Shown in pieces: positions 1-64,000 of a stretch of 64,000 nucleotides of DNA. The translations under genes were made by a program, and so were the position numbers. Position 1 is the stretch's first letter. Every line of letters starts with the position of its first letter. Under the pieces are notes generated by a model. It saw only the letters and a program-made list of their open reading frames with translations. It had not been told where the DNA came from and ran no database searches. Source of the DNA: Acidisarcina polymorpha (GTDB lineage: Bacteria; Acidobacteriota; Terriglobia; Terriglobales; Acidobacteriaceae); assembly GCF_003330725.1 (NCBI RefSeq), contig NZ_CP030840.1, positions 6,442,116-6,506,115 on the forward strand. Reading direction: 5' to 3'.

Positions 1-2
1 CC

Positions 3-221
3 TATCTCCTGAAGAAGGATGGTTCGCCGGGATTCATCACCTACGACGATGCTGAGTCTACTTACATCCGGGTGTGGTATTCGGATTGGGAGCGTGGCCT
101 GGGCGGTACCTTCCTGTGGGCGCTCGATGAGGACTACGACGGCCACTCGCAGGACCTGTTAGACGCAATGTACAAGGCGTCGAAACGGATCCCCCCCTGC
201 GACGACAAACCCTCAAAGTAA
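3..221 (+). CDS. Glycoside hydrolase family 18 (chitinase-like), C-terminal part only
   Basis: The gene enters from the left edge, so only its last 72 codons are visible, in the third frame, ending at TAA 219-221. The residues TYDDAEST, then GLGGTFLWALDEDYDGH and a closing QDLLDAMY helix, resemble the last beta strand and helix of the GH18 TIM barrel, where the conserved Trp sits at the base of the sugar subsite. GH18 enzymes hydrolyse chitin or related beta-1,4-GlcNAc polymers. That would fit the GH20 hexosaminidase at 5.8 kb, but the catalytic DxxDxDxE motif lies outside the window, so activity cannot be judged. Confidence 0.7.
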   Translation, partial: YLLKKDGSPGFITYDDAESTYIRVWYSDWERGLGGTFLWALDEDYDGHSQDLLDAMYKASKRIPPCDDKPSK

Positions 222-236
222 CAACAAGAAACAAAC

Positions 237-273
237 GACGGGCCAACTGCTCCCTCGGAGCATGGCCCGTTTG
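237..273 (+). terminator. Hairpin terminator after the GH18 gene
   Basis: An 8-bp perfect stem (ACGGGCCA at 238-245 pairing with TGGCCCGT at 263-270) is followed by a short T run. It lies 16 bp after the GH18 stop and ahead of the dipeptidase gene. Confidence 0.65.
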
Positions 274-317
274 CTATGCTGGGTTACAATCCTCGTAACA
301 CGCGTTGCATTCAAACT

Positions 318-1625
318 ATGAGAGCATTTGCCGGAACCTTCCTGCTGCTTGCCACTCTTGCGTCATCCGGTGCGCAAATTTCTTCCGAAAAGGATTCTGT
401 GCCCCAGACGAAATCCACTTCGGTCGCACCTCCAACGAGCGCGATCATTATCGATACCCATGCGGACACCCCGCAGCGTTTTGTGGACGAGGGCTATGAT
501 CTCAGCGATCCGCTGAACGGTGGCCAGGTCAACTTCGACTCAGCGAAGCGGGGCAATCTTGGCGCGGAGTTCTTCTCTATCTGGGTTGAACCCGACCTCT
601 GGAAGGGCCACTATGCCAAGCGCACCCTGGAGCTGATCGATTCGGTCTACCAGCAGGCGGCCAAGCATCCTGACAAGATGCGAATGGCATTCTCTTCCGC
701 CGACATCGTTGCCGCACACCGCGAACACAAGCTCGCCGCATTGATGGGCATCGAAGGTGGCCACTCCATCGAAGATAGTCTCGCCTTGCTGCGCGACTAC
801 TATCGGCTTGGAGTTCGTTATATGACGCTGACCTGGTCGAACTCGACCGACTGGGCCGACTCTTCCGGTCAGATCGATCCGAAGAACCCGGATGATCCCA
901 AGGTGCCTCATACGAAGGAGGGACTTACCGAGTTCGGTAAAGATGTGGTTTATGAGATGAACCGTCTTGGCATGATGGTCGACATCTCCCACGTCGCCGA
1001 TAAGACTTTTTTCCGGACCCTGGTGATCAGCCGCGCCCCCGTGATTGCTTCCCATTCGGCGGCGCGGGCGCTCTGCGATGCTCCGCGCAACATGACGGAC
1101 GATATGCTTCGGGCAATTGCCATCAACGGCGGGGTGGTGCAGGTGGTCTTCTACTCCGCGTTTATCAGCCAGGCTTTTCGCGATGCTGCCCTGGCGCAGA
1201 AGCCCGAAGTCGATAAGGCAATACAAGCTTTCAAAGACAAAGCCAGTAGTGAAGGAAAGCAAGTCACCTTTGGAGATTTAGAGAAGTTACAAAGAAGTTA
1301 TGCCGACAAGATCCCGCGTCCACCGCTGAGCGCGCTTATCGATCAGATCGATCATGTGGCTAAGGTTGCGGGCATCGATCACGTTGGGCTCGGTTCCGAC
1401 TTCGATGGAGTTTCCGGTCAGTTGCCGGAGGGTATCGACTCGGCCGCGGACTTGCCGAAGATCACGGCTGCGTTGATGGCTCGCGGCTATTCCGCCGCCG
1501 ATTGCGAGAAGATCCTCGGCGGAAATCTGCTCCGTGTCTTCCGCGAAGTGGAGAAAGTGAGCAAGCAGTTGCAGTCGGAAAACCGTCCTCGCATCAGTGA
1601 GAAGCAGCCTTTCGATAAGAAGTGA
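318..1625 (+). CDS. Membrane dipeptidase, peptidase family M19, secreted
   Basis: The 435-residue product hydrolyses dipeptides with a binuclear zinc site (renal dipeptidase family). The start at 318 was chosen because the protein then opens with a clear signal peptide (MRAFAGTFLLLATLASSGAQ); the frame is open further upstream to 276 but that part is not signal-like. Family zinc ligands are visible: His and Asp in IIDTHADTP (about residues 48 and 50), Glu in ALMGIEGGHS (about 146), and His residues in VDISHVAD (about 225) and IASHSAARA (about 246). The motif GLGSDFDG closes the barrel. The product probably acts in the periplasm, trimming D- or L-dipeptides for uptake. It is followed by two cyclophilin genes on the same strand. 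Confidence 0.9.
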   Translation: MRAFAGTFLLLATLASSGAQISSEKDSVPQTKSTSVAPPTSAIIIDTHADTPQRFVDEGYDLSDPLNGGQVNFDSAKRGNLGAEFFSIWVEPDLWKGHYAKRTLELIDSVYQQAAKHPDKMRMAFSSADIVAAHREHKLAALMGIEGGHSIEDSLALLRDYYRLGVRYMTLTWSNSTDWADSSGQIDPKNPDDPKVPHTKEGLTEFGKDVVYEMNRLGMMVDISHVADKTFFRTLVISRAPVIASHSAARALCDAPRNMTDDMLRAIAINGGVVQVVFYSAFISQAFRDAALAQKPEVDKAIQAFKDKASSEGKQVTFGDLEKLQRSYADKIPRPPLSALIDQIDHVAKVAGIDHVGLGSDFDGVSGQLPEGIDSAADLPKITAALMARGYSAADCEKILGGNLLRVFREVEKVSKQLQSENRPRISEKQPFDKK

Positions 1626-1696
1626 GCGGTTCCGTGACCAGGCATGCGCTGGCCTTAATCGATACCCATGCGATAACCTCTAAGGTGGAAGCCCGC

Positions 1697-2461
1697 ATGA
1701 AGCCAATAACGAACCTTGCCGCTGTTGCTCTGACCTGGACGCTTTGCACCTTTGTTTGCTTAGGGCAGCAGTCTACGCCGACGCCCCAACAATCCGCTCC
1801 TCCGCCCGCAGCGCCAGCGCCGCTGCCGGACGCCCCGTCATCGAACGCTCCCGTGGTACTGCAGCCTACCGGTCCGACGGCTGTCTTCGATACCAGCATG
1901 GGCCGCATGACGTGCAAGCTCTTCGACAAGGAAGCGCCAGAGACGGTTGCCAACTTCATCGGCCTGGCGGAGGGCAAGAAGGACTGGACTGACCCCGCGA
2001 CCCACAAGAAAATGCACAACAAGCCGCTCTATAACGGCACCGTCTTCCATCGCGTGATCCCTGACTTCATGATTCAAGGTGGGGACCCAACCGCGACCGG
2101 TATGGGCGATCCGGGCTACATGTTCAAAGATGAGTTCAATCCGAACCTCAACTTCGATGTGCCGGGACGCTTGGCGATGGCCAATTCGGGACCTGACACG
2201 AACGGCTCGCAGTTCTTTATCACTGAAGTGCCCACCGAACATCTTAACCAGAAGCACACGATCTTCGGTCAGTGCGATGACTCGAGCGTGGCCGTCGTAA
2301 GGTCGATCGCCCGGGTCGAGCGGGACGGCAATGACAAACCAAACACAGATGTCGTTTTGACGAAGGTAACCATCGTCGCCGATGGCAAACCGCTTCCTCC
2401 ACTGCCGGCCGCATCCACAACTCAATCCTCTTCGCCGTCGGCCACGCCCAAAACCAATTAG
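1697..2461 (+). CDS. Exported peptidyl-prolyl cis-trans isomerase, cyclophilin type
   Basis: The 254-residue protein catalyses proline cis/trans isomerisation. The start at 1697 follows a good ribosome site (AAGGTGG, 1683-1689) and gives an N-terminal signal segment, MKPITNLAAVALTWTLCTF. A Pro/Ala/Gln-rich linker comes next, then a cyclophilin core at about 58-235 with family hallmarks FHRVIPDFMIQGGDPT, NSGPDTNGSQFFIT and LNQKHTIFGQ. A Ser/Pro-rich tail ends the protein. It is probably a periplasmic folding catalyst. Only 20 bp separate it from a second cyclophilin that lacks the leader, which suggests an operon formed by duplication. Confidence 0.92.
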   Translation: MKPITNLAAVALTWTLCTFVCLGQQSTPTPQQSAPPPAAPAPLPDAPSSNAPVVLQPTGPTAVFDTSMGRMTCKLFDKEAPETVANFIGLAEGKKDWTDPATHKKMHNKPLYNGTVFHRVIPDFMIQGGDPTATGMGDPGYMFKDEFNPNLNFDVPGRLAMANSGPDTNGSQFFITEVPTEHLNQKHTIFGQCDDSSVAVVRSIARVERDGNDKPNTDVVLTKVTIVADGKPLPPLPAASTTQSSSPSATPKTN

Positions 2462-2481
2462 AGACTTAGCAGGAGAAACAG

Positions 2482-3012
2482 ATGTCCCTTACTCCCGGAA
2501 CTTACGCTGTCTTCAATACCACGGAAGGCAAGATCACCACCAAGCTTTTCCCTGAACAGGCACCGAAAACGGTCGCCAACTTTATCGAGCTCGCGGAAGG
2601 AACCAAGGACTGGGTTCATCCGACCGGCGGTAAGAAGAGTGGTGAAAAGTTGTATGACGGCACGATCTTCCATCGCGTCATTCCGAACTTCATGATTCAA
2701 GGTGGAGACCCGATCGGCGTCGGCACCGGTGGCCCAGGCTACCGCTTCGAGGACGAGACCAAAGGATCGCCGCATAAGTTCGATAAGCCGGGCAAGCTCG
2801 CGATGGCGAACGCCGGCCCGAATACCAATGGTTCTCAATTCTTCATCACCGTCGCGAATACGGATTGGCTGACCGGGAAGCACACCATCTTCGGCGAAGT
2901 GGTGGAGGGACAGGACGTTGTGGAGAAGATCTCTAATGTCGCCAGAAATGGCCAGGACAAACCGCATAAGCCGGTCGTGATCGAGAGCCTGGTGATCGAG
3001 CGGATCGCTTAG
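2482..3012 (+). CDS. Cytosolic peptidyl-prolyl cis-trans isomerase, cyclophilin type
   Basis: The 176-residue protein is a bare cyclophilin domain. It has FHRVIPNFMIQGGDPI, NAGPNTNGSQFFIT and LTGKHTIFGEVVEG, the residues that form the active groove and would bind cyclosporin in eukaryotic relatives. No signal peptide is present, so it should act in the cytoplasm. An AGGAG site lies 8 bp before the ATG. It is closely similar in sequence to the exported protein encoded just upstream, which supports tandem duplication with one copy retargeted. Confidence 0.95.
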   Translation: MSLTPGTYAVFNTTEGKITTKLFPEQAPKTVANFIELAEGTKDWVHPTGGKKSGEKLYDGTIFHRVIPNFMIQGGDPIGVGTGGPGYRFEDETKGSPHKFDKPGKLAMANAGPNTNGSQFFITVANTDWLTGKHTIFGEVVEGQDVVEKISNVARNGQDKPHKPVVIESLVIERIA

Positions 3013-3100
3013 AGTTCTTTTCCATTTACGAATAGAAGAAAAGTAAGTGGAACCTGGTTGGGCTTGCCCGCCCTACCCCAGTTTGACTCAATTAGAAGAC

Positions 3101-3125
3101 AAAGCCCGCTGAACAAGCGGGCTTT
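3101..3125. terminator. Bidirectional hairpin terminator between cyclophilin and mdh
   Basis: AAAGCCCGCT and AGCGGGCTTT form a 10-bp stem around a five-base loop. The A-run and T-run at its two ends allow it to work for both convergent genes, the cyclophilin on plus and mdh on minus. Confidence 0.8.
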
Positions 3126-3156
3126 GTGCTGCAGGCTTGTACGCTCGACTAGTCGT

Positions 3157-4083
3157 CTAGACGCCAATCACGGCGCAGAGTTCCTTCACGGCATCGGCGC
3201 TCTTTTGCAGGGCGGACTGTTCTTCGGCAGTTAGCTTGATTTCAATGATTTGTTCGAGACCTCGCGACCCTAATTTGCAAGGCACGCCGACATAGAGGCC
3301 GTCGATGCCGTATTCTCCCTGGAGATAAGCGGCGCACGGCAGGATTTTCTTCTTGTCTTTGAGAATAGCTTCAACCATCTCGACGGCCGCCGCCGACGGA
3401 GCATAGTAGGCGCTGCCCGTCTTCAGATACTTCACGATCTCCGCGCCCCCATCGCGAGTGCGCTGCACCAGCCTTTCGATCGTCGCCGCATCGAGGAGAT
3501 CGGTGATCGGTATGCCTGCCACTGTCGAATACCTGGGTAGCGGAACCATGGTGTCTCCATGGCCGCCGAGGACGAAAGCAGTCACGTTCTCGACCGAGAC
3601 CTTCAATTCTTCGGCAATGAAGGTGCGGAAGCGCGCTGAATCCAGCACCCCAGCCATGCCAATTACACGTTCGCGATTGAAGCCCGCCTGCTTGAATGCC
3701 GCCTGCGCCATAGCGTCCAGCGGGTTCGAGACAATGATCAAAATACATTCGGGCGAATGCGCAACCACCTTGCCGACGACATCGGACATGATCTTGTAAT
3801 TCGTGTTCAACAAATCGTCTCGGCTCATGCCTGGCTTGCGCGGAATGCCAGCCGTGATTACGACGATGTCCGAGTTGGCGGTATCCGCGTAATCATTCGA
3901 ACCAAGAATATGGCTATCACGCTTCTCAATCGGCATCGCTTCAAGCAGATCAAGGCCTTTGCCTTGTGGAACGCCTTCGACAACATCAATCAGGACGACG
4001 TCCGCTAACTCCTTCGAAGCAATCCAGTGTGCCGCGGTCGCACCGACATTTCCCGCGCCAACGATTGTTACTTTCTTCCGCAT
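3157..4083 (-). CDS. mdh: Malate dehydrogenase (LDH-like type)
   Basis: The 308-residue NAD-dependent enzyme interconverts malate and oxaloacetate in the TCA cycle. The Rossmann motif [16 protein letters not shown] opens the protein. [16 protein letters not shown] contains the substrate-binding arginine, IIVSNPLD follows, and [14 protein letters not shown] contains the catalytic His. The length and the central [10 protein letters not shown] motif match the LDH-like malate dehydrogenases of many bacteria. A strong ribosome site (GGAGAA) precedes the ATG. It lies 39 bp downstream of icd on the same strand, so the two consecutive-pathway enzymes are probably co-transcribed. Confidence 0.95.
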
Positions 4084-4122
4084 ACTTCTCCTTCTAGATA
4101 TCGCTTATGCCTGAACGGCCAC

Positions 4123-5523
4123 TCACATGTTCTCAATCATTCTTGTTGCGAATTCGCTGGTCTTGGCCTTGGTCGCCCCTTGCATCTGGCGTTCGAAGTC
4201 GTAGGTCACGAACTTCTGCTGGATGGTCTTTTCCAGCGAGGACTCAATCAGCTTCGCAGCCTCGCCCCAACCGAGAAACTCAAACATCATCACTCCGGAA
4301 AGCAAGACCGATCCCGGATTGATCACATCCTTGTCGGCATACTTTGGCGCGGTGCCGTGAGTCGCCTCGAAGACCGCGTAGCCGTCGCCGATGTTGGCTC
4401 CAGGAGCGATGCCAAGTCCGCCGACCTGGGCCGCGGCTGCGTCCGAAATATAATCGCCGTTCAGATTGGGCGCGGCGAGAACGCTGTAGTCTTCAGGACG
4501 AATAATAATTTGCTGAAAGATCGAATCGGCGATCCGGTCATTGATCAGGAGTTTCTGCTTCCATTTGCCGTTGCCATGGGTAGCGCCGATCGTCTCGAGC
4601 ACGTGCTTCACTTCGGCGTAGAGTTCTTTACGAAAGTCGTCGGAGCCGAACTCGAGTCCGGGCTCGATCAAGGCGGCGTTCTGCTCGACGCTGAGGTCGG
4701 CATTCGCATCCTTGTTGCCGAGGATCCAGCTCTCTCGCTCGGTGACGACGGAATCACGGAACTCGTCGACCGCGACCTCGTATCCCCATTCACGAAAAGC
4801 GCCTTCGGTAAACTTCTGGATATTTCCCTTGTGGACCAGCGTCACGGTCTTCCGTCCGGACTCAAGCGCGTGTTTGATGGCGTAGCGAACCAGCCGCTTG
4901 GTTCCGAAGATGGAGATAGGCTTGATGCCAACCCCCGAATCCTCACGGACGCGCTTCTTGGTGTTTTTCAGCAGGTCCTTGTTGAGGAAATCGATGATGC
5001 GCTTGGCATCTTCGGTTCCCTGTTTGAACTCGATGCCGGCGTAAACGTCTTCGGTGTTCTCTCGGAATAGAACGATGTCGAGCTTCTCCGGATGTTTTAC
5101 CGGGCTCGGAACGCCGGAGTAATACTTCACCGGCCGGACGCAGGCATATAAATCGAGAATCTGCCGAAGCGCCACATTCAATGAGCGAATGCCGCCGCCG
5201 ACGGGGGTTGTGAGTGGCCCTTTGATCGAGACGCGGAGGTCGCGCGCCGCGTTCACTGATTCATCCGGAAGCCATGTTCCGAATTGCCGATAGGCCTTCT
5301 CTCCTGCGTAGATCTCGTACCACTTCACGGAGCGCTTGCCGCCGTAAGCCTTTTCGACCGCTGCATCGAAGACCCGCTGCGAAGCACGCCAAATGTCGCG
5401 GCCCGTTCCATCGCCTTCGATGAATGGAATGATCGGATGATTGGGTATTTGGAACTTGCCGCCGGCGTACTGGATGGCCTCGCCGCCTTCCGGCAAAGGG
5501 AAACCGTTATAACTGTTTTGCAT
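4123..5523 (-). CDS. icd: NADP-dependent isocitrate dehydrogenase
   Basis: The 466-residue enzyme oxidatively decarboxylates isocitrate to 2-oxoglutarate. The start at 5523 was chosen because it has a GGAGA site and begins like family members ([14 protein letters not shown]); the open frame continues upstream without resemblance. Visible hallmarks are [20 protein letters not shown] (substrate loop with the serine phosphorylated by AceK in enterobacteria), [27 protein letters not shown] (metal-binding aspartates) and [15 protein letters not shown] (coenzyme site). It is about 50 residues longer than the E. coli enzyme, with an insert in the middle region, as in longer bacterial forms. mdh follows it. 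Confidence 0.95.
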
Positions 5524-5720
5524 GAATCGGGATGTCTCCGAAAAGAGAGGATTTGGCCAGCAAAAGCAGAACAGTTCGAGGCTAACATCTGTCCCTGATC
5601 TCTGCCAATGAAGGGTGCTAGATGGTGGCTCGTCCGGAGCGGACGGCGAGCCCCACATCGGTCAACGCTGGATCCAGTTCACTTTCGCGCAGCTGCCACT
5701 TACTCCAGCAAAATTCCATT

Positions 5721-5726
5721 TATACT
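5721..5726 (+). promoter_or_regulatory. Possible -10 box for the hexosaminidase operon
   Basis: TATACT lies 50 bp before the TTG start in the divergent icd/GH20 spacer. The best upstream partner, TTACTC, is only about 15 bp away, so the -35 assignment is weak. Confidence 0.35.
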
Positions 5727-5775
5727 CGGGAGTTCCTGATAAATCGAACTCTTACCCCCTGAAGGTGGCGCTCAT

Positions 5776-7818
5776 TTGAAGCATTTTTCACTGCTGGCCT
5801 CGACTGCTCTCGCTCTCATGCTGACTTCTCACCTGGCGATCGCCGCTACCGAACTCCCCGCATTGATGCCGCTGCCTTCGACGATCAGCCAGGGCGATGG
5901 GAGTTTCCCGTTGACGGCCAGTTTCACGGTTGCGTATGCGACCCCGCCCGATGAGCGGCTGACTGCTGCAGTGAACAGGACGCTGACGCGGATGCAATAC
6001 AGCTCAGGCGTCGCGTTGGCGCATGCGGCAGTAGTCCCGTCCGCGGGAAGTTTGACCATCAGCGTCAGTGGGCCTGATGCCGCCGTGCAAGGTGTCGACG
6101 ACGATGAGTCCTATCACCTGGCGGTGACCGCACAAGGCATCCAACTCGCCTCAACAACGGTCGTTGGCGCGTTGCACGGCCTCGAAACGCTTCTGCAACT
6201 CGCAACATTTCGCGACGGCCACGCCATTATTCCTGCGGTGACTATCGATGATCAGCCGCGCTTTCGTTGGCGCGGCCTGATGATCGATGTCGCCCGTCAC
6301 TTCGAGCCGGTCGAGGTCATCAAGCGCAATCTCGATGCTATGGCATTGGTGAAGCTGAATGTCTTTCACTGGCATTTGAGCGACGATCAGGGTTTCCGCG
6401 CCGAGAGCAAGCGCTTTCCGAAGTTGACCGCAGAGGGCTCGCATGGCGAGTTCTACACGCAGGAGGAGATGCGCGAGGTTGTCGCCTATGCCCACGCACG
6501 AGGCATTCGGGTGGTGCCGGAGTTCGATATGCCAGGCCACACATTAAGCTGGCAAGTTGCCTATCCGGATATTGGCAGCACCTCCGGACCGTTCTCGCTT
6601 CCCGACCGGTTCGGCATTCATGATGAGGCTCTCGATCCTACTCGCGAGAGCACTTACAAGTTCCTTGATGCACTTGTCGGCGAGATGGCAGCGATCTTCC
6701 CGGATGCTTATTTCCATATCGGCGGGGATGAAAGTAATGGCAATGCCTGGCGGTCCAATCCGAAAATCGTCGCCTTTATGAAATCGCACGATATTAAGGA
6801 TACTGACGCCTTGCAGGTGTACTTCAATAGCAAGCTGCTGAAGATCGTCGCCAAGCATGGCAAGCACATGATCGGCTGGGATGAAGTCTTTACTCCCGGA
6901 TTGCCGAAGGACATCGTGATCGAATCGTGGCGAGGCCAGGAGTCGCTCTCGAAGGCAGCCGCACAAGGGTATCAGGGCATTCTCGCCGCACCCTACTATC
7001 TCGACGGGATGGCCACGGCGGAAAAGCATTTCCTCGCTGACCCGGTTCCAGCCGACACCCAGTTAACGCCGGAGCAACAGAAGAGCGTGCTCGGCGGCGA
7101 AGTGGCAATGTGGGCCGAGCAGATCAATCCGCAAACCATCGACTCGCGTATCTGGCCGCGGGCAGCGGCTATCGCCGAACGATTCTGGTCCCCGCAGAGC
7201 GATCGCGATGTCGAAAGCATGTATACGCGGTTGTGGCCGGTTTCCTTGCAGCTGGAGACAGTTGGCTTGACCCACATCTCCGGCCCGCAGAAGATGCTGC
7301 GGAACCTCGCGCAGTCGCAACAGCCGGCCGATCTGGACACACTCGCATCAGTTCTCGAACCGGTCAGCTTTCATGAACGGTACCAGGGACAACATACCGA
7401 TGCGCGAACCCCGCTCGACCGGCTAGTCGACGCCGTGGTGCCCGATCCGCCTTCGCGATTTGAGATGTCGCGGTCGGTCAATGAAGCGCTGGCCGACGGA
7501 GCAGCGGCAGGGTCAGCGCGAGAAGTATTGCGGCAACGTTTTCAGTCTTGGGTGGATGCGGCAGCGACACTGAATACGCTGATAAGCCTATCGCCCAGAA
7601 TGGCCGACGCCGCCCCCAGGGTGCAGCAGCTTGCTCAGCTTGGCCAAACAGGCTTGCAGGCCCTCAAGGCGCTCCCCGGCAAGACCGCGCCTGCTGGCTG
7701 GAGGGAACAGCAGACGCAAATCATCAACGAAGCAGCCAAGTCCGTCGCGCTCACTCGCTTCACTTTCCTACTATCCCTTCAGAAACTCGTTGATGCAGCG
7801 GGAGGCGCAATCCAGTGA
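5776..7818 (+). CDS. Beta-N-acetylhexosaminidase, glycoside hydrolase family 20
   Basis: The 680-residue secreted enzyme removes terminal GlcNAc or GalNAc by substrate-assisted catalysis. The start is TTG, supported by AAGGTGG seven bases upstream and by the signal peptide it creates (MKHFSLLASTALALMLTSHL). An N-terminal GH20b-like domain covers about 25-155. The catalytic barrel carries LNVFHWHLSDDQGFR, VPEFDMPGHTLSW and the Asp318-Glu319 pair in YFHIGGDES. GGEVAMWAEQ and AERFWSP close the active site. A helical C-terminal extension of roughly 180 residues follows. It overlaps the next gene by 4 bp, so the two are translationally coupled. With the GH18 fragment it suggests chitin or muropeptide turnover. 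Confidence 0.93.
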   Translation: MKHFSLLASTALALMLTSHLAIAATELPALMPLPSTISQGDGSFPLTASFTVAYATPPDERLTAAVNRTLTRMQYSSGVALAHAAVVPSAGSLTISVSGPDAAVQGVDDDESYHLAVTAQGIQLASTTVVGALHGLETLLQLATFRDGHAIIPAVTIDDQPRFRWRGLMIDVARHFEPVEVIKRNLDAMALVKLNVFHWHLSDDQGFRAESKRFPKLTAEGSHGEFYTQEEMREVVAYAHARGIRVVPEFDMPGHTLSWQVAYPDIGSTSGPFSLPDRFGIHDEALDPTRESTYKFLDALVGEMAAIFPDAYFHIGGDESNGNAWRSNPKIVAFMKSHDIKDTDALQVYFNSKLLKIVAKHGKHMIGWDEVFTPGLPKDIVIESWRGQESLSKAAAQGYQGILAAPYYLDGMATAEKHFLADPVPADTQLTPEQQKSVLGGEVAMWAEQINPQTIDSRIWPRAAAIAERFWSPQSDRDVESMYTRLWPVSLQLETVGLTHISGPQKMLRNLAQSQQPADLDTLASVLEPVSFHERYQGQHTDARTPLDRLVDAVVPDPPSRFEMSRSVNEALADGAAAGSAREVLRQRFQSWVDAAATLNTLISLSPRMADAAPRVQQLAQLGQTGLQALKALPGKTAPAGWREQQTQIINEAAKSVALTRFTFLLSLQKLVDAAGGAIQ

Positions 7819-8939
7819 CATTCCTTTCAATCCGTCGAAGAATATGCCTTTCCGCGATCGCGGCGGTGGGCCTCTCACTCCCCGCCGTTGCACAATCCAC
7901 CACTCCCCTGCAGGTAGCGGTCGTCGGCCTTGAACATGGCCATGTGGCCGGCTTCCTGCACGATCTGCCGCATCATCCTGAAGTTCAACTCGTAGCTATC
8001 GTTGAGCCCGACGCCTCGCTCTCGGCCAAGTACGAAGCCCAATACAAGCTCGACGCTTCGATCTTCTATACGAATACGGACGCGATGATCGCGGCTCGGC
8101 ACCCGCAGGCGCTGCTTGTCTATACCAGCATCGCCGGCCATCGAAAGGCGATCGAAGACGCTGCCCGCAACCACCTCACCGTCATGGTCGAGAAGCCGCT
8201 CACCATGTCTCTGGCCGACGCCATCGCCATTCGGGAAGCCGCGCGGAAAGCGAACATTCAGGTGCTGGTGAACTATGAAACGACCTGGTATTCCAGCAAT
8301 CGCGCCGTGTATGAACTAATCCAACAGGGCAAACTTGGCGATCTGCGCAAGGTGGTCATTCACGACGGCCATGAGGGCCCAAAAGAAATTGGTGTTCAGC
8401 CAGAGTTCCTGAAATGGCTCAAAGACCCGGAAAAGAATGGTGAAGGCGCGCTCTACGACTTCGGCTGCTATGGAGCCGATCTGATGACCTGGTGGATGCA
8501 TGGAGAAGCGCCGATTTCGGTGACCGCCGTCGGTCAGACCGACAAACCGGCAATTTATGGCAACGTCTACGATGACGCCACCATTATTTTGCGCTACCGC
8601 ACCGCCCAGGCGGTTCTAATGCCGTCATGGGACTGGTCTTTCGCGCGTAAGGATTCAGAGGTCTACGGAGTGAAAGGTTATGCGATTACCGTAGGCCCCA
8701 GCCACCTGAAGCTCCGTTTTGCCGGAGAGGCGGACGAGACTTCTTCTGAGGCACCGCCTTTGAATCCTCCGGACGATAGTTCCATGCACTATCTGGAGGC
8801 GGTTGTCAGCGGCCAGCTTACCCCGAAAGGCGACCTGACCGCGCTCGACACGAATATGGTCGTAATGCAAATACTCGACGCAACCCGCGAGTCGGCGAAG
8901 ACTGGAAAGACTATCGCTCTCAAGCCCCTGCCGCAGTGA
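7815..8939 (+). CDS. Gfo/Idh/MocA-family NAD(P)-dependent oxidoreductase, exported
   Basis: The 374-residue protein belongs to a family that oxidises or isomerises sugars and inositols with tightly held NAD(P). The GTG start overlaps the hexosaminidase stop (GTGA). The leader MTFLSIRRRICLSAIAAVG contains an arginine cluster and a hydrophobic stretch, consistent with export and possibly Tat, which folded cofactor enzymes of this family use. The Rossmann segment is VAVVGLEHGHVAGF, and the family Lys is in VMVEKPLTMS. Coupling to GH20 suggests the substrate is an amino-sugar released outside the cytoplasm, but that is inference. Its last 20 bp overlap the convergent HAD gene. Confidence 0.85.
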   Translation: MTFLSIRRRICLSAIAAVGLSLPAVAQSTTPLQVAVVGLEHGHVAGFLHDLPHHPEVQLVAIVEPDASLSAKYEAQYKLDASIFYTNTDAMIAARHPQALLVYTSIAGHRKAIEDAARNHLTVMVEKPLTMSLADAIAIREAARKANIQVLVNYETTWYSSNRAVYELIQQGKLGDLRKVVIHDGHEGPKEIGVQPEFLKWLKDPEKNGEGALYDFGCYGADLMTWWMHGEAPISVTAVGQTDKPAIYGNVYDDATIILRYRTAQAVLMPSWDWSFARKDSEVYGVKGYAITVGPSHLKLRFAGEADETSSEAPPLNPPDDSSMHYLEAVVSGQLTPKGDLTALDTNMVVMQILDATRESAKTGKTIALKPLPQ

Positions 8940-9543
8940 CCGAGACAGCTTTCGCTCTCTCCCACGGTTGGGGAATTTTCACGGACGCCATTCCCGCCGC
9001 AGTCGCCGCCTGGATGCCAATCTCCGTATCCTCAAAGACCAGGCAGTCCTCTGGAGCGATGCCAAGCCTCTTTGCGGCAGTGAGATATGGCTCGGGATGC
9101 GGCTTACTGTTCTGATAATCCTCCGCGCAGACCAGCGTCTCAAAGCGATCGAGGATTCCCAGAGTATTTAGCGACCTGGTCACCGAATCGCGGGTTCCGC
9201 CGGAAACGACGGCGAACGGAATTTTGCCATAGCTGGCATCGATATGCTCGATCACCTCGGGAACTGCCTCAAGCTGGTGGATGATCTCGTAGTAGTAGTC
9301 TTCCTTCTGGAGCGCGACAGCAGAGGGCGACATATCGAGACCCTGTTGCGTATTTAGCATCGCAACAATCTCTTCGGTCGGCATTCCGCCCAGCGAATAA
9401 TGCGTGCGCTCACTGAACTCGCAGCCGTGTTCGGCGAAGATCCGCTTCCAGGCAAGGTAATGCAACGGCATCGAATCGACGATCGTTCCATCACAATCGA
9501 AGAGGTAGGCTTTGAATGGGCCTTCAGGCAGTTTCAGTGTCAT
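8920..9543 (-). CDS. HAD-superfamily phosphatase, beta-phosphoglucomutase-like
   Basis: The 207-residue protein contains the HAD nucleophile motif YLFDCDGTIVDSMP near residue 15, a helical cap at about 25-85, the Ser/Thr motif VVSGGTRDS, the Lys motif NSKPHPEPY and the acidic motif VFEDTEIGIQAA. This order is that of subfamily IA enzymes such as sugar-phosphate phosphatases and beta-phosphoglucomutase. The exact substrate cannot be told from sequence. It lies tail to tail with the Gfo/Idh/MocA gene and overlaps it by 20 bp. Confidence 0.88.
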   Translation of the reverse strand: MTLKLPEGPFKAYLFDCDGTIVDSMPLHYLAWKRIFAEHGCEFSERTHYSLGGMPTEEIVAMLNTQQGLDMSPSAVALQKEDYYYEIIHQLEAVPEVIEHIDASYGKIPFAVVSGGTRDSVTRSLNTLGILDRFETLVCAEDYQNSKPHPEPYLTAAKRLGIAPEDCLVFEDTEIGIQAATAAGMASVKIPQPWERAKAVSVTAAGA

Positions 9544-9710
9544 AGGCTTATTTTCTCAAATGTGGATCCGGCAAACATCTTAGCTGTATATCTGACCCTC
9601 GAGATGAAGCGGCTTTGACTCGCCACAATTCCGACGCTTCAACTGGTCAGTAGCTTGACTGGTGAAATCAAGCGAGGCTGGACCATCCTCCGAACGCGGT
9701 ATCCTGAAGA

Positions 9711-10577
9711 GTGAAGCAAATGCTACAGTTCGTTGCTGTATTTGTGGTCTGCACCTTTGGGCTCGGCACCGCCTACTCTCAGCAATACGCCGCTGATCGG
9801 AAGGCACTCGGCTCAGCGGCGCAGAATGCTCCCGAGTACCTCAAGCACGCCGGCATTGACCAGAACCTGAACCACCCCCTGCCCCTAGCCGACCGTTTCG
9901 CCGACGAGAGCGGCGTAGACATGCCGCTCGGGCACTATTTCGGCAAGCATCCAGCCATGCTGGCGCTGGTCTACTTCAAATGCAGAATGCTCTGCCCGCA
10001 GGTCTTGCGGGGCATGGCCGCCTCCCTGAAACAGACAGGATTTCATCCCGGACACGAATACAACATCATCGTTGCCAGCATCGATCCCAGCGACACTCCC
10101 GCCGATGCTACCCAGGCGAAACAGGAGTTCCTGCAAAAGCTGGGTGTCCCAGCCACTGATCCCGCCGCTGCCAGCATCCATTTCCTGACCGGCCCGCAGG
10201 CATCTATCAATGATCTTGCTGCGGCCACCGGTTTCCACTACATCAGGGTTCCCGGTCCAGACGGACAGATGAACCAGTTCGCTCATTCCAGCGTGATCAT
10301 GATCGCGACACCAGATGGCCGGATGTCGAAGTACCTCAACGGCATCGACTACCAGCCGCGCGACGTTCGCCTGGCGCTGATCGAAGCCAGCAACGAACAC
10401 ATCGGTACGGCAACCGACGCGGTGCTGCTCTATTGCTGCAACTACACGCCTAGCGAAGGGCGCTATACTGTCTCCGTCTTGAGGATCATGGGATTAGCGG
10501 CCATGGGATCGGTACTGGCGCTGGGCACGGTAATATTCTTGCTGGGCAAAAAGCCAGCCTCGCAGCGTGCTTCCTGA
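9711..10577 (+). CDS. SCO1/SenC/PrrC-family copper chaperone
   Basis: The 288-residue thioredoxin-fold protein is probably anchored on the outer face of the cytoplasmic membrane and helps assemble the CuA centre of cytochrome c oxidase. The start is GTG, and the leader MKQMLQFVAVFVVCTFGLG is hydrophobic. The copper ligands are visible as Cys91 and Cys95 in VYFKCRMLCPQV and His192 in NQFAHSSVIMI. A second membrane helix near the C-terminus (MGSVLALGTVIFLLGKK) would anchor the domain from the other end. No oxidase genes are adjacent. In the family the first motif is often CPxxC; here it is CRxxC, a mild change. Confidence 0.88.
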   Translation: MKQMLQFVAVFVVCTFGLGTAYSQQYAADRKALGSAAQNAPEYLKHAGIDQNLNHPLPLADRFADESGVDMPLGHYFGKHPAMLALVYFKCRMLCPQVLRGMAASLKQTGFHPGHEYNIIVASIDPSDTPADATQAKQEFLQKLGVPATDPAAASIHFLTGPQASINDLAAATGFHYIRVPGPDGQMNQFAHSSVIMIATPDGRMSKYLNGIDYQPRDVRLALIEASNEHIGTATDAVLLYCCNYTPSEGRYTVSVLRIMGLAAMGSVLALGTVIFLLGKKPASQRAS

Positions 10578-10647
10578 CGCCTTCTTTCGTTTTCTCGCTG
10601 ACGGGGAAACTACACGGGTTGAGCTCATTGTTGTTTAGAGGTTTGAA

Positions 10648-11016
10648 ATGGAATCAGACTCTTCCAAGTTCTTAGAACCTACCCGTGCCGAGGATGTCCT
10701 TCTTTCCTTAGGCGAGAGGCTGGCATTGACCGCCAGTGCGAGCAACGTATACGGAAATCCCATCCAGGCATACGACCGCACGATCATACCGGTCGCCAAG
10801 TTCGGATATGGTCTTGGAGCAACCTCGGGCGGCCGTGACGGCGAGAACGTTGGCGGCGGCAGCGGCGGCGGCGGAGTGGGCGCCAAGCCCGCGGGCTACC
10901 TTGAGATTAGCGAAGCAGGCACCCGCTATGTGGCCTTCTCTACGCCGCGGCAGGTGCTCCTTGCCGCCGTTGCCGGGTTAGCAGCCGGCTATCTGCTCGC
11001 CCGTCTCCGGAGCTGA
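10648..11016 (+). CDS. GerW-family (YtfJ-like) protein
   Basis: The 122-residue protein resembles the GerW/Spore_YtfJ family. A helical start is followed by GNPIQAYDRTIIPVAKFGYG, a Gly-rich loop (GGGSGGGGVGAKPAGYLEIS) and a C-terminal hydrophobic segment (VLLAAVAGLAAGYLLARL) that could anchor it to the membrane. In Bacillus the family is linked to spore germination. Acidobacteria are not known to sporulate, so the role here must differ and is unknown. The start follows a short AGAGG sequence. Confidence 0.75.
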   Translation: MESDSSKFLEPTRAEDVLLSLGERLALTASASNVYGNPIQAYDRTIIPVAKFGYGLGATSGGRDGENVGGGSGGGGVGAKPAGYLEISEAGTRYVAFSTPRQVLLAAVAGLAAGYLLARLRS

Positions 11017-11208
11017 CCGAGATGGTGATGAACTATGGGAATGAATCGCTCGATTCCTGTAAGCTCCCTTGCGATGGAAAGTATCCCGGTATCGCATCGA
11101 GAATAGTCTGAGGTTGAAGGCGCTACGAGAAAGAAGCTGAACCGATTTTGGTTTGTCCCCAAAGCGCCATAGGAGAGTTCTGCGGGCTGCCAAGCCCTCG
11201 AAATAGTT

Positions 11209-11256
11209 TTTGACTCTCCCCTTATTTGACTCTCCCCTTAGAGGAGGCCTTACAAC
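11209..11256 (+). promoter_or_regulatory. Tandem 16-bp repeat and MerR-type promoter of the MerR gene
   Basis: TTTGACTCTCCCCTTA occurs twice head to tail (11209-11224 and 11225-11240). The second copy supplies a -35 TTGACT (11226-11231) and is followed by an imperfect dyad CTCC-N-GGAG and a -10 TACAAC (11251-11256). The 19-bp spacer is the extended spacing typical of MerR-activated promoters. The -10 lies only six bases before the ATG, so the transcript would be leaderless. Confidence 0.6.
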
Positions 11257-11262
11257 CACCTC

Positions 11263-12066
11263 ATGCTCAGAATCGGCGATTTCTCCAGCCTCTCGCAGGT
11301 CTCCATCAAGACCCTCCGCTACTACGATGAGCAGGGATTGCTCCCACCGGCTAGTGTCGATGGCGTCACCGGCTACCGATATTATGCCGTTGCGCAACTG
11401 CCTCGCCTGCACCGCATTCTGGCGCTTCGTGACCTCGGTTTCTCGCTCGACCAGATCGCAAGCATCCTGAATGACGGCATCGGCGCGGAGCAGCTGCGAG
11501 GGATGCTGCTCCTCCGGCAGGCGGAGCAGCAGGCGAGAGTGGAGGAAGAGCAGGCACGCCTGGCGCGGCTGCAAGCACAACTGAGCCTTATAGAAAAGGA
11601 GCAGGACATGACCAATGAAGTGGTAATCAAACAAGTTCCCGCACAGTGGATTGGATCGGTGCGCGAGACCATCCCCAACTACCCCGCAGTCGGACGGCTC
11701 TACGGCGAAGTCGCGGAAGCGCTGCCACCCGGATCCTTTGGTATAAGCCTCGCCATCTGGCACGATCGCGAACATCGTGATAAAGATGTGGATGCCGAGG
11801 CCGGCTTCTTGCTGAAAGAGCCAATCACGGCTTCGGGTCGGGTTCGAGTGCATGAACTGCCGCCAGCCACGGTAGCCAGCACACTTCATCATGGCGCCTA
11901 CAACCGCCTGTCCGAAGCCTATGACGCTCTATTGCGTTGGCTTGGCACCAGCGGGTATAGCGTCGTTGCGCCGGTGCGGGAGCTTTACCTGCAGATGTCG
12001 CGGCCAGTGCGTATGGATGACGAATCGTACATCACCGAGATCCAGTTGCCCGTAGCGAAGGCCTAA
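11263..12066 (+). CDS. MerR-family regulator with GyrI-like effector-binding domain
   Basis: The 267-residue protein has an N-terminal winged helix-turn-helix (residues 1-70, with VSIKTLRYYDEQGLLPP and GYRYYAVAQL), a Gln/Glu-rich coiled coil at about 80-115 for dimerisation, and a C-terminal AraC/GyrI-type effector domain (about 120-265, with HHGAYNRLSEAY). The layout is that of BmrR-type multidrug sensors, which bind small lipophilic compounds and activate efflux genes. No pump gene adjoins it, so the target may be elsewhere or only itself. The promoter directly upstream has MerR spacing and a duplicated operator-like element. Confidence 0.9.
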   Translation: MLRIGDFSSLSQVSIKTLRYYDEQGLLPPASVDGVTGYRYYAVAQLPRLHRILALRDLGFSLDQIASILNDGIGAEQLRGMLLLRQAEQQARVEEEQARLARLQAQLSLIEKEQDMTNEVVIKQVPAQWIGSVRETIPNYPAVGRLYGEVAEALPPGSFGISLAIWHDREHRDKDVDAEAGFLLKEPITASGRVRVHELPPATVASTLHHGAYNRLSEAYDALLRWLGTSGYSVVAPVRELYLQMSRPVRMDDESYITEIQLPVAKA

Positions 12067-12088
12067 ACAGACGGACGCCCAACAAGGC

Positions 12089-12115
12089 GATAGGGAGCCA
12101 CGGTGGCTCCCTATC
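12089..12115. terminator. Bidirectional hairpin between convergent genes
   Basis: A perfect 12-bp stem (GATAGGGAGCCA pairing with TGGCTCCCTATC) surrounds a three-base loop, in the spacer between the MerR gene and the convergent BON-domain gene. No T-run follows, so it may act as an mRNA-end stabiliser as well. Confidence 0.65.
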
Positions 12116-12141
12116 GGCAACAAGGATCAACGACGAAACGG

Positions 12142-13488
12142 TTAGTACCGGTAGTAGTAATACGGGTAGTACGCCGCCGGGTAACGATAGGGGTAGTAGT
12201 ACCCCGGAGGCGGCGGAGGCGGATAGTACCCATACGGGTACGGACCGCGAGGGCGCAACTGCGGCTGTTGCGGATATGTGCTTGAGGCGAGCCGCTGAGC
12301 TTCCTGCGGAGACACTGGCGTCACCGTTACCGGAGCAGTGAGGTGGAAATTGACGACTGCCTCTGCAGGCAGGTACATGCGCGGGCCGGTGGTCGCGGCG
12401 GAGGCGCCGGCGCCGACTGCACCACCAACTCCAGCGCCGATCGCGGCGCCAGTACCACGTCCAGCGATGCCACCGATGATCGCACCTAGCGCAGCGCCGC
12501 CGATGGTATTTCCAGCGGTATACCCAGCCTTACCCGGGCCCTGCCCATTCCAGGTGTCGGTAGGCAATGGATAGGATTGCCCGCCGAGGTTTACGCTCGT
12601 CAACTGCAGGGATAGACCCTGCTTGCCGGCAAGGTCACCCTGGTTGGATTTCGTCGCCACGACTCTGCCGGTAATGACCGCGCCCCGCGGGATCACCAGA
12701 ACATTGCCCTGGTAGATATCAGCAGCTAGCGTCGCTTGGAAGACCTGGCCGGGCTGCACCTTAGTGGCGTCCAAGGGCTCACTGGTTCTGACCTGGAGGA
12801 GTGTCCCCGACGGCACTGTCACCGGACCAGACGGAGCCTGGGGCGCATAATTTGGCTGCTGCTGTCCGTAAGACTGTTGTCCATACTGCTGCTGCGGCGG
12901 GTACGGCTGCTGCGACGGATATTGCTGCTGTTGCGACGGATATTGCTGTTGTTGCCCCGCTTGAGGAGGCGGCATCGGTTGCTGCTGATCTTGTTGCTGC
13001 TGGGCCTGATTCTGATCGTCTCCTGCGGCTGGCGGTCCGGCCGGAGCCAGGTTTTGCTGTGCCGGGTCGTAGTTCGGGTCCTGCTGCTGGCTGGCATTTG
13101 GATCGGCTGCCTGAGCGTCAGCCGAAGCCGGAGCCGCATCGCCAATGGTCAGGTTGTTCGTAACTGACCGTACACCGTTGACCCGGTAGACCAGCGACTC
13201 GGCAAGTTCCTTCGATGCCGCGTCCCTGACATGCCCGGAGATCGTGACGTCGCCTTCCACCGTCGCCGCGGTAATTGCCTGACCTTTCAAAGCAGCCGAA
13301 TTAGATATGGCATAGGCCACATCACTCTGAATGTCGGCATCGGCACGGCTAGCGGCCTGTGCCGGTTGCCCCCATGCCTGAGGAGTAGCCACTGCGGCAG
13401 TAAGCCCGGTCGACAGCATCGCCGCCAGAGCCAGTCGCGCGCTCAGGCGCGTGAAATTGAATTCTTGGTTAACCCGTTCGCCCAACAT
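12142..13488 (-). CDS. BON-domain, Gln-rich, glycine-zipper envelope protein
   Basis: The 448-residue exported protein has four parts. After a signal region ending near ATPQAWGQ comes a BON domain (about 48-118, with GDVTISGHVRDAASKELAES), a fold that binds lipids or membranes. A low-complexity Gln/Pro stretch (about 130-220) contains repeats of QQYPSQQ. A beta-rich domain follows (VTVPSGTLLQVRTSEPL and IPRGAVITGRVV), as in TrbI/VirB10-like or conjugal-porin repeats. A glycine zipper (AALGAIIGGIAGRGTGAAIG) and a Tyr/Pro-rich tail end it. Such architecture suggests an outer-membrane-associated structural protein; the specific role is unknown. A GGAGAG site supports the start. Confidence 0.8.
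   Translation of the reverse strand: MLGERVNQEFNFTRLSARLALAAMLSTGLTAAVATPQAWGQPAQAASRADADIQSDVAYAISNSAALKGQAITAATVEGDVTISGHVRDAASKELAESLVYRVNGVRSVTNNLTIGDAAPASADAQAADPNASQQQDPNYDPAQQNLAPAGPPAAGDDQNQAQQQQDQQQPMPPPQAGQQQQYPSQQQQYPSQQPYPPQQQYGQQSYGQQQPNYAPQAPSGPVTVPSGTLLQVRTSEPLDATKVQPGQVFQATLAADIYQGNVLVIPRGAVITGRVVATKSNQGDLAGKQGLSLQLTSVNLGGQSYPLPTDTWNGQGPGKAGYTAGNTIGGAALGAIIGGIAGRGTGAAIGAGVGGAVGAGASAATTGPRMYLPAEAVVNFHLTAPVTVTPVSPQEAQRLASSTYPQQPQLRPRGPYPYGYYPPPPPPGYYYPYRYPAAYYPYYYYRY
12911..12952. repeat. Two tandem 21-bp repeats inside the Gln-rich linker
   Basis: The units at 12911-12931 and 12932-12952 differ at one base and encode the QQYPSQQ heptads on the minus strand. Because the unit length is a multiple of three, copy-number change would lengthen or shorten the linker without breaking the frame. 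Confidence 0.75.
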
Positions 13489-13627
13489 AGTTTCTCTCCG
13501 AAATCCCTACTGCGACGCTCTGTCTGTTCTTCACGTCCAACTACATCTTTATAGACGTGCGAGGCGGCTTTGAGCGTCACTGAAGTAAACCCACGGGAGA
13601 GAAAAAAGTTATGGTGTTCCCTTTCGG

Positions 13628-15115
13628 TCAGGGCTTGCTTGAGAGAACAAAATCCTTCCCTGCCTGCAGTACCCGGGAGACCGACTCTGTGGAGCACGAT
13701 TCGGAATAGACCCGGAGCAAAGGCTCGGTGCCAGAGGCACGAAGCAATAGCCAGGTCTCGGCCGGGTTTGACTTGCCTCGAGCCTCGGGATTGTCGAGAA
13801 AGAACTTGACCCCGTCCAGGGTTGAGGTCCGCAGTACTTTCATCCCGGCGATCGAGTCCACGCCTGCCAGCGCCCGGGCAATGGCGGCATTCTTGATGGC
13901 ATCGTCGATGTGCAAGTCGATCCGGCCATACTGATGTTCGCCATACTCGGCCTGCAGGCTGGCAACCAGCTGGCCGAGGGTCTGCTTTTCTTCGGCCATG
14001 ATGTTGGCCAACAGGAGGCAGTTCAGCAAGCCATCGCGTTCCGGCAGGTGCCGCTTGATGCCGATGCCGCCCGACTCTTCCCCGCCGATCAGAATGTCCT
14101 TGTCGGGCTCGAGCATGAGGTCGGCCACGAATTTAAACCCGATCCCATGTTCATAGAGTTTGCGACCGTGTTTCGCGCAGATGCGATCGATCATGCTGGT
14201 GGTGTTGAAGGCCCGGGTAACATCGCCGGGCCATTTCTTGCGCTCCAGCAGCCAGCGAAGAAGAATCGAGAATATCTTGTGAGGATCGACAAAGTTGCCA
14301 TGCTCGTCGACCGCACCAAGCCGGTCGGCATCCCCATCGGTCGCGAGTCCAGCCTGGCACTGCTCGGCGACCACCGTGTCCTCGAGAGCGCGGATGTGGG
14401 GTTCGATCGGCTCCGGGTTAATGCCGGGGAACAGCGGGTTCACTTCCCCGCGAATCTCGACCAGATCCACGCCTAGCGGCTCGAGAATTCCCGCGATGAC
14501 GCCGCGTCCGGAACCATACATGCAATCAACGGCAAACTTCAGCCCGGACTTTGCAATCAGGGCGAGGTCGGCGAAGTTAGAGATCGCGTGAACGTAAGGG
14601 GTCTGGAAATCGACTTCGGTAATGGCAGCCGGTTCTGCAACTGGGCGAATGGGCTTGCCGAGATAGCTCGCGATTTCCGTCATGATCGCGGGACTTCCGG
14701 AACCCCCGTAAGCCGCCTTGTATTTCACCCCGTTCCACTGCGCCGGATTGTGGCTTGACGTAATCATGATGCCGCCCGCGGCGCCACGATGGAGCACCGC
14801 ATAGGAGAGCGCCGGCGTTGGTGTATACCGGTCGGCGAGAGAGACCGCAATTCCCATTGCAGCCAAGACTTTTGCAGCCGCCATGGCGAAGTCACGAGAA
14901 GCAAAGCGGGTGTCATACCCGATGCAGATGCCCTTTGAAGCATCCTCTTTTTCCAGAATGTAGCTGCCGATGGCTGCGGCGGCGATACGGACATTCTCAA
15001 AGGTAAAGTCTTCAGCAATGACACCGCGCCAGCCGTCCGTACCGAACTTGATGGGTGTCGCCGGAGGTTGCGTTTCCGCAGAATGTGATCCCAAGATCTG
15101 TGTTGAAGAAGCCAT
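13628..15115 (-). CDS. Phosphoglucomutase/phosphomannomutase (alpha-D-phosphohexomutase)
   Basis: The 495-residue enzyme moves phosphate between C1 and C6 of a hexose. The four family sites are present: the phosphoserine loop MITSSHNPAQWNG, the Mg loop TDGDADRLG, the sugar loop GGEESGGIG and the phosphate site LRASGTEPLLRVYSE. A GGAGAG site precedes the ATG. It is the last gene of a minus-strand run manA, manC, mutase, which together would take fructose-6-phosphate to GDP-mannose, so phosphomannomutase activity (manB role) is the likely one. Glucose specificity cannot be excluded. Confidence 0.9.
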   Translation of the reverse strand: MASSTQILGSHSAETQPPATPIKFGTDGWRGVIAEDFTFENVRIAAAAIGSYILEKEDASKGICIGYDTRFASRDFAMAAAKVLAAMGIAVSLADRYTPTPALSYAVLHRGAAGGIMITSSHNPAQWNGVKYKAAYGGSGSPAIMTEIASYLGKPIRPVAEPAAITEVDFQTPYVHAISNFADLALIAKSGLKFAVDCMYGSGRGVIAGILEPLGVDLVEIRGEVNPLFPGINPEPIEPHIRALEDTVVAEQCQAGLATDGDADRLGAVDEHGNFVDPHKIFSILLRWLLERKKWPGDVTRAFNTTSMIDRICAKHGRKLYEHGIGFKFVADLMLEPDKDILIGGEESGGIGIKRHLPERDGLLNCLLLANIMAEEKQTLGQLVASLQAEYGEHQYGRIDLHIDDAIKNAAIARALAGVDSIAGMKVLRTSTLDGVKFFLDNPEARGKSNPAETWLLLRASGTEPLLRVYSESCSTESVSRVLQAGKDFVLSSKP

Positions 15116-15328
15116 GCGTCATTCTCTCCTGAAATAGTCAACTACTGCCGGGAAAGTCCAAGATCTCTGCTGGACGAAGCTGCAGGGGCAATGAGCAGCA
15201 GTGTGCTACCGGTAACCGCGCGGGCAGACAAAGCACGGTTCGTCATGACTCGATTTCTTCGCAAAAGCTGAGTTGAGCGCTGTCCCTAGAGGAAACTGTC
15301 CGAGACCAACTGTCTTAGACCAACTGTC

Positions 15329-16462
15329 CTAGACCAACTCCGTCTTTCCAACGCTCGTCAGGTGTTTGACCACCTTGCCAACGTCCTGCGAATTGCTTCG
15401 CGTCGTGATGAGGATCGCATCCTCAGTTTCCACCACAACAAGATCCTTGACTCCTACGAGGGCGACGAACTTCTTCGGGCTGAACACGTAGTTGCCGGTA
15501 GCATTTACCGCAAGACTATCGGCTGTCTGAACTACGTTGTTGTCCGCATCGGTATGGGCGCCTTTGGCGAAAGTGTGATCGTACAGTGTGGTCCACGAGC
15601 CCAGGTCGTTCCAACCAAAATCAGCTGGAAAGCAGAAAATATTCGATTGGCCCTCACCTTTGGCCGATCGAGGTTCCAGTACAGCGACATCGACGCTGAC
15701 GTTTTCACATTGAGGATAGAGCTCTTCGAACGTGCTCTCGAAGTCGGGTGTCCCGAAGGCCGCTGCTATCTTCTCGAGAATCTTCGCAGTGCTGGGAAGA
15801 TGTTCACGAATGGCTTCGGCAAGGGTACGAGCGCTCCAGATGAAGATGCCGCTGTTCCAGTAGTAATTCCCTGCCGCCAGAAACGCGGTGGCACGCTCGA
15901 GGTCGGGCTTCTCGGTAAACCGGCGAACTCGCATGGCGCCGGTAGCATCGGGGGCGCCGGTTTCCACATAGCCATACCCGGTTTCCGGGCGAGTCGGAGT
16001 AACGCCCAGAACAACGATGTTTTCTCCCGTTGCTGCCAGTTGAATGGCCCGCGTCAGCGTCTCGACGAAAGCAGGTTCATCGCCGATAACGTGGTCAGCC
16101 GGAAACATGCCTAGCACGGCATGCGGCGACTCCCGCTCAAGCAGAAAGGCGGCTAGACCAGCAGCAGGGGCCGTATTTCGTGCCGCCGGTTCGCTCAGAA
16201 TCTGCTCAGCGGGCAGGCCGCTTAGCTGATCAACGATGGTGTCTGAAAGCAAACTGTTCGTAATTACCCAGAATTTGTCTGCGGCAGCCAGCGGGGCCAG
16301 CCGGTCAACCGTCTGCTGAATCATGCTGCGGTCGCCGTCGAGGACCAGCACCTGTTTGGCGCGAGCGCGGCGGCTGAGAGGCCAGAACCGGGTGCCACTG
16401 CCCCCAGCCAGAATGATCGGGCGAAATTCCGTGTTCGCTTTCGTCAAGTCGTTCGGCTCCAA
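15329..16462 (-). CDS. manC: Mannose-1-phosphate guanylyltransferase
   Basis: The 377-residue nucleotidyltransferase joins mannose-1-phosphate and GTP to give GDP-mannose. The signature IILAGGSGTRFWPLSRR is at residues 16-32, followed by FPADHVIGDEPAF and FTEKPDLERA. The protein stops after the nucleotidyltransferase and left-handed helix region, so it lacks the C-terminal cupin isomerase domain of bifunctional enzymes; the separate manA gene just upstream supplies that step. The longest frame begins with TTG at 16462 without a good ribosome site, so the exact start is uncertain. Confidence 0.9.
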   Translation of the reverse strand: MEPNDLTKANTEFRPIILAGGSGTRFWPLSRRARAKQVLVLDGDRSMIQQTVDRLAPLAAADKFWVITNSLLSDTIVDQLSGLPAEQILSEPAARNTAPAAGLAAFLLERESPHAVLGMFPADHVIGDEPAFVETLTRAIQLAATGENIVVLGVTPTRPETGYGYVETGAPDATGAMRVRRFTEKPDLERATAFLAAGNYYWNSGIFIWSARTLAEAIREHLPSTAKILEKIAAAFGTPDFESTFEELYPQCENVSVDVAVLEPRSAKGEGQSNIFCFPADFGWNDLGSWTTLYDHTFAKGAHTDADNNVVQTADSLAVNATGNYVFSPKKFVALVGVKDLVVVETEDAILITTRSNSQDVGKVVKHLTSVGKTELV

Positions 16463-16494
16463 GTCAGAATGGTTAGCGATGCTCTTCGTTTCTA

Positions 16495-17481
16495 CTACGA
16501 TTCATCGCCGAGTTGAGGAACGATGCGGATAATTTCCGCCCGGTCTCTCGGCTCCAGACTCCAGCCGGATGCATTTGCTGGAACGATCGCGATCTGGCAA
16601 CGATTCAGCGAAATTGGCTCGGCGCCAGCAACCTTCAGGTTGGCTGCTCCATCGGCGACAAAAAAGATCTGTACGCGATCGCGAAAGGGGCTTTCGAAGT
16701 CCGCTACCTTAGGGATAGACCCAGCCGCGTCCAGAGCAAACCGATCGAGCCGAAAGTATGGCTTGTCGATCAACTTAACGTGACCATTCTCGTTGACCGG
16801 CTTGATTTTTCCTGCTCCGGTCAGGAGGTTCATAGCCTCCATGGAACGGTCCAGATGCAACTCTCGCGGGCGGCCATAATCGTACATGCGGTAGGTCAGA
16901 TCCGAATTCTGCTGGGTCTCGAGCAGCACCACACCAGGACCAATAGCATGGACGGTTCCGGCATCCACAAAGATCATGTCCTGCTTCACGACCGGCAGCC
17001 ACTCCAGGAGATCTTCAAGGGTTGAATCTTCAATCGCACTGCGTACTTTTTCGGGCGGAACTCCGGGCTTGATGCCCAAAGCAACTTGCGCGCCAGGTTG
17101 GGCGTCGAGCGCATACCAGCACTCCGTTTTCCCGCGAGGGTCTCCATACTTTTGTGCCATGTCGTCGTCAGGATGCACCTGGACGCTGAGTTTCTCCTTC
17201 GGGAACAGGACTTTGACCAGCAGCGGAAACGCGCCTGTCGCGAACTGCTCGCCAAGCACCGCCGGACCGTAGTCGCTGACAATTTCACTCAGCGGCTTGC
17301 CCGACAAAGGACCTGTCTCGGCGGTGCACTGGTCCCCGGTAAGCCACACCTCGCCGATCGGCTCACCACTGGTTTGGAAGTCGAACCAGGGGGAAAGATC
17401 GTGGAACCCCCAGATACGGGTGCGAAAGTATGGGGCGACCCGGAAAGGCGCGACTGACTGTTCTTGTTTTGGCGGAGTCAC
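16495..17481 (-). CDS. manA: Mannose-6-phosphate isomerase, class I
   Basis: The 328-residue cupin enzyme interconverts fructose-6-phosphate and mannose-6-phosphate with one zinc. The metal-binding motif is VQVHPDDDMAQKYG, and the second cupin motif is AGTVHAIGPGVVLLETQQNS. Its GTG start at 17481 gives an N-terminus typical of the short class (PFRVAPYFRTRIWG). It is first in the manA-manC-mutase run; the 32-bp gap to manC suggests one transcript. GDP-mannose made here could feed capsule or exopolysaccharide, fitting the Wzi-like gene at 21.7 kb. Confidence 0.92.
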   Translation of the reverse strand: MTPPKQEQSVAPFRVAPYFRTRIWGFHDLSPWFDFQTSGEPIGEVWLTGDQCTAETGPLSGKPLSEIVSDYGPAVLGEQFATGAFPLLVKVLFPKEKLSVQVHPDDDMAQKYGDPRGKTECWYALDAQPGAQVALGIKPGVPPEKVRSAIEDSTLEDLLEWLPVVKQDMIFVDAGTVHAIGPGVVLLETQQNSDLTYRMYDYGRPRELHLDRSMEAMNLLTGAGKIKPVNENGHVKLIDKPYFRLDRFALDAAGSIPKVADFESPFRDRVQIFFVADGAANLKVAGAEPISLNRCQIAIVPANASGWSLEPRDRAEIIRIVPQLGDES

Positions 17482-17551
17482 AAACCAATTTAAGCATTTT
17501 CAGCAGGCTGGGTCGAGAGTCAAGCTTCTCGTGCCCGCCCGAATCGGATGA

Positions 17552-18135
17552 TCCGAGGTTGTAGCTTGTCCAAGGGAAGACTCCGAACTGCTTGTCGATC
17601 CAACCGCAGGGGTCGGCGCCGCAGACCCGAACGCCAATCAAGTTGCGCGCACCGACGTAGAGCAAGCCCTGCAAAAATGGGGGCGCCTTATGCCCGTACA
17701 AATAGGATTTCCAGCCGATCTGATTGTCTTGGTCCGCAAGAGCAACGGGAAGATGGTCCAACCCACAATCGGCGGCACGCCTGCAACCGGAGTTCCTCCC
17801 GTGAACGTGGGCTCGACTACGACCCCGACGCAGACTACGACGCGGGCAGGCAGGCGTTGCCAGCGGGGGACCAACCGTCCAATCCTCAACCTCAGATCGA
17901 AGCCGGCCCGACCGAGGATACGTTCGTCGTGTATCGCGAAAATAAGGATGACCCGAACTGGTCGCCACTTGATGCGCCGGCGGTGTGGCGATACATGGCC
18001 AGGAATGCTCTGGAATCGCCATCCGTCCCTGCAGTGGATGCTTTTCGGAAAGCGATCGCAGAGTCGGAGAAGCAGCTGGCCTCCAATCCGTGGCTGCCAA
18101 ATTTCCTGGCTACACTCCTCTCCCTTTCACCATGA
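17552..18135 (+). pseudogene. Frameshifted, N-truncated relic of a conserved secreted-type protein
   Basis: Two reading frames each hold half of a coherent protein. The first, open from 17552, reads VARTDVEQALQKWGRLMPVQ and ADLIVLVRKSNGKMVQPTIG, then a Thr-rich linker. The second, ending at 18135, reads TEDTFVVYRENKDDPNWSPL, DAPAVWRYMARNALESPSVP and AFRKAIAESEKQLASNP. A frame change in the 17820-17870 region separates them. No start codon with a signal peptide is found before the first part, and the tail after LASNP looks like read-through past a lost stop. The family is a hypothetical one that I associate with acidobacteria from memory; its function is unknown. Confidence 0.6.
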
Positions 18136-19005
18136 GTGGAAATAGCCGTGCCGGACGGTGAGATCGAGATCGACGCCAAAGAGTTCGCTCAACGTTTCGC
18201 GGGTGATCAGTTCCTCCTTCGCGCCGTCGGCATAGATCCTGCCGGCTTTCATGAGGATCACTCGATCAATCTCGGGGAGAATGTCGGCCAGATGGTGCGT
18301 GATCATCAGGATGCCGGTTCCCTGCCGGGCGACATGCCGCAAGGCTTCGCGCAGTTCACGCTGCGCGGCGATATCGAGCGCATTCGAGGGTTCATCGAGC
18401 AGCAACATCTGGGGGCGATGCACCAACGCGCGAGCGATCATGATGCGGCGCTGCTCGCCGGCGGACATTTGGCCGACGAACTTGGCTGCCAGGTGCTCCG
18501 CCTGCATCAACTCCAACGCTTCCGAGGCCGCCACGCGCATGTCGTCGGTCACCTGCAGGTTAGGCCAAAGTGTCGAGGCGGAAAAGAAGCCGGAGACGAC
18601 GACGTCTCGTCCTACAGTCAACGGCGTTCGCTCCCCCGGAAGATCCGCCGAGACGACGCCCAAACGGCGCCTCAACTGCGAAACGTCCCAGCGCTCACGG
18701 CCAAAGAGTCGAAGGACGGTTTGCGGTTGCACGATGGGGTAGCATTCGCAAGTCAGCGTTTTGATGAGCGTGGACTTGCCGCATCCGTTCGGCCCAAGAA
18801 TCGCCACATGCTCGCCGAGCCCGATTTCAAGGCTGACGTCATGCAGGACGATGGTCTCGCCGCGGGCCACTTCCACATGCTGCATGGTCAGGAAGGTTAC
18901 CGCCTCCTGCTGTCTGATCCCCGCCTGAATGCGACCCGATTTCTCCTTCGGCGGCATTGTTTTCGCCAACGCCTTTTTGGCCTTCAAGGATTCTGCCCTT
19001 TGCAC
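18127..19005 (-). CDS. ABC transporter ATP-binding protein
   Basis: The ATPase has Walker A (GPNGCGKSTLIKTL), the signature MSAGEQRRIMIARAL, Walker B MLLLDEPSNALD and the switch histidine in LMITHHLADI. The longest frame starts with GTG at 19005 (292 residues), but the conserved domain begins near MQHVEVARGE (18885), and ATG codons at 18957 and 18885 are also possible starts. No permease gene is adjacent, so the transported substrate is unknown. It resembles stand-alone iron-complex or ModF-like ATPases. Its 3' end overlaps the relic at 17552-18135 by 9 bp. Confidence 0.85.
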   Translation of the reverse strand: MQRAESLKAKKALAKTMPPKEKSGRIQAGIRQQEAVTFLTMQHVEVARGETIVLHDVSLEIGLGEHVAILGPNGCGKSTLIKTLTCECYPIVQPQTVLRLFGRERWDVSQLRRRLGVVSADLPGERTPLTVGRDVVVSGFFSASTLWPNLQVTDDMRVAASEALELMQAEHLAAKFVGQMSAGEQRRIMIARALVHRPQMLLLDEPSNALDIAAQRELREALRHVARQGTGILMITHHLADILPEIDRVILMKAGRIYADGAKEELITRETLSELFGVDLDLTVRHGYFHSW

Positions 19006-19180
19006 TTAGATTTGAAATTTCTTTCGAAGTTCACGGCTTCGATAGCAGGACTAGTCGAGCCTTTTCTTCCATTTTGCTGCACTTCTTCGTAACTTTCCTG
19101 ACCCACTCTTCCTCACTTCCCTGCCCCACTCTTTCCCAGTACCGCAACCCTCGCTATCTATTGATACAGTAAAGTTTGCG

Positions 19181-20404
19181 ATGATTTCTTCCCCCCATAT
19201 ACCCGACTTTCTGCTTCCATCCGGATTTCAATTCACTGCCGTCTCTGCGGGCATCAAGCCCAGCGGGAAGCCCGACTTTGCCATCGTAGTCGCCGACGAA
19301 GCAGCCTCTGCGGCTGCCATGTTCACGAGCAACCGCGTGACCGCGGCGCCGCTGACGGTGGGACGCGAACATTTGCGGTCTTCCGGAGGGCGGGTGAAGG
19401 TCGTGGTCGTCAATGCTGGGAATGCGAATTGCGCCACCGGCGAAGCGGGTGTGGCAGTCTGCCGCGAGGTCTGCGCGCGAGCGTCGGCGACATTCGGTGG
19501 CGAGACGATGGAGGTATTTCCGTCGTCAACCGGCATCATCGGCGTCCCTTTACCCGGAGATAAATTGATCGCCGCGCTTCCCCTGGCGAAGAGCGATTTG
19601 GGCAGAACCAGCGGCCATTTCGACCGGTTCGCGCATGCCATTCTCACCACCGATACGCGACGCAAGGTAAGTGCCCGCCACTTTACTACTGCAGATGGCC
19701 AGCAGGTCAAGATTGTAGGTGTCTGCAAAGGCGCGGGCATGATCCATCCGCAATTGGTGCCTCACGCCACCATGCTCGCTTACATTTTCACCGATGCTGT
19801 TATTGCTCCCGAAGCATTGCAGGCACTTCTAGGCGAAGCAGTTGAAAGCAGCTTTAATCGAATCTCAATCGATGGCGATACCTCTACCAACGACACAGTC
19901 CTGTTGCTAGCTTCAGGGGCCGGGGGGGTGACGGTCGATGCAACCCACGCCGAATTTCGAGAGGCGCTGTACGCCGTCGCTACCGATCTTGCGAAACAAA
20001 TCGTCGCCGATGGGGAGGGCGTCACCCACGTCATCGAGCTTCAGATTGAAGGAGCAACAAGCGACGCTGAAGCTCTCAAGGTGGCCAAAGCGATCGCGCA
20101 TTCGCCGTTGGTGAAGACGGCCTGGGCTGGAACCGATCCGAACTGGGGCCGCATTCTCGCGGCGATCGGCTACTCCGGCGTCCACATCGACCCCGATCGC
20201 GTGAGCATCTGGTTCGGCGAGCATGAGATCTGCCGGAACGGCGGGCGCTCCGCCAGCTTCGACGAAGCAGCCGCCCATACCTACATCAGCCAACCCGAGT
20301 TTCGAGTGCGCATCGATCTCGGTGCCGGGCATGGATCCTGCCGCTTCTGGACCTGCGACTTAACTGCGGAATACGTAAGAATCAATGCCAGCTATTCGAC
20401 CTGA
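19181..20404 (+). CDS. argJ: Bifunctional glutamate N-acetyltransferase / amino-acid acetyltransferase
   Basis: The 407-residue proenzyme transfers acetyl from N-acetylornithine to glutamate, and in bifunctional forms also from acetyl-CoA, in arginine synthesis. It self-cleaves before a threonine nucleophile; here Thr197 in PHATMLAYIFTDA fills that place, giving alpha and beta chains of usual size. Other hallmarks are VVVNAGNANCATGEAG, SSTGIIGVPLP, SIDGDTSTNDT and GTDPNWGRILAAIGYSG. No other arg genes adjoin it. It is divergent from the ABC ATPase, with a 175-bp shared spacer. Confidence 0.95.
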   Translation: MISSPHIPDFLLPSGFQFTAVSAGIKPSGKPDFAIVVADEAASAAAMFTSNRVTAAPLTVGREHLRSSGGRVKVVVVNAGNANCATGEAGVAVCREVCARASATFGGETMEVFPSSTGIIGVPLPGDKLIAALPLAKSDLGRTSGHFDRFAHAILTTDTRRKVSARHFTTADGQQVKIVGVCKGAGMIHPQLVPHATMLAYIFTDAVIAPEALQALLGEAVESSFNRISIDGDTSTNDTVLLLASGAGGVTVDATHAEFREALYAVATDLAKQIVADGEGVTHVIELQIEGATSDAEALKVAKAIAHSPLVKTAWAGTDPNWGRILAAIGYSGVHIDPDRVSIWFGEHEICRNGGRSASFDEAAAHTYISQPEFRVRIDLGAGHGSCRFWTCDLTAEYVRINASYST

Positions 20405-20623
20405 CGGGGACGCTCGAAGCCGACCCAAAAAAGTACGCCATCGAAAGAAAGCCAAGTCCTGATGGCATACGGAGAGATTCGCACCTCCCCACACGCAACG
20501 CCGCGAATTGCATAGATTTGGGCACGGAGATGCTGAAAGCTCAAAGAAGTTTGCAGCAGCATTCAAGCCGGTCTCGCACCGGCAGTGATTTACGACTTTG
20601 ATCCTCGAGGGACAACACTACGG

Positions 20624-21511
20624 ATGGCCACCAAAAGTAAGTCAGGGACGGTGACGACGACACCTCCATCGAAGGGCGCCTCGCTCATCAGTGATGCCAA
20701 GCTGAGACAGTTGCACGCGATGATGCTCCGGTGCCGGATGCTCGAAGGGTCGGCGCGCCGCTGGCGAGTCCGTCACGAAGACGGCAGAAGAGTTCCCTTG
20801 CCGAAAGCTTTCTGGTTGCGCGGTCGGGAGGCGACGCTGGTTGGGTCAGCTATCGATCTTCGCCGCGACGACTGGATCGGTACTTCGCAACCAAGTTTGC
20901 TGCCTGCCTTGATCAGGGGGGTTCCGCTCGTAGAAATTTTCTCTGGTGAGATTTCTGACCAACTGTCTCACCGGATCATCCCGGCAGCGGTCCCGAAATC
21001 GAGAGCGCTGCTCGACGCTGCTGCTGGCATCGCCTTGGGGATGCAGGCCGGTAATCGCGGCAGCGTGGTCATGGTCTTCTCGCTTGCCGATCGTGCTGAG
21101 GTTCTTGCCCATCGAGCCTTGAGCTATGCCGCGGACCATCAGCTTCCATTGATTGTGGTCTCGGTAAGCGCAGCTGCCAGGGACAAACGTGGCCCCCAGA
21201 GGAGTAGAGATGCCGCCTATCCCATCATTCCGGTCGACGGGGATGATGTCATTGCCATGTATCGCGTCGCCTTCGAATCCATTCATAAGGCGCGGCACAG
21301 CGGCGGCCCGACGCTCATCGAAGCGATCTCCTCGAGAACCTCGGGGCGAACAAAGCCGAATGCTATCCGACCGGAAGACCCGATCGTCAAGCTTGAAGGT
21401 TTCATGGCCGCTAAGAATCTATTCTCAGCGAAGTTGACGCAGCAAATCACTGCTAAATTCGACCAAGAGATCGCCCTCTCGATGAACACGGACGAGGCAA
21501 GAGCGAGATGA
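20624..21511 (+). CDS. E1-alpha-like dehydrogenase paralogue lacking the thiamine-diphosphate motif
   Basis: The 295-residue protein aligns by eye with the alpha subunit of pyruvate/branched-chain 2-oxoacid dehydrogenase E1. The early helix LRQLHAMMLRCRMLEG, the middle segment LDAAAGIALGMQAG, and the late segments GGPTLIEAISSRTSG and EDPIVKLEGFM are all in family order. The family GDGxxN thiamine site should follow VVMVF, but the sequence reads VFSLADRAEVLAHRAL (about 151-166), so the Gly-Asp-Gly and Asn are missing. No E1-beta or E2 gene is nearby. The product may be catalytically dead, with a structural or regulatory role. The ATG at 20624 has a GAGGGA site; a GTG at 20585 is in frame. Confidence 0.7.
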   Translation: MATKSKSGTVTTTPPSKGASLISDAKLRQLHAMMLRCRMLEGSARRWRVRHEDGRRVPLPKAFWLRGREATLVGSAIDLRRDDWIGTSQPSLLPALIRGVPLVEIFSGEISDQLSHRIIPAAVPKSRALLDAAAGIALGMQAGNRGSVVMVFSLADRAEVLAHRALSYAADHQLPLIVVSVSAAARDKRGPQRSRDAAYPIIPVDGDDVIAMYRVAFESIHKARHSGGPTLIEAISSRTSGRTKPNAIRPEDPIVKLEGFMAAKNLFSAKLTQQITAKFDQEIALSMNTDEARAR

Positions 21512-21688
21512 CGGCAGCGGCGGCCGACTTCGATGCTGGATAGAGCTCAGGATATGAAAAAACGAGCATCGAAAAGGCTTCGCCGCCGAGCGGTATTAAA
21601 CTGAAAGAGGTTTGCGCCGGGCCACGGCTGCTTTTCCAGGGGCAGGAGCCGATCATCCGCTTGCCTCTATTGTTCATATTTCCCTGAG

Positions 21689-23551
21689 GTGCATTTGAGC
21701 ATCCGTATCCCGCGTTCCTTCTTTGCTGCAGGCAGCATACTTCTGCTGGGCCTGGCGGCAAACGCCCAGAATGCCGCGCTCCCCGCCGGACCGGATTTCC
21801 ATTTCGTCGACTTGGCGGCCGTTAACTCAGCCCCCGTCTCTGAGCTCAGCCCGATGCTGGCGGAGGCGGATCCCGCAGGGCAAGCCGCGCCTGCAAGCAC
21901 ACCGGCTGCTCCGGCACGTTACCTTTCGCGTTCCGGATCCACTTACATTCCGGTCGACAGTTGGATCTATCCTGCCATCCTTCGGCTGTATTCCAAAGGG
22001 TTCGTCAGCTCTGCGTTCCTTGGCATGCGTCCCTGGACGCGGTTGAGCGTCGAGCACATTCTCGAACTCTCTGCCGACCAGATCAATGACAGCAGCGACG
22101 ACGATGCGCGCGAGACGTTTGCCGCGCTGCAGAAGGAGATGGACTCGGACCTGGACGCCATCGCCGATGCGCCTCACGGCCTCGCAACGCTGGAGTCTGT
22201 TTATACGCGGCCCTTAGGAATTGCCGGAACTCCACTGCGGGACAGCTTCCATGTTGGCCAGACCATCATCAACGACTATGGCCGGCCCTACGAGTCCGGC
22301 TTTAATAACATCACCGGTTTCAGCAGCCGCGCGGCCGCGGGCAGGTTCTCCCTCTACTTCCGGGGCGAATACCAGCATGCGCCCTCCGCGACGGGTTATT
22401 CGATACCCGTGTCTCAGACGCTGTCGGCTGTGGACATCGTTCCATACGGCGCGAACCAGGCAACGATTCCGCAAGGCCCGATTGGTTCAGTCAACAGCTT
22501 TCGCATCGTCGAAGCCGATCTTGCTTACCATCTCATCGGCCATGAGATTTCCTTTGGCAAGACGGACGCATGGCTCGGTCCCGGGCAGGGCGGGGCCTTC
22601 GCCTGGAGCAACAATGCGGAGAACATTTACACCTTCCGCATCGATCGCGTCGAGCCCTTGCGCATTCCGGGCTTTGCCAAGCTTTTCGGGCCGATCCGGT
22701 ATGAATTCTTTGTTGGCAGCCTAAAAGGGCATACCGAGCCGAACGACCCCTGGGTGCATGTCGAGAAGATCTCTCTCAAACCTACGCCAAACTTCGAACT
22801 TGGCTTTGAGCGGACGGTCATCTGGGGCGGAAAAGGCCACGTGCCTATCACGATTCATACCTTCCTCAGGAGCTTCTTCAGCACCGCGAGCGTTAACGGC
22901 TCGACGAAATTCAGCAGGGACGATCCCGGGGCCCGCTTCAGCTCCTTCGACTTCAATTACCGCTTGCCCTACTTGCGCAATTGGCTGACCCTGATCGCCG
23001 ATTCCGAGGCCCATGACGACATCAATCCCATCGACGCTCCTCGCCGGGCCGCCTTTCGGACAGGGCTCTATCTCTCTCACGTCCCCGGGGTCCCGAAGCT
23101 GGACTTTCGCGTCGAGGTGGTCTCTACCGATCCCGATCAGGCGCGCAGCGTCGGTGGCAGATTCATGTACTGGGAGGCGGTGCAGGTGCAGGGCTACACC
23201 AATAAAGGCAACATTACGGGTGATTGGATCGGGCGCGAAGCCAAGGGAGGGCAGGCATGGCTGACCTATCATCTCAGCCCCGATGAGTGGGTTCAGATCA
23301 ACTACCGGAACGCGAAAGCAGCGAAGGATTTCATTCCCGGCTCGACTGGACCCGCTCCAGTCGAGGGAGGCACGACCCAGAACATCTTCGGAGTCGACGC
23401 GGTGAAGCGCTTCGGCGAGGACCTCGAGGTCCACGCCTGGTTGCAGTACGAGCGCTGGAATGTGCCTCTCTTAAAGCCTGGCGTTCAAAACGACACCACG
23501 GCGGCCGTACAGTTCACCTGGTATCCGCAGAAGCGGCAAAAGAGTTTTTAG
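21689..23551 (+). CDS. Capsule assembly Wzi-family outer-membrane protein
   Basis: The roughly 620-residue protein has a signal peptide (SFFAAGSILLLGLAANAQ) and then long amphipathic, aromatic-rich beta strands typical of a barrel. It contains the Wzi-type N-terminal segment (VDSWIYPAILRLYSKG) and blocks such as EISFGKTDAWLGPGQGG and AFAWSNNAENIYTFR. Wzi binds capsular polysaccharide at the cell surface in enterobacteria. The first possible start is GTG 21689; a TTG at 21695 preceded by TGAGG is equally plausible. A hairpin directly overlaps and follows its stop. The mannose operon 4 kb upstream may feed the same surface polymer. Confidence 0.8.
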   Translation: MHLSIRIPRSFFAAGSILLLGLAANAQNAALPAGPDFHFVDLAAVNSAPVSELSPMLAEADPAGQAAPASTPAAPARYLSRSGSTYIPVDSWIYPAILRLYSKGFVSSAFLGMRPWTRLSVEHILELSADQINDSSDDDARETFAALQKEMDSDLDAIADAPHGLATLESVYTRPLGIAGTPLRDSFHVGQTIINDYGRPYESGFNNITGFSSRAAAGRFSLYFRGEYQHAPSATGYSIPVSQTLSAVDIVPYGANQATIPQGPIGSVNSFRIVEADLAYHLIGHEISFGKTDAWLGPGQGGAFAWSNNAENIYTFRIDRVEPLRIPGFAKLFGPIRYEFFVGSLKGHTEPNDPWVHVEKISLKPTPNFELGFERTVIWGGKGHVPITIHTFLRSFFSTASVNGSTKFSRDDPGARFSSFDFNYRLPYLRNWLTLIADSEAHDDINPIDAPRRAAFRTGLYLSHVPGVPKLDFRVEVVSTDPDQARSVGGRFMYWEAVQVQGYTNKGNITGDWIGREAKGGQAWLTYHLSPDEWVQINYRNAKAAKDFIPGSTGPAPVEGGTTQNIFGVDAVKRFGEDLEVHAWLQYERWNVPLLKPGVQNDTTAAVQFTWYPQKRQKSF

Positions 23552-23575
23552 AGCAGAAGTATTGCACTTCTGCTC
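23551..23575 (+). terminator. Hairpin after the Wzi-like gene
   Basis: GAGCAGAAGT and ACTTCTGCTC form a 10-bp perfect stem around a five-base loop that starts at the last base of the stop codon. No T-run follows. Confidence 0.6.
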
Positions 23576-23656
23576 TGAGCATCGCCATTCAGGAAAGTCA
23601 GGGATCTTATAGGCACCCCGCTTTTACCCCTTTCCTGACGCGAGGTCGCAGACGGT

Positions 23657-24472
23657 ATGACGGGTGCCCGCGAGCTTCTCCACAAACTTCTTTTTACCAT
23701 CGTTCTGACTTCCACGAGCCGGGTGCTTCTCGGCTGGGATCGGCTCTTCGGCAGACTACGGCGGATTCGATTGGCCGCAAAATCCGAAGGGAATGTCTCC
23801 CGGATCAGTTTTCCCAGCGGGAGCAGCCTTATCGATGCCACTCTGGTACGGCCTATGAACTGCCCGGAAGACGCTGGGTTGCTGATTTGTCATGGGATAG
23901 GGGAGACCGTGGAACATTGGTTCGGCGTCCAGCAACTGCTTGCCGCCAACGGAGTTGCTTCGCTTGTCTTCGATTACTCGGGATACGGGCGCAGTTCCGG
24001 CTTGATCGGTGCTCGCCGATGCGAGCAGGATGCAGTCGCTGCCTTCACCCGCCTGCAGGAGCTTCTGCCACTCCTCCCGATCTCGATATTGGGATTCTCG
24101 CTGGGAAGCGGTATCGCCGCCGCTATCCTGCACCATGTACCAGTGCGCCGCCTTGTCCTTTGTGCCGCCTTTACTTCGTTCCGAGAGGCTGCATGGAAGG
24201 TCGGCTTCCCGGCGAGTCTTGGCTTCCTGGTTCCGGATCTCTGGCGCACTATCGAGGCGCTGCGCTGCTGCAGCGTCCCGGTGCTTCTGGTCCAAGGGGA
24301 GAAGGACCAGCTTTTTCCGGTGCAAATGGCTATCGATCTGAAGAACGCCTGCGCTTTGCATGCAGATCTTGTGGTTGTGCCGAAGCTCTCCCATGCGGAT
24401 CCCTATTATCACCCCGAGCTGTCTTATTGGGGATCGATCGTGTCTAAGTTCCTGCTTGAGAAGGATCGGTAA
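23657..24472 (+). CDS. Alpha/beta hydrolase
   Basis: The 271-residue protein has the alpha/beta-hydrolase order: an oxyanion segment LLICHGIGETVEHW, the nucleophile elbow SILGFSLGSGIAAA (Ser in GFSLG), an acid in LLVQGEKDQLFP and a likely catalytic His in KLSHADPYYHPE. A hydrophobic N-terminal stretch (LLFTIVLTSTSRVLLGW) may anchor it to the membrane. The family includes esterases, thioesterases and acyl-transfer enzymes; the substrate cannot be assigned. It follows the Wzi-like gene by about 100 bp on the same strand but after a hairpin, so it probably has its own promoter. Confidence 0.82.
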   Translation: MTGARELLHKLLFTIVLTSTSRVLLGWDRLFGRLRRIRLAAKSEGNVSRISFPSGSSLIDATLVRPMNCPEDAGLLICHGIGETVEHWFGVQQLLAANGVASLVFDYSGYGRSSGLIGARRCEQDAVAAFTRLQELLPLLPISILGFSLGSGIAAAILHHVPVRRLVLCAAFTSFREAAWKVGFPASLGFLVPDLWRTIEALRCCSVPVLLVQGEKDQLFPVQMAIDLKNACALHADLVVVPKLSHADPYYHPELSYWGSIVSKFLLEKDR

Positions 24473-24691
24473 CGCCAGGAAAATCTACAAGTCAGGTTAT
24501 CCAGTCCGAAAGCTATACAACATGCAATCCCTGCCCCGGCGCGAGACCTTAGGGCCTTCCGCCAAATTCCTTGGTATTGCCGGCGTTGAAAGTTCACTCA
24601 ATCCTGGGGAACGGGTATAGGCTTGTGTCGAGTTCGTATGCGTTCGCTCGTAGCGGCGAACCACACCCATGCACAATCAAGCGAGGCGATG

Positions 24692-25705
24692 ATGAATCAT
24701 TCAAGAAGGAATTTCCTCGCGGCTGCTGCTGCCGTCGCTGCTGCCGCTCCGCTGACAACTTCAACAGCCCACGCTTGGGAGAATGACACGTCATGCGCGG
24801 AGCTGGTGCGCTGTTTCGAAGATTTGCCCGGCGACAAATCGCTGAAGATCTTCGCGCCTGCAGTAAAGGGCAAGGAACAGATTCTGATTGAGTCCAATGC
24901 AAGCAAAATGCTGTTTGTCGCGAGCGCCATCAAGACATTTGTCCTTTGCGAGGCGCTTCGCCAGGCGGACGGTCCGGACGTCGTGAGCAAGATCACGCAA
25001 ACCCCGCTGGCGCTCGACGACACCGTCTGGTCCTTCGGCAGCCCGACCTTCGACCCGCCCAACCTTACGGGCGTCGTCTCCGAGCGCACGGCCCTTGAAG
25101 CGATGATCACCCGGAGCGATAACACGGCCACCGATATGATGTTCAAGCTGGCCGGCGCCAAGAAGGTGCGCAGGTTCATCGCCTCAGCAGGCCTGAAGAA
25201 TACCCTGGTTCCAGACAGCACACGGGCGCTGACCGCTTATGTGTTCGGCGCAAGCAATTACCTGACGATCACCTGGGACCAACTGAATGAGTTGGTCAAG
25301 AGCGGAAAGAAACCAGAGCACCCATTTCTGAATGACGTCGAGACGCTGGCCTCTTCAGCGGACGACTTCGTTTCCTACTATTCCCGGGCACTGCAGGGCG
25401 AGTTTTTCAAGCATGGCGAGACGTTGGACGAGTTCCGCCGCATTTTGACTCTGTGCGAATACATCTATCTCATCCCTCTGCCGCTCGGCATGAGCGTCTA
25501 TGCCAAGAGCGGCAACGCCGATTTTCCCCATTTCCACGTGCGTTCGATCGCGGGTGGTCTCTATGTGGACGGGCGGTGGGCGTATTTTGCTTTCGCGATC
25601 AACTGGTATGCCGCCGACCCGGACGATCCGGCGACCGTGCAGGCTTTCTTTTCCATCATCCATCAGACGCTCACTTACGTAAGGGACAAGCTGTCGAGGC
25701 GATGA
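24692..25705 (+). CDS. Tat-exported class A beta-lactamase-fold serine hydrolase
   Basis: The 337-residue protein begins with a twin-arginine leader (NHSRRNFLAAAAAVAAAAP) and has the serine penicillin-recognising fold. Visible motifs are Ser78-x-x-Lys81 in VASAIKTFVLCE, Ser142-Asp143-Asn144 in TRSDNTATDMM, and Lys272-Ser-Gly in VYAKSGNADF. The class A ExxLN element carrying the deacylating Glu166 is not apparent about 34 residues after SDN, where VPDSTRALTAY occurs. It may therefore be a slow enzyme, a transpeptidase-like hydrolase or a penicillin-binding sensor. ATGs at 24689 and 24692 are both possible; GAGG fits the second. Confidence 0.8.
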   Translation: MNHSRRNFLAAAAAVAAAAPLTTSTAHAWENDTSCAELVRCFEDLPGDKSLKIFAPAVKGKEQILIESNASKMLFVASAIKTFVLCEALRQADGPDVVSKITQTPLALDDTVWSFGSPTFDPPNLTGVVSERTALEAMITRSDNTATDMMFKLAGAKKVRRFIASAGLKNTLVPDSTRALTAYVFGASNYLTITWDQLNELVKSGKKPEHPFLNDVETLASSADDFVSYYSRALQGEFFKHGETLDEFRRILTLCEYIYLIPLPLGMSVYAKSGNADFPHFHVRSIAGGLYVDGRWAYFAFAINWYAADPDDPATVQAFFSIIHQTLTYVRDKLSRR

Positions 25706-25770
25706 GCTGAAAGCCTTATCAGGTTTCTTGCTTACCCAGGCGCCACCATCATAGGATCGCTAAAAGTTAT

Positions 25771-25827
25771 TTAACCGAATGGTTGACAGTAGTGCTCGTT
25801 CGGGCGTACATTCAACCGTATGGTTAA
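25771..25827 (+). promoter_or_regulatory. ArsR promoter flanked by two matching palindromic operators
   Basis: TTAACCGAATGGTTGA (25771-25786) and TCAACCGTATGGTTAA (25812-25827) share the pattern TYAACCGWATGGTTRA and lie 41 bp centre to centre, about four helical turns. The -35 TTGACA (25783-25788) is inside the first, and the -10 TACATT (25807-25812) touches the second, with an 18-bp spacer. The second operator overlaps the ATG at 25820. The arrangement predicts tight autorepression by the encoded ArsR protein and a leaderless mRNA. Confidence 0.8.
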
Positions 25828-26152
25828 GTCTTCAGCAGTGCGGCTCGACTCTATTTTTCATGCACTCGCCGATCCCACCCGGCGCCAGATTCTTCGCGGC
25901 CTGGCGTCGTATGAGAAGACGGTGGGGGAGATAGCGCGTCCGCACAAGATGTCGCTCGCCGCGGTCTCGAAGCACCTCAAGGTGCTGGAGAGCGCGGAGC
26001 TCATCGCGCGTGAGCGCAGAGGGAGCTTTCAAATCGTGAGGCTCAAAGCACAATCGCTCAAACCGGCGGAGGAATGGATTGCATTCTATTCGCGCTATTG
26101 GAACCAGCAGTTCGACAAACTCGAGAACTACCTCGAAGGAGAAGGCAAATGA
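25820..26152 (+). CDS. ArsR-family transcriptional repressor
   Basis: The 110-residue winged-helix protein has the ArsR signature FHALADPTRRQILRGLA, the recognition helix region KMSLAAVSKHLKVLESAELI and the wing RRGSFQIVRL. It lacks the metal-binding cysteines of ArsR/SmtB sensors and ends in a helix with aromatic residues, as in the subgroup paired with SRPBCC/AHSA1 proteins. Its stop overlaps the next ATG (ATGA), so the two are co-translated. Two palindromes around its promoter probably serve autoregulation. Confidence 0.93.
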   Translation: MVKSSAVRLDSIFHALADPTRRQILRGLASYEKTVGEIARPHKMSLAAVSKHLKVLESAELIARERRGSFQIVRLKAQSLKPAEEWIAFYSRYWNQQFDKLENYLEGEGK

Positions 26153-26658
26153 GTACAACGCAAATGCAGTATGCCGGGGCCGCGGCCGAGTTGGCCGAGG
26201 AGCCGTTGTCCATCTACATCAGCCGCACATTCCGCGCTCCGCGGCAGCGCGTCTTCGAGGCTTGGACCAGGCCCGAGCAGATGCTGAAGTGGCGAGGCCC
26301 CGAGGGCTGGGAGGTGCTCGAGGCGCAATCCGATTCGCGGCCCGGCGGAGAGCATCGCGTCGTCGTGCGCGGCACTCCTAAGCCGAGGTCCGAGGCCGAC
26401 CGCCCGGTCGAGGTAACCGGCGCTTCGTGGGGCACCTATCTCGATATTGAGCCGTATTCGCTGGTGCGTTTCACCTGGCGCGCCGATTGGGCTCCAGACG
26501 AGGAGAGTGTGGTGACGGTGCGGCTCAGCGACTCCCAAGACGGCGGCACACTCATGGACTTTACCCACGATAAGTTCCTCACCCCGCAATCTGCACAAGG
26601 ACACAACCAGGGCTGGAGCAGCGCATTCAACAAGCTGACCAAGTTCCTGGAAGGATAA
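26149..26658 (+). CDS. SRPBCC/AHSA1-domain protein
   Basis: The 169-residue protein has the START/SRPBCC helix-grip fold: ISRTFRAPRQRVFEAWTRPE at the start, LKWRGPEGWEV, a central beta sheet (VRFTWRADWAPDEESVVTVR) and a C-terminal helix (GWSSAFNKLTKFLEG). Such domains bind hydrophobic ligands, and in ArsR-SRPBCC pairs are thought to sense or clear them. The ligand is unknown. The start overlaps the ArsR stop by 4 bp. Confidence 0.9.
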   Translation: MSTTQMQYAGAAAELAEEPLSIYISRTFRAPRQRVFEAWTRPEQMLKWRGPEGWEVLEAQSDSRPGGEHRVVVRGTPKPRSEADRPVEVTGASWGTYLDIEPYSLVRFTWRADWAPDEESVVTVRLSDSQDGGTLMDFTHDKFLTPQSAQGHNQGWSSAFNKLTKFLEG

Positions 26659-26675
26659 CTGGCACACCCTAAGGA

Positions 26676-26703
26676 CGCGGCGGAATTCTCGAATACCGCC
26701 GCG
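26676..26703 (+). terminator. GC-rich hairpin after the ArsR-SRPBCC operon
   Basis: CGCGGCGG and CCGCCGCG pair over 8 bp around a 12-base loop, 18 bp after the SRPBCC stop. No clear T-run follows. The rest of the 26704-26945 spacer shows nothing recognisable. Confidence 0.5.
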
Positions 26704-26945
26704 CCGCTCAGCAGAATCTACAGGTGAGCGCAATGCAGGAGGCTCTTCCCTGAATTTAGTAACGCCGAATGGGAATCGAACAGTCCTCTTCGCAGCTTAT
26801 TGTGAGATGAGTAGCTTTGCAGAGTTCCGCTTGACTGCTTTGTCTTCATCTCCCGAGTCAGGGTGTGCCAATCACTTCTGCAAACTGAACGACAAAAATA
26901 ATCGGATGTTTTCAGGATGGCCGTTTTCTCCTACATCCTAGGACT

Positions 26946-28706
26946 ATGTCTATTCAGTACGACGCGATTGTCATCGGCACAGGAGCTGGCGGCGGGACGC
27001 TCGCTCTACACCTGGCAAGGGCCGGCAAAAACATCCTCATTTTAGAGCGCGGACCGTTCATGCCGCAGGAAAAGCTGAACTGGGATACCCAGGCAGTCTT
27101 CCTGAACAATCGCTATCACACGAAAGAGGTCTGGCAGGATAAGGACGGTAAGGACCTGCATCCTCAGCAGGCCTATTATGTCGGCGGCCAGACGAAGGTT
27201 TACGGTGCGGCCATGTTTCGCATGCGTGCCGAGGACTTCGGATTTATTCAGCACAAAGGTGGCATCTCGCCCGCTTGGCCGATTTCTTACGCCGACCTCG
27301 AGCCCTACTATACACGCGCGGAAGAGCTCTTCCATGTCCACGGCGATCTCGGCACCGCACCAAGTGTCTCCGGCGGCTTCGGATCGTCCTTTGATCCGAC
27401 AGAGCCATTTCATTCCAGGAAATATCCATACCCCGCTTTCTCGAATGAACCGCGTATGCAAAGCATCGAGGACGACGTTCGCAAGCTCGGCATCCATACG
27501 TTTCCCATACCGCTTGGCTTGAAGCGGAACGAAGCCGATCCGCTCGCTTCCCAATGCGTTCGCTGCGATACCTGCGACGGCTACCCATGCCTCGTACATG
27601 CGAAATCCGACGCAGACATCAACTGCATCCGGCAGATTCTGCACTTGCCGAACGTCACCTTGATGACCAACTCCCGAGTGACTCGTTTGCTCACCAATGC
27701 GGACGGCACATCAGTCACAGCGGTCGAGGTCATTCACTCGGGTTCGGGCAAGACCTATGGAAGCGCTCCGGCGCCAAGTGAGACAAATGCGCCACCAGCA
27801 TCGAAGCAGGGGAACTCCGCCACGTACACCGCTGGATTCTTTGCAGTTTGTGCCGGCGCAATCAACTCCGCAGTGATTCTGCTCGCTTCTGCGAACGACA
27901 AACATCCGGCCGGACTCGCTAATAGCTCCGATCAGGTCGGACGCAATTTCATGTATCACCAGGCAGATGCTTTGCTCGCGCTTTCGACAGAACGCAATGA
28001 AGACTCCTACATGAAGACCTGGGGAACCAATGACTTCTACATCAAGGACACAGATCCTGCCTACCCGTATCCGCTGGGACAGGTTCAGCCAGTAGGCAGT
28101 TTTCATTTCGAGATGATGAAGGGAGATGCGCCGCCGCTTACCCCAGGGTTCGTGCTCGAGGGGATGAAACATCACGCCGTGCCATGGTGGCTCACCACGG
28201 AAGACCTTCCGGCTGCCGACAACCGGGTCACGCTGCACAATGCTACGCCGCTCTCGGTCGAGAGCACGCAGCCGGGACTTGTCGGCGCCCATCCTTCCGG
28301 AGACACAGGACGAACGAATGAATCAGAGCCAGTAAACGACGCCGCACCGCATCGGATTCAGCTTTCCTATACGCCGAACAATGTGGAGTCGTTCGACCGC
28401 CTGAAAGACCGCTGGGTCGACGTTCTGAAGAAGGCAGGCCACGCCACGACACACGTTCCGCTGCACGCCTACTTCAAAAAACGCATTCCGCTCGAAGGCA
28501 TTGGCCACCAAAACGGCACCTGCCGGATGGGGAACGATCCTGCAACCAGTGTGCTGGATGCAAATTGCAAAGCACACGATCTCGACAATCTTTATGTTGC
28601 GGATGCGTCTTGTTTCGTCTCCGCCAGCGCCGTAAATCCATCACTGACGATCATCGCCAATGCCATTCGTGTCTCCGACCATTTGCTCCAGGAGCGACTT
28701 CGCTAA
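26946..28706 (+). CDS. GMC-family FAD-dependent oxidoreductase
   Basis: The 586-residue enzyme belongs to the glucose-methanol-choline family, oxidising alcohols or sugars. The FAD-binding motif is at the start (AIVIGTGAGGGTLALHLARA), followed by the acidic end of strand two (ILILERGP). The glycine-rich second motif is YYVGGQTKVYGAAMFRMR. The C-terminus has GIGHQNGTCRMGNDP with the likely catalytic His, and SASAVNPSLTIIANAIR with the Asn. No signal peptide is seen, and no cytochrome or gluconate-2-dehydrogenase gamma subunit is adjacent. The substrate is unknown. Confidence 0.9.
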   Translation: MSIQYDAIVIGTGAGGGTLALHLARAGKNILILERGPFMPQEKLNWDTQAVFLNNRYHTKEVWQDKDGKDLHPQQAYYVGGQTKVYGAAMFRMRAEDFGFIQHKGGISPAWPISYADLEPYYTRAEELFHVHGDLGTAPSVSGGFGSSFDPTEPFHSRKYPYPAFSNEPRMQSIEDDVRKLGIHTFPIPLGLKRNEADPLASQCVRCDTCDGYPCLVHAKSDADINCIRQILHLPNVTLMTNSRVTRLLTNADGTSVTAVEVIHSGSGKTYGSAPAPSETNAPPASKQGNSATYTAGFFAVCAGAINSAVILLASANDKHPAGLANSSDQVGRNFMYHQADALLALSTERNEDSYMKTWGTNDFYIKDTDPAYPYPLGQVQPVGSFHFEMMKGDAPPLTPGFVLEGMKHHAVPWWLTTEDLPAADNRVTLHNATPLSVESTQPGLVGAHPSGDTGRTNESEPVNDAAPHRIQLSYTPNNVESFDRLKDRWVDVLKKAGHATTHVPLHAYFKKRIPLEGIGHQNGTCRMGNDPATSVLDANCKAHDLDNLYVADASCFVSASAVNPSLTIIANAIRVSDHLLQERLR

Positions 28707-28779
28707 AAGTCTTGAGCTAACGCCTTGTTCTTCCCGGACTGACGATGGCCCGCGGTCGTGAGGGGTCGAGACCCGCGGA

Positions 28780-30447
28780 TCATGCTTCAACTCCCGCATC
28801 GGAAAAGTTGAATTCGGCTACTCGTTGTAGGAAGCGACTGAGCGGTTGAGCCGCATCAAGCCGCGGCAAGATCACCTCAATGAACTGGAGCGTGTCATTC
28901 CCGGCAGTTGAATTGAGCGCCTCATGAACTTCGTTATTTGTGCGCACCGTCTTCACTGCGCACCCTCCAGAGGGAGAAAATACGCGCGGCAATAGCGGGT
29001 AGTCCCACGGCTGAAGGTCGTTGTACACGGATCCGGCGCCATAGATCAACCTCTCGATCGTATAACCGTCGTTATTCAGGAGAAAGATAATCGGCTTGAG
29101 ACCCAGGCGAAAGAGAGTAGACAGTTCTTGCACACTCATCTGGAGACCACCATCGCCGACGAACAAGAGGACCCGTCGACTGGGGGCGGCACAACAGGCG
29201 CCAAGGCACGCGGGAACACCGTAGCCAAGCGCCGACCAGATCGGTTGCCCCAGGAAGTTCGTTTGCTCCGGAAAGTCCAACTGAGAGCAGGCAAAAAACG
29301 CCGTGCCGGTGTCTGAAACGATGATGTCGCCAGGCTTCAAGAACGTCTGAATGAGCTGCCAGAAGCTGTCCTGATTGACGCTGGCACTATCCGCATAGGT
29401 GGATCTATGAGGTGGCAGCGCGTGATCAACCCGATTGAACCTCCTGATGCTCGTCTCACCCGCTTCCGTTATCCGCTCCAAAACTTGAGCGACACGGATG
29501 TTATCGAAGAAAAAATTATCCCCCGCTACGTGGTCTGATTGAACATCAATCAAGTTCTGCTTTCGAAGATTTTGACTGAACAGACCGGTCGCAACATCTG
29601 TAAAGCGTGCTCCGATGCAGATCAAGCAGTCTGCTCCCTCGACCGCATCCAGAACGTCCGGCGACGAGGCAGCCCCTCGATAAATTCCGATGACGTTTGG
29701 ATGACTCTCGGGAATCAGGCCCTTAGCAGGAATCAAATAGGCAATTGGGAGGCCGCGTCGTTCTGCAAGCGACAAAGCCATCTCAAGCAGCTTGAAGCGG
29801 CCTATGTCGGCGTCGACGAGGATCGCGGGCTTGTGGGCCCGGTTCAGTCTTTCCGTGATGGTCTCGACGGCAAGCGCCGTAGCCGCCGCATCGCCTACGG
29901 TGTCGAGATTGAGAGATTGAGGGCGTCTTCCGATCTCCGCTCCAGCCACATCCGATGGGATTTGAAGGTAAACTGGCCGGCTCTTGGACACACAAGCGAG
30001 CAGCACCCGGTCAATTTCTTCACCGGCATTAGCAGGCGTGAGAAGTGCCTGCGCTACGGTGAAGTTCCGGTAGCAGTTGAGCATGTTGCTATAGTTGCCA
30101 TCTGCCATGGTGTGATGGATTAACGCACCGTTCTCGACCGCCCGCAGCGGTGGCGTACCGTTGATGCACACGATGGGCACCTTCTCTGCGTAGGCGCCGG
30201 CAACTCCAGCAAGAGCGGAGAGCTCCCCCACACCGTAAGTCGTAACGAGGGCCGACATCCCTCGAACGCGCGCGTATCCGTCTGCCGCATAGGAAGCATT
30301 CAGCTCGTTGCAGCAGCCTACAAATGTAAACTCACCAGCGGTCGTTACCTGTTCGAGGAGCGAGAGGTTGAAGTCTCCAGGGACGCCGAAGACGTGGTCG
30401 ACGCCTAACTCTTGCAGGCGAACCATAATGTATTCAGTAACAGTCAT
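28780..30447 (-). CDS. Thiamine-diphosphate-dependent 2-keto acid decarboxylase (indolepyruvate/pyruvate decarboxylase-like)
   Basis: The 555-residue enzyme removes CO2 from a 2-oxo acid to give an aldehyde. It starts at 30447, where an AAAGG site precedes MTVTEYIMVRLQELGVDHVF; the open frame upstream is not family-like. The catalytic Glu is in CCNELNASYAADGYAR, the paired His of decarboxylases in GALIHHTMADGN, and the ThDP motif is GDGGLQMSVQELS ending in LLNNDGYT. The HH pair and overall length favour pyruvate, phenylpyruvate or indolepyruvate decarboxylase over acetolactate synthase. It is convergent with the GMC oxidoreductase gene. Confidence 0.9.
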   Translation of the reverse strand: MTVTEYIMVRLQELGVDHVFGVPGDFNLSLLEQVTTAGEFTFVGCCNELNASYAADGYARVRGMSALVTTYGVGELSALAGVAGAYAEKVPIVCINGTPPLRAVENGALIHHTMADGNYSNMLNCYRNFTVAQALLTPANAGEEIDRVLLACVSKSRPVYLQIPSDVAGAEIGRRPQSLNLDTVGDAAATALAVETITERLNRAHKPAILVDADIGRFKLLEMALSLAERRGLPIAYLIPAKGLIPESHPNVIGIYRGAASSPDVLDAVEGADCLICIGARFTDVATGLFSQNLRKQNLIDVQSDHVAGDNFFFDNIRVAQVLERITEAGETSIRRFNRVDHALPPHRSTYADSASVNQDSFWQLIQTFLKPGDIIVSDTGTAFFACSQLDFPEQTNFLGQPIWSALGYGVPACLGACCAAPSRRVLLFVGDGGLQMSVQELSTLFRLGLKPIIFLLNNDGYTIERLIYGAGSVYNDLQPWDYPLLPRVFSPSGGCAVKTVRTNNEVHEALNSTAGNDTLQFIEVILPRLDAAQPLSRFLQRVAEFNFSDAGVEA

Positions 30448-30894
30448 CTCTAGACCTTTCTCCCGATTACGACAGCTGGCAATCTTCAGGCACCCGGCAT
30501 CGTGGCGCGGCCAAGTGTCCGTCCGTGACATCTCGGGTGGGGAAAAACCCAACCACACTAGTCTACGTGCGCGGCGGCGGATTCCAATACTCGCAACAGA
30601 AGCGTAGCCGGCACCCAACGAAGTGATCAGCGATCGGTTGCTGTCACGAACAGCTTTCTATAGATTTCAACATTCTGGCGCCGCCCTTTATTCCCGCTTT
30701 CTCTTGGAAGAAGACCACGTGAATAGGGTCGCTGGATGTCCTCGAGCGCCACATACTCCTCCGCAGATGGATGAGCAAAAGCCTTTGGTAGTTCCCTCGT
30801 GCTGCAGATATGTCTCGCTTCGTCCCCCTATCAGCTATGTCACGCCGGGTAATCAGGGTGACGGTCTGAAACCGTACTGCAGCCGCAGTCTGGA
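30448..30894. other. 447-bp spacer without a recognised gene
   Basis: Several short frames cross this stretch on both strands, but none shows a ribosome site with family resemblance. It must hold the decarboxylase promoter, which I could not place. Confidence 0.5.
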
Positions 30895-31494
30895 TCACCG
30901 GTTTTCATCCTGGGAAGTGAAGAGCTCGACGAGGGCCCTCACGCGCTCCTTCTGACGGCTGCGCGGAAATCGTTTGGTTCTTGTGAGCTCGGCGATACCG
31001 TGAAGGGCCGCCCAAAACAGTTCCGATAGAACCTCTGGCTTCGAGCCCTGCCCCTGGAATAACTCCAGGAGCTGCGAAAAGGCGAATCGCATCTCCGGAG
31101 GAGTAGCCGCTTCGTCGAATGGCACACTCAGGCCGAGCGAAAACATGACTTCATACAATGCTGTTGAAGACGCGGCGAACTCCAGATACGTAGCCGCTAC
31201 CGTTTCAACCGTACTTCCACGTTTAACCCGTTTCCGTGCCTTCTCCAAAGCCACGCCTAACTCCTGAAAACCTTCGATCGCAACTGCGGCGAGTATTCCT
31301 TCGCGGCTTCCAAAGTGAGCGTACAGGACAGGTTGGCTGTATGAAATTTCGTCGGAGAGCCGCCGAACGGTTACGTTGGCCCATCCTTCAAGCTCCGCGA
31401 TTCGTCTGGCCGCACTGATGATCTGTGCTCGCCTGGCCTGTTTGTCACGCAATTTTCGTTCTGCAATCCGGCTAGCTGCCACGGTCGTCGCCAT
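30895..31494 (-). CDS. TetR/AcrR-family transcriptional regulator
   Basis: The 199-residue protein has the TetR helix-turn-helix at about 20-65 (RRAQIISAARRIAELEGWAN and LYAHFGSREGILAAVAIEGF) and a helical ligand-binding domain of the type with SELFWAALHGIAELTRTKRF (WHG-like). It starts with a basic segment. The -10 box TATAAT lies 8 bp before the ATG, suggesting a leaderless transcript. It may control the decarboxylase downstream on the same strand or the divergent genes; no operator could be proven. Confidence 0.92.
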   Translation of the reverse strand: MATTVAASRIAERKLRDKQARRAQIISAARRIAELEGWANVTVRRLSDEISYSQPVLYAHFGSREGILAAVAIEGFQELGVALEKARKRVKRGSTVETVAATYLEFAASSTALYEVMFSLGLSVPFDEAATPPEMRFAFSQLLELFQGQGSKPEVLSELFWAALHGIAELTRTKRFPRSRQKERVRALVELFTSQDENR

Positions 31495-31950
31495 TGATAG
31501 AAATTATAGCGCCGCTTGAAACCAGGGCGAATAAAAGATTGTCCTGAATGATGACGCGCTGTGCGTAATAAAGAGCAAAGGCGATGGGTCCCACTCCACC
31601 AGAGAAGACAGCTTTCGATCTCTATATGAAGTTATTGCAGCCCCCGCGACCATAAGTACATAAATCACAAATGATGGCTGCCATCGCTCTAGTCAAATCA
31701 ATAAACTCAACTTTCAACTCATATCGAATGTGTAGTGTTTATAGGATCTCGGATCAGTTTACATCCATTTATCTCATTGTCGGTTAAGTAATGCATCTCC
31801 CGCGTAGTATTTACACCCATCTGCGTGTAAGTATTCAGACGTTATTTTCGTCGCTTCGTGCTTGACGCGTCGCGACCCATGACATAACGTGTAGCACACC
31901 GGAACCCAGGTGAAAGAACAGTACTTCACACACAAAAAGGAGAACATGCC
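31495..31950. other. AT-rich 456-bp spacer with divergent promoter elements
   Basis: The spacer is clearly richer in A+T than its surroundings. It holds a minus-strand TATAAT (31503-31508) for the TetR gene. It also holds an inverted repeat TTACAC-N8-GTGTAA (31811-31830) and a plus-strand candidate promoter TTGACG-N17-TAACGT (31862-31890) for the methyltransferase. No gene was recognised in it. The base composition suggests foreign DNA begins about here. Confidence 0.5.
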
Positions 31951-32592
31951 ATGCTAGAAATTCTCAATGCTAAGCGAGTAGGTTCGTCGTACTTCAGAAG
32001 CAAGAGGATCGCCCTCTGCTACAAAAAAATGGGAATCAATTCGTCCACAACTGTCTTAGATGTCGGCGGGGGAGAATACTTTTGGCGATTAGTCAAAGAT
32101 CTTGGCTTGCCGTTCCCGGCGCGGGTTGTAATCTTGAACAATACTGAGCGGCGAGGGAATCCGCCAGAAGGATGCACCTGGATAACAGCAGATGCGTCTA
32201 ACATGCCATTTGAAGACGGCCAGTTTGACTTGGCATTTTCAAATTCGGTGATTGAACATCTGGGCACTATCCCGCAACAATGCGCGATGGCATCAGAGAT
32301 ACGCCGGGTCGCTAAACGATACTGGGTTCAAACACCCGATCCCCGCTTTCCTGTGGAGCCGCATTACAGCACGCCATTTATCCACTGGCTCCCCAAGCCT
32401 ATCCGCCGCTATGCCCTTCGGCTTTCAGTATGGGCCTTAGTGAAGCGACCCTCGCGCCAGAAAGTTGAGGACATGTTAGCGGAAATTCGGCTGATCCCGC
32501 GCGGAGAGTTGCGAATAATGTTCCCTAACTCGACTATTTTAGTAGAGCGATTCGCAGGCTTACCAAAGTCGCTCATCGCCTTCAGCTCTTGA
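31951..32592 (+). CDS. Class I SAM-dependent methyltransferase, type 11-like
   Basis: The 213-residue protein has the SAM motif I VLDVGGGEYFW near residue 31, the acidic residue region ITADASNMPFEDGQFDLAFS (motif II/III) and the post-motif NSVIEHLGTIPQQ, as in Methyltransf_11 enzymes acting on small molecules or surface sugars. An AAAGGAG site 8 bp before the ATG decides the start. Its lower G+C and its place next to recombinase debris suggest it belongs to an acquired segment. The substrate is unknown. Confidence 0.85.
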   Translation: MLEILNAKRVGSSYFRSKRIALCYKKMGINSSTTVLDVGGGEYFWRLVKDLGLPFPARVVILNNTERRGNPPEGCTWITADASNMPFEDGQFDLAFSNSVIEHLGTIPQQCAMASEIRRVAKRYWVQTPDPRFPVEPHYSTPFIHWLPKPIRRYALRLSVWALVKRPSRQKVEDMLAEIRLIPRGELRIMFPNSTILVERFAGLPKSLIAFSS

Positions 32593-33039
32593 AGCAACCA
32601 CAAACGCTCTATACCGACGGACTTGTTTTGTTGATTCATTTATAAGATCTGTGCTTCCTCAAGGCTGAACAAACTTAGATGATTTAACCTTCACTAAGCG
32701 ACATGACCTTGTAATAACACAGTCTTAGTTGGAACTCCGGGAGTTTCTTCATAGTTCGCCGATGTTACCGATTGTGAAGAGCAGCCGCCGCTTGGCGACG
32801 ACCAGCCCGATGTTCAATGAGTTCACCCCCCACCGCTCGCCTGCCCTACTCTAAGCCCATCACATCCTCCACGAAGGCAGCGCCTGGATATCCGTGAATA
32901 CGGCACCGAAAATTCCAAAACTGCTGACCGTCCTGGCCGCAGTGGAAGCCCACTAACAGCTTCTCGATGAAGTCTGAGCCGCAACTCTCACGCTGCAAGA
33001 CCGGATCTTGGTACCGGCTCGGCTGGCTTTAATAGCCCA
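32593..33039. other. Gene-free stretch before the integrase relic
   Basis: No frame here gives a recognisable protein. The G+C rises from left to right. It may be the decayed upstream part of the recombinase whose tail is visible at 33040-33244, but no similarity to the right-hand copy could be traced by eye. Confidence 0.4.
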
Positions 33040-33244
33040 GAGACTTGGGCTGATCCTCATGCGACACGCATGTGCGAGCGGGATGCGTACGCAGGGCGCC
33101 GACATTCACACCGTCGCTCAACTCCTCGGCCACAAGGATCTGCGAATGGCCGCGCTATCAACATCTGTCGGCGGGCTTCCTTGGGGATGCGGTGGGAAGG
33201 CGGATTCGATCTTTGGGGACCGGCGAAACTCACCGCTAAAATCG
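33040..33244 (+). pseudogene. Tyrosine recombinase (integrase) C-terminal relic, left copy
   Basis: This stretch matches the 3' end of the right-hand integrase (50810-51007) closely at DNA level, including TQGADIHTVAQLLGHKDLRM with the conserved LLGHK box. Small indels break it, for example GCGCGC shortened to GCGC after LRMAA, so the catalytic Tyr region is out of frame. It ends in the same junction sequence that runs into the tRNA-derived repeat. It is the remnant of a separate element of the same family. Confidence 0.8.
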
Positions 33245-33305
33245 TGAAAACGACATTTGGTAGCGTCAACGGGGATCAAACCCGTACTCTCCGCCTTGAG
33301 AGGGC
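33245..33305. repeat. Left attachment repeat (partial tRNA-Glu copy)
   Basis: These 61 bp match 51008-51068 with one change (A for G in the T-loop). Positions 33257-33305 correspond to the 3' part of tRNA-Glu, from the CCA end to the anticodon stem. The match stops abruptly after that. It is the expected product of site-specific integration into the tRNA gene. Confidence 0.88.
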
Positions 33306-33991
33306 ATTTTAACGTACTTTGGACTACTTTGCATGGATAGGTAAGGATTCGCTACTTGCCGCTCAGGCGGTTGTAATGATGGAGGATCCCACCTTGCTTG
33401 GGTTTGCATTGGTTCGCACCTCGTTATCACCTCTGGAGTCCCCACAGCGTCCCCGGAAAAACACTGGTATTTTCACGTCGCCGGGTTCTGGGTCGAGGGT
33501 CGTGTTTACCCGTCGCGAAATCTAGACTGAAGCTGTCGTCGGCTGCAAGTCCCGCCGTGAGATGACTTTTCCATTATTCTTCCCAGACGTGCCGTCTCCC
33601 GATCAGGTGCCTATCAAACATTACTCCGCTGTGCGAGCCGCCGGGCATTCATACCAAACGAGCTCGCTATCAGGGTGAACTGACTTTGCGGTCAAGATGT
33701 AGTTTTGTTTGTCAACGATTCGATCTGAACTTAAACAACTTGCTGCACGCGGCCTGGATGAATGCAATGGGCTGATCGCAACATCTATTACTCGACTCAT
33801 GATTATTACGCGAGCGCGATAGCCTTCACGGCAGATTAGGCCGTGAAGAAATGCCGGCCAGCACGCTTCCTTAATTTGCTGTTTTTCGCGATGATGGAGT
33901 GCGCGATCAAGCTGTTGATTCAGGCTAGTTGAAGCGGAATTCCATTTGAGAACCGTGACCGAGCGGTACGCAAGAGAGGCTAGTGGGGCAA
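33306..33991. other. 686-bp left-end stretch of the island without a recognised gene
   Basis: Short frames on both strands show no family features. The only clear structure is the hairpin at 33824-33848. Such empty ends are common where an element has lost its original distal genes. Confidence 0.45.
33824..33848. terminator. Perfect 9-bp hairpin in the gene-free stretch
   Basis: CTTCACGGC pairs with GCCGTGAAG around the loop AGATTAG. It may end transcription entering the island or be an operator; there is no T-run on either side. Confidence 0.4.
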
Positions 33992-34660
33992 ATGAAGAGA
34001 GAAAGAGTTCGGGCAAAAATCGAGGAGATCGGAATCGTACCTGCGGTGCGAGTGTCGAAGGCCGAGCTCGCGCTGTTCGCAGCGGAAACAATAAACGACG
34101 CCGGCATTCCAATTGCAGAGATCACCATGACTGTTCCAGGCGCGGTCGAGGTGATCGCCCAGTTAGCACTAAGACATCCGGATTTCGTTGTGGGTGCGGG
34201 CACCGTTCTGGATACGGAGACCGCGAGCCGCTGCCTAGATGCTGGCGCACGCTTCCTGACCAGTCCCGGTCTGATTCCAGAGGTAGTGGAATTCGCCCGG
34301 AAGAAGGATGTGGTCGTCATTCCCGGCACTCTGACGCCATCAGAAGTGATTGCAGCATGGAAGGCGGGAGCCGATTTCGTAAAGGTCTTTCCCTGCGAAC
34401 CAGTTGGAGGGCATAAGTACATCCGAGCCCTCAAAGTGCCTCTGCCGCAAATACCGTTGATCGCATCTGGAGGCGTCGATCAGGTTACAGCGCAAAAATT
34501 CATTCTGGCTGGTGCTTCCGCGTTGGGGATTGGAGCTGAACTGCTGCCGTTGGAGGCACTCCAGCTCCGTGAGGAAACCTGGATACGTGAGCTAGCTCGG
34601 AGGTTCACGGGTATGGTGCAAGATGCGCGAGCCCAGATTAAGGAACGTGCGCATGAATAG
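33992..34660 (+). CDS. KDPG/KHG aldolase family (2-dehydro-3-deoxy-phosphogluconate aldolase)
   Basis: The 222-residue class I aldolase would cleave 2-keto-3-deoxy-6-phosphogluconate (or 4-hydroxy-2-oxoglutarate) to pyruvate and an aldehyde. The TIM-barrel signatures are IAEITMTVPGA with Glu43, VVGAGTVLDTETA, and the Schiff-base Lys131 in GADFVKVFPCEPVGG; IPLIASGGV binds phosphate. ATG 33992 is preferred over an in-frame GTG nine bases earlier. No 2-keto-3-deoxygluconate kinase or dehydratase adjoins it, so it is an orphan within the island. Overlapping sugar-acid roles cannot be separated by sequence. Confidence 0.88.
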   Translation: MKRERVRAKIEEIGIVPAVRVSKAELALFAAETINDAGIPIAEITMTVPGAVEVIAQLALRHPDFVVGAGTVLDTETASRCLDAGARFLTSPGLIPEVVEFARKKDVVVIPGTLTPSEVIAAWKAGADFVKVFPCEPVGGHKYIRALKVPLPQIPLIASGGVDQVTAQKFILAGASALGIGAELLPLEALQLREETWIRELARRFTGMVQDARAQIKERAHE

Positions 34661-34766
34661 ATTCCGCCGGCGGTACACTGGTTTGGATGGGTGACATGTA
34701 TCGCACGTCCTATTTAAATTCTTTACGATTTCTCGGCGATGAAGACGCTGCTTTGACAGCGGTGCT

Positions 34767-36020
34767 ATGACCAGTGGCCGATTCGGAAGCCTGGTCATCC
34801 TGCTCTCACTGGCCCTTGGCGGCTTTGCCCTCCGTGCCCAGACGGCGCCTGCCCCTTTGACCCTGGAACAGGCTCTCGCGTTGGCCCGCACCAGGAATCC
34901 TTCTTTGCTTTCGGGGCGGCAGCACGTCACCGCCACCCGAGCCAGCGAGGTGACAGCAGGTTTTCGGCAGAATCCCAGCTTTACGCTTTCCGGCGCCGAC
35001 GTTTCGTTGCCGGCCAACAACCCCGCCAATCCGTATTCTTATACCGCGAACGTCTCTCGGCTGTTCGAGCGCGGCGAGAAACGGCGGTGGCGTCTCGACG
35101 TCGCCCGCGCTGCGACCGATGTTACGCAGAGCCAGTATGGGGATACGGAGCGCCAGACTATCTTGCAGGTGAAACAAGCCTTCACCAACATGCTGGCCGC
35201 TAAAGCCGCACTCAAGATCGCAGGCGATAACCTGGCCAGCTACAGTAGGACAGTGGACCTGAGCAAAGCACGACTGAATGCCGGAGACATAAGCGCCACC
35301 GACTTCGATCGCATCGACTTGCAGCTCGCGGAGTTCGAAGCCGATACCAACGCTGCAAAGCTGGATCTCATTCAGGCGAGCGACCAGCTTCAATTGCTGC
35401 TGGGCATCGCAAGGTCTACCACCACTTTTGACATTACCGGCACCCTCGACCCTCCCGCTCTGACTCAGACCTTGGAGCAGATGGAGCAATCCGCGCTGGC
35501 AGCGCGTCCCGACTATCAGGCTGCGGTGCAGTCGGTGCGCGTGGCCGACGCCAGCATTCACTTGGCTGATGCCGAGGGGACCACGGACCCCACCGTCGGC
35601 GGCGAATACGAGCGCACCGCGACCTACAACAGCGCGGGATTTCAAATATCCATCCCGCTGCGCGTCTTCGATCGCAACCAGGGTGAGAAAGAACGCACCC
35701 GTTATGAAGCACAGGCGAGCCGCTTTGCGGAGACGGCCGCACGCAACCAGGTGATCAATGACGTCGATCAAGCATGGGCAGGCTATGAAGCCGCTGTCGA
35801 GATGGCTACGCGCTACAACAACCACTTCGTCGCCGAAGCGCAGCGGGTCCGGGACAATCTTGAATACAGCTATCGCCACGGAGGCACGACGCTGCTCGAC
35901 TACCTCGACGCTCTGCGCGATTACCGCCAAGTCAATCTGGGCGCTTTGACGGCCAACCAGCAGGTCTGGCTTAGCATTCATCAACTCAGCTTTGCTGCCG
36001 CCACGGAGATATTGCCATGA
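34767..36020 (+). CDS. TolC-family outer-membrane efflux protein
   Basis: The 417-residue protein has a signal peptide (LVILLSLALGGFALRAQ) and two OEP repeats of long alpha-helical hairpins with beta-strand breaks. The segments LTLEQALALARTRNPSLLSG, FTLSGADVSLP and, in the second half, FQISIPLRVFDRNQGEKER are typical of CusC/CzcC-type members. It would form the trimeric duct of an efflux pump. Its stop overlaps the adaptor gene by 4 bp, and with the RND gene it makes a complete three-gene operon. Confidence 0.92.
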   Translation: MTSGRFGSLVILLSLALGGFALRAQTAPAPLTLEQALALARTRNPSLLSGRQHVTATRASEVTAGFRQNPSFTLSGADVSLPANNPANPYSYTANVSRLFERGEKRRWRLDVARAATDVTQSQYGDTERQTILQVKQAFTNMLAAKAALKIAGDNLASYSRTVDLSKARLNAGDISATDFDRIDLQLAEFEADTNAAKLDLIQASDQLQLLLGIARSTTTFDITGTLDPPALTQTLEQMEQSALAARPDYQAAVQSVRVADASIHLADAEGTTDPTVGGEYERTATYNSAGFQISIPLRVFDRNQGEKERTRYEAQASRFAETAARNQVINDVDQAWAGYEAAVEMATRYNNHFVAEAQRVRDNLEYSYRHGGTTLLDYLDALRDYRQVNLGALTANQQVWLSIHQLSFAAATEILP

Positions 36021-37093
36021 AATGGCGCACACTAGCCGTAGCTGTCGCATCCCCTCTTTTCTTTCTTGCGGGCTGCAAACACGAGGAGTCCCCGACCGAA
36101 GGGTCCGCACAAGTGCAGAGTGTCATCGAGACAATCACCGTCCATCCTCAACCTGTCTCCAATCAGCTGTTGCTGGCTGCACATGTCATGGCCAACCCCA
36201 CCTCTGTTGTTCACCTATTCCCTCCAATCAGCGGACGCGTTGTGGCGCTCAAGGTTTTGCCGGGCCAGGAAGTCATCAAAGGACAAGAGCTCGGCATGCT
36301 ACAGAGCAGCAATGCAGCGCAGGCACGATCGGACTTTGAGAAAGCGAAGATTGAAGCCGCGCGCGCGGATCTCCAATTGCAGCGTGGTAAGGAGCTCCTG
36401 CAGCATGAAGTCCTGGCCCAACGCGACTACGATGACCTCAAAGCCCTCGACGATGCCGACCACGCCGAGCTGAATCGAGCTCGGCAGGCGCTCGTGATGC
36501 TCGGCTTCTCTGAAGACTCTACGTCGGATGTGATTCCAATCCGCTCCCCGATAACCGGAGTCGTTCTTGATGTCGGCACGGGCACGGGCGAGCTGCAGCG
36601 CTCTCTCGATAACGCCACGGCAATCGCCACTATTGCGGACATCAATCCGATCTGGGTGGTAGGCGATCTCTATCCGCGCGATCTGGCGTCGGTCAAAGTC
36701 GGCCAGCCGGTGGATGTGACCGTAACCGGATATCCGGGACAGGTATACCACCGCGTCATCGACAACATCTCCGACGCCGTCGATCCCGCGACGTTGACGT
36801 TGAAAGTACGTATTGTGCTGCCAAATTCGGGGCACAAGCTCAAGCCGCAAATGTATGCCACAATCGCGGTGACCAATCAGAAAGGCAACGCCATTGTCGT
36901 TCCATCCACAGCGGTGATTCAGAATGGCAAGGCTACTTTCGTCTTTGTCCAGAGTTCACCTGGCAAGTATGTACGCCGGGATGTCACACTCGGCGCGGTC
37001 CACGACACCACCGACGAAATTATCCACGGGCTTGAGGACGGCGACAAGGTCGTATCTACCGGAGCCGAGTTGCTGCGCGAGTCGGAGGACTAG
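36017..37093 (+). CDS. RND efflux periplasmic adaptor (membrane fusion protein), lipoprotein
   Basis: The 358-residue adaptor has a lipobox (FFLAGCKHEES) so it should be lipid-anchored. Barrel-sandwich halves surround a helical hairpin: VHLFPPISGRVVALKVLPGQ, then an alpha-hairpin at about 95-155, then IPIRSPITGVVLDVGTGTGE. A beta-barrel domain and a C-terminal domain (VVPSTAVIQNGKATFVFVQ) follow. It links the RND pump to TolC. It is coupled to both neighbours (4-bp overlap before, 2-bp gap after). It lacks an obvious His/Met-rich N-terminal metal-binding segment of CusB type. Confidence 0.92.
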   Translation: MKWRTLAVAVASPLFFLAGCKHEESPTEGSAQVQSVIETITVHPQPVSNQLLLAAHVMANPTSVVHLFPPISGRVVALKVLPGQEVIKGQELGMLQSSNAAQARSDFEKAKIEAARADLQLQRGKELLQHEVLAQRDYDDLKALDDADHAELNRARQALVMLGFSEDSTSDVIPIRSPITGVVLDVGTGTGELQRSLDNATAIATIADINPIWVVGDLYPRDLASVKVGQPVDVTVTGYPGQVYHRVIDNISDAVDPATLTLKVRIVLPNSGHKLKPQMYATIAVTNQKGNAIVVPSTAVIQNGKATFVFVQSSPGKYVRRDVTLGAVHDTTDEIIHGLEDGDKVVSTGAELLRESED

Positions 37094-37095
37094 TC

Positions 37096-40000
37096 ATGGA
37101 CGGGTTCATCCGCGCACTCTTGCGTTACCGGAACGTCGTGTTGATTTTGTTCCTCGCGTCGCTGGCGGTGGGGGCGTTCGCTTTCTTTCGGCTGGACATC
37201 GAAGCGTATCCCGATCCGTCCCCGCCAATGGTCGAGTTCATCACGCAGAATCCATCGTGGTCGGCTGAAGAGATGGAGCAGCAGGTAACGATTCCGCTCG
37301 AGGCCGGACTGAACGGGACGCCGAAGCTCGAACAGATCCGCTCCATCAGCATCTTCGGCCTCAGCGATGTGAAGATGTATTTCACCTTCGACAGCGACTA
37401 CTTTACCGATCGCCAGGAAGCTCTGAACCGTTTGCAGTCAGTGAACCTTCCAAGCAGCTTACAGCCGCAGCTCTCGCCCGAGTCTCCGGTCGGCGAGATT
37501 TACCGTTATGAGCTGACCGGGCCGGGTTATTCACTCAACGAACTGAAGGCCACGCAGGACTGGCTGCTCGTGCGCGAGATGAAGCAGGTGCCAGGCATCC
37601 TCGACGTCGCGATTTTTGGCGGAACTACGCGCCAATACCAGGCGGAAGTGGACCCAAGTAAACTGAGGGGATTGGGCGTCACCATGACGCAAGTCGTCAC
37701 CGCAGTTCAGAACAGCAACGCCAACGCGGGCGGAAACTACCTCTCGCTGGGTGCCCAAAGCGTGAACGTCCGCGGCATAGGACTGCTGCGCTCGCTCACG
37801 GATATGAGCAATATCGTAGTCGCCGAACGCAATGGCACCCCCGTTTTGCTGGGCGATGTAGCCACGTTGAAAGAAGGCCATGAGCCCCGTCTGGGTATTG
37901 TTGGTAGAAACGAGAATCCAGACATTGTCGAGGGCATCGTGCTGCTCCAGAAAGGCGGAAATTCTCTGCCTGCACTGGCGGGGCTGCGCCAGAAGATTCA
38001 TGACCTGAACACCGGTAACCTCTTGCCGCCAGGCATGCAGATTAAGACTATCTACGATCGCACCAGGCTGATCAAAACCACCACAACCACCGTCCGGCAC
38101 GTCATTATTTTTGGGTTGATTCTAGTCACCCTCGTCCTGCTGAGCATGCTCGGCGATATACGCATCACCCTCATTGCGGCCATCACCATTCCCTTCGCCG
38201 TTCTCTTCGCCTTCGCCATGATGGTGCTCACCAATCAGTCGGCAAACCTGATCTCAATCGGGGCGATCGACTTTGGCATCCTTGTCGAGTCCTCGATCGT
38301 CGTGCTCGAGAGCGTCCATCGCAGAATTTCCCGCCACATCGAAGTAGACGACATCGGGGAGCTCATCACCGAAGGGGTCAGCGATGCGGCGAAACCCGTG
38401 CTCTTCGCCACGCTTATCATCCTGGTGGCCTTCATTCCGCTCTTTACCATGCAGGGAGTTCCAGGCAAGATTTTTGCGCCGATGTCAGTAACCTACGGCT
38501 TCGCGCTGACCGGCGCACTGATCTTTGCGCTCGTATTTGCGCCTGTCCTGGGCTCCTTTGCGGTTCCAAAGAGACGCACGCGGGAGGAGGCTGGGGAAAC
38601 CCGCCTCAGCGCGTTCCTAAGGAAGTACTATGAGCGTTCACTAAAAAATGCCTTGCGTTTCAGTAAGATCACGTGGACCATCGGGATCGGAGCGCTGGTC
38701 GCGGCCTTTGTGCTCTTCAAGTTCGTAGGCGGGGAGTTCATGCCCCCGCTGGAAGAGGGTAATTTGTGGATACGAGCCACCATGCAGCAGGACATCTCCT
38801 TCCAGCAATCGGCAGACATCGCCAATGGGATTCGCGTCATCCTGCGCAGCTACCCGGAGATAAGCCAGGTGCTCTCGCAGATGGGGCGCCCCGACGACGG
38901 CACCGACGTAAGCACTTTTAACAACGCCGAATTCCTCGCCGACCTCAAACCGGCCGGACAATGGCGTCCGCAATTCCACGGAAGCAAAGATGAACTGATC
39001 AGCGCCATTCAGAAGGATTTCGAGCGCTACCCCGGCATTGACTTTAATTTTTCACAGACCATCCAGGACAACGTCGAAGAAGCCATGTCCGGCGTGAAAG
39101 GCGAGAATTCCTTGAAGTTGTTCGGCAAGGACTTTGACCAATTGACTCGCCTTGCTGATCAGATTCAAGCAATCATGGGCAAGGTTCCAGGGATTACCGA
39201 TGTCGGAGTCTTCAATGTTACCGGTCAGCCCAGTCTCCTCGTATCCATTGACAGAACCAAGGCCGCCCGCTTCGGTCTTCAGCCCCAGGATGTGAACAAC
39301 GTCGTTCAAGCAGCGGTCGGTGGCGCACCCATTACCCAGATCATCGATGGGGACAGACGCTTCGATTTCGCGGTCCGGTATTCGCCTGAATTCCGCGACA
39401 CGCCCGACGCCATCAGTAAAATCCTCATCTCCACTCCCGATGGCAATCAGGTGCCACTCAGTGCCGTGGCCGATGTCGACCTGCGAAACGGGGCTTTCAC
39501 GATCTATCACGAAGGCGGCCGCCGCTACATCCCAATCAAGTTCAGCGTGAGGGGACGCGACCTCGCCAGCGCAATTCAGGACCTTCAGCAGCAGTTGACC
39601 GCCAAGGTAAAACTACCCACCGGCTACGACTACACCTGGGCGGGCGAGTTCGACAGCCTTCGCAAAGAGCAAAAACGGCTTGCGATCATCATTCCCGTGA
39701 GTGTGCTGATCATCCTCGTCCTGCTTTACGTTCAGTTCCGGACCTGGACCGATGCCTTCATCATCGTAGGCACGCTTCCGTTTGCCGCCATTGGCGGCGT
39801 GTTTACTTTGTTCTTCACCCACACCTCCTTCAGCATCTCGGCGGCGGTTGGATTCACGTCGCTTACCGGCGTCGCAACGCTAGGTGCGGTCGTCTTTCTC
39901 TCGGGAATCCGTCGCGCCCAGGAAGAGGATGGCCCTGTAGCCGGACTGACCATGGGCTGCCTCGACGAGATGCGCCCGGTCGTAATGGCATGCTTTGCCG

Positions 40001-40191
40001 CTGGTCTCGGACTGCTACCCGCAGCCGTCGCTACCGGCATCGGCGCACAAACCCAGCAGCCCCTGGCGCGGGTGGTCGTCGGCGGCATGGTGACTACGCT
40101 GCTGGCCATCTTGTTTATTATTCCACTGTTGGCACGGCGGTCCGATCGAGACGAGGAGCAACGACGCGAACTCGCCGGGCCCACTTCATAA
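37096..40191 (+). CDS. CzcA/CusA-like RND efflux transporter, inner-membrane pump
   Basis: The 1031-residue pump has the RND layout: TM1 (NVVLILFLASLAVGAFAFF), two periplasmic porter domains, TM2-6 (about 335-550), TM7 near 670 and TM8-12 (about 870-1010). PLEEGNLWIRATM marks the family. In TM4 the proton-relay motif reads IDFGILVESSIVVLES. Relative to CzcA the first and third acids are kept (Asp392, Glu405), but the middle Asp408-equivalent is Glu398. Substrate may be metal cations or organics; the CzcA-type spacing favours HME, but this is not proven. Operon partners precede it. Confidence 0.9.
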   Translation: MDGFIRALLRYRNVVLILFLASLAVGAFAFFRLDIEAYPDPSPPMVEFITQNPSWSAEEMEQQVTIPLEAGLNGTPKLEQIRSISIFGLSDVKMYFTFDSDYFTDRQEALNRLQSVNLPSSLQPQLSPESPVGEIYRYELTGPGYSLNELKATQDWLLVREMKQVPGILDVAIFGGTTRQYQAEVDPSKLRGLGVTMTQVVTAVQNSNANAGGNYLSLGAQSVNVRGIGLLRSLTDMSNIVVAERNGTPVLLGDVATLKEGHEPRLGIVGRNENPDIVEGIVLLQKGGNSLPALAGLRQKIHDLNTGNLLPPGMQIKTIYDRTRLIKTTTTTVRHVIIFGLILVTLVLLSMLGDIRITLIAAITIPFAVLFAFAMMVLTNQSANLISIGAIDFGILVESSIVVLESVHRRISRHIEVDDIGELITEGVSDAAKPVLFATLIILVAFIPLFTMQGVPGKIFAPMSVTYGFALTGALIFALVFAPVLGSFAVPKRRTREEAGETRLSAFLRKYYERSLKNALRFSKITWTIGIGALVAAFVLFKFVGGEFMPPLEEGNLWIRATMQQDISFQQSADIANGIRVILRSYPEISQVLSQMGRPDDGTDVSTFNNAEFLADLKPAGQWRPQFHGSKDELISAIQKDFERYPGIDFNFSQTIQDNVEEAMSGVKGENSLKLFGKDFDQLTRLADQIQAIMGKVPGITDVGVFNVTGQPSLLVSIDRTKAARFGLQPQDVNNVVQAAVGGAPITQIIDGDRRFDFAVRYSPEFRDTPDAISKILISTPDGNQVPLSAVADVDLRNGAFTIYHEGGRRYIPIKFSVRGRDLASAIQDLQQQLTAKVKLPTGYDYTWAGEFDSLRKEQKRLAIIIPVSVLIILVLLYVQFRTWTDAFIIVGTLPFAAIGGVFTLFFTHTSFSISAAVGFTSLTGVATLGAVVFLSGIRRAQEEDGPVAGLTMGCLDEMRPVVMACFAAGLGLLPAAVATGIGAQTQQPLARVVVGGMVTTLLAILFIIPLLARRSDRDEEQRRELAGPTS

Positions 40192-40556
40192 CTTGGCGAA
40201 TCATTCGTCTCCGTAAATGAGTGGTGACCCAGTGTCTTGGCGCACGCTGGTCGGCGACGAATCTCTCGACGACGCCTCACCGCCGAGTCACTCATCGCTT
40301 TGCTGTATGGCTTGCGGCTATGAGGCAGGATGCGACCCCTCGCTTCAGGGCTCGATTGGCTCTCCCCGTTTCCTCATTGATATGAATGGCCTTGAACTGC
40401 CAACGATGGGAGTTCCTAGTCAAGGAAATTGAGGCTGCGATGAAGAAGAACACGGAGTCGAATCGGCACGCAAACTGAAAAGGAATGGAGCGTTGGCTTA
40501 CTCAGCGTTTCTTCATGCGGGCGAGCCAAACACATATCATTCAAACGAGACCTGAT
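40192..40556. other. 365-bp spacer after the RND operon
   Basis: No convincing gene or terminator was seen. An open frame runs from 40485 into the GNAT gene, but its first 24 codons do not resemble the family. Confidence 0.4.
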
Positions 40557-41096
40557 ATGGATGTGACTATAAAAGATCAGTCGGTCGAAATCATGCTTGC
40601 AACTCCGGGACAGCAGCCAGTCCTCTCGAACCTCTACCAGCTTTACATTCACGACTTCACCGACTTCGTAGAGCGACCGCTCGGAATCGACGGCAGATTT
40701 GACTACGACCCGCTCCCGCCATATTGGAGGGATCCAGATCGGTTCCCATTCATCGTTTGGGTTGATGGGAAATTGGGGGGCTTCGCACTCGTTAAAAGGG
40801 GATCCGGTTTCTCAGGCGATCGTGAAGTATGGGACATGGCTGACTTCTTCATCGTTCGTGGCGTACGGGGAAAAGGAGTCGGCTATAAGGTAGCAAAGAG
40901 ACTTTGGCGTCAATTTCCTGGCCGATGGGAAGTTCGTGTCATGGCGAACAACGTGCCAGCCCAAAAGTTTTGGGCGAAGGCAATCTCCCGGTTTCAAGGC
41001 AAGTCCGCTGAGGCCGAACTTGTCACAAAGGGGAAAGAGACTCGCTATCTTTTCCTGTTCGATTCCAAAGCAAACCTGCTCGACGAGCCGCAGTAA
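40557..41096 (+). CDS. GNAT-family N-acetyltransferase
   Basis: The 179-residue protein transfers acetyl from acetyl-CoA. The substrate side is aromatic-rich (YQLYIHDFTDFVERPLG). Strand 4 is in EVWDMADFFIVRG, the acetyl-CoA loop is VRGKGVGYKVAKRLW, and the C-terminal motif is VMANNVPAQKFWAKAI. The ATG at 40557 is chosen because the conserved fold begins there; the frame is open from 40485 and the first start is possible. The acceptor is unknown; relatives include small stand-alone resistance or tRNA/protein-modifying acetyltransferases. Confidence 0.85.
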   Translation: MDVTIKDQSVEIMLATPGQQPVLSNLYQLYIHDFTDFVERPLGIDGRFDYDPLPPYWRDPDRFPFIVWVDGKLGGFALVKRGSGFSGDREVWDMADFFIVRGVRGKGVGYKVAKRLWRQFPGRWEVRVMANNVPAQKFWAKAISRFQGKSAEAELVTKGKETRYLFLFDSKANLLDEPQ

Positions 41097-41548
41097 AACA
41101 GATCCAGCCATTCCAACAACGTAGCTCTTACCCACTGCTTTGGTCGAGCTTGAGCGCCTGGAGCGTAACTTCCCGCGTCGGGATTAAGATTGGGCGCCTC
41201 AGGTTGACCCTTACTGCCGGCGAATTCGAGTGCCATGCTCACCGCAGGTTCACCCCTAAAGACCCGCTCAGGTCACTGGCATCCCGTTTCGCACCCGGTC
41301 AACCGCTTTGGCCCACCCAAGAGCTTTCAATCTCATATATTTACCGCACTAGCGCGTACATTGGTTGTCGAGAAAGTCTTGAATCCGTTCGGGCCGACTG
41401 CTTTGGCGGGTAAGATCTCCCAACGCATCAGCACAATCACGGAGCGGATTCGTTAACAGAACAAATGAAATGTGAGTGCGTTATCGGTATTCTTTCAGTA
41501 ACTCGACCGACCAAATGGTATACTTCGGCTTCTTTCTTGGGAGGTCTC
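41097..41548. other. 452-bp spacer before the DsrE-like gene
   Basis: Two short frames (41150-41413 and 41235-41456) cross it, but neither has a ribosome site or family features. A TATACT box at 41519-41524 could be the -10 of the downstream gene, although no good -35 is in range. Confidence 0.4.
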
Positions 41549-41998
41549 ATGGTACGTCGGTCATTTTTTCGTCAACTCGTCGCGTTACCTTTTGCTGGAG
41601 TAGCGTCTTCGTTTGGTCAAGGAACTCCGCATAAGTCCCTGAACATCATGATGAAAAGTGCCTGGGGGTCGGATGATCCGACCAAGGCGGCGTTTCCGTT
41701 TCTTCACGGCCTCGCGCTTTCCGAGGCGGGCCATTCCGTGCAGATCTTCCTGCTTGGCGAATCGGTCTCACTGATGCGGAAATCACTTGCCGGGGCAGTC
41801 GTGCCGGTGGGCTGGCCACCGCTAGAGCAAACCATGACGAAGGTTGCTGAAAGACATGTCCAAATCTATGCCTGCGGCGCCTGCAGCCGTGCGCGAGGGG
41901 TCTTGCAAATGGACCTGGATCAGTGGGGGGCAAAGTTCGGCAATCCGGCGATCTTCGTCTCGCTCGTCGAATGGGCTGATCGCGTCATTACGGAATAG
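41549..41998 (+). CDS. Exported DsrE/DsrF-like protein
   Basis: The 149-residue protein has a DsrE-type fold (about 30-148): LNIMMKSAWGSDDPTKAAFP, LSEAGHSVQIFLLGE and the cysteine loop IYACGACSRARG (Cys109, Cys112) followed by NPAIFVSLVEWADRVITE. DsrE relatives carry sulfur or act on persulfides. The leader MVRRSFFRQLVALPFAGVAS has a twin-arginine motif and a hydrophobic run, so export by Tat is likely, which is unusual for a family best known as cytosolic. GGGAGG lies 4 bp before the ATG. No sulfur-oxidation genes are adjacent. Confidence 0.75.
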   Translation: MVRRSFFRQLVALPFAGVASSFGQGTPHKSLNIMMKSAWGSDDPTKAAFPFLHGLALSEAGHSVQIFLLGESVSLMRKSLAGAVVPVGWPPLEQTMTKVAERHVQIYACGACSRARGVLQMDLDQWGAKFGNPAIFVSLVEWADRVITE

Positions 41999-42205
41999 TT
42001 CCTTGCTGCGCAAGCTTTATCGGCAATATGGATCGTCTATGCCAAGCCGCCCCGGCTCAACCAGGCTTCTTCCGCGAAAGTGCCTGCTATCGCAACGCCC
42101 ACGCCGTGGAATTGTCGCCATTGCCATGGCCTCGCCCGTCGCGTCAAATTCAGCCGGTCCGCCCGCCTCAGCCGTTTTGCATCGGCATTGGCGTCCAGTG
42201 GAGTG

Positions 42206-42856
42206 TCAGTCCGGCTTGAACTTCATTTGAGTCTCCTGAGCGACCCCGTTTCGCTTTGCCATTGTTTGTCGCAATCTAGATCGAGCACGATGCAGTCGAG
42301 ATTTGACTGCTGGTTCTGAAAGACCTATGGCGGTTGCGATCTCCCGGATACTAGCCTCTTGGTGAAATCGACTACCTATAATTCCGCGTAGAGACGCAGG
42401 CAAAACGCTGATGGCATGAAGTAGAGCGTGATGTTGCTCAGCGGCCGATACGAGATCTTCTGGAGAAGGAGAGTCCGTAGCCACATCCATCAAGAAGCTT
42501 TCTTCCGATTCGATGGGGAACGTCAAGAGACGATTGATCCCACTTCGCCTGCGACGCAGTTGCATCAATGCGAAGTTAATCCCAATACGGTTAAGCCACG
42601 TCGAAAACGTGCTCGTCTGTTTGAAGAAAGGGAGATTGATGAAGGCCTTGATCAAGCTCTCTTGAACGACATCCTCTGCATCCTCTGTGTTGTGGAGTAT
42701 TCGCATCACAGTGCGAAAGACCTGCCTAGAATGTCGTCGGCATAGCTCCTGATATGCGTCACCGTCACCCTGCAGAGCAGCGCTAATCAGCGTGGTTTCG
42801 CCCGCGCGAACGCTCTCCCGCATCGGTAGAAATCCGGGTGTTGTCTTATCCTCCAT
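42206..42856 (-). CDS. ECF-type sigma-70 family RNA polymerase sigma factor
   Basis: The 216-residue sigma factor contains region 2 (DAYQELCRRHSRQVFRTVMR, DAEDVVQESLIKAFINLP, STFSTWLNRIGINFALMQL) and region 4 (VLPASLRGIIGSRFHQEASI, REIATAIGLSEPAVKSRLHR). The start at 42856 follows GAGGAAG at good spacing; an in-frame ATG at 42886 is less likely. No cytoplasmic anti-sigma with a zinc motif adjoins it. It is last in a minus-strand run with a flavin reductase, an alpha/beta hydrolase and a small membrane protein, which may be its regulon or sensor. Confidence 0.9.
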   Translation of the reverse strand: MEDKTTPGFLPMRESVRAGETTLISAALQGDGDAYQELCRRHSRQVFRTVMRILHNTEDAEDVVQESLIKAFINLPFFKQTSTFSTWLNRIGINFALMQLRRRRSGINRLLTFPIESEESFLMDVATDSPSPEDLVSAAEQHHALLHAISVLPASLRGIIGSRFHQEASIREIATAIGLSEPAVKSRLHRARSRLRQTMAKRNGVAQETQMKFKPD

Positions 42857-42954
42857 GCGCTTCCTCACTAGTGCAGCCGATGGCAAAGTTGTGATGAATA
42901 GAGACCGTCTCCGTCGAGCCGAGGCGGTATTGATTCAAACATGCGTCGTGCTGG

Positions 42955-44364
42955 TTAGGACGATGTCGGGACTGAAGAAAACAGTGAGCCTAATCCTTCA
43001 GCGAACGTTGGGTGGGCAATCATCAGATCGCGGAGTGCGGTGTAAGGGAGGCCTCCGAGCATAGTGATCTGCACGCAAGTCATGACGTCGCCTGCGCCTT
43101 GACCAAACATCGAGAATCCCAGGATGCGGTCAGTCCGACATTCGACCAGGCACTTCATGAAACCTCGGGTTTCCATTACGCTCTGCGCTCTCAAGACCTC
43201 CGCCATAGGGATCTTGAATAGGCGGTAGTCAAAACCTTTCGCCACAGCTTCCTTTTCGCTGAGTCCGACTCTTGCGAACTCAGGGTCTGTGAAGAGGCAG
43301 AACGGCACCTGCCTTCCTGTGGTGGTGCGTTCACCCCCCAGCAGATTGTCATGGACAACGCGAAAGTCGTCGACGCTTACGTGGGTAAATCGAGGGCTTC
43401 CGGCGACCTCACCGACAGCCCAGACTCCCGGAGCTGTCGTCCGCAACCGATCGTCAACTTTGACGAAGCCCTCATGGCTAAGTTCGATACCCGCAGTTTC
43501 GAGTCCAATGTCTCTGGTATTCGGCATCCTTCCGGCTGCAACTAATAGGTGTGTCCCCGCGATCGCCATGGGGCTACCAAGAACCTCGACATGGAGTAGC
43601 ACAGATTTCCCTGAGACCCCAGAGACGCCATTGATTTTCGCATTGAGGACAAGTTCAATGCCTTCTTCAATAAGAAGAGAATGCAATCCTTCAACGACGT
43701 CTTCATCCTCATGGTGGAGAACGTGACTATTGTGGTCAATCACCGTGACTCTGCTACCGAGCCTGCGCATAGCCTGCGCAAATTCCAGCCCAACATAGCC
43801 GGCACCCAAGATCACGAGATGTTCTGGTAATACGTCCAGCTCGAGTGCCTCAACATGAGTGAGGGGCCGCGCAGTGAGCATGCCTGGGATGTGGTCATCG
43901 ATTTTCGCATGCGTTCCGGTACCGATGATGACGTTTTCTCCGCGTAGCATTCGCGTCGTGCCATCGTTGAGTTCGACCTTAAGTGTCTTCGCCGCCGTGA
44001 ACGCCCCTGATCCCATGATCAGTTCCGCGCCGCTTCCCTTGTACAACGCGAGATGGGCATCGACGAGACCTTTGACCATCGTTCGCTTCCGATCTGTCAC
44101 GCGCGGCATCTCTACGGCAAAGCCATCAGAACAAGCCGAGCGAAACACTCCACTTCGACGGGCATCGGACACAATTTGAGCGGTATGGATCAAGTTCTTG
44201 CTGGGCAAGCACGCGATGTTCGGACACGATCCTCCAACATATTTCCGTTCAATGACTGCGACTCTTTTTCCGCTTCCTGCAAATGTCCATGCCAGCAGCT
44301 TCGAGCCAGCGCCGCTCCCTAAAATGACGAGGTCGTAATCCTCAATCTGGGTCTGAGACTCCAT
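42955..44364 (-). CDS. Class I pyridine nucleotide-disulfide oxidoreductase (mercuric/dihydrolipoamide reductase-like)
   Basis: The 469-residue flavoenzyme has an FAD site (DYDLVILGSGAGSKLLAW), the redox-active Cys47 and Cys52 in YVGGSCPNIACLPSKNL, a NAD(P) site (HLVILGAGYVGLEFAQ), a second FAD motif (VWAVGEVAGSPRFTH) and the C-terminal active-site AHPTFAEG with His and Glu. All catalytic residues are therefore present. It lacks both the N-terminal HMA domain and the C-terminal Cys pair of MerA, so mercury reduction is not supported; the disulfide substrate is unknown. The start at 44364 has a strong GGAGGA site. It lies 28 bp from the hydrolase gene upstream. Confidence 0.9.
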   Translation of the reverse strand: MESQTQIEDYDLVILGSGAGSKLLAWTFAGSGKRVAVIERKYVGGSCPNIACLPSKNLIHTAQIVSDARRSGVFRSACSDGFAVEMPRVTDRKRTMVKGLVDAHLALYKGSGAELIMGSGAFTAAKTLKVELNDGTTRMLRGENVIIGTGTHAKIDDHIPGMLTARPLTHVEALELDVLPEHLVILGAGYVGLEFAQAMRRLGSRVTVIDHNSHVLHHEDEDVVEGLHSLLIEEGIELVLNAKINGVSGVSGKSVLLHVEVLGSPMAIAGTHLLVAAGRMPNTRDIGLETAGIELSHEGFVKVDDRLRTTAPGVWAVGEVAGSPRFTHVSVDDFRVVHDNLLGGERTTTGRQVPFCLFTDPEFARVGLSEKEAVAKGFDYRLFKIPMAEVLRAQSVMETRGFMKCLVECRTDRILGFSMFGQGAGDVMTCVQITMLGGLPYTALRDLMIAHPTFAEGLGSLFSSVPTSS

Positions 44365-44392
44365 CGCTTTTGTCCTCCAAGATGATCCTTCA

Positions 44393-45121
44393 TTAGTTCG
44401 AGACTGCACGGGCCGCCTGTTCGATTGCATCAGCCACAACGTCCGGGTGGGAGACAGTTACGGCATGCGAGGAATCGACTTCAAGTACATGAGCATGGGC
44501 GCGATCTGCTTCGAATTTCTGCTCTTCGAGGGGTATCGCGAGATCCCGGAGGGTTCTGACCTGCCAGCTTGGCTTGGTTTCCCAACCGGCGACCGTCACT
44601 TTCTGATTTAAGGCAGCTAGATTCATAGGGCGTTGAGTGATGAACATGAGTGCGGCGTCACTGTCGGGTACATCTGCGGCGACGTTGTTGTTAAACTTGT
44701 CAGCTTGGTAGAGCAGATATGTGCCATTCGTTCCGTCGGGGAGCATATAGTTAACCGGTTCGACCGACGTCGGGAATGTGCTGTCAGGAAAGCGTTCGAG
44801 CAGATCGGTTGCGGCTTCCCCGGGCGCTGGCATGATAGCGGCGGCGTATACCAGGGCTTTGACCTTGGGGTCCTCTGCGCCAGCCTGGGTAATTACAGCT
44901 CCGCCGTAGGAGTGAGCCGCCAAGATGATGGAACCTTGAATTCTATTCAACACGCTTCGCAGGTACGCTGTGTCGACTGCCACTCCGAGTAGCGGATTTG
45001 CGAAGGCAATGACAGGAAAGCCCTCACGCCGAAGCCGCGGGATCACGCCACTCCAGATCGACGAATCTTCGAAGGCCCCGTGTACGAGAACAATGGTGGG
45101 CCTTTGCCCATGAGATTCCAT
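44393..45121 (-). CDS. Alpha/beta hydrolase
   Basis: The 242-residue protein opens with the oxyanion motif TIVLVHGAFEDSSIW and has the nucleophile Ser in IILAAHSYGGAVITQAG, with a candidate catalytic His in EVDSSHAVTVSHPDVV. It resembles the small esterase-like hydrolases often induced with redox or stress genes. No signal peptide is seen. It is second in the putative four-gene operon ending in the ECF sigma factor. Confidence 0.87.
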   Translation of the reverse strand: MESHGQRPTIVLVHGAFEDSSIWSGVIPRLRREGFPVIAFANPLLGVAVDTAYLRSVLNRIQGSIILAAHSYGGAVITQAGAEDPKVKALVYAAAIMPAPGEAATDLLERFPDSTFPTSVEPVNYMLPDGTNGTYLLYQADKFNNNVAADVPDSDAALMFITQRPMNLAALNQKVTVAGWETKPSWQVRTLRDLAIPLEEQKFEADRAHAHVLEVDSSHAVTVSHPDVVADAIEQAARAVSN

Positions 45122-45178
45122 GATGAATTTATCTCCGTAGTCTTGATACGTTTGTGCTGCTGTAGGGAAAAAGCTGGC

Positions 45179-45472
45179 TCACGCGTTGGTTCTGCTCTCG
45201 GCAAGCATCGCCGTTTGACCGTGATAGCTGATGAAGTAAAGCGAAACGCCGAAAGACATTACATCCTTGAACAGAGAAAGCCCTAGGCTATTCATGGAGT
45301 GCAACCCTTTACACTCGATCGTCGCTCCCGGCGTGGAAAGCAGCATGGTGCCGGTGACGAAGTAGATCGGCGTCGTTATAAGGGCTCCAACCAGACACGT
45401 TGATAGGCGAGTGAGCGGAACGTTAGCCACCAACTCATCGTGTAACTTCTGACGGGAGGACGTACCCTTCAT
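45179..45472 (-). CDS. Small two-helix membrane protein of unknown function
   Basis: The 97-residue product starts at 45472, where GAAGGTGG precedes the ATG. Two hydrophobic segments (LVGALITTPIYFVTGTMLL and LGLSLFKDVMSFGVSLYFI) flank a short loop with a Cys (GATIECKGLHS); another Cys sits before the first helix (RLSTCLVG). I do not recognise the family. It is first in the run that ends with an ECF sigma factor, so a sensing or anti-sigma-like role is possible but unproven. Confidence 0.6.
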   Translation of the reverse strand: MKGTSSRQKLHDELVANVPLTRLSTCLVGALITTPIYFVTGTMLLSTPGATIECKGLHSMNSLGLSLFKDVMSFGVSLYFISYHGQTAMLAESRTNA

Positions 45473-46084
45473 ATCCACCTTCTTTGTTTGCTCCTTATTG
45501 CCTGCCGGTCGGGCTCTCTCAAGCGCATTGCTCGCCGTCACCTTGACAAACGAAGAGAAGACCTTTTCGGACTCGTGCGTTTAAACAATGCAATTGGCAG
45601 ACCATTGGTCGCGAATGTCTGTTTTATCCGACAGGATCCTGCTTCTCTTCAAAATTACCCAGTTAGTTGGAGGGGGCGACGAGATCGATCTGAGGTCGAA
45701 GCGCCGGAACCGCGACAACTTCCTGACAGTGACAGGATTTCGTCTCGTCACGGATGGTCACCTCGCATAGTGGGAGGGACCTGCCAGGTGTGCCGCGCCG
45801 GCTAATCAAGGCGGTCTGGTAAAGCTCAGCTAAATCATCCTCGAAAGGGATATGCCAAAACGCCGATGCGGTAACCGTTTGGAGTCGAAATACTGTCTTT
45901 GGCGAATTTTCGGCCGTGCTTTTGACGTAAAAAGCTCTGATCAACTGCGCGGCGAGAAACGGTTCAGAACTAGATGGTGAGGCCGTTTGCTTCACTATCC
46001 AAGGTGCCGTTTGCGATGGTCGCCTGAGTGCAGTGGTGTATGCGTCTGTCGCGAGAACGTTAAGGTAGAACCGAAAGCACAGCG
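45473..46084. other. 612-bp stretch with one doubtful small gene
   Basis: Apart from the open frame at 45663-45995 on the minus strand, nothing was recognised. The stretch lies between the divergent sigma-factor operon and the EgtB relic, so it should contain promoters. Confidence 0.4.
45663..45995 (-). CDS. Doubtful 110-residue hypothetical protein
   Basis: The frame reads smoothly in places (AQLIRAFYVKSTAENSPK and FRLQTVTASAFWHIPFEDD), but I recognise no family, the start lacks a clear ribosome site, and the neighbourhood is full of broken genes. It may be a relic or a chance frame. Confidence 0.25.
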   Translation of the reverse strand: MKQTASPSSSEPFLAAQLIRAFYVKSTAENSPKTVFRLQTVTASAFWHIPFEDDLAELYQTALISRRGTPGRSLPLCEVTIRDETKSCHCQEVVAVPALRPQIDLVAPSN

Positions 46085-46708
46085 GTGGGTAAATCGATCA
46101 TGTCTATGCTCCAATCTCAGTACAAAGCTGTTCGCTCACTTACGGCTTCGTTGGGAGTGAATCTATCGGTCGAAGATCAGACGATGCAAGCGCCTCCCGA
46201 AACAAACTCGATGAAGTGGCGACAAGCTATGCCGACCGGGTTCCTCGAGAACTTCGTCTTGCGGCCCTATCTCTTCGACCACGGCATCTATGAAGAGAAA
46301 CTACAGCAATTCTTTACAAGCTATTACCACTCGCTGAACGGCGGGACTCCACGGGAATATCTGCAGAGGTCATTGTCCCGGCCGTCTCTTCAAGAAATTC
46401 GGGACTTTCGAGCGCACCTAGATGAAGAGGTAGATCAGCTGCTTGAAAGTGACGTCGACTCGCAAGTTGATGCCTGTGGCATTTTGCGAGGTATTAACGC
46501 GAACAGCGTCATCAGCGCTTGCTTCGGCGAATACGAAGCATCTGTTTTTCTCAAAGCCTCTCCGACCGACGTACGAAGAACCGTGGCTTCCGGTTGAACC
46601 GACCCGGCTTGCTAAGTGGCTCAGTGCGAGGGTGGTCTTGCGGAGGTCGGGCGCTCCTATTTGTCCTATGAACCCCCGACCATCATCGATGAAATGGAAC
46701 GCCTTTAA
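46085..46708 (+). pseudogene. Frameshifted relic of an EgtB-type ergothioneine sulfoxide synthase, DinB_2 part
   Basis: Frame 1 gives EgtB-like sequence: TGFLENFVLRPYLFDHGIYE, then LQQFFTSYYHSLNGG, SRPSLQEIRDFRAHLDEEVD. After about 46500 the frame changes and NTKHLFFSKPLRPTYEEPW follows, the usual continuation after the HEQQHQE metal motif. The DNA between still resembles that motif in yet another frame (EQRHQRLL), so at least two indels are present. A last piece, EGGLAEVGRSYLSYE, returns to frame 1 and stops at 46708. The first iron-ligand His region reads MPTGF instead of the usual HTxWF. The C-terminal FGE-sulfatase-like domain is absent. Confidence 0.7.
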
Positions 46709-46733
46709 TGCTGTTGGTTCAGGGGAGTTGGGT

Positions 46734-47141
46734 ATGCTGGTTCAGTCCGGAACGAGAACATCTCATCGAATACTGTGCGTCGACGACGAGGTCGTTGCCA
46801 CAACACTACGAGCCGAAATCCTTCGCGAACACGGTTACTCGGTCAGTCTGTTTCATTGCCCTTTTAAGGCACTTGAAAGTGATCTTTCTGCAGTGGACCT
46901 TGCGCTACTCGACTTTCACATGCCGGGGATGAATGGCCGCGAACTCCTACTGCGCATGCGGGCCTTCGGTGTGCCGTATCCAATACTTCTATTAACAGGA
47001 TGCTTAGAACTACTCTCCTACGAAGATCGTGTGCTTTTCTCGCGATGCTTAGACAAGGGAAAGCCCGTTCAAGATTTACTCGACAGCATCTGGAAGTTCC
47101 TGGACCCCGATGAAACGCCAGATTGGGGATGCCGCAAATGA
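46734..47141 (+). CDS. Single-domain response regulator (receiver protein)
   Basis: The 135-residue protein is a receiver domain alone. It has the acidic pair in RILCVDDEVV, the phospho-acceptor Asp60 in LALLDFHMPGMNG, the switch Thr88 in ILLLTGCLELL and the conserved Lys108 in RCLDKGKP. An AGGGGAG site lies seven bases before the ATG. There is no output domain and no kinase nearby, so it may modulate an orphan kinase or act by protein contact. It starts 25 bp after the EgtB relic and may have taken over its promoter. Confidence 0.87.
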   Translation: MLVQSGTRTSHRILCVDDEVVATTLRAEILREHGYSVSLFHCPFKALESDLSAVDLALLDFHMPGMNGRELLLRMRAFGVPYPILLLTGCLELLSYEDRVLFSRCLDKGKPVQDLLDSIWKFLDPDETPDWGCRK

Positions 47142-47631
47142 TCGTGGCCAATATGAACTCTTCCGCCGCGGCAATTGAACTGCTTCAGCCCGAACGTATC
47201 GAAGCCTTGCGAACCCTTCTCCGAATGAGCCGCAACAGAGAGAGGGATGATTGTCATTTGACAATGATCCCTCCTTTCCCGACACGCATGTAGATTCGCC
47301 CGAACATGAATGTGCACGACCCTCCCGCATGGTCGCGACAGAGATGTCGCGGCGATTTTGCCACTGACGGAATTCAGATGTTAATTCGTCTCGCTGATGG
47401 GAACGCTTTTACGAAGTGAGCAGAGGAGTGAGCGTTAGCAAAGGAGCTTTCGTGACAGATCGCCAATTGTGACAATGTGCATCTTTGGAACTTGAAGTGC
47501 AACTCGTCTCGGCATGGTAGCCCACAGCGGCTTCTATTCTCGAACGCACCATGGTATCTATCCGTTCTCTGACGAACCGAAAGGTCGGATATCACAAAGT
47601 TCTGCTAACACCTACAAAGGAGAATGTCCAA
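47142..47631. other. 490-bp spacer with a long palindrome
   Basis: No gene was recognised. The only strong structure is the 32-bp palindrome at 47242-47273. The ABM gene's ribosome site lies at the right end. Confidence 0.45.
47242..47273. promoter_or_regulatory. 32-bp near-perfect palindrome
   Basis: GAGGGATGATTGTCA, a TT centre and TGACAATGATCCCTC form 15-bp arms with one mismatched pair. With only two central bases it suits a dimeric DNA-binding protein better than an RNA hairpin, but a terminator for the receiver gene about 100 bp upstream is also possible. Confidence 0.5.
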
Positions 47632-47931
47632 GTGGCAAAGTTTGCGTTCCATGTTGAGTTGAAGGCCAAACCCGGAAAAGAATCAGCGGTCGAAGCATTT
47701 CTGAAGCAGGGTGCCGTGATGGCAGGTGCAGAACCCGGACTGGCGAGCTGGTATGGGCTGAAAGAAGAAGACAAGCCAGGAGTATATCGGATAGTCGATA
47801 CCTTCAACGATGAAGTCGGCCGCGACGAACACCTGGAGGGCGAGCTTGCGAAGGCGCTGATGGCAAAGGCTCAAGAACTGTTTTCTGAGGCTCCTAAGAT
47901 CCAACGGCTCAACATAGTTGCTGAAAAGTGA
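47632..47931 (+). CDS. Antibiotic biosynthesis monooxygenase (ABM)-domain protein
   Basis: The 99-residue protein is a ferredoxin-like-fold ABM domain: KFAFHVELKAKPGKESAVEA, then GLASWYGLKEEDKPGVYRIV, DTFNDEVGRDEHLEG and a C-terminal helix. Such small dimers include quinol monooxygenases and heme-degrading or stress proteins. The start is GTG 47632, fixed by AAAGGAG nine bases upstream; the open frame to 47551 is not family-like. The reaction is unknown. Confidence 0.85.
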   Translation: MAKFAFHVELKAKPGKESAVEAFLKQGAVMAGAEPGLASWYGLKEEDKPGVYRIVDTFNDEVGRDEHLEGELAKALMAKAQELFSEAPKIQRLNIVAEK

Positions 47932-48067
47932 TTGAGACTTGTTTTTCCATGGTAGCGTTCTACTCGCGCTACCCGAATTCTCATAAGACACACTAGACGA
48001 AAGAACTCACTCGGTGAGCGGTAAGGCTTGTAGGCGTTGTGCGAGGTGTAAGCTATCTCCCCATACG

Positions 48068-48407
48068 TCAAGACAGTTCTTGCTCTTTGATGTTCGCGAT
48101 CGGGAGGAGCATCGTGACGTCAAATGCCTTCGACGAAAAGCCTGATGCCAGAGTGAGAGGGAAGGCTGGGTTTGCGAGAGCCGTGCGGGTCACGAAGCGG
48201 TTCCCTTGGCATGTCGCTCCAGCGTGCATCAGCGGGGCGATGGCTACAGCACCATGTCTCTTAATTCCCTTAACAATCGGCTCCCACGCTTCTGCTTGAG
48301 CTTTATCAGTGATGCCTCGCTGGTGGTGATAGGTCTGCGAGAACGCTATAGATGCTCCCAATTTGGACATGGTCGAAAACGGAGTTGCCGCTAAATGCTG
48401 TGCTCAT
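48068..48407 (-). pseudogene. Old Yellow Enzyme (NADH:flavin oxidoreductase) relic with internal deletion
   Basis: A good ribosome site (AGAGGTG) precedes ATG 48407. The first frame reads SVFDHVQIGSI, the expected start of an OYE barrel, then runs into a stop. The other frame from 48370 continues with GASIAFSQTYHHQRGITDKA and QAEAWEPIVKGIKRHGAVAI, then APLMHAGATCQGNRFVTRTA, which belong roughly 60-110 residues into the family. The intervening piece and the C-terminal two-thirds are missing. The gene was thus shortened by an internal out-of-frame deletion and a 3' loss. Confidence 0.75.
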
Positions 48408-48481
48408 GTTCACCTCTGCGTCGTTGCATATCGGGTAGGCCATGGCCCGATATGCAGTCGCTGTCTCTAATCTGTTTGGAA

Positions 48482-49402
48482 CTACTCAGTTGTGTTCTCT
48501 CGAAGATGACTGTAAGCAGCCGGAACGTTGACCGTCCTGTGTGCCCATTCGAAGAGGCTATAGTCGCCGTAGTGAGCCATCGCAACTGCATCCTGAGTTT
48601 CCTCTGCGGAGCGTCCCTCATCGATCGCTCTTCGCACCGAGCCGTCAAGTTCACGAAGATAGTTGAGAGGAAAGTCAATGTCCGACGGGCGCATGGGCTT
48701 GCCGTGTCCGGGAATGATGGTCGCATCCTCGGGAAGGAATGCCTTCACGCGACTTAGAGTTTCAATCGTGTCGTGATGCCGGCCTTCCAGGAGCCAGGGG
48801 AGAGCGGGAGAAGGTGCTTGAATCATGTTGCCCACCCATAGCACTTTGGCATCGGGTACCCAAACAACGAGGTCGCCCGGTGTTTGGGCGAAGCCGAGAT
48901 GCCGAACTTCGACCTTTCGACCCCCCAAATCAATTGTGATCATTTCGGGGACCACGACGTCAGCGCTGCGTGAGTGAACCCGTTCGATGCCTTTACCTCT
49001 GCCCATCAGGCCGAGCATGAAAGTGCGGTCCTCTTCAAAATGTTCATCCATGTACCGCTTGGTGGCGGGATGCTGAACGACGACCGTACTCTCCGGGAAG
49101 ACATAATTGCCGTACGCGTGATCTCCGTGATAGCTCGTGTTTACAAGAAACCGAATGGGCTTGCTTGTTTTCTTCCGCACAAGACCAATGAGCTGCGAAG
49201 CGAGATCGCCATTCAGCATGGATTCGATCACCAGAACCGCCCGCTCCCCGATCACGAACCCTGCTGTCGTGGCCACGTGGTCTTTGTCGAAGACGTCGTC
49301 TGGCAGTACCGCTAAGACACCAGGAGATAGTTCCTTCGACGTTAGGTTTACAAGAGAGGCATCCCACGGAGGTGTAGCTGCTCGATCATTGTCGTTGCTC
49401 AT
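48482..49402 (-). CDS. Metallo-beta-lactamase-fold protein with altered metal site
   Basis: The 306-residue protein has the MBL layout: VATTAGFVIGERAVLVIES, NTSYHGDHAYGNYVFPEST, TPGDLVVWVPDAKVLWVGN and IIPGHGKP. Three usual ligands are changed: the first His of HxHxDH is Ser90, the second-motif His is Gln173 (GFAQTPGD) and the bridging Asp is Asn192 (WVGNMIQ). His92, Asp94, His95 and the PGHG His remain. It may bind one metal or none. The start at 49402 has AGGAG; an ATG at 49423 is less likely. Quinoprotein relay-type and hydrolytic MBLs are the nearest relatives. Confidence 0.85.
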   Translation of the reverse strand: MSNDNDRAATPPWDASLVNLTSKELSPGVLAVLPDDVFDKDHVATTAGFVIGERAVLVIESMLNGDLASQLIGLVRKKTSKPIRFLVNTSYHGDHAYGNYVFPESTVVVQHPATKRYMDEHFEEDRTFMLGLMGRGKGIERVHSRSADVVVPEMITIDLGGRKVEVRHLGFAQTPGDLVVWVPDAKVLWVGNMIQAPSPALPWLLEGRHHDTIETLSRVKAFLPEDATIIPGHGKPMRPSDIDFPLNYLRELDGSVRRAIDEGRSAEETQDAVAMAHYGDYSLFEWAHRTVNVPAAYSHLRENTTE

Positions 49403-49875
49403 TGTTGTTTCTCCTATCGTCATGGTTTCTGCTCATGGATCGCGCCGAGCTTTGTCGTTCGGCTAGCTCGCGGGCAGTTGGTCGGTCAGCTCACAGTCCA
49501 GGAGAATAGCCCCGGTACGATGCCTTCTCGCAGGTTAGTGCAATTCCTTTCGATCCCGCCGCTGATCTGGGTGCCGCCCAATCTGAATCCGTAACGCTCT
49601 GGCCTAACGGCTCATCTTCCGGTCATCGCCGAGATAGATAGACCAAGACACTCGTGAGCGTCATGCTGCAAGCGAATGGCCAACTTACACGCTGGCGGGA
49701 GCAATCGAACTAAGCCGCGTAACATATACGAACGAAGCACGTTACTGAACGTGAGGACAGAACACGGCCTGTCGGTTCCGACGGATTGATGACAGCATTT
49801 CGCCACTGACGGCGTCCCGTCGCGGGCCGCCGCCGGGCAGCAGTTCGATAGGGGGCCAAGCCTTCCGGCTGAGAT
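49403..49875. other. 473-bp spacer without a recognised gene
   Basis: Short frames only. It separates the MBL gene from the sigma-54 regulator relic and presumably includes the MBL promoter. Confidence 0.4.
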
Positions 49876-50044
49876 TCAAGCGGTTCGGATATGTACAGGG
49901 CGGCCGATGCCCAATTGTTGCATCCTGTAGACGAGCGAGGTGCGATTCATATCAAGGCGCTTAGCAGCGCCACTTCTCCCGCCTATGACCCACTCGCGCG
50001 TCCGTGAGCGCGCAAGATGTTATCCCTTTCTAGTTCTCTGAGCC
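49876..50044 (-). pseudogene. C-terminal Fis-type HTH of a sigma-54-dependent regulator, relic
   Basis: Read on the minus strand, ELERDNILRA is followed, after a frame change, by EWVIGGRSGAAKRLDMNRTS and LVYRMQQLGIGRP, then a stop at 49876. This is the standard end of an NtrC-family activator (linker helix plus HTH_8). The AAA+ and receiver parts are absent; upstream DNA is occupied by the integrase relic on the other strand. Recombinase insertion or deletion probably removed the rest. Confidence 0.72.
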
Positions 50045-51007
50045 AGACGGCACGGATTAGAGCCTGGACAGTGGTTGATGGCTGGCGAAGACGAAGCGGC
50101 AGGATGGACGAGATGGTGACGAAGGGATATGCCGAGCCGGTGAAAGCGTCCTTCGCTTCCCTGCTACCGCACTACCTGAAGCACCAGAAGCCAAGGCTGA
50201 GACAGCGCAGCTATGAACGAACATCAGGCATTGTCGAGAACCAATTACGTCCATTCTTTGGCTCGATGCCGATGGCCAGCATTCGCAGAGCGGAGATCCA
50301 GGAGTATGTGACAGAGCGTGCAGGGCAAATCTCGGCCGGCGGCGTCACAAAGGAGCTGAATGTCCTCAAACACCTGCTGGGCTTGGCCTTGAATGGAAAT
50401 TGATTCTGGTGAATCCGGCAGTGAAGATCAAAGCGCCCAGTGTGCCCGCTGGTCGACTTCGCTATCTGCAGCCTACGGAATTACGAGCGTTGCTTGTAGA
50501 TTGCCCTGATTGGCTCCGACCGATCGCGGGCCTGGCGGCCTTTACTGCCATGCGACGGGCCGAAGTACTAAGTCTTCGCTGGCGCGACGTGGACATCAAC
50601 GGGTCGCGCATTCCGTTACCGCAAACGAAGAATGGCGACGGTCGCACGTGTACCTAAATCAATTAGCCGCCAACGTACTCAAGAGCCATGGACCACTAGC
50701 GTGCACCCGACAGATAGGGTGATTGCGCTCGCCGAAGACTGCACTCCCGACAACGTCAGCAAGGGATTCGCGACCGTCTGCCGTCGGCTGGAGATCGACG
50801 ACTTCAGATTCCACGACCCGAGACACACGGCTGCGAGCTGGATGCGTATGCAGGGCGCCGACATTCACACCGTTGCTCAACTCCTCGGCCACAAGGAACT
50901 GCGAATGGCGGCGCGCTATCAACAACTGTCGCGGGCTTCCTTGGGGGATGCGGTGGGAAGGCTGGATTCGATCTTGGGGAACCGGCGAAACTCACCGCTT
51001 CAAGCGG

Positions 51008-51096
<89 letters not shown>

Positions 51097-51208
51097 ACAG
51101 AAGCCGAGTGGCTTTGACTGTTCAAGTATATCAACGGTTGGTGTCGAAGCGAAATCGGTATCGGATGCCCCCGAGACCAACGGCTGAATACCCGGACTTC
51201 TTAGTTCT

Positions 51209-51484
51209 CTATATACCCAGCTTCTTCACTTCTTCGTTGTAGTACTTCCGGTACAGAATGTCCCACTCCTGGCTGCCTTCCTGGATGATCCGCCGTTGCG
51301 AGGCGATCTTCTGCTTGGCCGCCTGGTCGATTTTCAATTCGGCGAGCAGCAGGGTTTCGAGCGCCTTGCGCGCCTCCTGGCGGATGGTATTGCGGTCCTC
51401 CAGAAAGTCGGCCTCATCGGTCTCAGCGAGGGTATCGGCGACGACGTGAGCGAGCTTGTTCAACTTGTCGCGCGTGATCCTCAT
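51209..51484 (-). CDS. DUF507 family protein (second of pair)
   Basis: The 91-residue, mostly helical protein is a DUF507 member: RITRDKLNKLAHVVADTLAE at the start and EWDILYRKYYNEEVKKLGI at the end, with a charged middle helix. The family has no assigned function. The ATG overlaps the stop of the paralogous gene before it (ATGA), so the two are co-translated and may form a heteromer. Confidence 0.87.
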   Translation of the reverse strand: MRITRDKLNKLAHVVADTLAETDEADFLEDRNTIRQEARKALETLLLAELKIDQAAKQKIASQRRIIQEGSQEWDILYRKYYNEEVKKLGI

Positions 51485-51759
51485 AGGACCGCCTTATACT
51501 TGCGCGCCAGTTCAATCTTGACCTTCTTGAACATCTCCATGTAGCTGGCGCCGCTTCGCCGCATGTCGTCCTGGTAGGCGTCAAGAATCACCCGCACCTC
51601 TTCGTTGATGCGGTCCTCCAGAGAGAGCTCTTCGATCAGGCCCTGGGTGACGCGGTCTTCGACCTTCTTCAGGTTTTCGGTGTGGATCATCTTCGCGTCG
51701 ACCAAATGTTTTACCGTCTGACGAGCCAGATATCCGACATACTCTCTAGAAAAAATCAT
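51481..51759 (-). CDS. DUF507 family protein (first of pair)
   Basis: The 92-residue protein has the N-terminal pattern FSREYVGYLARQTVKHLVDA and the C-terminal helix YMEMFKKVKIELARKYKAVL of the DUF507 family. The two products share the same length and layout but differ enough to be long-separated paralogues. Function is unknown. Confidence 0.87.
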   Translation of the reverse strand: MIFSREYVGYLARQTVKHLVDAKMIHTENLKKVEDRVTQGLIEELSLEDRINEEVRVILDAYQDDMRRSGASYMEMFKKVKIELARKYKAVL

Positions 51760-51807
51760 TGATCCAATTGGGAATATAGCACACCGAAGGGCTTAGCTCA
51801 GAAGGCG

Positions 51808-52209
51808 TTACCGCCCCGATGGGCCGTCTGACGGGGCTCCGGAAGCTGGGGAAACCATGGCGGGCCGATGCCGGCAGGAAGGGGTATTGAGACACTCGGA
51901 TGCCAATCGCAACCTCTCGACCGGCCGGCCATGGCGAAGATGCTCTTCCACAATCTCATCGAGGTCCTCGGGCTGGACGAACCCGTACCAGACCTGCTCG
52001 GGATAAACCACAATCGTCGGGCCGTGCTCACACTGCTCCAAGCACCCGGATTTGTTGACCCGCAGGACGCCGGGGAGCTTGGCGGCTTTCAGCTTGTCCT
52101 TCAGCAGGGAGTGCAACTCGCCCCTGCCGTCCGGACTGCAGGATGGACGGGCCGCGCCCGGCTCGCGGCGATTGGTGCATACGAAGATGTGCCGGTCGAA
52201 TTCAGGCAA
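51808..52209 (-). CDS. [2Fe-2S] thioredoxin-like ferredoxin
   Basis: The 133-residue protein has four cysteines in the pattern of thioredoxin-like [2Fe-2S] ferredoxins: Cys11 (FDRHIFVCTNRR), Cys24 (RPSCSPDG), Cys56 and Cys60 (NKSGCLEQCEHGPTIVVYPE), then WYGFVQPEDLDEIVEEHL. I chose TTG 52209 because a strong GAGAGGAG lies six bases before it and the product then starts MPEFDRHIFV, as relatives do; an ATG at 52239 is in frame. It probably carries electrons in the cytosol. The partner is unknown. It is divergent from the gene at 52411. Confidence 0.85.
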   Translation of the reverse strand: MPEFDRHIFVCTNRREPGAARPSCSPDGRGELHSLLKDKLKAAKLPGVLRVNKSGCLEQCEHGPTIVVYPEQVWYGFVQPEDLDEIVEEHLRHGRPVERLRLASECLNTPSCRHRPAMVSPASGAPSDGPSGR

Positions 52210-52410
52210 TGGCGACTCCTCTCGAACTGAGCTAAACATATCACCAGGAACCAATGCATTCTGAGCATGAGGACCACTGCGGGACCGAGGCGGACGATTG
52301 CCAGCGATAGATGCCTTCCGAATGACGGCCGCGGCGAACCCATGATGGCGAAAGTGGGCAAATTGCTGGTCGCTACCCATTGCTAAATCTGCGACAATAC
52401 CTTCTTGACG

Positions 52411-52887
52411 ATGCAACCGGACAATCTGCTTTCCCTCAAAGACGACATGGTGGCCTTCATCGAAGGCCACGGCATGCGGCGTTTTCCCGGCTTTGCCGGA
52501 GATGATGTGCCCACGATCCTCTGGGAGGACGACTCCAATCCCGACAGCTGGAAAGATTTCGTCGAGATGGCCAAGACTGCCTCGGCTTCGTTTCTCACCA
52601 TGAGCGAAGTCATTCTGGAAAAAGAAGACCTCGAGATTCTCATCGAGCACCTCGGCGATCAGGATTTCTCTGCCGAAGACGGATCCGACGTTCATGACGT
52701 GGAGTTCCTCGTCAGCTATGTCGGCAAGCTCGGCTACATTCAACTCGGCTTTGCCCACCAGGGGGTGGTGTATATCCACGAGAATTCGACCCCCTGGTAT
52801 GACCGCTATCAGCAGATGCTGGAAGCGGTGGAGTCGTTCAGCGACATTCTTTTAGAAACCGGCGGCGACGAAGACGAAGAGTCGTGA
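52411..52887 (+). CDS. Conserved hypothetical acidic protein, coupled to recJ
   Basis: The 158-residue protein is strongly acidic, ends in GGDEDEES and has no signal or membrane segment. Readable blocks are FIEGHGMRRFPGFAGDDVPT, EDDSNPDSWKDFVEMAKTA and LGFAHQGVVYIHENSTPW. I do not recognise a family with known function. The ATG at 52411 is preferred; a TTG at 52405 is in frame. Its stop overlaps the recJ start, so it is probably co-expressed with recJ. Confidence 0.75.
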   Translation: MQPDNLLSLKDDMVAFIEGHGMRRFPGFAGDDVPTILWEDDSNPDSWKDFVEMAKTASASFLTMSEVILEKEDLEILIEHLGDQDFSAEDGSDVHDVEFLVSYVGKLGYIQLGFAHQGVVYIHENSTPWYDRYQQMLEAVESFSDILLETGGDEDEES

Positions 52888-54800
52888 TGTCACCAGTAGC
52901 CCCCTCAATTTCACCAGTAGCCCCCTCATTGCCCGTTTCAGTCCCGCCGGGTATTGTCCCCGCTTCGACCCTGCCGCGAAGAGTGCGTTGGGTCGTGCCG
53001 CCGACTGACATCGATGCGGCCCGGGAGCTCGCGCAAAGCGCCGGCATCCCAGTGGTGCTGGCTCAGCTTTTACGGCTGCGCGGCGTCCACTCCCCGGAGG
53101 CAGCGGAGCGGTTTCTGAACGTCAGCTTCGATCACCTCCACGATCCCTACAGCATGGCCGGGATGACGGTGGCGGTGGCGCGGGTCAAGGCGGCGATCGC
53201 CCGCCGCGAGCCGATCCTGATCTACGGCGATTATGACGTTGATGGGACGGTGGCCGTGGTCCTGCTCAAGACGGCAATCGAAATGATCGCGGGCCCGGGA
53301 CGGAGTGACGTCCGCTTCCACGTGCCTCACCGGCTCCGCGAGGGTTACGGCATGAAGAGCGAGGTGGTCGAAGCCGCCGTGGCCGCCGGTGCCCGTCTCG
53401 TGATCAGCGTCGACACTGGAATTCGGGCTTTTGCAGCAGCCGAAGCAGCCGCCAGTCTCGGCATCGACCTGATTGTCACGGACCATCATCTGCCGGATCT
53501 CGGCCGAGGACTGCCACCGGCAATTGCGGTGCTCAACCCCAATCAGCAGGACTGCCAATATGCGTGCAAGCATCTCTGCGGCGCGGGTGTGGCCTTCAAG
53601 CTGGCCCAGGCACTGCTTGAGGCCCATGACCGGGTGAGAGCGCGGGAAAAGATCCTGCCATCCTTCCTGAAGATGCTGGCGATTGCCACCATCGCGGATG
53701 CGGTTCCGCTGCTCGGCGAGAACCGGGCGATTGCGGCTCTCGGCATCGAGCAGCTCGGCCGCCCGGCACACCCGGGGCTTCGGGCGCTGCTGGAGCTGGC
53801 GAAGCTCGACCCCGTGCAGCGCCGTCTCACCTCGACCGACATCGCCTTCCGGCTGGCCCCACGCATCAATGCCGCCGGGCGCATGGATATCGCGTCCGAG
53901 GTAGTTGAGATGTTCACCACCCGCGACTCCCAGCGCGCCCGCTTCCTGGCAGAGAAGCTTGATCGCCTGAACTCCGATCGCCGCAACACCGAGGCCGGCA
54001 TTCTCGACAAGATCGAAGCCCAGCTTAAGCAAGATCCTCGGCTTCGGGAAGGCCCCTGCATTGTGCTCGACGGAGAGGGCTGGCATCGCGGGGTGATTGG
54101 CATCCTTGCCTCGCGGGTCGTCGAGCAGACGGGACGCCCGGCAATCGTGATTACTCACGAGGCAGACGTCGGCGCTGCGGGCGGCGACAACGCAGGGGAG
54201 GCTGAGGCGCATGGATCGGGACGCTCCATTCCTGGCTTTCATCTTCTTCAGGCCATCGAGAGCTGCCACGAACTCTTCACTCGCTTCGGAGGCCATGCTC
54301 ACGCGGTCGGTTTCTCGTTGCCATCCAGCCGGGTGCCGGAATTGCGCCAGCGCCTCACTGACTATGCCGGCATTCATCTGAGGCAGGAGGACCTGGAGCC
54401 CATGCTGCTGTGCGATGCTTATTTGCCGCTCGACCAGATCACTCCAGAACTCTATGCATGCCTGCAGCGCCTTCACCCTACCGGCATGAACAACGAAGAT
54501 CCGCGCTTTGTCGCTACCAACGTAAAAGTGGTGGGACAGCCCCGCATCCTGAAGGAGCTTCATGTCAAACTGCAGTTGGCTCGAGGCCCGGGCGAAGGTG
54601 CCATACCCGCTCTCGCCTGGCGCTGGGCCGGCAGGCTTGCGGCGATGGGAGTCGGCGACGGCGCCTTGCTGGATGTGGTCTACCGGCTTCGCCACAACCA
54701 GCATCCCGACTTCGGGGGCGTTGAATTGGAAATCGAAGACCTTCGGCTCGCGGAGGCCGCGGCGGTGCAGAGTTCGCATCCGCCACACTCCTCGGCTTAG
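52887..54800 (+). CDS. recJ: Single-stranded-DNA-specific exonuclease RecJ
   Basis: The 637-residue enzyme degrades ssDNA 5' to 3' in recombination and mismatch repair. DHH-family motifs are present: ILIYGDYDVDGTVAVVLLK, the second acidic site LVISVDTGIRAFA, IVTDHHLPD (DHH), the ADAVPLLGENR segment, and the DHHA1 region RFGGHAHAVGFSLP. A C-terminal OB-like domain follows. ATG 52887 shares a base with the previous stop; GTG 52884 is a possible alternative. Residues 2-15 are two copies of SPVAPS(I/L), from a tandem 21-bp duplication. Confidence 0.94.
   Translation: MSPVAPSISPVAPSLPVSVPPGIVPASTLPRRVRWVVPPTDIDAARELAQSAGIPVVLAQLLRLRGVHSPEAAERFLNVSFDHLHDPYSMAGMTVAVARVKAAIARREPILIYGDYDVDGTVAVVLLKTAIEMIAGPGRSDVRFHVPHRLREGYGMKSEVVEAAVAAGARLVISVDTGIRAFAAAEAAASLGIDLIVTDHHLPDLGRGLPPAIAVLNPNQQDCQYACKHLCGAGVAFKLAQALLEAHDRVRAREKILPSFLKMLAIATIADAVPLLGENRAIAALGIEQLGRPAHPGLRALLELAKLDPVQRRLTSTDIAFRLAPRINAAGRMDIASEVVEMFTTRDSQRARFLAEKLDRLNSDRRNTEAGILDKIEAQLKQDPRLREGPCIVLDGEGWHRGVIGILASRVVEQTGRPAIVITHEADVGAAGGDNAGEAEAHGSGRSIPGFHLLQAIESCHELFTRFGGHAHAVGFSLPSSRVPELRQRLTDYAGIHLRQEDLEPMLLCDAYLPLDQITPELYACLQRLHPTGMNNEDPRFVATNVKVVGQPRILKELHVKLQLARGPGEGAIPALAWRWAGRLAAMGVGDGALLDVVYRLRHNQHPDFGGVELEIEDLRLAEAAAVQSSHPPHSSA
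52890..52931 (+). repeat. Tandem 21-bp duplication at the recJ 5' end
   Basis: Units 52890-52910 and 52911-52931 share TCACCAGTAGCCCCCTCA and encode the heptads at the RecJ N-terminus. The frame is preserved. Confidence 0.85.
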
Positions 54801-55006
54801 AAAGGCAGCGTTGCCGCGGGTATCTGGGAAGGGCTGCTCTGCCTTCACTTAGAGCATTTAAGCTTCTAGAGCCCCGTGTCTGAAGTTCCATTCGAGAATT
54901 GACGACAGGGACGTAGCGCCTATCCCTGAAAACGCAAATCCTTCGCTCGCAGCTGGATAAGGGAAGATCGTTTCTCGAAGCTCAGCCTCCGGAAGACCAA
55001 TGGAGG

Positions 55007-55462
55007 CTACAACACCCGCGCGATAATCGCAGAGGCCGAATCGATCCGCCGCTCCGCGCCATCGCGGTTCTGGATGGCCGCCGGGTCGCTCTCCGCACCG
55101 CTGACATCGTTATGCGCGGCCCGCAATAGATCGGCCACTTGATGAAAGCGTCCCGCGGGTGGCAAGTTCCGATTGGATGGGGGGACGTCTTGCAGGGCCT
55201 TTCCATCGGCGCCAGCCGAGTTCTTCAGGTCGTTAATGGCATGCTCTATTTCGTTGAGGGCCTGCGCCGCCGCCTGTGCATGCACCGGATTGCCAAAGTT
55301 GGTCTGCAGCAGGCTGCGTGCTTCCCGCAGGTTGCGCAGTGCATGAAGATAAGCTGGATGGTGTCCGGGCATCTGGGCGGGCGCGCTCGCCCCGGCTCCT
55401 GCAAAGACTAGTCCACACACGACGATCCATTGAATGAGTGGGTTTGCTTTCGTCTTGATCAT
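55007..55462 (-). CDS. Exported small helical protein of unknown function
   Basis: The 151-residue product starts with a signal peptide (ANPLIQWIVVCGLVFAGAGA). The mature part is predicted all-helical: HPAYLHALRNLREARSLLQ, AAQALNEIEHAINDLKNSAG and RFHQVADLLRAAHNDVSGAE, ending IDSASAIIARVL. It looks like a small helical bundle of the kind found as periplasmic proteins in this phylum. I do not recognise a named family. ATG 55462 is chosen with GGTAAG upstream; the frame extends 4 codons further. Confidence 0.7.
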   Translation of the reverse strand: MIKTKANPLIQWIVVCGLVFAGAGASAPAQMPGHHPAYLHALRNLREARSLLQTNFGNPVHAQAAAQALNEIEHAINDLKNSAGADGKALQDVPPSNRNLPPAGRFHQVADLLRAAHNDVSGAESDPAAIQNRDGAERRIDSASAIIARVL

Positions 55463-55758
55463 GGGTCTTACCATTCCTTTGTCGGGCTGTTAGTTGCCTG
55501 TCTGGCTGTTAGCTGCCGGTCCAAGGTGCATGCTGCAACCGACGCGATTGTACTGCCCGGCCACCGGCCATTCTGGGCCGGGAGCAAGACTCCTTTCCCG
55601 GGCCAAAGGTCCAGGACAATGATTACGCTTGAACACTGGAGATCGTGGCCGCAATTATAGAGCAGAAGTCCAGCTACTGTAATGCGCGCCGCCGCCCCAT
55701 CGTTTCGGAACCCGGTTGCCCTGCGAAAGTCTCTATGTTTCTGCTGTCGGTGAATCCG

Positions 55759-57681
55759 CTATCGGGCTGCAGAAATTCTCCGCAGCGGCAGCAGAATGTC
55801 GTCCAGGGCCAGGTACGCACCGGGGATAGGTTCTAGGTGGGGATAGCGCAATCCCTGGTGATAGTCGAGTCGAATGACCTTGTAATAACCGGTATTGGCG
55901 ACAATTAATTCAATGGGGTTGGAGTTTGCCTTGGCGTCGGCAATTGCATTCTTCAGCACTTCACCCGAGTACTGCCTGCCGTTCACAGCGATGATGTTCA
56001 TCCCTGGACCAAGGCCGGCTTTATCCGCGGGGGAATCGACCAGCACGTCGCCGATCTTGCCGCCATCGTCGCCTCGGCCATTGGTGTTTACCGTCATCCC
56101 AATCGACCACCAGAGGTTTGTGGCGCCGTTGACTAGGTCCGTGGCTTGGGTGAAGTCATTGGGCCGGTCGGTATAGACAATCCGGTAACCGCCGTTTTCG
56201 ATGCCGGCCAGCGGAGCATGATTCGCCTTCGACCTTAATCGCTCATTCAGGAAGGACGCCCAATCGAAAGGGACAATCGCATTCAAGCTGTTGACTACAT
56301 CTTCAAAGGTGTAGGTCACTACCTTTGGCGGGGTGTCGCCGCCAAGCCCGAGAAACGACGCGCAGAAGTCGTTAAGGCTTTTCTTGTTCTTACTCTGCTT
56401 GCGGATGGTAGTGTCGACCTCCAGCCAGATCAGCTGTCCTTCGTCGTAGTAGTCAACGCTCCGGCGCCAGTTGTCCCATTCATCCACAGTCTCATAGAGA
56501 GTCTGGGCCGCGGTCGCGGTGTCCTGCAGATCGCGCCAGGTGCGGCCCGGCCTGAGGTCGAAGGTGGCCGCACTCTGGGCGAGGGCGTCGCGGTACTGAG
56601 CGGCTGTTTCGATGCCGCTCCGCGCTGCCAGCACATCCCCGAGATACTGGGTCAGGCCCTCATAGACCCAAAGAAGATTTCCCCGCATTGGGCTCTCATA
56701 GTTGCCAGTCGCCAAACCTGCCGGGCGACGATATTTGCCGTTCCAGGAATGAGTGAATTCATGCGGCAGCAGATCTGCCGATACCAGTGCCAGGTTGTCG
56801 TCGATGTAGGTCCGTTCGGCCGCGCGGTCGTCGCTCGATTCATGGTGCTCCAGGCCGAAGTGCGCCACCTGATCGCTGAGCGTGACCAGGAAGTGATAGC
56901 CCCGATAGTGTCTCGACTTGTAAAGAGCGCCGGTTTCCCGCACCAGATTATCCAGGGCAGCAAGCGCTTCCGGCTTCAGTTGGAGATCCTCAGGCCCATC
57001 TGCAGCCAGATCGAGATAATGCTTTGGACTCACTTCCGGCGCCAGCGGAACTTCGCGAAAGTACTTTCCCGTCAGCAGCGGTGAATCGACTAATTGTTCG
57101 AGCGATACCGGTTCGAAGTGCACCGTGCCGTTGTCGTCGGAGGCTTTGCTGAGCGCCGTTCCATACTGCCATCCCTGCGGCATGCGCGCCGACGGCTGGA
57201 ACTGGATCGCCTCGGCCTGCTTCCCTTGCGGATAGAGCACCACTTGGTTCCAATTCACTATCGCGAGGTTCGCCGATGTAGAGGCGCCGGCCGAAGAACC
57301 GGTCGCAGGCGCGGTAGCGAGAAAGTCAAGCTTGACGTCGAGCGTCGTCACCCCAGCTGGCACGGTCAGGTGGAAGGCGAACATATTGACGTCGTCTCGC
57401 TGCCAGGCGAGATCCTGGCCGTTGGCAGCAATGAAGAGACCCGCCAGATTATCGACCGTCCCGCTGGGTTCATGCTCCCCGGGTATCCATTTTGGATAGA
57501 GCAGGGTGAGCGGACCCGGCTCCACGGGGATGGAAAGCCGCGCATGAAGAATCCGGCGGGGAGCATCGGTGACATCGACGGTGACTTGAATGGGCAAGGG
57601 GGTCTGTGCAGAAAGGAAGCAGGAAGAAGCAGCGACGCCAAACAGAAGGGTAGAACGAAGAAGCAGCGACTTTCTGTTCAT
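55759..57681 (-). CDS. M61-family metallopeptidase with PDZ domain, secreted
   Basis: The 640-residue protein has a signal peptide (LLLRSTLLFGVAASSCFLSA), an N-terminal beta domain (LSIPVEPGPLTLLYPKWIPG), the zinc motif HEFTHSWNGKYRRP (HExxH), with a downstream Glu in LLWVYEGLTQYLG, and a C-terminal PDZ domain (VLVDSPADKAGLGPGMNI and IIAVNGRQYSGEVLKN). M61 enzymes are glycyl aminopeptidases. Start 57681 is set by GGAGAG; upstream codons in frame are not signal-like. It probably acts in the periplasm. Confidence 0.92.
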   Translation of the reverse strand: MNRKSLLLRSTLLFGVAASSCFLSAQTPLPIQVTVDVTDAPRRILHARLSIPVEPGPLTLLYPKWIPGEHEPSGTVDNLAGLFIAANGQDLAWQRDDVNMFAFHLTVPAGVTTLDVKLDFLATAPATGSSAGASTSANLAIVNWNQVVLYPQGKQAEAIQFQPSARMPQGWQYGTALSKASDDNGTVHFEPVSLEQLVDSPLLTGKYFREVPLAPEVSPKHYLDLAADGPEDLQLKPEALAALDNLVRETGALYKSRHYRGYHFLVTLSDQVAHFGLEHHESSDDRAAERTYIDDNLALVSADLLPHEFTHSWNGKYRRPAGLATGNYESPMRGNLLWVYEGLTQYLGDVLAARSGIETAAQYRDALAQSAATFDLRPGRTWRDLQDTATAAQTLYETVDEWDNWRRSVDYYDEGQLIWLEVDTTIRKQSKNKKSLNDFCASFLGLGGDTPPKVVTYTFEDVVNSLNAIVPFDWASFLNERLRSKANHAPLAGIENGGYRIVYTDRPNDFTQATDLVNGATNLWWSIGMTVNTNGRGDDGGKIGDVLVDSPADKAGLGPGMNIIAVNGRQYSGEVLKNAIADAKANSNPIELIVANTGYYKVIRLDYHQGLRYPHLEPIPGAYLALDDILLPLRRISAAR

Positions 57682-58092
57682 GACTCTCCTGAAAACAACT
57701 GCTAAGTCTAACGGAAGGAGAGGAAACACACCTGCCAGACCCGGAGGTCCTTGCGGCATCATTGCGTCATGCTGGCAGTTTTGACTGCCTCATGGGAGAG
57801 AGTTTCACGCGAGGCAAGCGCCGCACCCGGCCGTGGCCACTGGCCAGGACGAGGTGAGGGTGGCTAGAAGTCAAGGTGGCGACTAGAGGAGCGCTATCAG
57901 TTCGAGCTGCTGCCCTGGGGCCAATGCCAAAGTTTTGTGAGGCGCGTTGGTGCGCTCGACCCGGGTGCTTGCGCTGGCGGTTGACCATCATGAGTGATTG
58001 AGATTTGCTGAGAGGGCGGTAAGGAAGAAGGAAGTTTGTTCGAACTGGCTGCAAAGCTTGACATTGCCGCCTTGTGCAAGCACACTTCGGGA
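57682..58092. other. 411-bp divergent spacer
   Basis: It lies between the M61 gene (minus) and the RsbW-like gene (plus). No gene was recognised, although the RsbW frame is open from a TTG at 58036 with AAGGAAG upstream, so the true start could lie inside it. Confidence 0.45.
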
Positions 58093-58587
58093 ATGCGAAA
58101 CAAGCCTGCTCGGCTTTGTTTCATGGCAGCGCCCGAGGGTCAGCGATTGAAGGAATCACAGGCAAGCCGGATCACATATACGCTCGAGTCCTCGCTGGAT
58201 AGCGTGAACCGGGTCGAGCAGACAGCTGAAGAACTCGCGAAAAAGGCGGGCGTCGAAGAGGATGAGGTTTACCGCATCGCGATGGCGGTGCGGGAGGCAG
58301 CCGTGAATGCTGTCCTTCATGGCAATTCCTACGACCCGCAGAAGCACATTACCGCCTCTTTTGAGAACACGGGTAGCGATCTGATTATTCGCATCGCCGA
58401 CCAGGGAGTCGGTCTCGATCCCGACACTCTTCCCGATCCTTTGGCCCCCGAAAATCTTCTGCGCGGCTCCGGCCGCGGCATCTTCCTTATCCGCTCCTTT
58501 ATGGATGAGGTACATTTCAAGTTGCTAAATCCAGGCACAGAACTTACCCTGATCAAGCATTTGGGCGCGGAACATGCGGCGGAATGA
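58093..58587 (+). CDS. RsbW/SpoIIAB-like anti-sigma serine kinase (GHKL ATPase)
   Basis: The protein (about 154-183 residues depending on start) is a GHKL ATPase: N-box AMAVREAAVNAVLHGNS, G1 box RIADQGVGLDPD and G2 box RGSGRGIFLIRSFMDEV. Members bind a sigma factor or phosphorylate a STAS antagonist. ATGs at 58093 and 58123 and a TTG at 58036 are possible starts; the domain begins near ITYTLESSLDSVNRV. A STAS gene follows 67 bp later, but no sigma gene is in this stretch, so the switch may control a remote sigma factor or another output. Confidence 0.88.
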   Translation: MRNKPARLCFMAAPEGQRLKESQASRITYTLESSLDSVNRVEQTAEELAKKAGVEEDEVYRIAMAVREAAVNAVLHGNSYDPQKHITASFENTGSDLIIRIADQGVGLDPDTLPDPLAPENLLRGSGRGIFLIRSFMDEVHFKLLNPGTELTLIKHLGAEHAAE

Positions 58588-58654
58588 AAGCCTCAGTTGT
58601 TTCTGAAAAATTCTCTTCATTCTTTAGTTTAGACATTCAAGGAGGACCTTCTAA

Positions 58655-59002
58655 GTGAGCCTAAAACTCAGTACCCGTCAGGTCGACGGTATTACCATTC
58701 TCGATTTAAGCGGTCGCATCACGCTCGGCGAGGGCAGCGTCCAGTTGCGCGACGCGGTCCGCGACCTGCTGTCTAAGGGTTCCAAGCATATCCTGCTCAA
58801 CCTTGGCGACGTAAACTACATCGACAGCTCGGGTATCGGCGAACTCGTCAGCGCTTACACCACCGTACGCAATCAAGGCGGAGAGCTCAAATTGCTCAAT
58901 CTGACCAAGAAGGTCCATGACCTGCTTCAAATCACCAAGCTCTACACCGTCTTCGACGTGAAGGACGACGAAGCGACTGCGATTGCTTCTTTTACCAAGT
59001 AA
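58655..59002 (+). CDS. STAS-domain anti-anti-sigma factor
   Basis: The 115-residue STAS protein has a GTG start with a very strong AAGGAGG site. It contains [20 protein letters not shown] and the phosphorylatable serine in [15 protein letters not shown], then [19 protein letters not shown]. By family knowledge the unphosphorylated form binds the GHKL kinase and frees its target; the kinase encoded upstream is the natural partner. Confidence 0.93.
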
Positions 59003-59025
59003 GACGAACTCTGAGAGCACCCCCT

Positions 59026-59058
59026 GAGGCTGCCGAACTCCCGGCAGCCTCTTCTCGT
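59026..59058 (+). terminator. Rho-independent terminator after the STAS gene
   Basis: GAGGCTGCCG and CGGCAGCCTC form a 10-bp stem with a six-base loop, followed by the T-rich TTCTCGTCT. It ends the kinase-STAS transcript. Confidence 0.78.
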
Positions 59059-59170
59059 CTAGGTGGCGGCTCGATGCTGCCCGAAGGCGCTGTCGCTTCG
59101 ATCTATCTGATCAGTAAATTTTTGCCGTAACGATGCACTCCGATTCGGAAAATGGCGGGGCCTTCCAACG

Positions 59171-60055
59171 ATGAAGAAGACGATGCGATTACCGGCCCGA
59201 TGCCTTGGCCTGGTCCTGTTAGCCGCTAACCTGACCGCTCCTGCCCAGCAATTAACCGCTCGGCAGGTGATCGAACGGATCAAGCAGGCGACCGGAGCCG
59301 AATCCCCGGCGCAGACCGTCGACACGTTCAAAGGGGGCGACCCGGAAGAAAAAGTTACCGGCATCGCCACCACCTTTCTCGACACCTATGCTGTCTTGCA
59401 GCAGGCCGCAGCCGATGGGCATAACCTCATCATCACCCATGAACCCACCTTCTACACGCACACCGACGACAAAAGCATCCTCGGGAACGATCCGGTGCAG
59501 GCGCAGAAAGAAGCCTTCGTCCGCGACCATCACCTGGTGGTCTGGCGCTTTCACGACCTGTGGCACCTGCGCAATCCTGACGGAATTCTGGAGGGAGTGA
59601 CGGCAAAGCTCGGCTGGGAGCAGTTCCAGGTTCCGGGACAGCCGCATCTGTTCAAGCTTCCCCAACAGACGCTTGGCGATCTGGAGACAAACCTGAAACA
59701 GCAACTCGGAGCGGAATTGTTTCGCGTGGTTGGCGACCGGAAGATGCAAGTAAGCCGGGTGGCGCTCTTGCCGGGAGCTTCCGGCGAAGTCAAGCAGGTC
59801 GAGTTCCTCGAACGCGATGATGTCGAGGTGCTGGTCGCTGGCGAAGCAGCCGAGTGGGAGACGGTCGAGTACGCCCGCGACGCAATCGCCGAAGGCCGTC
59901 ATAAGGCCTTGATTCTGGTGGGACACGAGGTCTCAGAAGAACCTGGCATGGAGTATTGCGCCAAGTGGCTTCAAGGCTTGTTCCCAGGGGTGCCAGTCGA
60001 GTTTCTGAAAGCGGGCAGTCCCTTCGCGGCTGTTCCTGCGCATGGCTCGCGCTGA
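59171..60055 (+). CDS. Nif3-like dinuclear metal-centre protein with signal peptide
   Basis: The 294-residue protein belongs to the Nif3/DUF34 family, which forms hexamers with a two-metal site. Family segments are GIATTFLDTYAVLQQAAADG, HNLIITHEPTFYTH (metal ligands) and KALILVGHEVSEEPGMEYCA (second ligand group). The N-terminus (RCLGLVLLAANLTAPAQQ) looks like a signal peptide, implying export, whereas most family members are cytosolic. The family's function is unsettled. Confidence 0.83.
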   Translation: MKKTMRLPARCLGLVLLAANLTAPAQQLTARQVIERIKQATGAESPAQTVDTFKGGDPEEKVTGIATTFLDTYAVLQQAAADGHNLIITHEPTFYTHTDDKSILGNDPVQAQKEAFVRDHHLVVWRFHDLWHLRNPDGILEGVTAKLGWEQFQVPGQPHLFKLPQQTLGDLETNLKQQLGAELFRVVGDRKMQVSRVALLPGASGEVKQVEFLERDDVEVLVAGEAAEWETVEYARDAIAEGRHKALILVGHEVSEEPGMEYCAKWLQGLFPGVPVEFLKAGSPFAAVPAHGSR

Positions 60056-60121
60056 CCAAAACGCTGGTTGCTGCTCGGACAATGTTTTAGTATCAGCACC
60101 AGAAATCACGGTGCTCTCTTG

Positions 60122-60886
60122 ATGCAAAATCGCGCGCGCCTGTTCCTGCAGTCGAGGCACGTAGACACGCTCACCACGCGGAAGTTCTTTCTGCTCTTCA
60201 TCTTCTTGCTCGGCAGTCTGGTTCTTTATCCGCTCGCCGGCGACAACGGATCCCGGTATTACCTCTTCCGCTTCCTTAGTACTGTGGTCATTCTGCTGAG
60301 TGTCTACGCGGTCAGCTTCCGTCGCAGTCTGGTGGTGTTCGCTGTCGTGCTTGCTGTCCCTGCCCTGCTGCAGCACACCGTGATGTTCCACCGGATCGAT
60401 GCCAATTGGCTGTCGATTATCAGGATCGGTCTGAGCTTCACCTTTGACGTCTTTATCGTCGTCGTGATCTTTCGCCGCGTCTTTGCCCACCAACAGCCCG
60501 ACGCTGAGACCATCTTTGGCGCGTTGTGTATCTATTTGCTGGTGGGCTTCAGCTTCGCCAGTGTCTTCGGGCTCATCTCCGACTTCCGTCCGCACGCGTT
60601 CTACCTCGATCCCTTAACCAACCGGCATCTGGTTCCGGACCGCTTCGACTTCGTCTACTACAGCTTTGGAACGATGACGTCGCTGGGCGCTGCGGGAATC
60701 ACCCCAGTTTCACCAGAGGCCCGGTCGCTCACGGTCATCGAATCCATCCTCGGCATCCTCTACCTGGCGGTACTGATCTCGAGGTTGATGGATTCCTATC
60801 GCAAGCGCCCGACTTCCCTCTCGGCCTCGAGCCGAGAGGAAGAAAGGCGAACTGACGCCGCACTCCCGACTGACTCAGCGCCATAG
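60122..60886 (+). CDS. Ion-channel-like membrane protein with altered selectivity filter
   Basis: The 254-residue protein has about six membrane segments, among them FFLLFIFLLGSLVLYPLAG, YYLFRFLSTVVILLSVYAV and LSFTFDVFIVVVIFRRVF. It ends in an Ion_trans_2-like pore region: YYSFGTMTSLGAAGITPVSP (residues 179-198) and a following helix SILGILYLAVLISRL. The K+ filter expected here is TxTTxGYGD; the Tyr-Gly-Asp is replaced, leaving LGAAGI. It may be nonselective, pass another ion or not conduct. The tail is charged. The start has no clear ribosome site. Confidence 0.78.
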   Translation: MQNRARLFLQSRHVDTLTTRKFFLLFIFLLGSLVLYPLAGDNGSRYYLFRFLSTVVILLSVYAVSFRRSLVVFAVVLAVPALLQHTVMFHRIDANWLSIIRIGLSFTFDVFIVVVIFRRVFAHQQPDAETIFGALCIYLLVGFSFASVFGLISDFRPHAFYLDPLTNRHLVPDRFDFVYYSFGTMTSLGAAGITPVSPEARSLTVIESILGILYLAVLISRLMDSYRKRPTSLSASSREEERRTDAALPTDSAP

Positions 60887-60908
60887 ATGAGAGTTGACTA
60901 ATCCTCAT

Positions 60909-62111
60909 TCAGCTTTGCGGATCGCGTTTCAGTCCCATCGCTTCGGCGGTGACATCGGTATACTTCAATCCGGCGCCAGTATTGAATAACACCACGCGAT
61001 CGGAAGCTTGCAGAAAACCATCCGCAATCAGGCGATCGTAGGCCGCAGTCGCAGCCGCGCCCTCCGGGGAGAGAAATATTCCTTCGTTGCGCGCCCAATC
61101 GAGAATGGACGTTAAGATCACCTCATCGCTGAGCGCCAGGGCGATGCCTTCCGACTCCCGCAGAATGTCCAGCATGATGGCGTCGCCGTAGGGCTTGGGT
61201 ACCCGCAAGCCGGAAGCAAAGGTCGCCGCATCCTTCCACATCTCGCTGGCCTTCTCCCCGGCCTCAAAAGCCCGAGCCACTGGCGCGCAGCCGGATGCTT
61301 GCACCGCAATCATCTTCGGTCGTTTGCCCGGCTTGACCCAGCCGAGTTCCTCGAGCTCACCGAAGGCCTTCCACATGCCGATCAAGCCAACGCCGCCGCC
61401 AGTGGGATAAAAGACCGCGTCGGGATACTCCCAGCCAAGCTGCTCAACCAGTTCATACCCCATCGTCTTTTTGCCCTCGACGCGAAACGGCTCCTTCAGC
61501 GTCGAGACGTCGAACCAGCCTTCGGCTGCCTTGCGCTCGGCGACGATTCGTCCGCAGTCGGAGATCAGCCCGTTAACGAGCGTGACGTTCGCTCCATAAG
61601 CAACGGCTTCGACGTAGTTCGCGAATGGAACATCGCGTGGCATGAAGATGTGGGCCTCCATGCCCGCAGCGGCGGCGTAGGCAGCCAGTGCGCCTGCCGC
61701 GTTGCCCGCCGACGGCACGGCCAGCTTGCGCAAACCGTAGTGGCGCGCCATGGTAACGGCCAGGGCTAGCCCGCGCGCCTTGAAGGTACCGGTAGGATTC
61801 GCGCCCTCTTCCTTCAGGTACACGTTCGGATAGCGTTTGCTCCGCAGCATCGGGGTCCAACCCTCGCCCAGAGTGATCGGCTCGACATCGGGCAACACAG
61901 CGCGATAGCGCCACATGCCCGGCCATGGGTTAGCTGGTGTGCCTTCCGCAATCGCGGCCCCGGGCAACGATCCGCGCAGGGCGGAAAAGTCATATCGGAC
62001 ATACAGCGAGCCTGCCGGTGGAGTCGGACAGACCGGGCAGAGGGTTTGCGGGGTTTCAGCGGAGATATGAGAGTGGCAACGGGAACATTCTAAATAGGCG
62101 ATCGATGTCAT
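60909..62111 (-). CDS. thrC: Threonine synthase
   Basis: The 400-residue PLP enzyme converts O-phosphohomoserine to threonine. It begins with a zinc ribbon-like segment (YLECSRCHSHISAE and LCPVCP). The PLP Lys is in NPTGTFKARGLA, the substrate loop is VPSAGNAAGALAAYAAAAG, and the phosphate-binding Gly run is YPTGGGVGLIGMWKAFG. The ATG at 62111 is chosen; the frame is open further upstream but the family starts here. No other thr gene adjoins it. Threonine synthase is more likely than cysteate or diaminopropionate relatives, judging by the ribbon and length. Confidence 0.85.
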   Translation of the reverse strand: MTSIAYLECSRCHSHISAETPQTLCPVCPTPPAGSLYVRYDFSALRGSLPGAAIAEGTPANPWPGMWRYRAVLPDVEPITLGEGWTPMLRSKRYPNVYLKEEGANPTGTFKARGLALAVTMARHYGLRKLAVPSAGNAAGALAAYAAAAGMEAHIFMPRDVPFANYVEAVAYGANVTLVNGLISDCGRIVAERKAAEGWFDVSTLKEPFRVEGKKTMGYELVEQLGWEYPDAVFYPTGGGVGLIGMWKAFGELEELGWVKPGKRPKMIAVQASGCAPVARAFEAGEKASEMWKDAATFASGLRVPKPYGDAIMLDILRESEGIALALSDEVILTSILDWARNEGIFLSPEGAAATAAYDRLIADGFLQASDRVVLFNTGAGLKYTDVTAEAMGLKRDPQS

Positions 62112-62380
62112 AGGGGGAAGAGAGGCCACCGTAACGACGCAAAGGCGCTCTCCTTTATAGTAAGGGATGTAGCGGAGTCTTACCTGCTGCTTGGCGCATA
62201 AGCGGATGACGATCAAGAAGACAATGGGGAGAAAGTAGGGTTGCCTGACTTGGCTGATCGCTCTCAATCGCCAATCATGCCTTCGAGGCTGCCCGCCTGG
62301 TGACGATCAGGGTTGTCGTTGAGCTCCTGCGTATCGCTGCCCTCACCTTCGCAGCCGGATACGCCATCCGCCGCCGCAAC

Positions 62381-63649
62381 ATGACAATCTGGATCCTCTG
62401 GTCTATGTTTGCCGGCATCGAACTTGGGCTGGATGCACCATCGTTCGCGCTCCAGCTTCACGTCTTCAGCGACATCTTTCTGCGGCTGATCAAAGCCATC
62501 GTCGCGCCATTGATTCTCGGTACGCTTATCTCCGGGATCGGCTCACATGGCAGCCTCAAAGAAGTGGGCCGGCTCGGCATCAAGTCGTTGATCTACTTTG
62601 AAGTCCTCACTACGATTGCGCTGCTGGTCGGACTGGCCGCCATCAACATCAGCCGCGCTGGCGTTGGTCTGCAAGTGCCTGCCTCGGCGAACAACAAGAA
62701 CGCTGGACTGGCGCTCCCCGTGCAGCAGACTTCTCCGCAATCTATACCTAAGTGGGACCAGTTCCTGCTCCATGTTTTTCCAGAGAATATCGCCAAGTCG
62801 ATCGCAGAGAACGAAATCCTGCAGGTGGTTGTCTTTGCCGTTCTCTTCGGACTGGCTTTGACTCGCCTGCCGGATGAGAGCCGGTTGCCGATGCTGACCG
62901 TGGCGCAGTCGTTCACTAAGGCGATGTTCCAGTTCACCAACCTGGTCATGTTCGTGTCGCCGCTAGCGGTTGGTGCCGCGCTCGCCTACACCATCGCCCA
63001 CTCTGGATCGGGCGCAATCCTCGGGCTTGCCAAACTTGTCGCAACGCTCTACGGCGCTCTCGTCGCTTTCATTCTGGTGGGGATGCTACCTGCAGCGCTG
63101 ATCGCGCGAGTGCCCATCCGCCGCTTTCTCGCTGCAGTGGCCGAGCCCGCCTTTCTCGCCTTTTCAACCTCGACCTCCGAAGCAGCGCTCCCGATTGCCA
63201 TGGAGAACATGGAAGCTCTCGGAGTTCCCGAAAACATCGTCGCCTTCGTCATCCCCACCGGCTATAGTTTCAACCTCGACGGCACGGCGATCTATCTCGC
63301 GCTGGCCTCGGTTTTCGTGGCCCAGGCCGGGGGCATTCATCTTGGATGGAAAACGCAGCTGGTGATGCTGGCAACCTTGGTGCTCACCAGCAAAGGCGTC
63401 GCCGGAGTGCCTCGAGCCAGTCTCGTTGTACTGATGGCAACGGCCGCGAGCTTTCGCCTTCCGGTCGAACCGATCGTGCTCATCCTGGGAGTCGACGCCT
63501 TAATGGACATGGGCCGGACAGCCATCAACGTGACTGGGAATTGCCTAGCAAGCGTGGTGGTGGCAAGGTGGGAGGGCAAATTCGCTCCGTCCAGCACTCG
63601 GTCGGCCTTAACAGATGTAAACCCTCCGCAGGAATGTCATCCTGAGTGA
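62381..63649 (+). CDS. Dicarboxylate/amino acid:cation symporter (DAACS family)
   Basis: The 422-residue transporter carries glutamate, aspartate or C4-dicarboxylates with Na+ or H+. It has the family architecture of eight helices and two hairpins: LRLIKAIVAPLILGTLISGI (TM2), the HP1-like serine loop AFSTSTSEAALPIAMENME, the TM7 motif GYSFNLDGTAIYLALAS and the HP2 region TSKGVAGVPRAS. NVTGNCLASVVVARWEG ends TM8. ATG 62381 gives a normal family start; the GTG at 62300 would add 27 unlikely residues. The substrate cannot be fixed. Confidence 0.92.
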   Translation: MTIWILWSMFAGIELGLDAPSFALQLHVFSDIFLRLIKAIVAPLILGTLISGIGSHGSLKEVGRLGIKSLIYFEVLTTIALLVGLAAINISRAGVGLQVPASANNKNAGLALPVQQTSPQSIPKWDQFLLHVFPENIAKSIAENEILQVVVFAVLFGLALTRLPDESRLPMLTVAQSFTKAMFQFTNLVMFVSPLAVGAALAYTIAHSGSGAILGLAKLVATLYGALVAFILVGMLPAALIARVPIRRFLAAVAEPAFLAFSTSTSEAALPIAMENMEALGVPENIVAFVIPTGYSFNLDGTAIYLALASVFVAQAGGIHLGWKTQLVMLATLVLTSKGVAGVPRASLVVLMATAASFRLPVEPIVLILGVDALMDMGRTAINVTGNCLASVVVARWEGKFAPSSTRSALTDVNPPQECHPE

Positions 63650-63652
63650 AGC

Positions 63653-63697
63653 GAAGGATCTGCGGTTTGCGTAAATCGCGCCGCAGGCGCATCCTTC
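63653..63697. repeat. REP-like imperfect hairpin
   Basis: GAAGGAT at 63653-63659 pairs with ATCCTTC at 63691-63697, and inner GCGG with CCGC. The flanking 63635-63652 sequence has the look of an interspersed repeat I know from acidobacterial genomes (recollection only). It fills the gap between the symporter and the GIY-YIG gene. Confidence 0.6.
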
Positions 63698-63710
63698 ATC
63701 TCACTCCCCA

Positions 63711-64000
63711 ATGCCAAGAAGCTATTTCACTTACATGGTGGCCAGCCGCTCCCACACCCTCTACGTCGGAGTCACCAGCAATATGGAACAACGCATCTGG
63801 CAACACAGGAACAAGGAATACGAAGGCGTCTCGGCAAGGTACAACTGCAATCGCCTGGTCTGCTTTGAGCAGTACAGCAACGCGGGGACGGCCATTGCTC
63901 GCGAGAAGGAACTGAAGGGCTGGCGTAGGGCAAGGAAGATCGAGCTAATTGCAATATCCAACCCAACGTGGGTGGATCTTAGCGAAGGTTGGGGTCAGCC
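63711..64000 (+). CDS. GIY-YIG nuclease domain protein, 3' end missing
   Basis: An open frame from ATG 63711 runs off the window after 96 codons. It reads SYFTYMVASRSHTLYVGVTS (the GIY-YIG pair appears as YMV and YVG), then the helix with the catalytic Arg in NMEQRIWQHRNKEYEG, CFEQYSNAGTAIAREKELKG with the metal-binding Glu, and RRARKIELI. This is the short bacterial UPF0213/YhbQ-like type. Little more than a few codons should be missing at the end. Confidence 0.85.
   Translation, partial: MPRSYFTYMVASRSHTLYVGVTSNMEQRIWQHRNKEYEGVSARYNCNRLVCFEQYSNAGTAIAREKELKGWRRARKIELIAISNPTWVDLSEGWGQ

Follow-up and report, generated by a model that had tools for sequence, protein, structure and literature searches.

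We favour, with a little more confidence than doubt, the view that the four genes at positions 42206-45472 of the window (the whole 64-kb stretch of DNA analysed here) are the remains of a decaying RclA/RclC-type oxidant-defence operon, located on a tRNA-Glu island, devoid of an AraC regulator and lying beside an orphan ECF sigma factor gene. The set is best read as an unusual variant of known parts rather than as a new sensor module. Recomputed from the ORF ends, the genes lie on the minus strand with gaps of 57, 28 and 98 bp, an operon-like arrangement as proposed in the earlier note, and they may be co-transcribed. The redox theme of that note was supported too. Their location on an island was likewise supported by integrase and tRNA-Glu repeats at both ends, which share about 93% identity and are separated by 17.76 kb. 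The features of the region are as follows.

33063..33305, plus strand: left island end, 3′ end of an integrase gene and 3′ part of tRNA-Glu (direct repeat)
42206..42856, minus strand: ECF sigma gene, 216 residues from ATG; longer TTG start at 42886
42955..44364, minus strand: RclA-like flavin disulfide reductase gene, 469 residues; longer TTG start at 44439
44393..45121, minus strand: alpha/beta hydrolase gene (Pfam Abhydrolase_6)
45179..45472, minus strand: small protein gene, 97 residues from ATG; a GTG start at 45541 would give 120 residues
46100..46676, plus strand: broken EgtB-like gene in two frames (tblastn with the intact protein of genome G157, E = 6e-34)
46764..47123, plus strand: response-regulator receiver domain gene, with 60% identity to the one that follows the EgtB-like gene of G157
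48482..49423, minus strand: metallo-beta-lactamase-fold hydrolase gene, which precedes DUF417 in relatives and is about 3 kb away from it here
50822..51067, plus strand: right island end, 3′ end of an integrase gene overlapping tRNA-Glu (51020-51096, minus strand)

We take the intact G157 protein, whose Pfam domains were examined, to be EgtB-like. An ABM gene and a fragment that weakly matches old yellow enzyme are also present in the window. Pfam domains were found in the reductase (Pyr_redox_2 and Pyr_redox_dim) and the ECF protein (Sigma70_r2 and Sigma70_r4), and the 97-residue protein had no Pfam match at E ≤ 0.001.

Judged by sequence comparison, this small protein is a DUF417 (RclC/RcrB family) protein from which about 76 central residues have gone, in frame. 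Its C-terminal 76 residues are 58-62% identical to intact DUF417 relatives of 181-190 residues, which are themselves homologous to RclC (E = 6.7e-25 and 8.8e-27 for two of them, tblastn), and its N-terminus corresponds weakly, in the same frame, to their first 29-38 residues (E = 0.036 and 0.001). The central part of DUF417 was not found anywhere in the 64-kb window. On PF04224, a 175-position domain with a gathering score of 27, the protein reached 15.7 bits over profile positions 109-170 only, and two intact relatives reached 78 and 80 bits; no NCBIfam model, RclC model NF040476 included, matched it at E ≤ 0.001. A new family was discarded, as DUF417 is indicated weakly by Pfam and strongly by the relatives.

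The earlier note had regarded this protein as a two-helix membrane protein with two cysteines and a candidate sensor. One hydropathy stretch, at about residues 14-45, exceeds the threshold and a second remains below it, so that only one of the two helices was borne out. Neither cysteine occurs in the two closest intact relatives, and the remnant is under weaker constraint than the hydrolase, the reductase and the metallo-hydrolase, a pattern that favours the decay reading. With the deletion, these observations argue against a role as sensor, and the protein has probably lost its function. Its reading frame is still open and in frame, which counts against decay. An AlphaFold model of a DUF417 relative, computed with no alignment, had a pLDDT of 47 and was left out of the argument.

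The nearest relative of the cluster, in genome G116, comprises genes for an AraC regulator, a metallo-hydrolase, an intact DUF417 protein, the alpha/beta hydrolase and the reductase, in that order and with no sigma gene; we infer that this order is the older one. The metallo-hydrolase of the window is 90% identical to the protein encoded directly before DUF417 in G116 and 89% in G094, and the reductase and the alpha/beta hydrolase are 81% (pN/pS 0.19) and 85% (pN/pS 0.12) identical, respectively, to their counterparts in G116. DNA similarity between the window and G116 ends at the end of the reductase gene. Contrary to the suggestion of the earlier note, the set is not self-contained, since its nearest relative includes the metallo-hydrolase and an AraC regulator and lacks the sigma gene. 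An AraC gene is present in both G116 and G094, and searches of the window with two AraC queries revealed no relative (best E = 0.33) and hence no RclR-type linkage. Only the C-terminal part of the G116 AraC protein aligns with RclR (E = 1e-7), which weakens an Rcl assignment.

In the reductase, the CXXXXC pair is retained as CPNIAC, and in the alignment to 6kgy its C-terminal H-P-x3-E motif matches RclA. The protein is devoid of MerA metal domains: its N-terminus starts only a few residues ahead of the FAD motif, and its C-terminal end has no cysteine pair. The flavin-proximal CXXXXC pair and the C-terminal His/Glu pair are both features expected of RclA. Identity to E. coli RclA is 35%. The closest solved structures are 6kgy (E = 1.5e-80) and 6kod, identified as RclA because they match the K-12 protein, followed by 8uub, 8ajj and 8ajk, which we take to be hypothiocyanous acid reductases. 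The protein scored 339.9 bits on RclA model NF040477 (curated cut-off 740), 324 on the LPD model and 319 on the MerA model, the best match being an unnamed FAD oxidoreductase model (371 bits). As the RclA score is below its cut-off and the LPD and MerA models score nearly as high, the substrate is only putative. MerA itself was ruled out by the score (318.8 versus 454.45 bits, TIGR02053) and the absent cysteine pairs, consistent with the lack of MerA features pointed out before. The solved relatives of the alpha/beta hydrolase are esterase-like and correspond to no known Rcl part, which also speaks against an Rcl assignment.

Conserved linkage was assessed against 40 random control windows within a distance of 5 kb, with p-values that are rough because the loci share genomes, some HMMs stem from the test loci, a few contigs are short and the control windows were drawn from nine of the genomes. 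DUF417 genes were present in 7 of 36 reductase loci (one split in two frames) and in no control window (p = 0.004), and hydrolase genes in 9/36 versus 1/40 (p = 0.004). AraC genes occurred in 8 of 20 DUF417 loci versus 2/40 controls (p = 0.001), and RclR-like ones (E ≤ 1e-12) in 4/20 versus 0/40 (p = 0.01). The DUF417 loci are 20 of 25 matches, used besides the window, with one contig-edge match and three weak ones (E above 7e-4) left out; among reductase relatives of at least 50%, one at a contig edge (G162) and two partial matches (G072:C161 and G118:5769844) were left out. Conversely, 29 of the 36 reductase loci have no DUF417 gene and 35 no RclR-like AraC gene within 5 kb, which argues against an Rcl assignment. 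Of the linkage expected in other genomes, the association of hydrolase, reductase and DUF417 therefore recurs, and for the ECF gene the association does not clearly exceed chance.

More distant relatives show related arrangements. On contig C4 of the same genome, the gene for a 52% paralogue of the reductase adjoins one for a DUF417 protein that shares 55% identity with RclC, and an AraC gene resembling RclR (26%, E = 2e-17) lies about 1.1 kb upstream. At 243.6 bits, this DUF417 protein does not reach the RclC cut-off of 275, a point against the Rcl assignment. Plasmids of other soil bacteria code for 51-54% relatives of the reductase, and of five annotated neighbourhoods examined, four include an AraC gene no more than 1 kb away, in one case a short fragment. 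The three full-length AraC proteins align along RclR (25-28%, E = 8e-28 to 4e-38), and in two loci a gene labelled carboxymuconolactone decarboxylase or peroxidase-related enzyme lies in between. One plasmid relative adjoins heavy-metal P-type ATPases with no AraC gene, again at odds with an Rcl role.

The ECF protein is above the cut-offs for region 2 (53.1 versus 24 bits), region 4 (35.3 versus 24.1) and superfamily model TIGR02937 (87.8 versus 42.9). No anti-sigma domain was recognised in the neighbouring ORFs tested, as the earlier note had reported. With a DAED motif and without a long C-terminal extension, the protein belongs neither to the extension type nor to the ECF43 phosphorylation type of orphan ECFs described in a review (PMC8999054). 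A copper-sensing CorE-type factor was ruled out by the lack of a cysteine-rich C-terminus. In one crude pattern scan of positions 42000-46200 (minus strand) for the ECF-type promoter suggested in the earlier note, the only site lay inside the reductase gene, and a common upstream motif was not established.

At E ≤ 1e-44, close ECF relatives occur in 2 of 396 genomes, own genome included; the only other one found, 55% identical, is inside a DUF417/reductase cluster of Granulicella sp. S190 (G167). ECF genes were present within 5 kb of 4/20 DUF417 loci versus 2/40 controls (p = 0.09) and of 3/36 reductase loci (p = 0.45 in the random-window control). Within 4 kb and on the same strand, they occurred in 3 of the 20 other DUF417 loci, with 0.44 expected (p = 0.01). 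In a tree, the window ECF falls in a supported 10-row clade (96/94) with five of seven ECFs near DUF417 or reductase genes, a grouping that is partly built in because the seven were picked for that proximity; the other two, L118 and L117_2167, are outside. Among the four further rows, a possible reductase remnant was noticed for L184 (Acidobacteriaceae JOPF079) alone, on visual inspection of the ORF list and not by HMM. In a profile search of 27 genomes, the top five matches were profile-building loci or the window, and among the matches listed, on contigs carrying a target or judged likely to, one of 65 others was within 15 kb of a DUF417 or at least 50% reductase place (G000:C1:282107, 6.7 kb from a 53% reductase paralogue). 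The clade was thus rejected as a dedicated Rcl regulator, its grouping being partly built in and the profile search giving no wider link.

These data bear on what the ECF gene does here. A self-contained module, with the two-cysteine membrane protein as the redox-stress sensor that governs the sigma factor, would account for a membrane protein and an ECF in one same-strand unit with short gaps, for the lack of another anti-sigma among the neighbours tested, for the Granulicella cluster and for the same-strand ECFs in 3/20 DUF417 loci. We consider it very improbable, as the putative sensor is a deletion product whose cysteines its nearest relatives lack, the syntenic G116 cluster has no ECF gene, the control-window tests gave p = 0.09 and 0.45, and the profile search linked 1 of 65 listed matches to the target genes. 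It is somewhat less improbable, yet still unlikely, that the ECF replaced the AraC-type activator of an RclA/RclC-type operon and that the short DUF417 protein remains functional, either as a mini-RclC or even as a membrane partner keeping the sigma factor inactive. A far stronger contender, credible though short of even, is that the ECF gene is a passenger unrelated to the cluster and expressed from a promoter of its own within the 98-bp gap, the cluster being transcribed without it. That gap, the end of G116 homology at the reductase, the rarity of close ECF relatives and the non-significant control test fit this, whereas the same-strand position and the Granulicella relative in an analogous cluster do not. 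A passenger ECF is compatible both with a decaying Rcl-type operon and with the electrophile-related function considered below.

The cluster might instead serve breakdown or tolerance of aromatic or quinone-like electrophiles, or metals, and not of reactive chlorine, which we regard as rather unlikely but worth weighing. Its surroundings repeatedly include hydrolase, SDR, AhpD/CMD and ABM monooxygenase genes: SDR genes near 7/36 reductase and 6/20 DUF417 loci and dehalogenase-like ABH2 genes near 8/36 and 7/20, both with 0/40 in controls, and HYD genes near both kinds of loci with 1/40 in controls. ABM and HYD genes also neighbour a paralogous reductase of the same genome, the window has its own ABM gene and old-yellow-enzyme fragment, and one plasmid locus adjoins a ring-cleavage dioxygenase gene and one the metal ATPases. 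Against this, RclR-like regulators and DUF417 proteins recur too, and the available text of reports on E. coli and P. aeruginosa ties them to HOCl/HOSCN defence (PMC12096828, PMC9600549, PMC7950407). As electrophile and oxidant defence overlap, both readings can hold together.

Returning to the favoured Rcl-type operon, its ancestor would be an Acidobacteriaceae cluster of AraC regulator, metallo-hydrolase, DUF417, alpha/beta hydrolase and flavin disulfide reductase. This last enzyme would draw on NAD(P)H and an FAD/CXXXXC centre for the reduction of an oxidised target, for which hypohalous and hypothiocyanous oxidants, Cu(II) and other thiol-reactive electrophiles are candidates, and intact DUF417 would act beside it at the inner membrane. 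In the island copy, DUF417 has lost its central residues, about 3 kb with broken genes lie between it and the metallo-hydrolase, no AraC relative was found in the window, and the orphan ECF gene now follows the reductase. If co-transcribed, the ECF factor, which perhaps regulates the operon, could amplify or redirect expression without an anti-sigma, set by its own level.

Acidobacteriaceae are soil bacteria, in which DUF417 proteins and RclA-like reductases recur together, once with the 55% RclC relative on C4; the window copy is probably a decaying example. If confirmed, these would be independent natural pairings of use for learning the role of DUF417, and they would suggest that Rcl-type defence is not solely about host immunity. 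In the available text of PMC7527725, RclA is placed almost wholly in bacteria of epithelial surfaces and the whole rclABCR locus in certain enterics, and that of PMC12096828 calls the role of RclC unknown. No report joining RclA with Acidobacteria was found in the open-licence literature.

Like rclABC-rclR of E. coli, the cluster combines an RclA-like reductase, an RclC-homologous DUF417 protein and, in relatives, an AraC-family regulator. Unlike that locus, it has an alpha/beta hydrolase and a metallo-hydrolase where no RclB-type gene was noticed, and in the window a broken DUF417, an ECF but no AraC gene, and proteins that miss the RclA and RclC cut-offs. It shares with UPEC rcrARB a DUF417 inner-membrane protein under dedicated regulation, although the available text of that report (PMC9600549) names no reductase and describes a repressor, RcrR, and the window DUF417 is truncated. 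The reductase belongs to the same flavoprotein superfamily as MerA, with a CXXXXC centre, and the sigma factor resembles known orphan ECFs (PMC8999054) in having regions 2 and 4 with no adjacent anti-sigma. The window cluster differs from P. aeruginosa RclR-RclX in having neither an AraC nor an AhpD gene, and the pairing of an AraC regulator with AhpD/CMD in that system, as given in the available text of PMC7950407, resembles by gene labels the neighbourhoods of the plasmid reductases.

The four genes lie where the earlier note had placed them, as minus-strand ORFs separated by gaps of 57, 28 and 98 bp. Its assignment of the set to an island was supported, as a direct repeat made of an integrase 3′ end and part of a tRNA-Glu is present on both sides, so that the genes fall within a ~17.8-kb tRNA island in this 7.6-Mb, five-contig genome:

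33063-33305 and 50822-51067: direct repeat, integrase 3′ end plus part of tRNA-Glu
42206-42856, minus strand: ECF sigma factor
42955-44364, minus strand: reductase
44393-45121, minus strand: alpha/beta hydrolase
45179-45472, minus strand: 97-aa protein

Pfam searches identified the ECF sigma factor, a two-domain pyridine nucleotide-disulfide reductase and the alpha/beta hydrolase, and returned no match for the 97-aa protein at E <= 0.001. The island also carries a KDPG aldolase, an RND efflux operon, a GNAT and a DsrE protein, and the integrase adjoining the right repeat is broken into three ORFs.

Relatives of the 97-aa protein (25 matches, itself included, spread over 17 of the 200 family genomes) are mostly open frames of 180-230 codons. 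Two intact ones reached PF04224 (DUF417) with 78 and 80 bits, against 15.7 bits for the window protein with a longer start, which covers profile positions 109-170 only and falls below the 27-bit cut-off. Using tblastn, the C-terminal 76 residues of two intact relatives were found at 45409-45182 (E 6.7e-25 and 8.8e-27) and their N-termini, more weakly, at 45490-45392 (residues 1-29, E 0.036; residues 6-38, E 0.001), in one common frame; a tblastn search of the whole window did not find the central part. As both ends match in one frame and the centre is missing, the window DUF417 gene seems to have undergone an in-frame deletion of about 76 codons. The proposal of the earlier note that this protein is a cysteine-based sensor is not supported, since it looks like a deleted DUF417 protein whose cysteines (residues 26 and 54) have no counterpart in the DUF417 proteins of two related genomes, G116 and G094, which have zero. 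Among 12 intact relatives scanned, five have no cysteine, six have one and one has three. For the C-terminal part of DUF417, pN/pS was 0.48 (window-G116) and 0.37 (window-G094) versus 0.23 (G116-G094), values that rest on 76 codons and thus on little data; window-G116 values were 0.12 for the hydrolase, 0.19 for the reductase and 0.08 for a metallo-hydrolase. We read this pattern of substitutions as a membrane protein in decay beside enzymes that are maintained.

The reductase was compared with RclA, which together with RclC (DUF417) and RclR (AraC) belongs to the reactive chlorine/HOSCN resistance proteins of E. coli. It shares 35% identity with K-12 RclA over 465 columns (E 6e-85), and its closest solved structures are 6kgy and 6kod, both matching the K-12 RclA sequence, followed by 8uub, 8ajj and 8ajk, which we take to be hypothiocyanous acid reductases. 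NCBIfam scores (PRK06370, 371 bits; RclA, 340; LPD, 324; MerA, 319) were all under their cut-offs. By sequence, the enzyme resembles the RclA/hypothiocyanous acid reductase group most closely, yet is not classed as RclA. Of the 200 family genomes, 81 encode a relative of this reductase at E <= 1e-60.

G116 has the closest cluster, in the order AraC regulator, metallo-hydrolase (90%), intact DUF417 gene, hydrolase (85%) and reductase (81%). Blastn similarity to G116 runs from window position 45388 to 42968, ending where the reductase ends, and no ECF gene was detected across the 16 kb fetched around the G116 cluster. The match of the G116 AraC protein to RclR is confined to its C-terminal part. 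The G094 order is AraC, metallo-hydrolase (89%) and DUF417. The window has its own copy of the metallo-hydrolase:

48482-49423: metallo-hydrolase, about 3 kb from the window DUF417 gene

The intervening ~3 kb hold an EgtB-like fragment in two frames, a response-regulator domain, an ABM monooxygenase and an old-yellow-enzyme-type fragment. The EgtB-like gene (46100-46676) has an intact relative in another related genome, G157, where a comparable cluster lies downstream of it. The match at 48068-48370, minus strand, to the NADH:flavin oxidoreductase (old yellow enzyme) family is weak (20.9 bits vs a 27-bit cut-off). In G157, two hydrolases, an SDR, a TMEM175-like gene, an ECF gene, DUF417 and the reductase follow each other on one strand, with the intact EgtB-like gene and a response regulator upstream. 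The ECF gene at this locus (L118, 6155-9830) differs from that of the window and sits between the TMEM175-like channel gene and DUF417-reductase, on the same strand. In the related genome G040 (locus L127, 9314-9871), another DUF417 gene, immediately behind that of an RclA-like reductase, is split between two frames.

To assess linkage, genes were counted up to 5 kb from the centre of 36 reductase loci, 20 DUF417 loci and 40 random 15-kb windows drawn from nine of the genomes concerned; p-values are rough, as loci share genomes. DUF417 occurred at 7/36 reductase loci versus 0/40 controls (p 0.004), the hydrolase at 9/36 reductase and 8/20 DUF417 loci versus 1/40 (p 0.004 and 0.0004), SDR at 7/36 and 6/20 versus 0/40 (p 0.004 and 0.0008), and a dehalogenase-like hydrolase at 8/36 and 7/20 versus 0/40. 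Any AraC gene was found at 2/36 reductase (p 0.65) and 8/20 DUF417 loci (p 0.001) versus 2/40, an RclR-like one (phmmer E <= 1e-12) at 1/36 and 4/20 (p 0.01) versus 0/40, and AhpD/CMD at 2/36 (p 0.2) and 4/20 (p 0.01) versus 0/40. Enzyme and membrane genes thus show linkage well above chance, although most loci lack it; for ECF genes, the counts (3/36, p 0.45; 4/20, p 0.09; controls, 2/40) were not significant. Up to 4 kb from the 20 DUF417 loci, 3 sigma genes lay on the same strand, versus 0.44 expected from Sigma70_r2 counts per genome (p 0.01, rough). Linkage of ECF genes to these loci is suggestive only.

Distant kin of the ECF factor are common, 186 of the 200 family genomes containing some match at E <= 1e-30. 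Apart from its own entry, a search of 396 phylum genomes at E <= 1e-44 gave a single relative, that of Granulicella sp. S190, and plasmid records gave no match at E <= 1e-30. It keeps a DAED motif, without a long extension. A genome-collection scan with two peptide patterns gave a best match in Granulicella sp. S190 (55% identity) and a second at 40%. In S190, DUF417 is ~5 kb and an RclA-like reductase ~3 kb away from the ECF gene; DUF417 and the reductase are both encoded on the other strand, and further genes lie in between. In a tree, the window ECF shares a supported clade with five of the seven ECFs that had been preselected because they lie close to DUF417 or reductase genes; in a profile search, the link did not generalise among the matches listed. 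In Acidobacteriaceae JOPF079 (locus L184, 9908-13132), an ECF gene is followed by an SDR, an enoyl-CoA hydratase-like gene and, by eye, an apparent truncated reductase N-terminus.

Plasmid relatives of the reductase were found at E <= 1e-100 in 36 of 72,556 records, the 15 matches listed being 51-54% identical. Some, including those on NZ_CP083955.1, AP028202.1 and NZ_CP120363.1, are labelled mercuric reductase. Six neighbourhoods were opened, five of them annotated; none of the six had a detectable DUF417 or ECF gene. An AraC gene, in one case a short fragment, lies within 1 kb of the reductase in 4/5 annotated neighbourhoods, and the three full-length proteins align along RclR at 25-28%, a similarity that is no proof of orthology. 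In the fifth, the reductase relative stands beside P-type ATPases.

We consider it somewhat probable that the four-gene set is a decaying island copy of a putative RclA/RclC-type oxidant-defence operon, in which the hydrolase and reductase genes are constrained, DUF417 is broken, no AraC gene is present in the window, and the role of the ECF gene is uncertain. Quite possibly, though somewhat less likely than not, the ECF gene is an unrelated passenger beside the cluster, as its non-significant control-window test would suggest. That the cluster serves breakdown or tolerance of aromatic/quinone-like electrophiles or metals seems rather unlikely, though the plasmid relative among metal genes and the G116 regulator, which is not clearly RclR-like, speak for it. 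These two observations and the ECF control slightly weaken the oxidant-defence reading and slightly strengthen both alternatives.

The oxidant-defence reading draws on likeness to known Rcl systems. Elsewhere in this genome, on contig C4, the gene for a DUF417 protein that shares 55% identity with RclC (243.6 bits vs the RclC cut-off of 275) adjoins that of a 52% paralogue of the reductase; an RclR-like AraC gene lies about 1.1 kb upstream. There (locus L159, G000:C4:86000-100000, 4576-9669), the RclR-like AraC gene, RclA-like reductase and DUF417 are followed by a dehalogenase-like hydrolase broken into two ORFs. In two plasmid neighbourhoods, a carboxymuconolactone decarboxylase/peroxidase-related enzyme (by label) lies between regulator and reductase, and this regulator-enzyme combination resembles the RclR-RclX pair of P. 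aeruginosa (PMC7950407).
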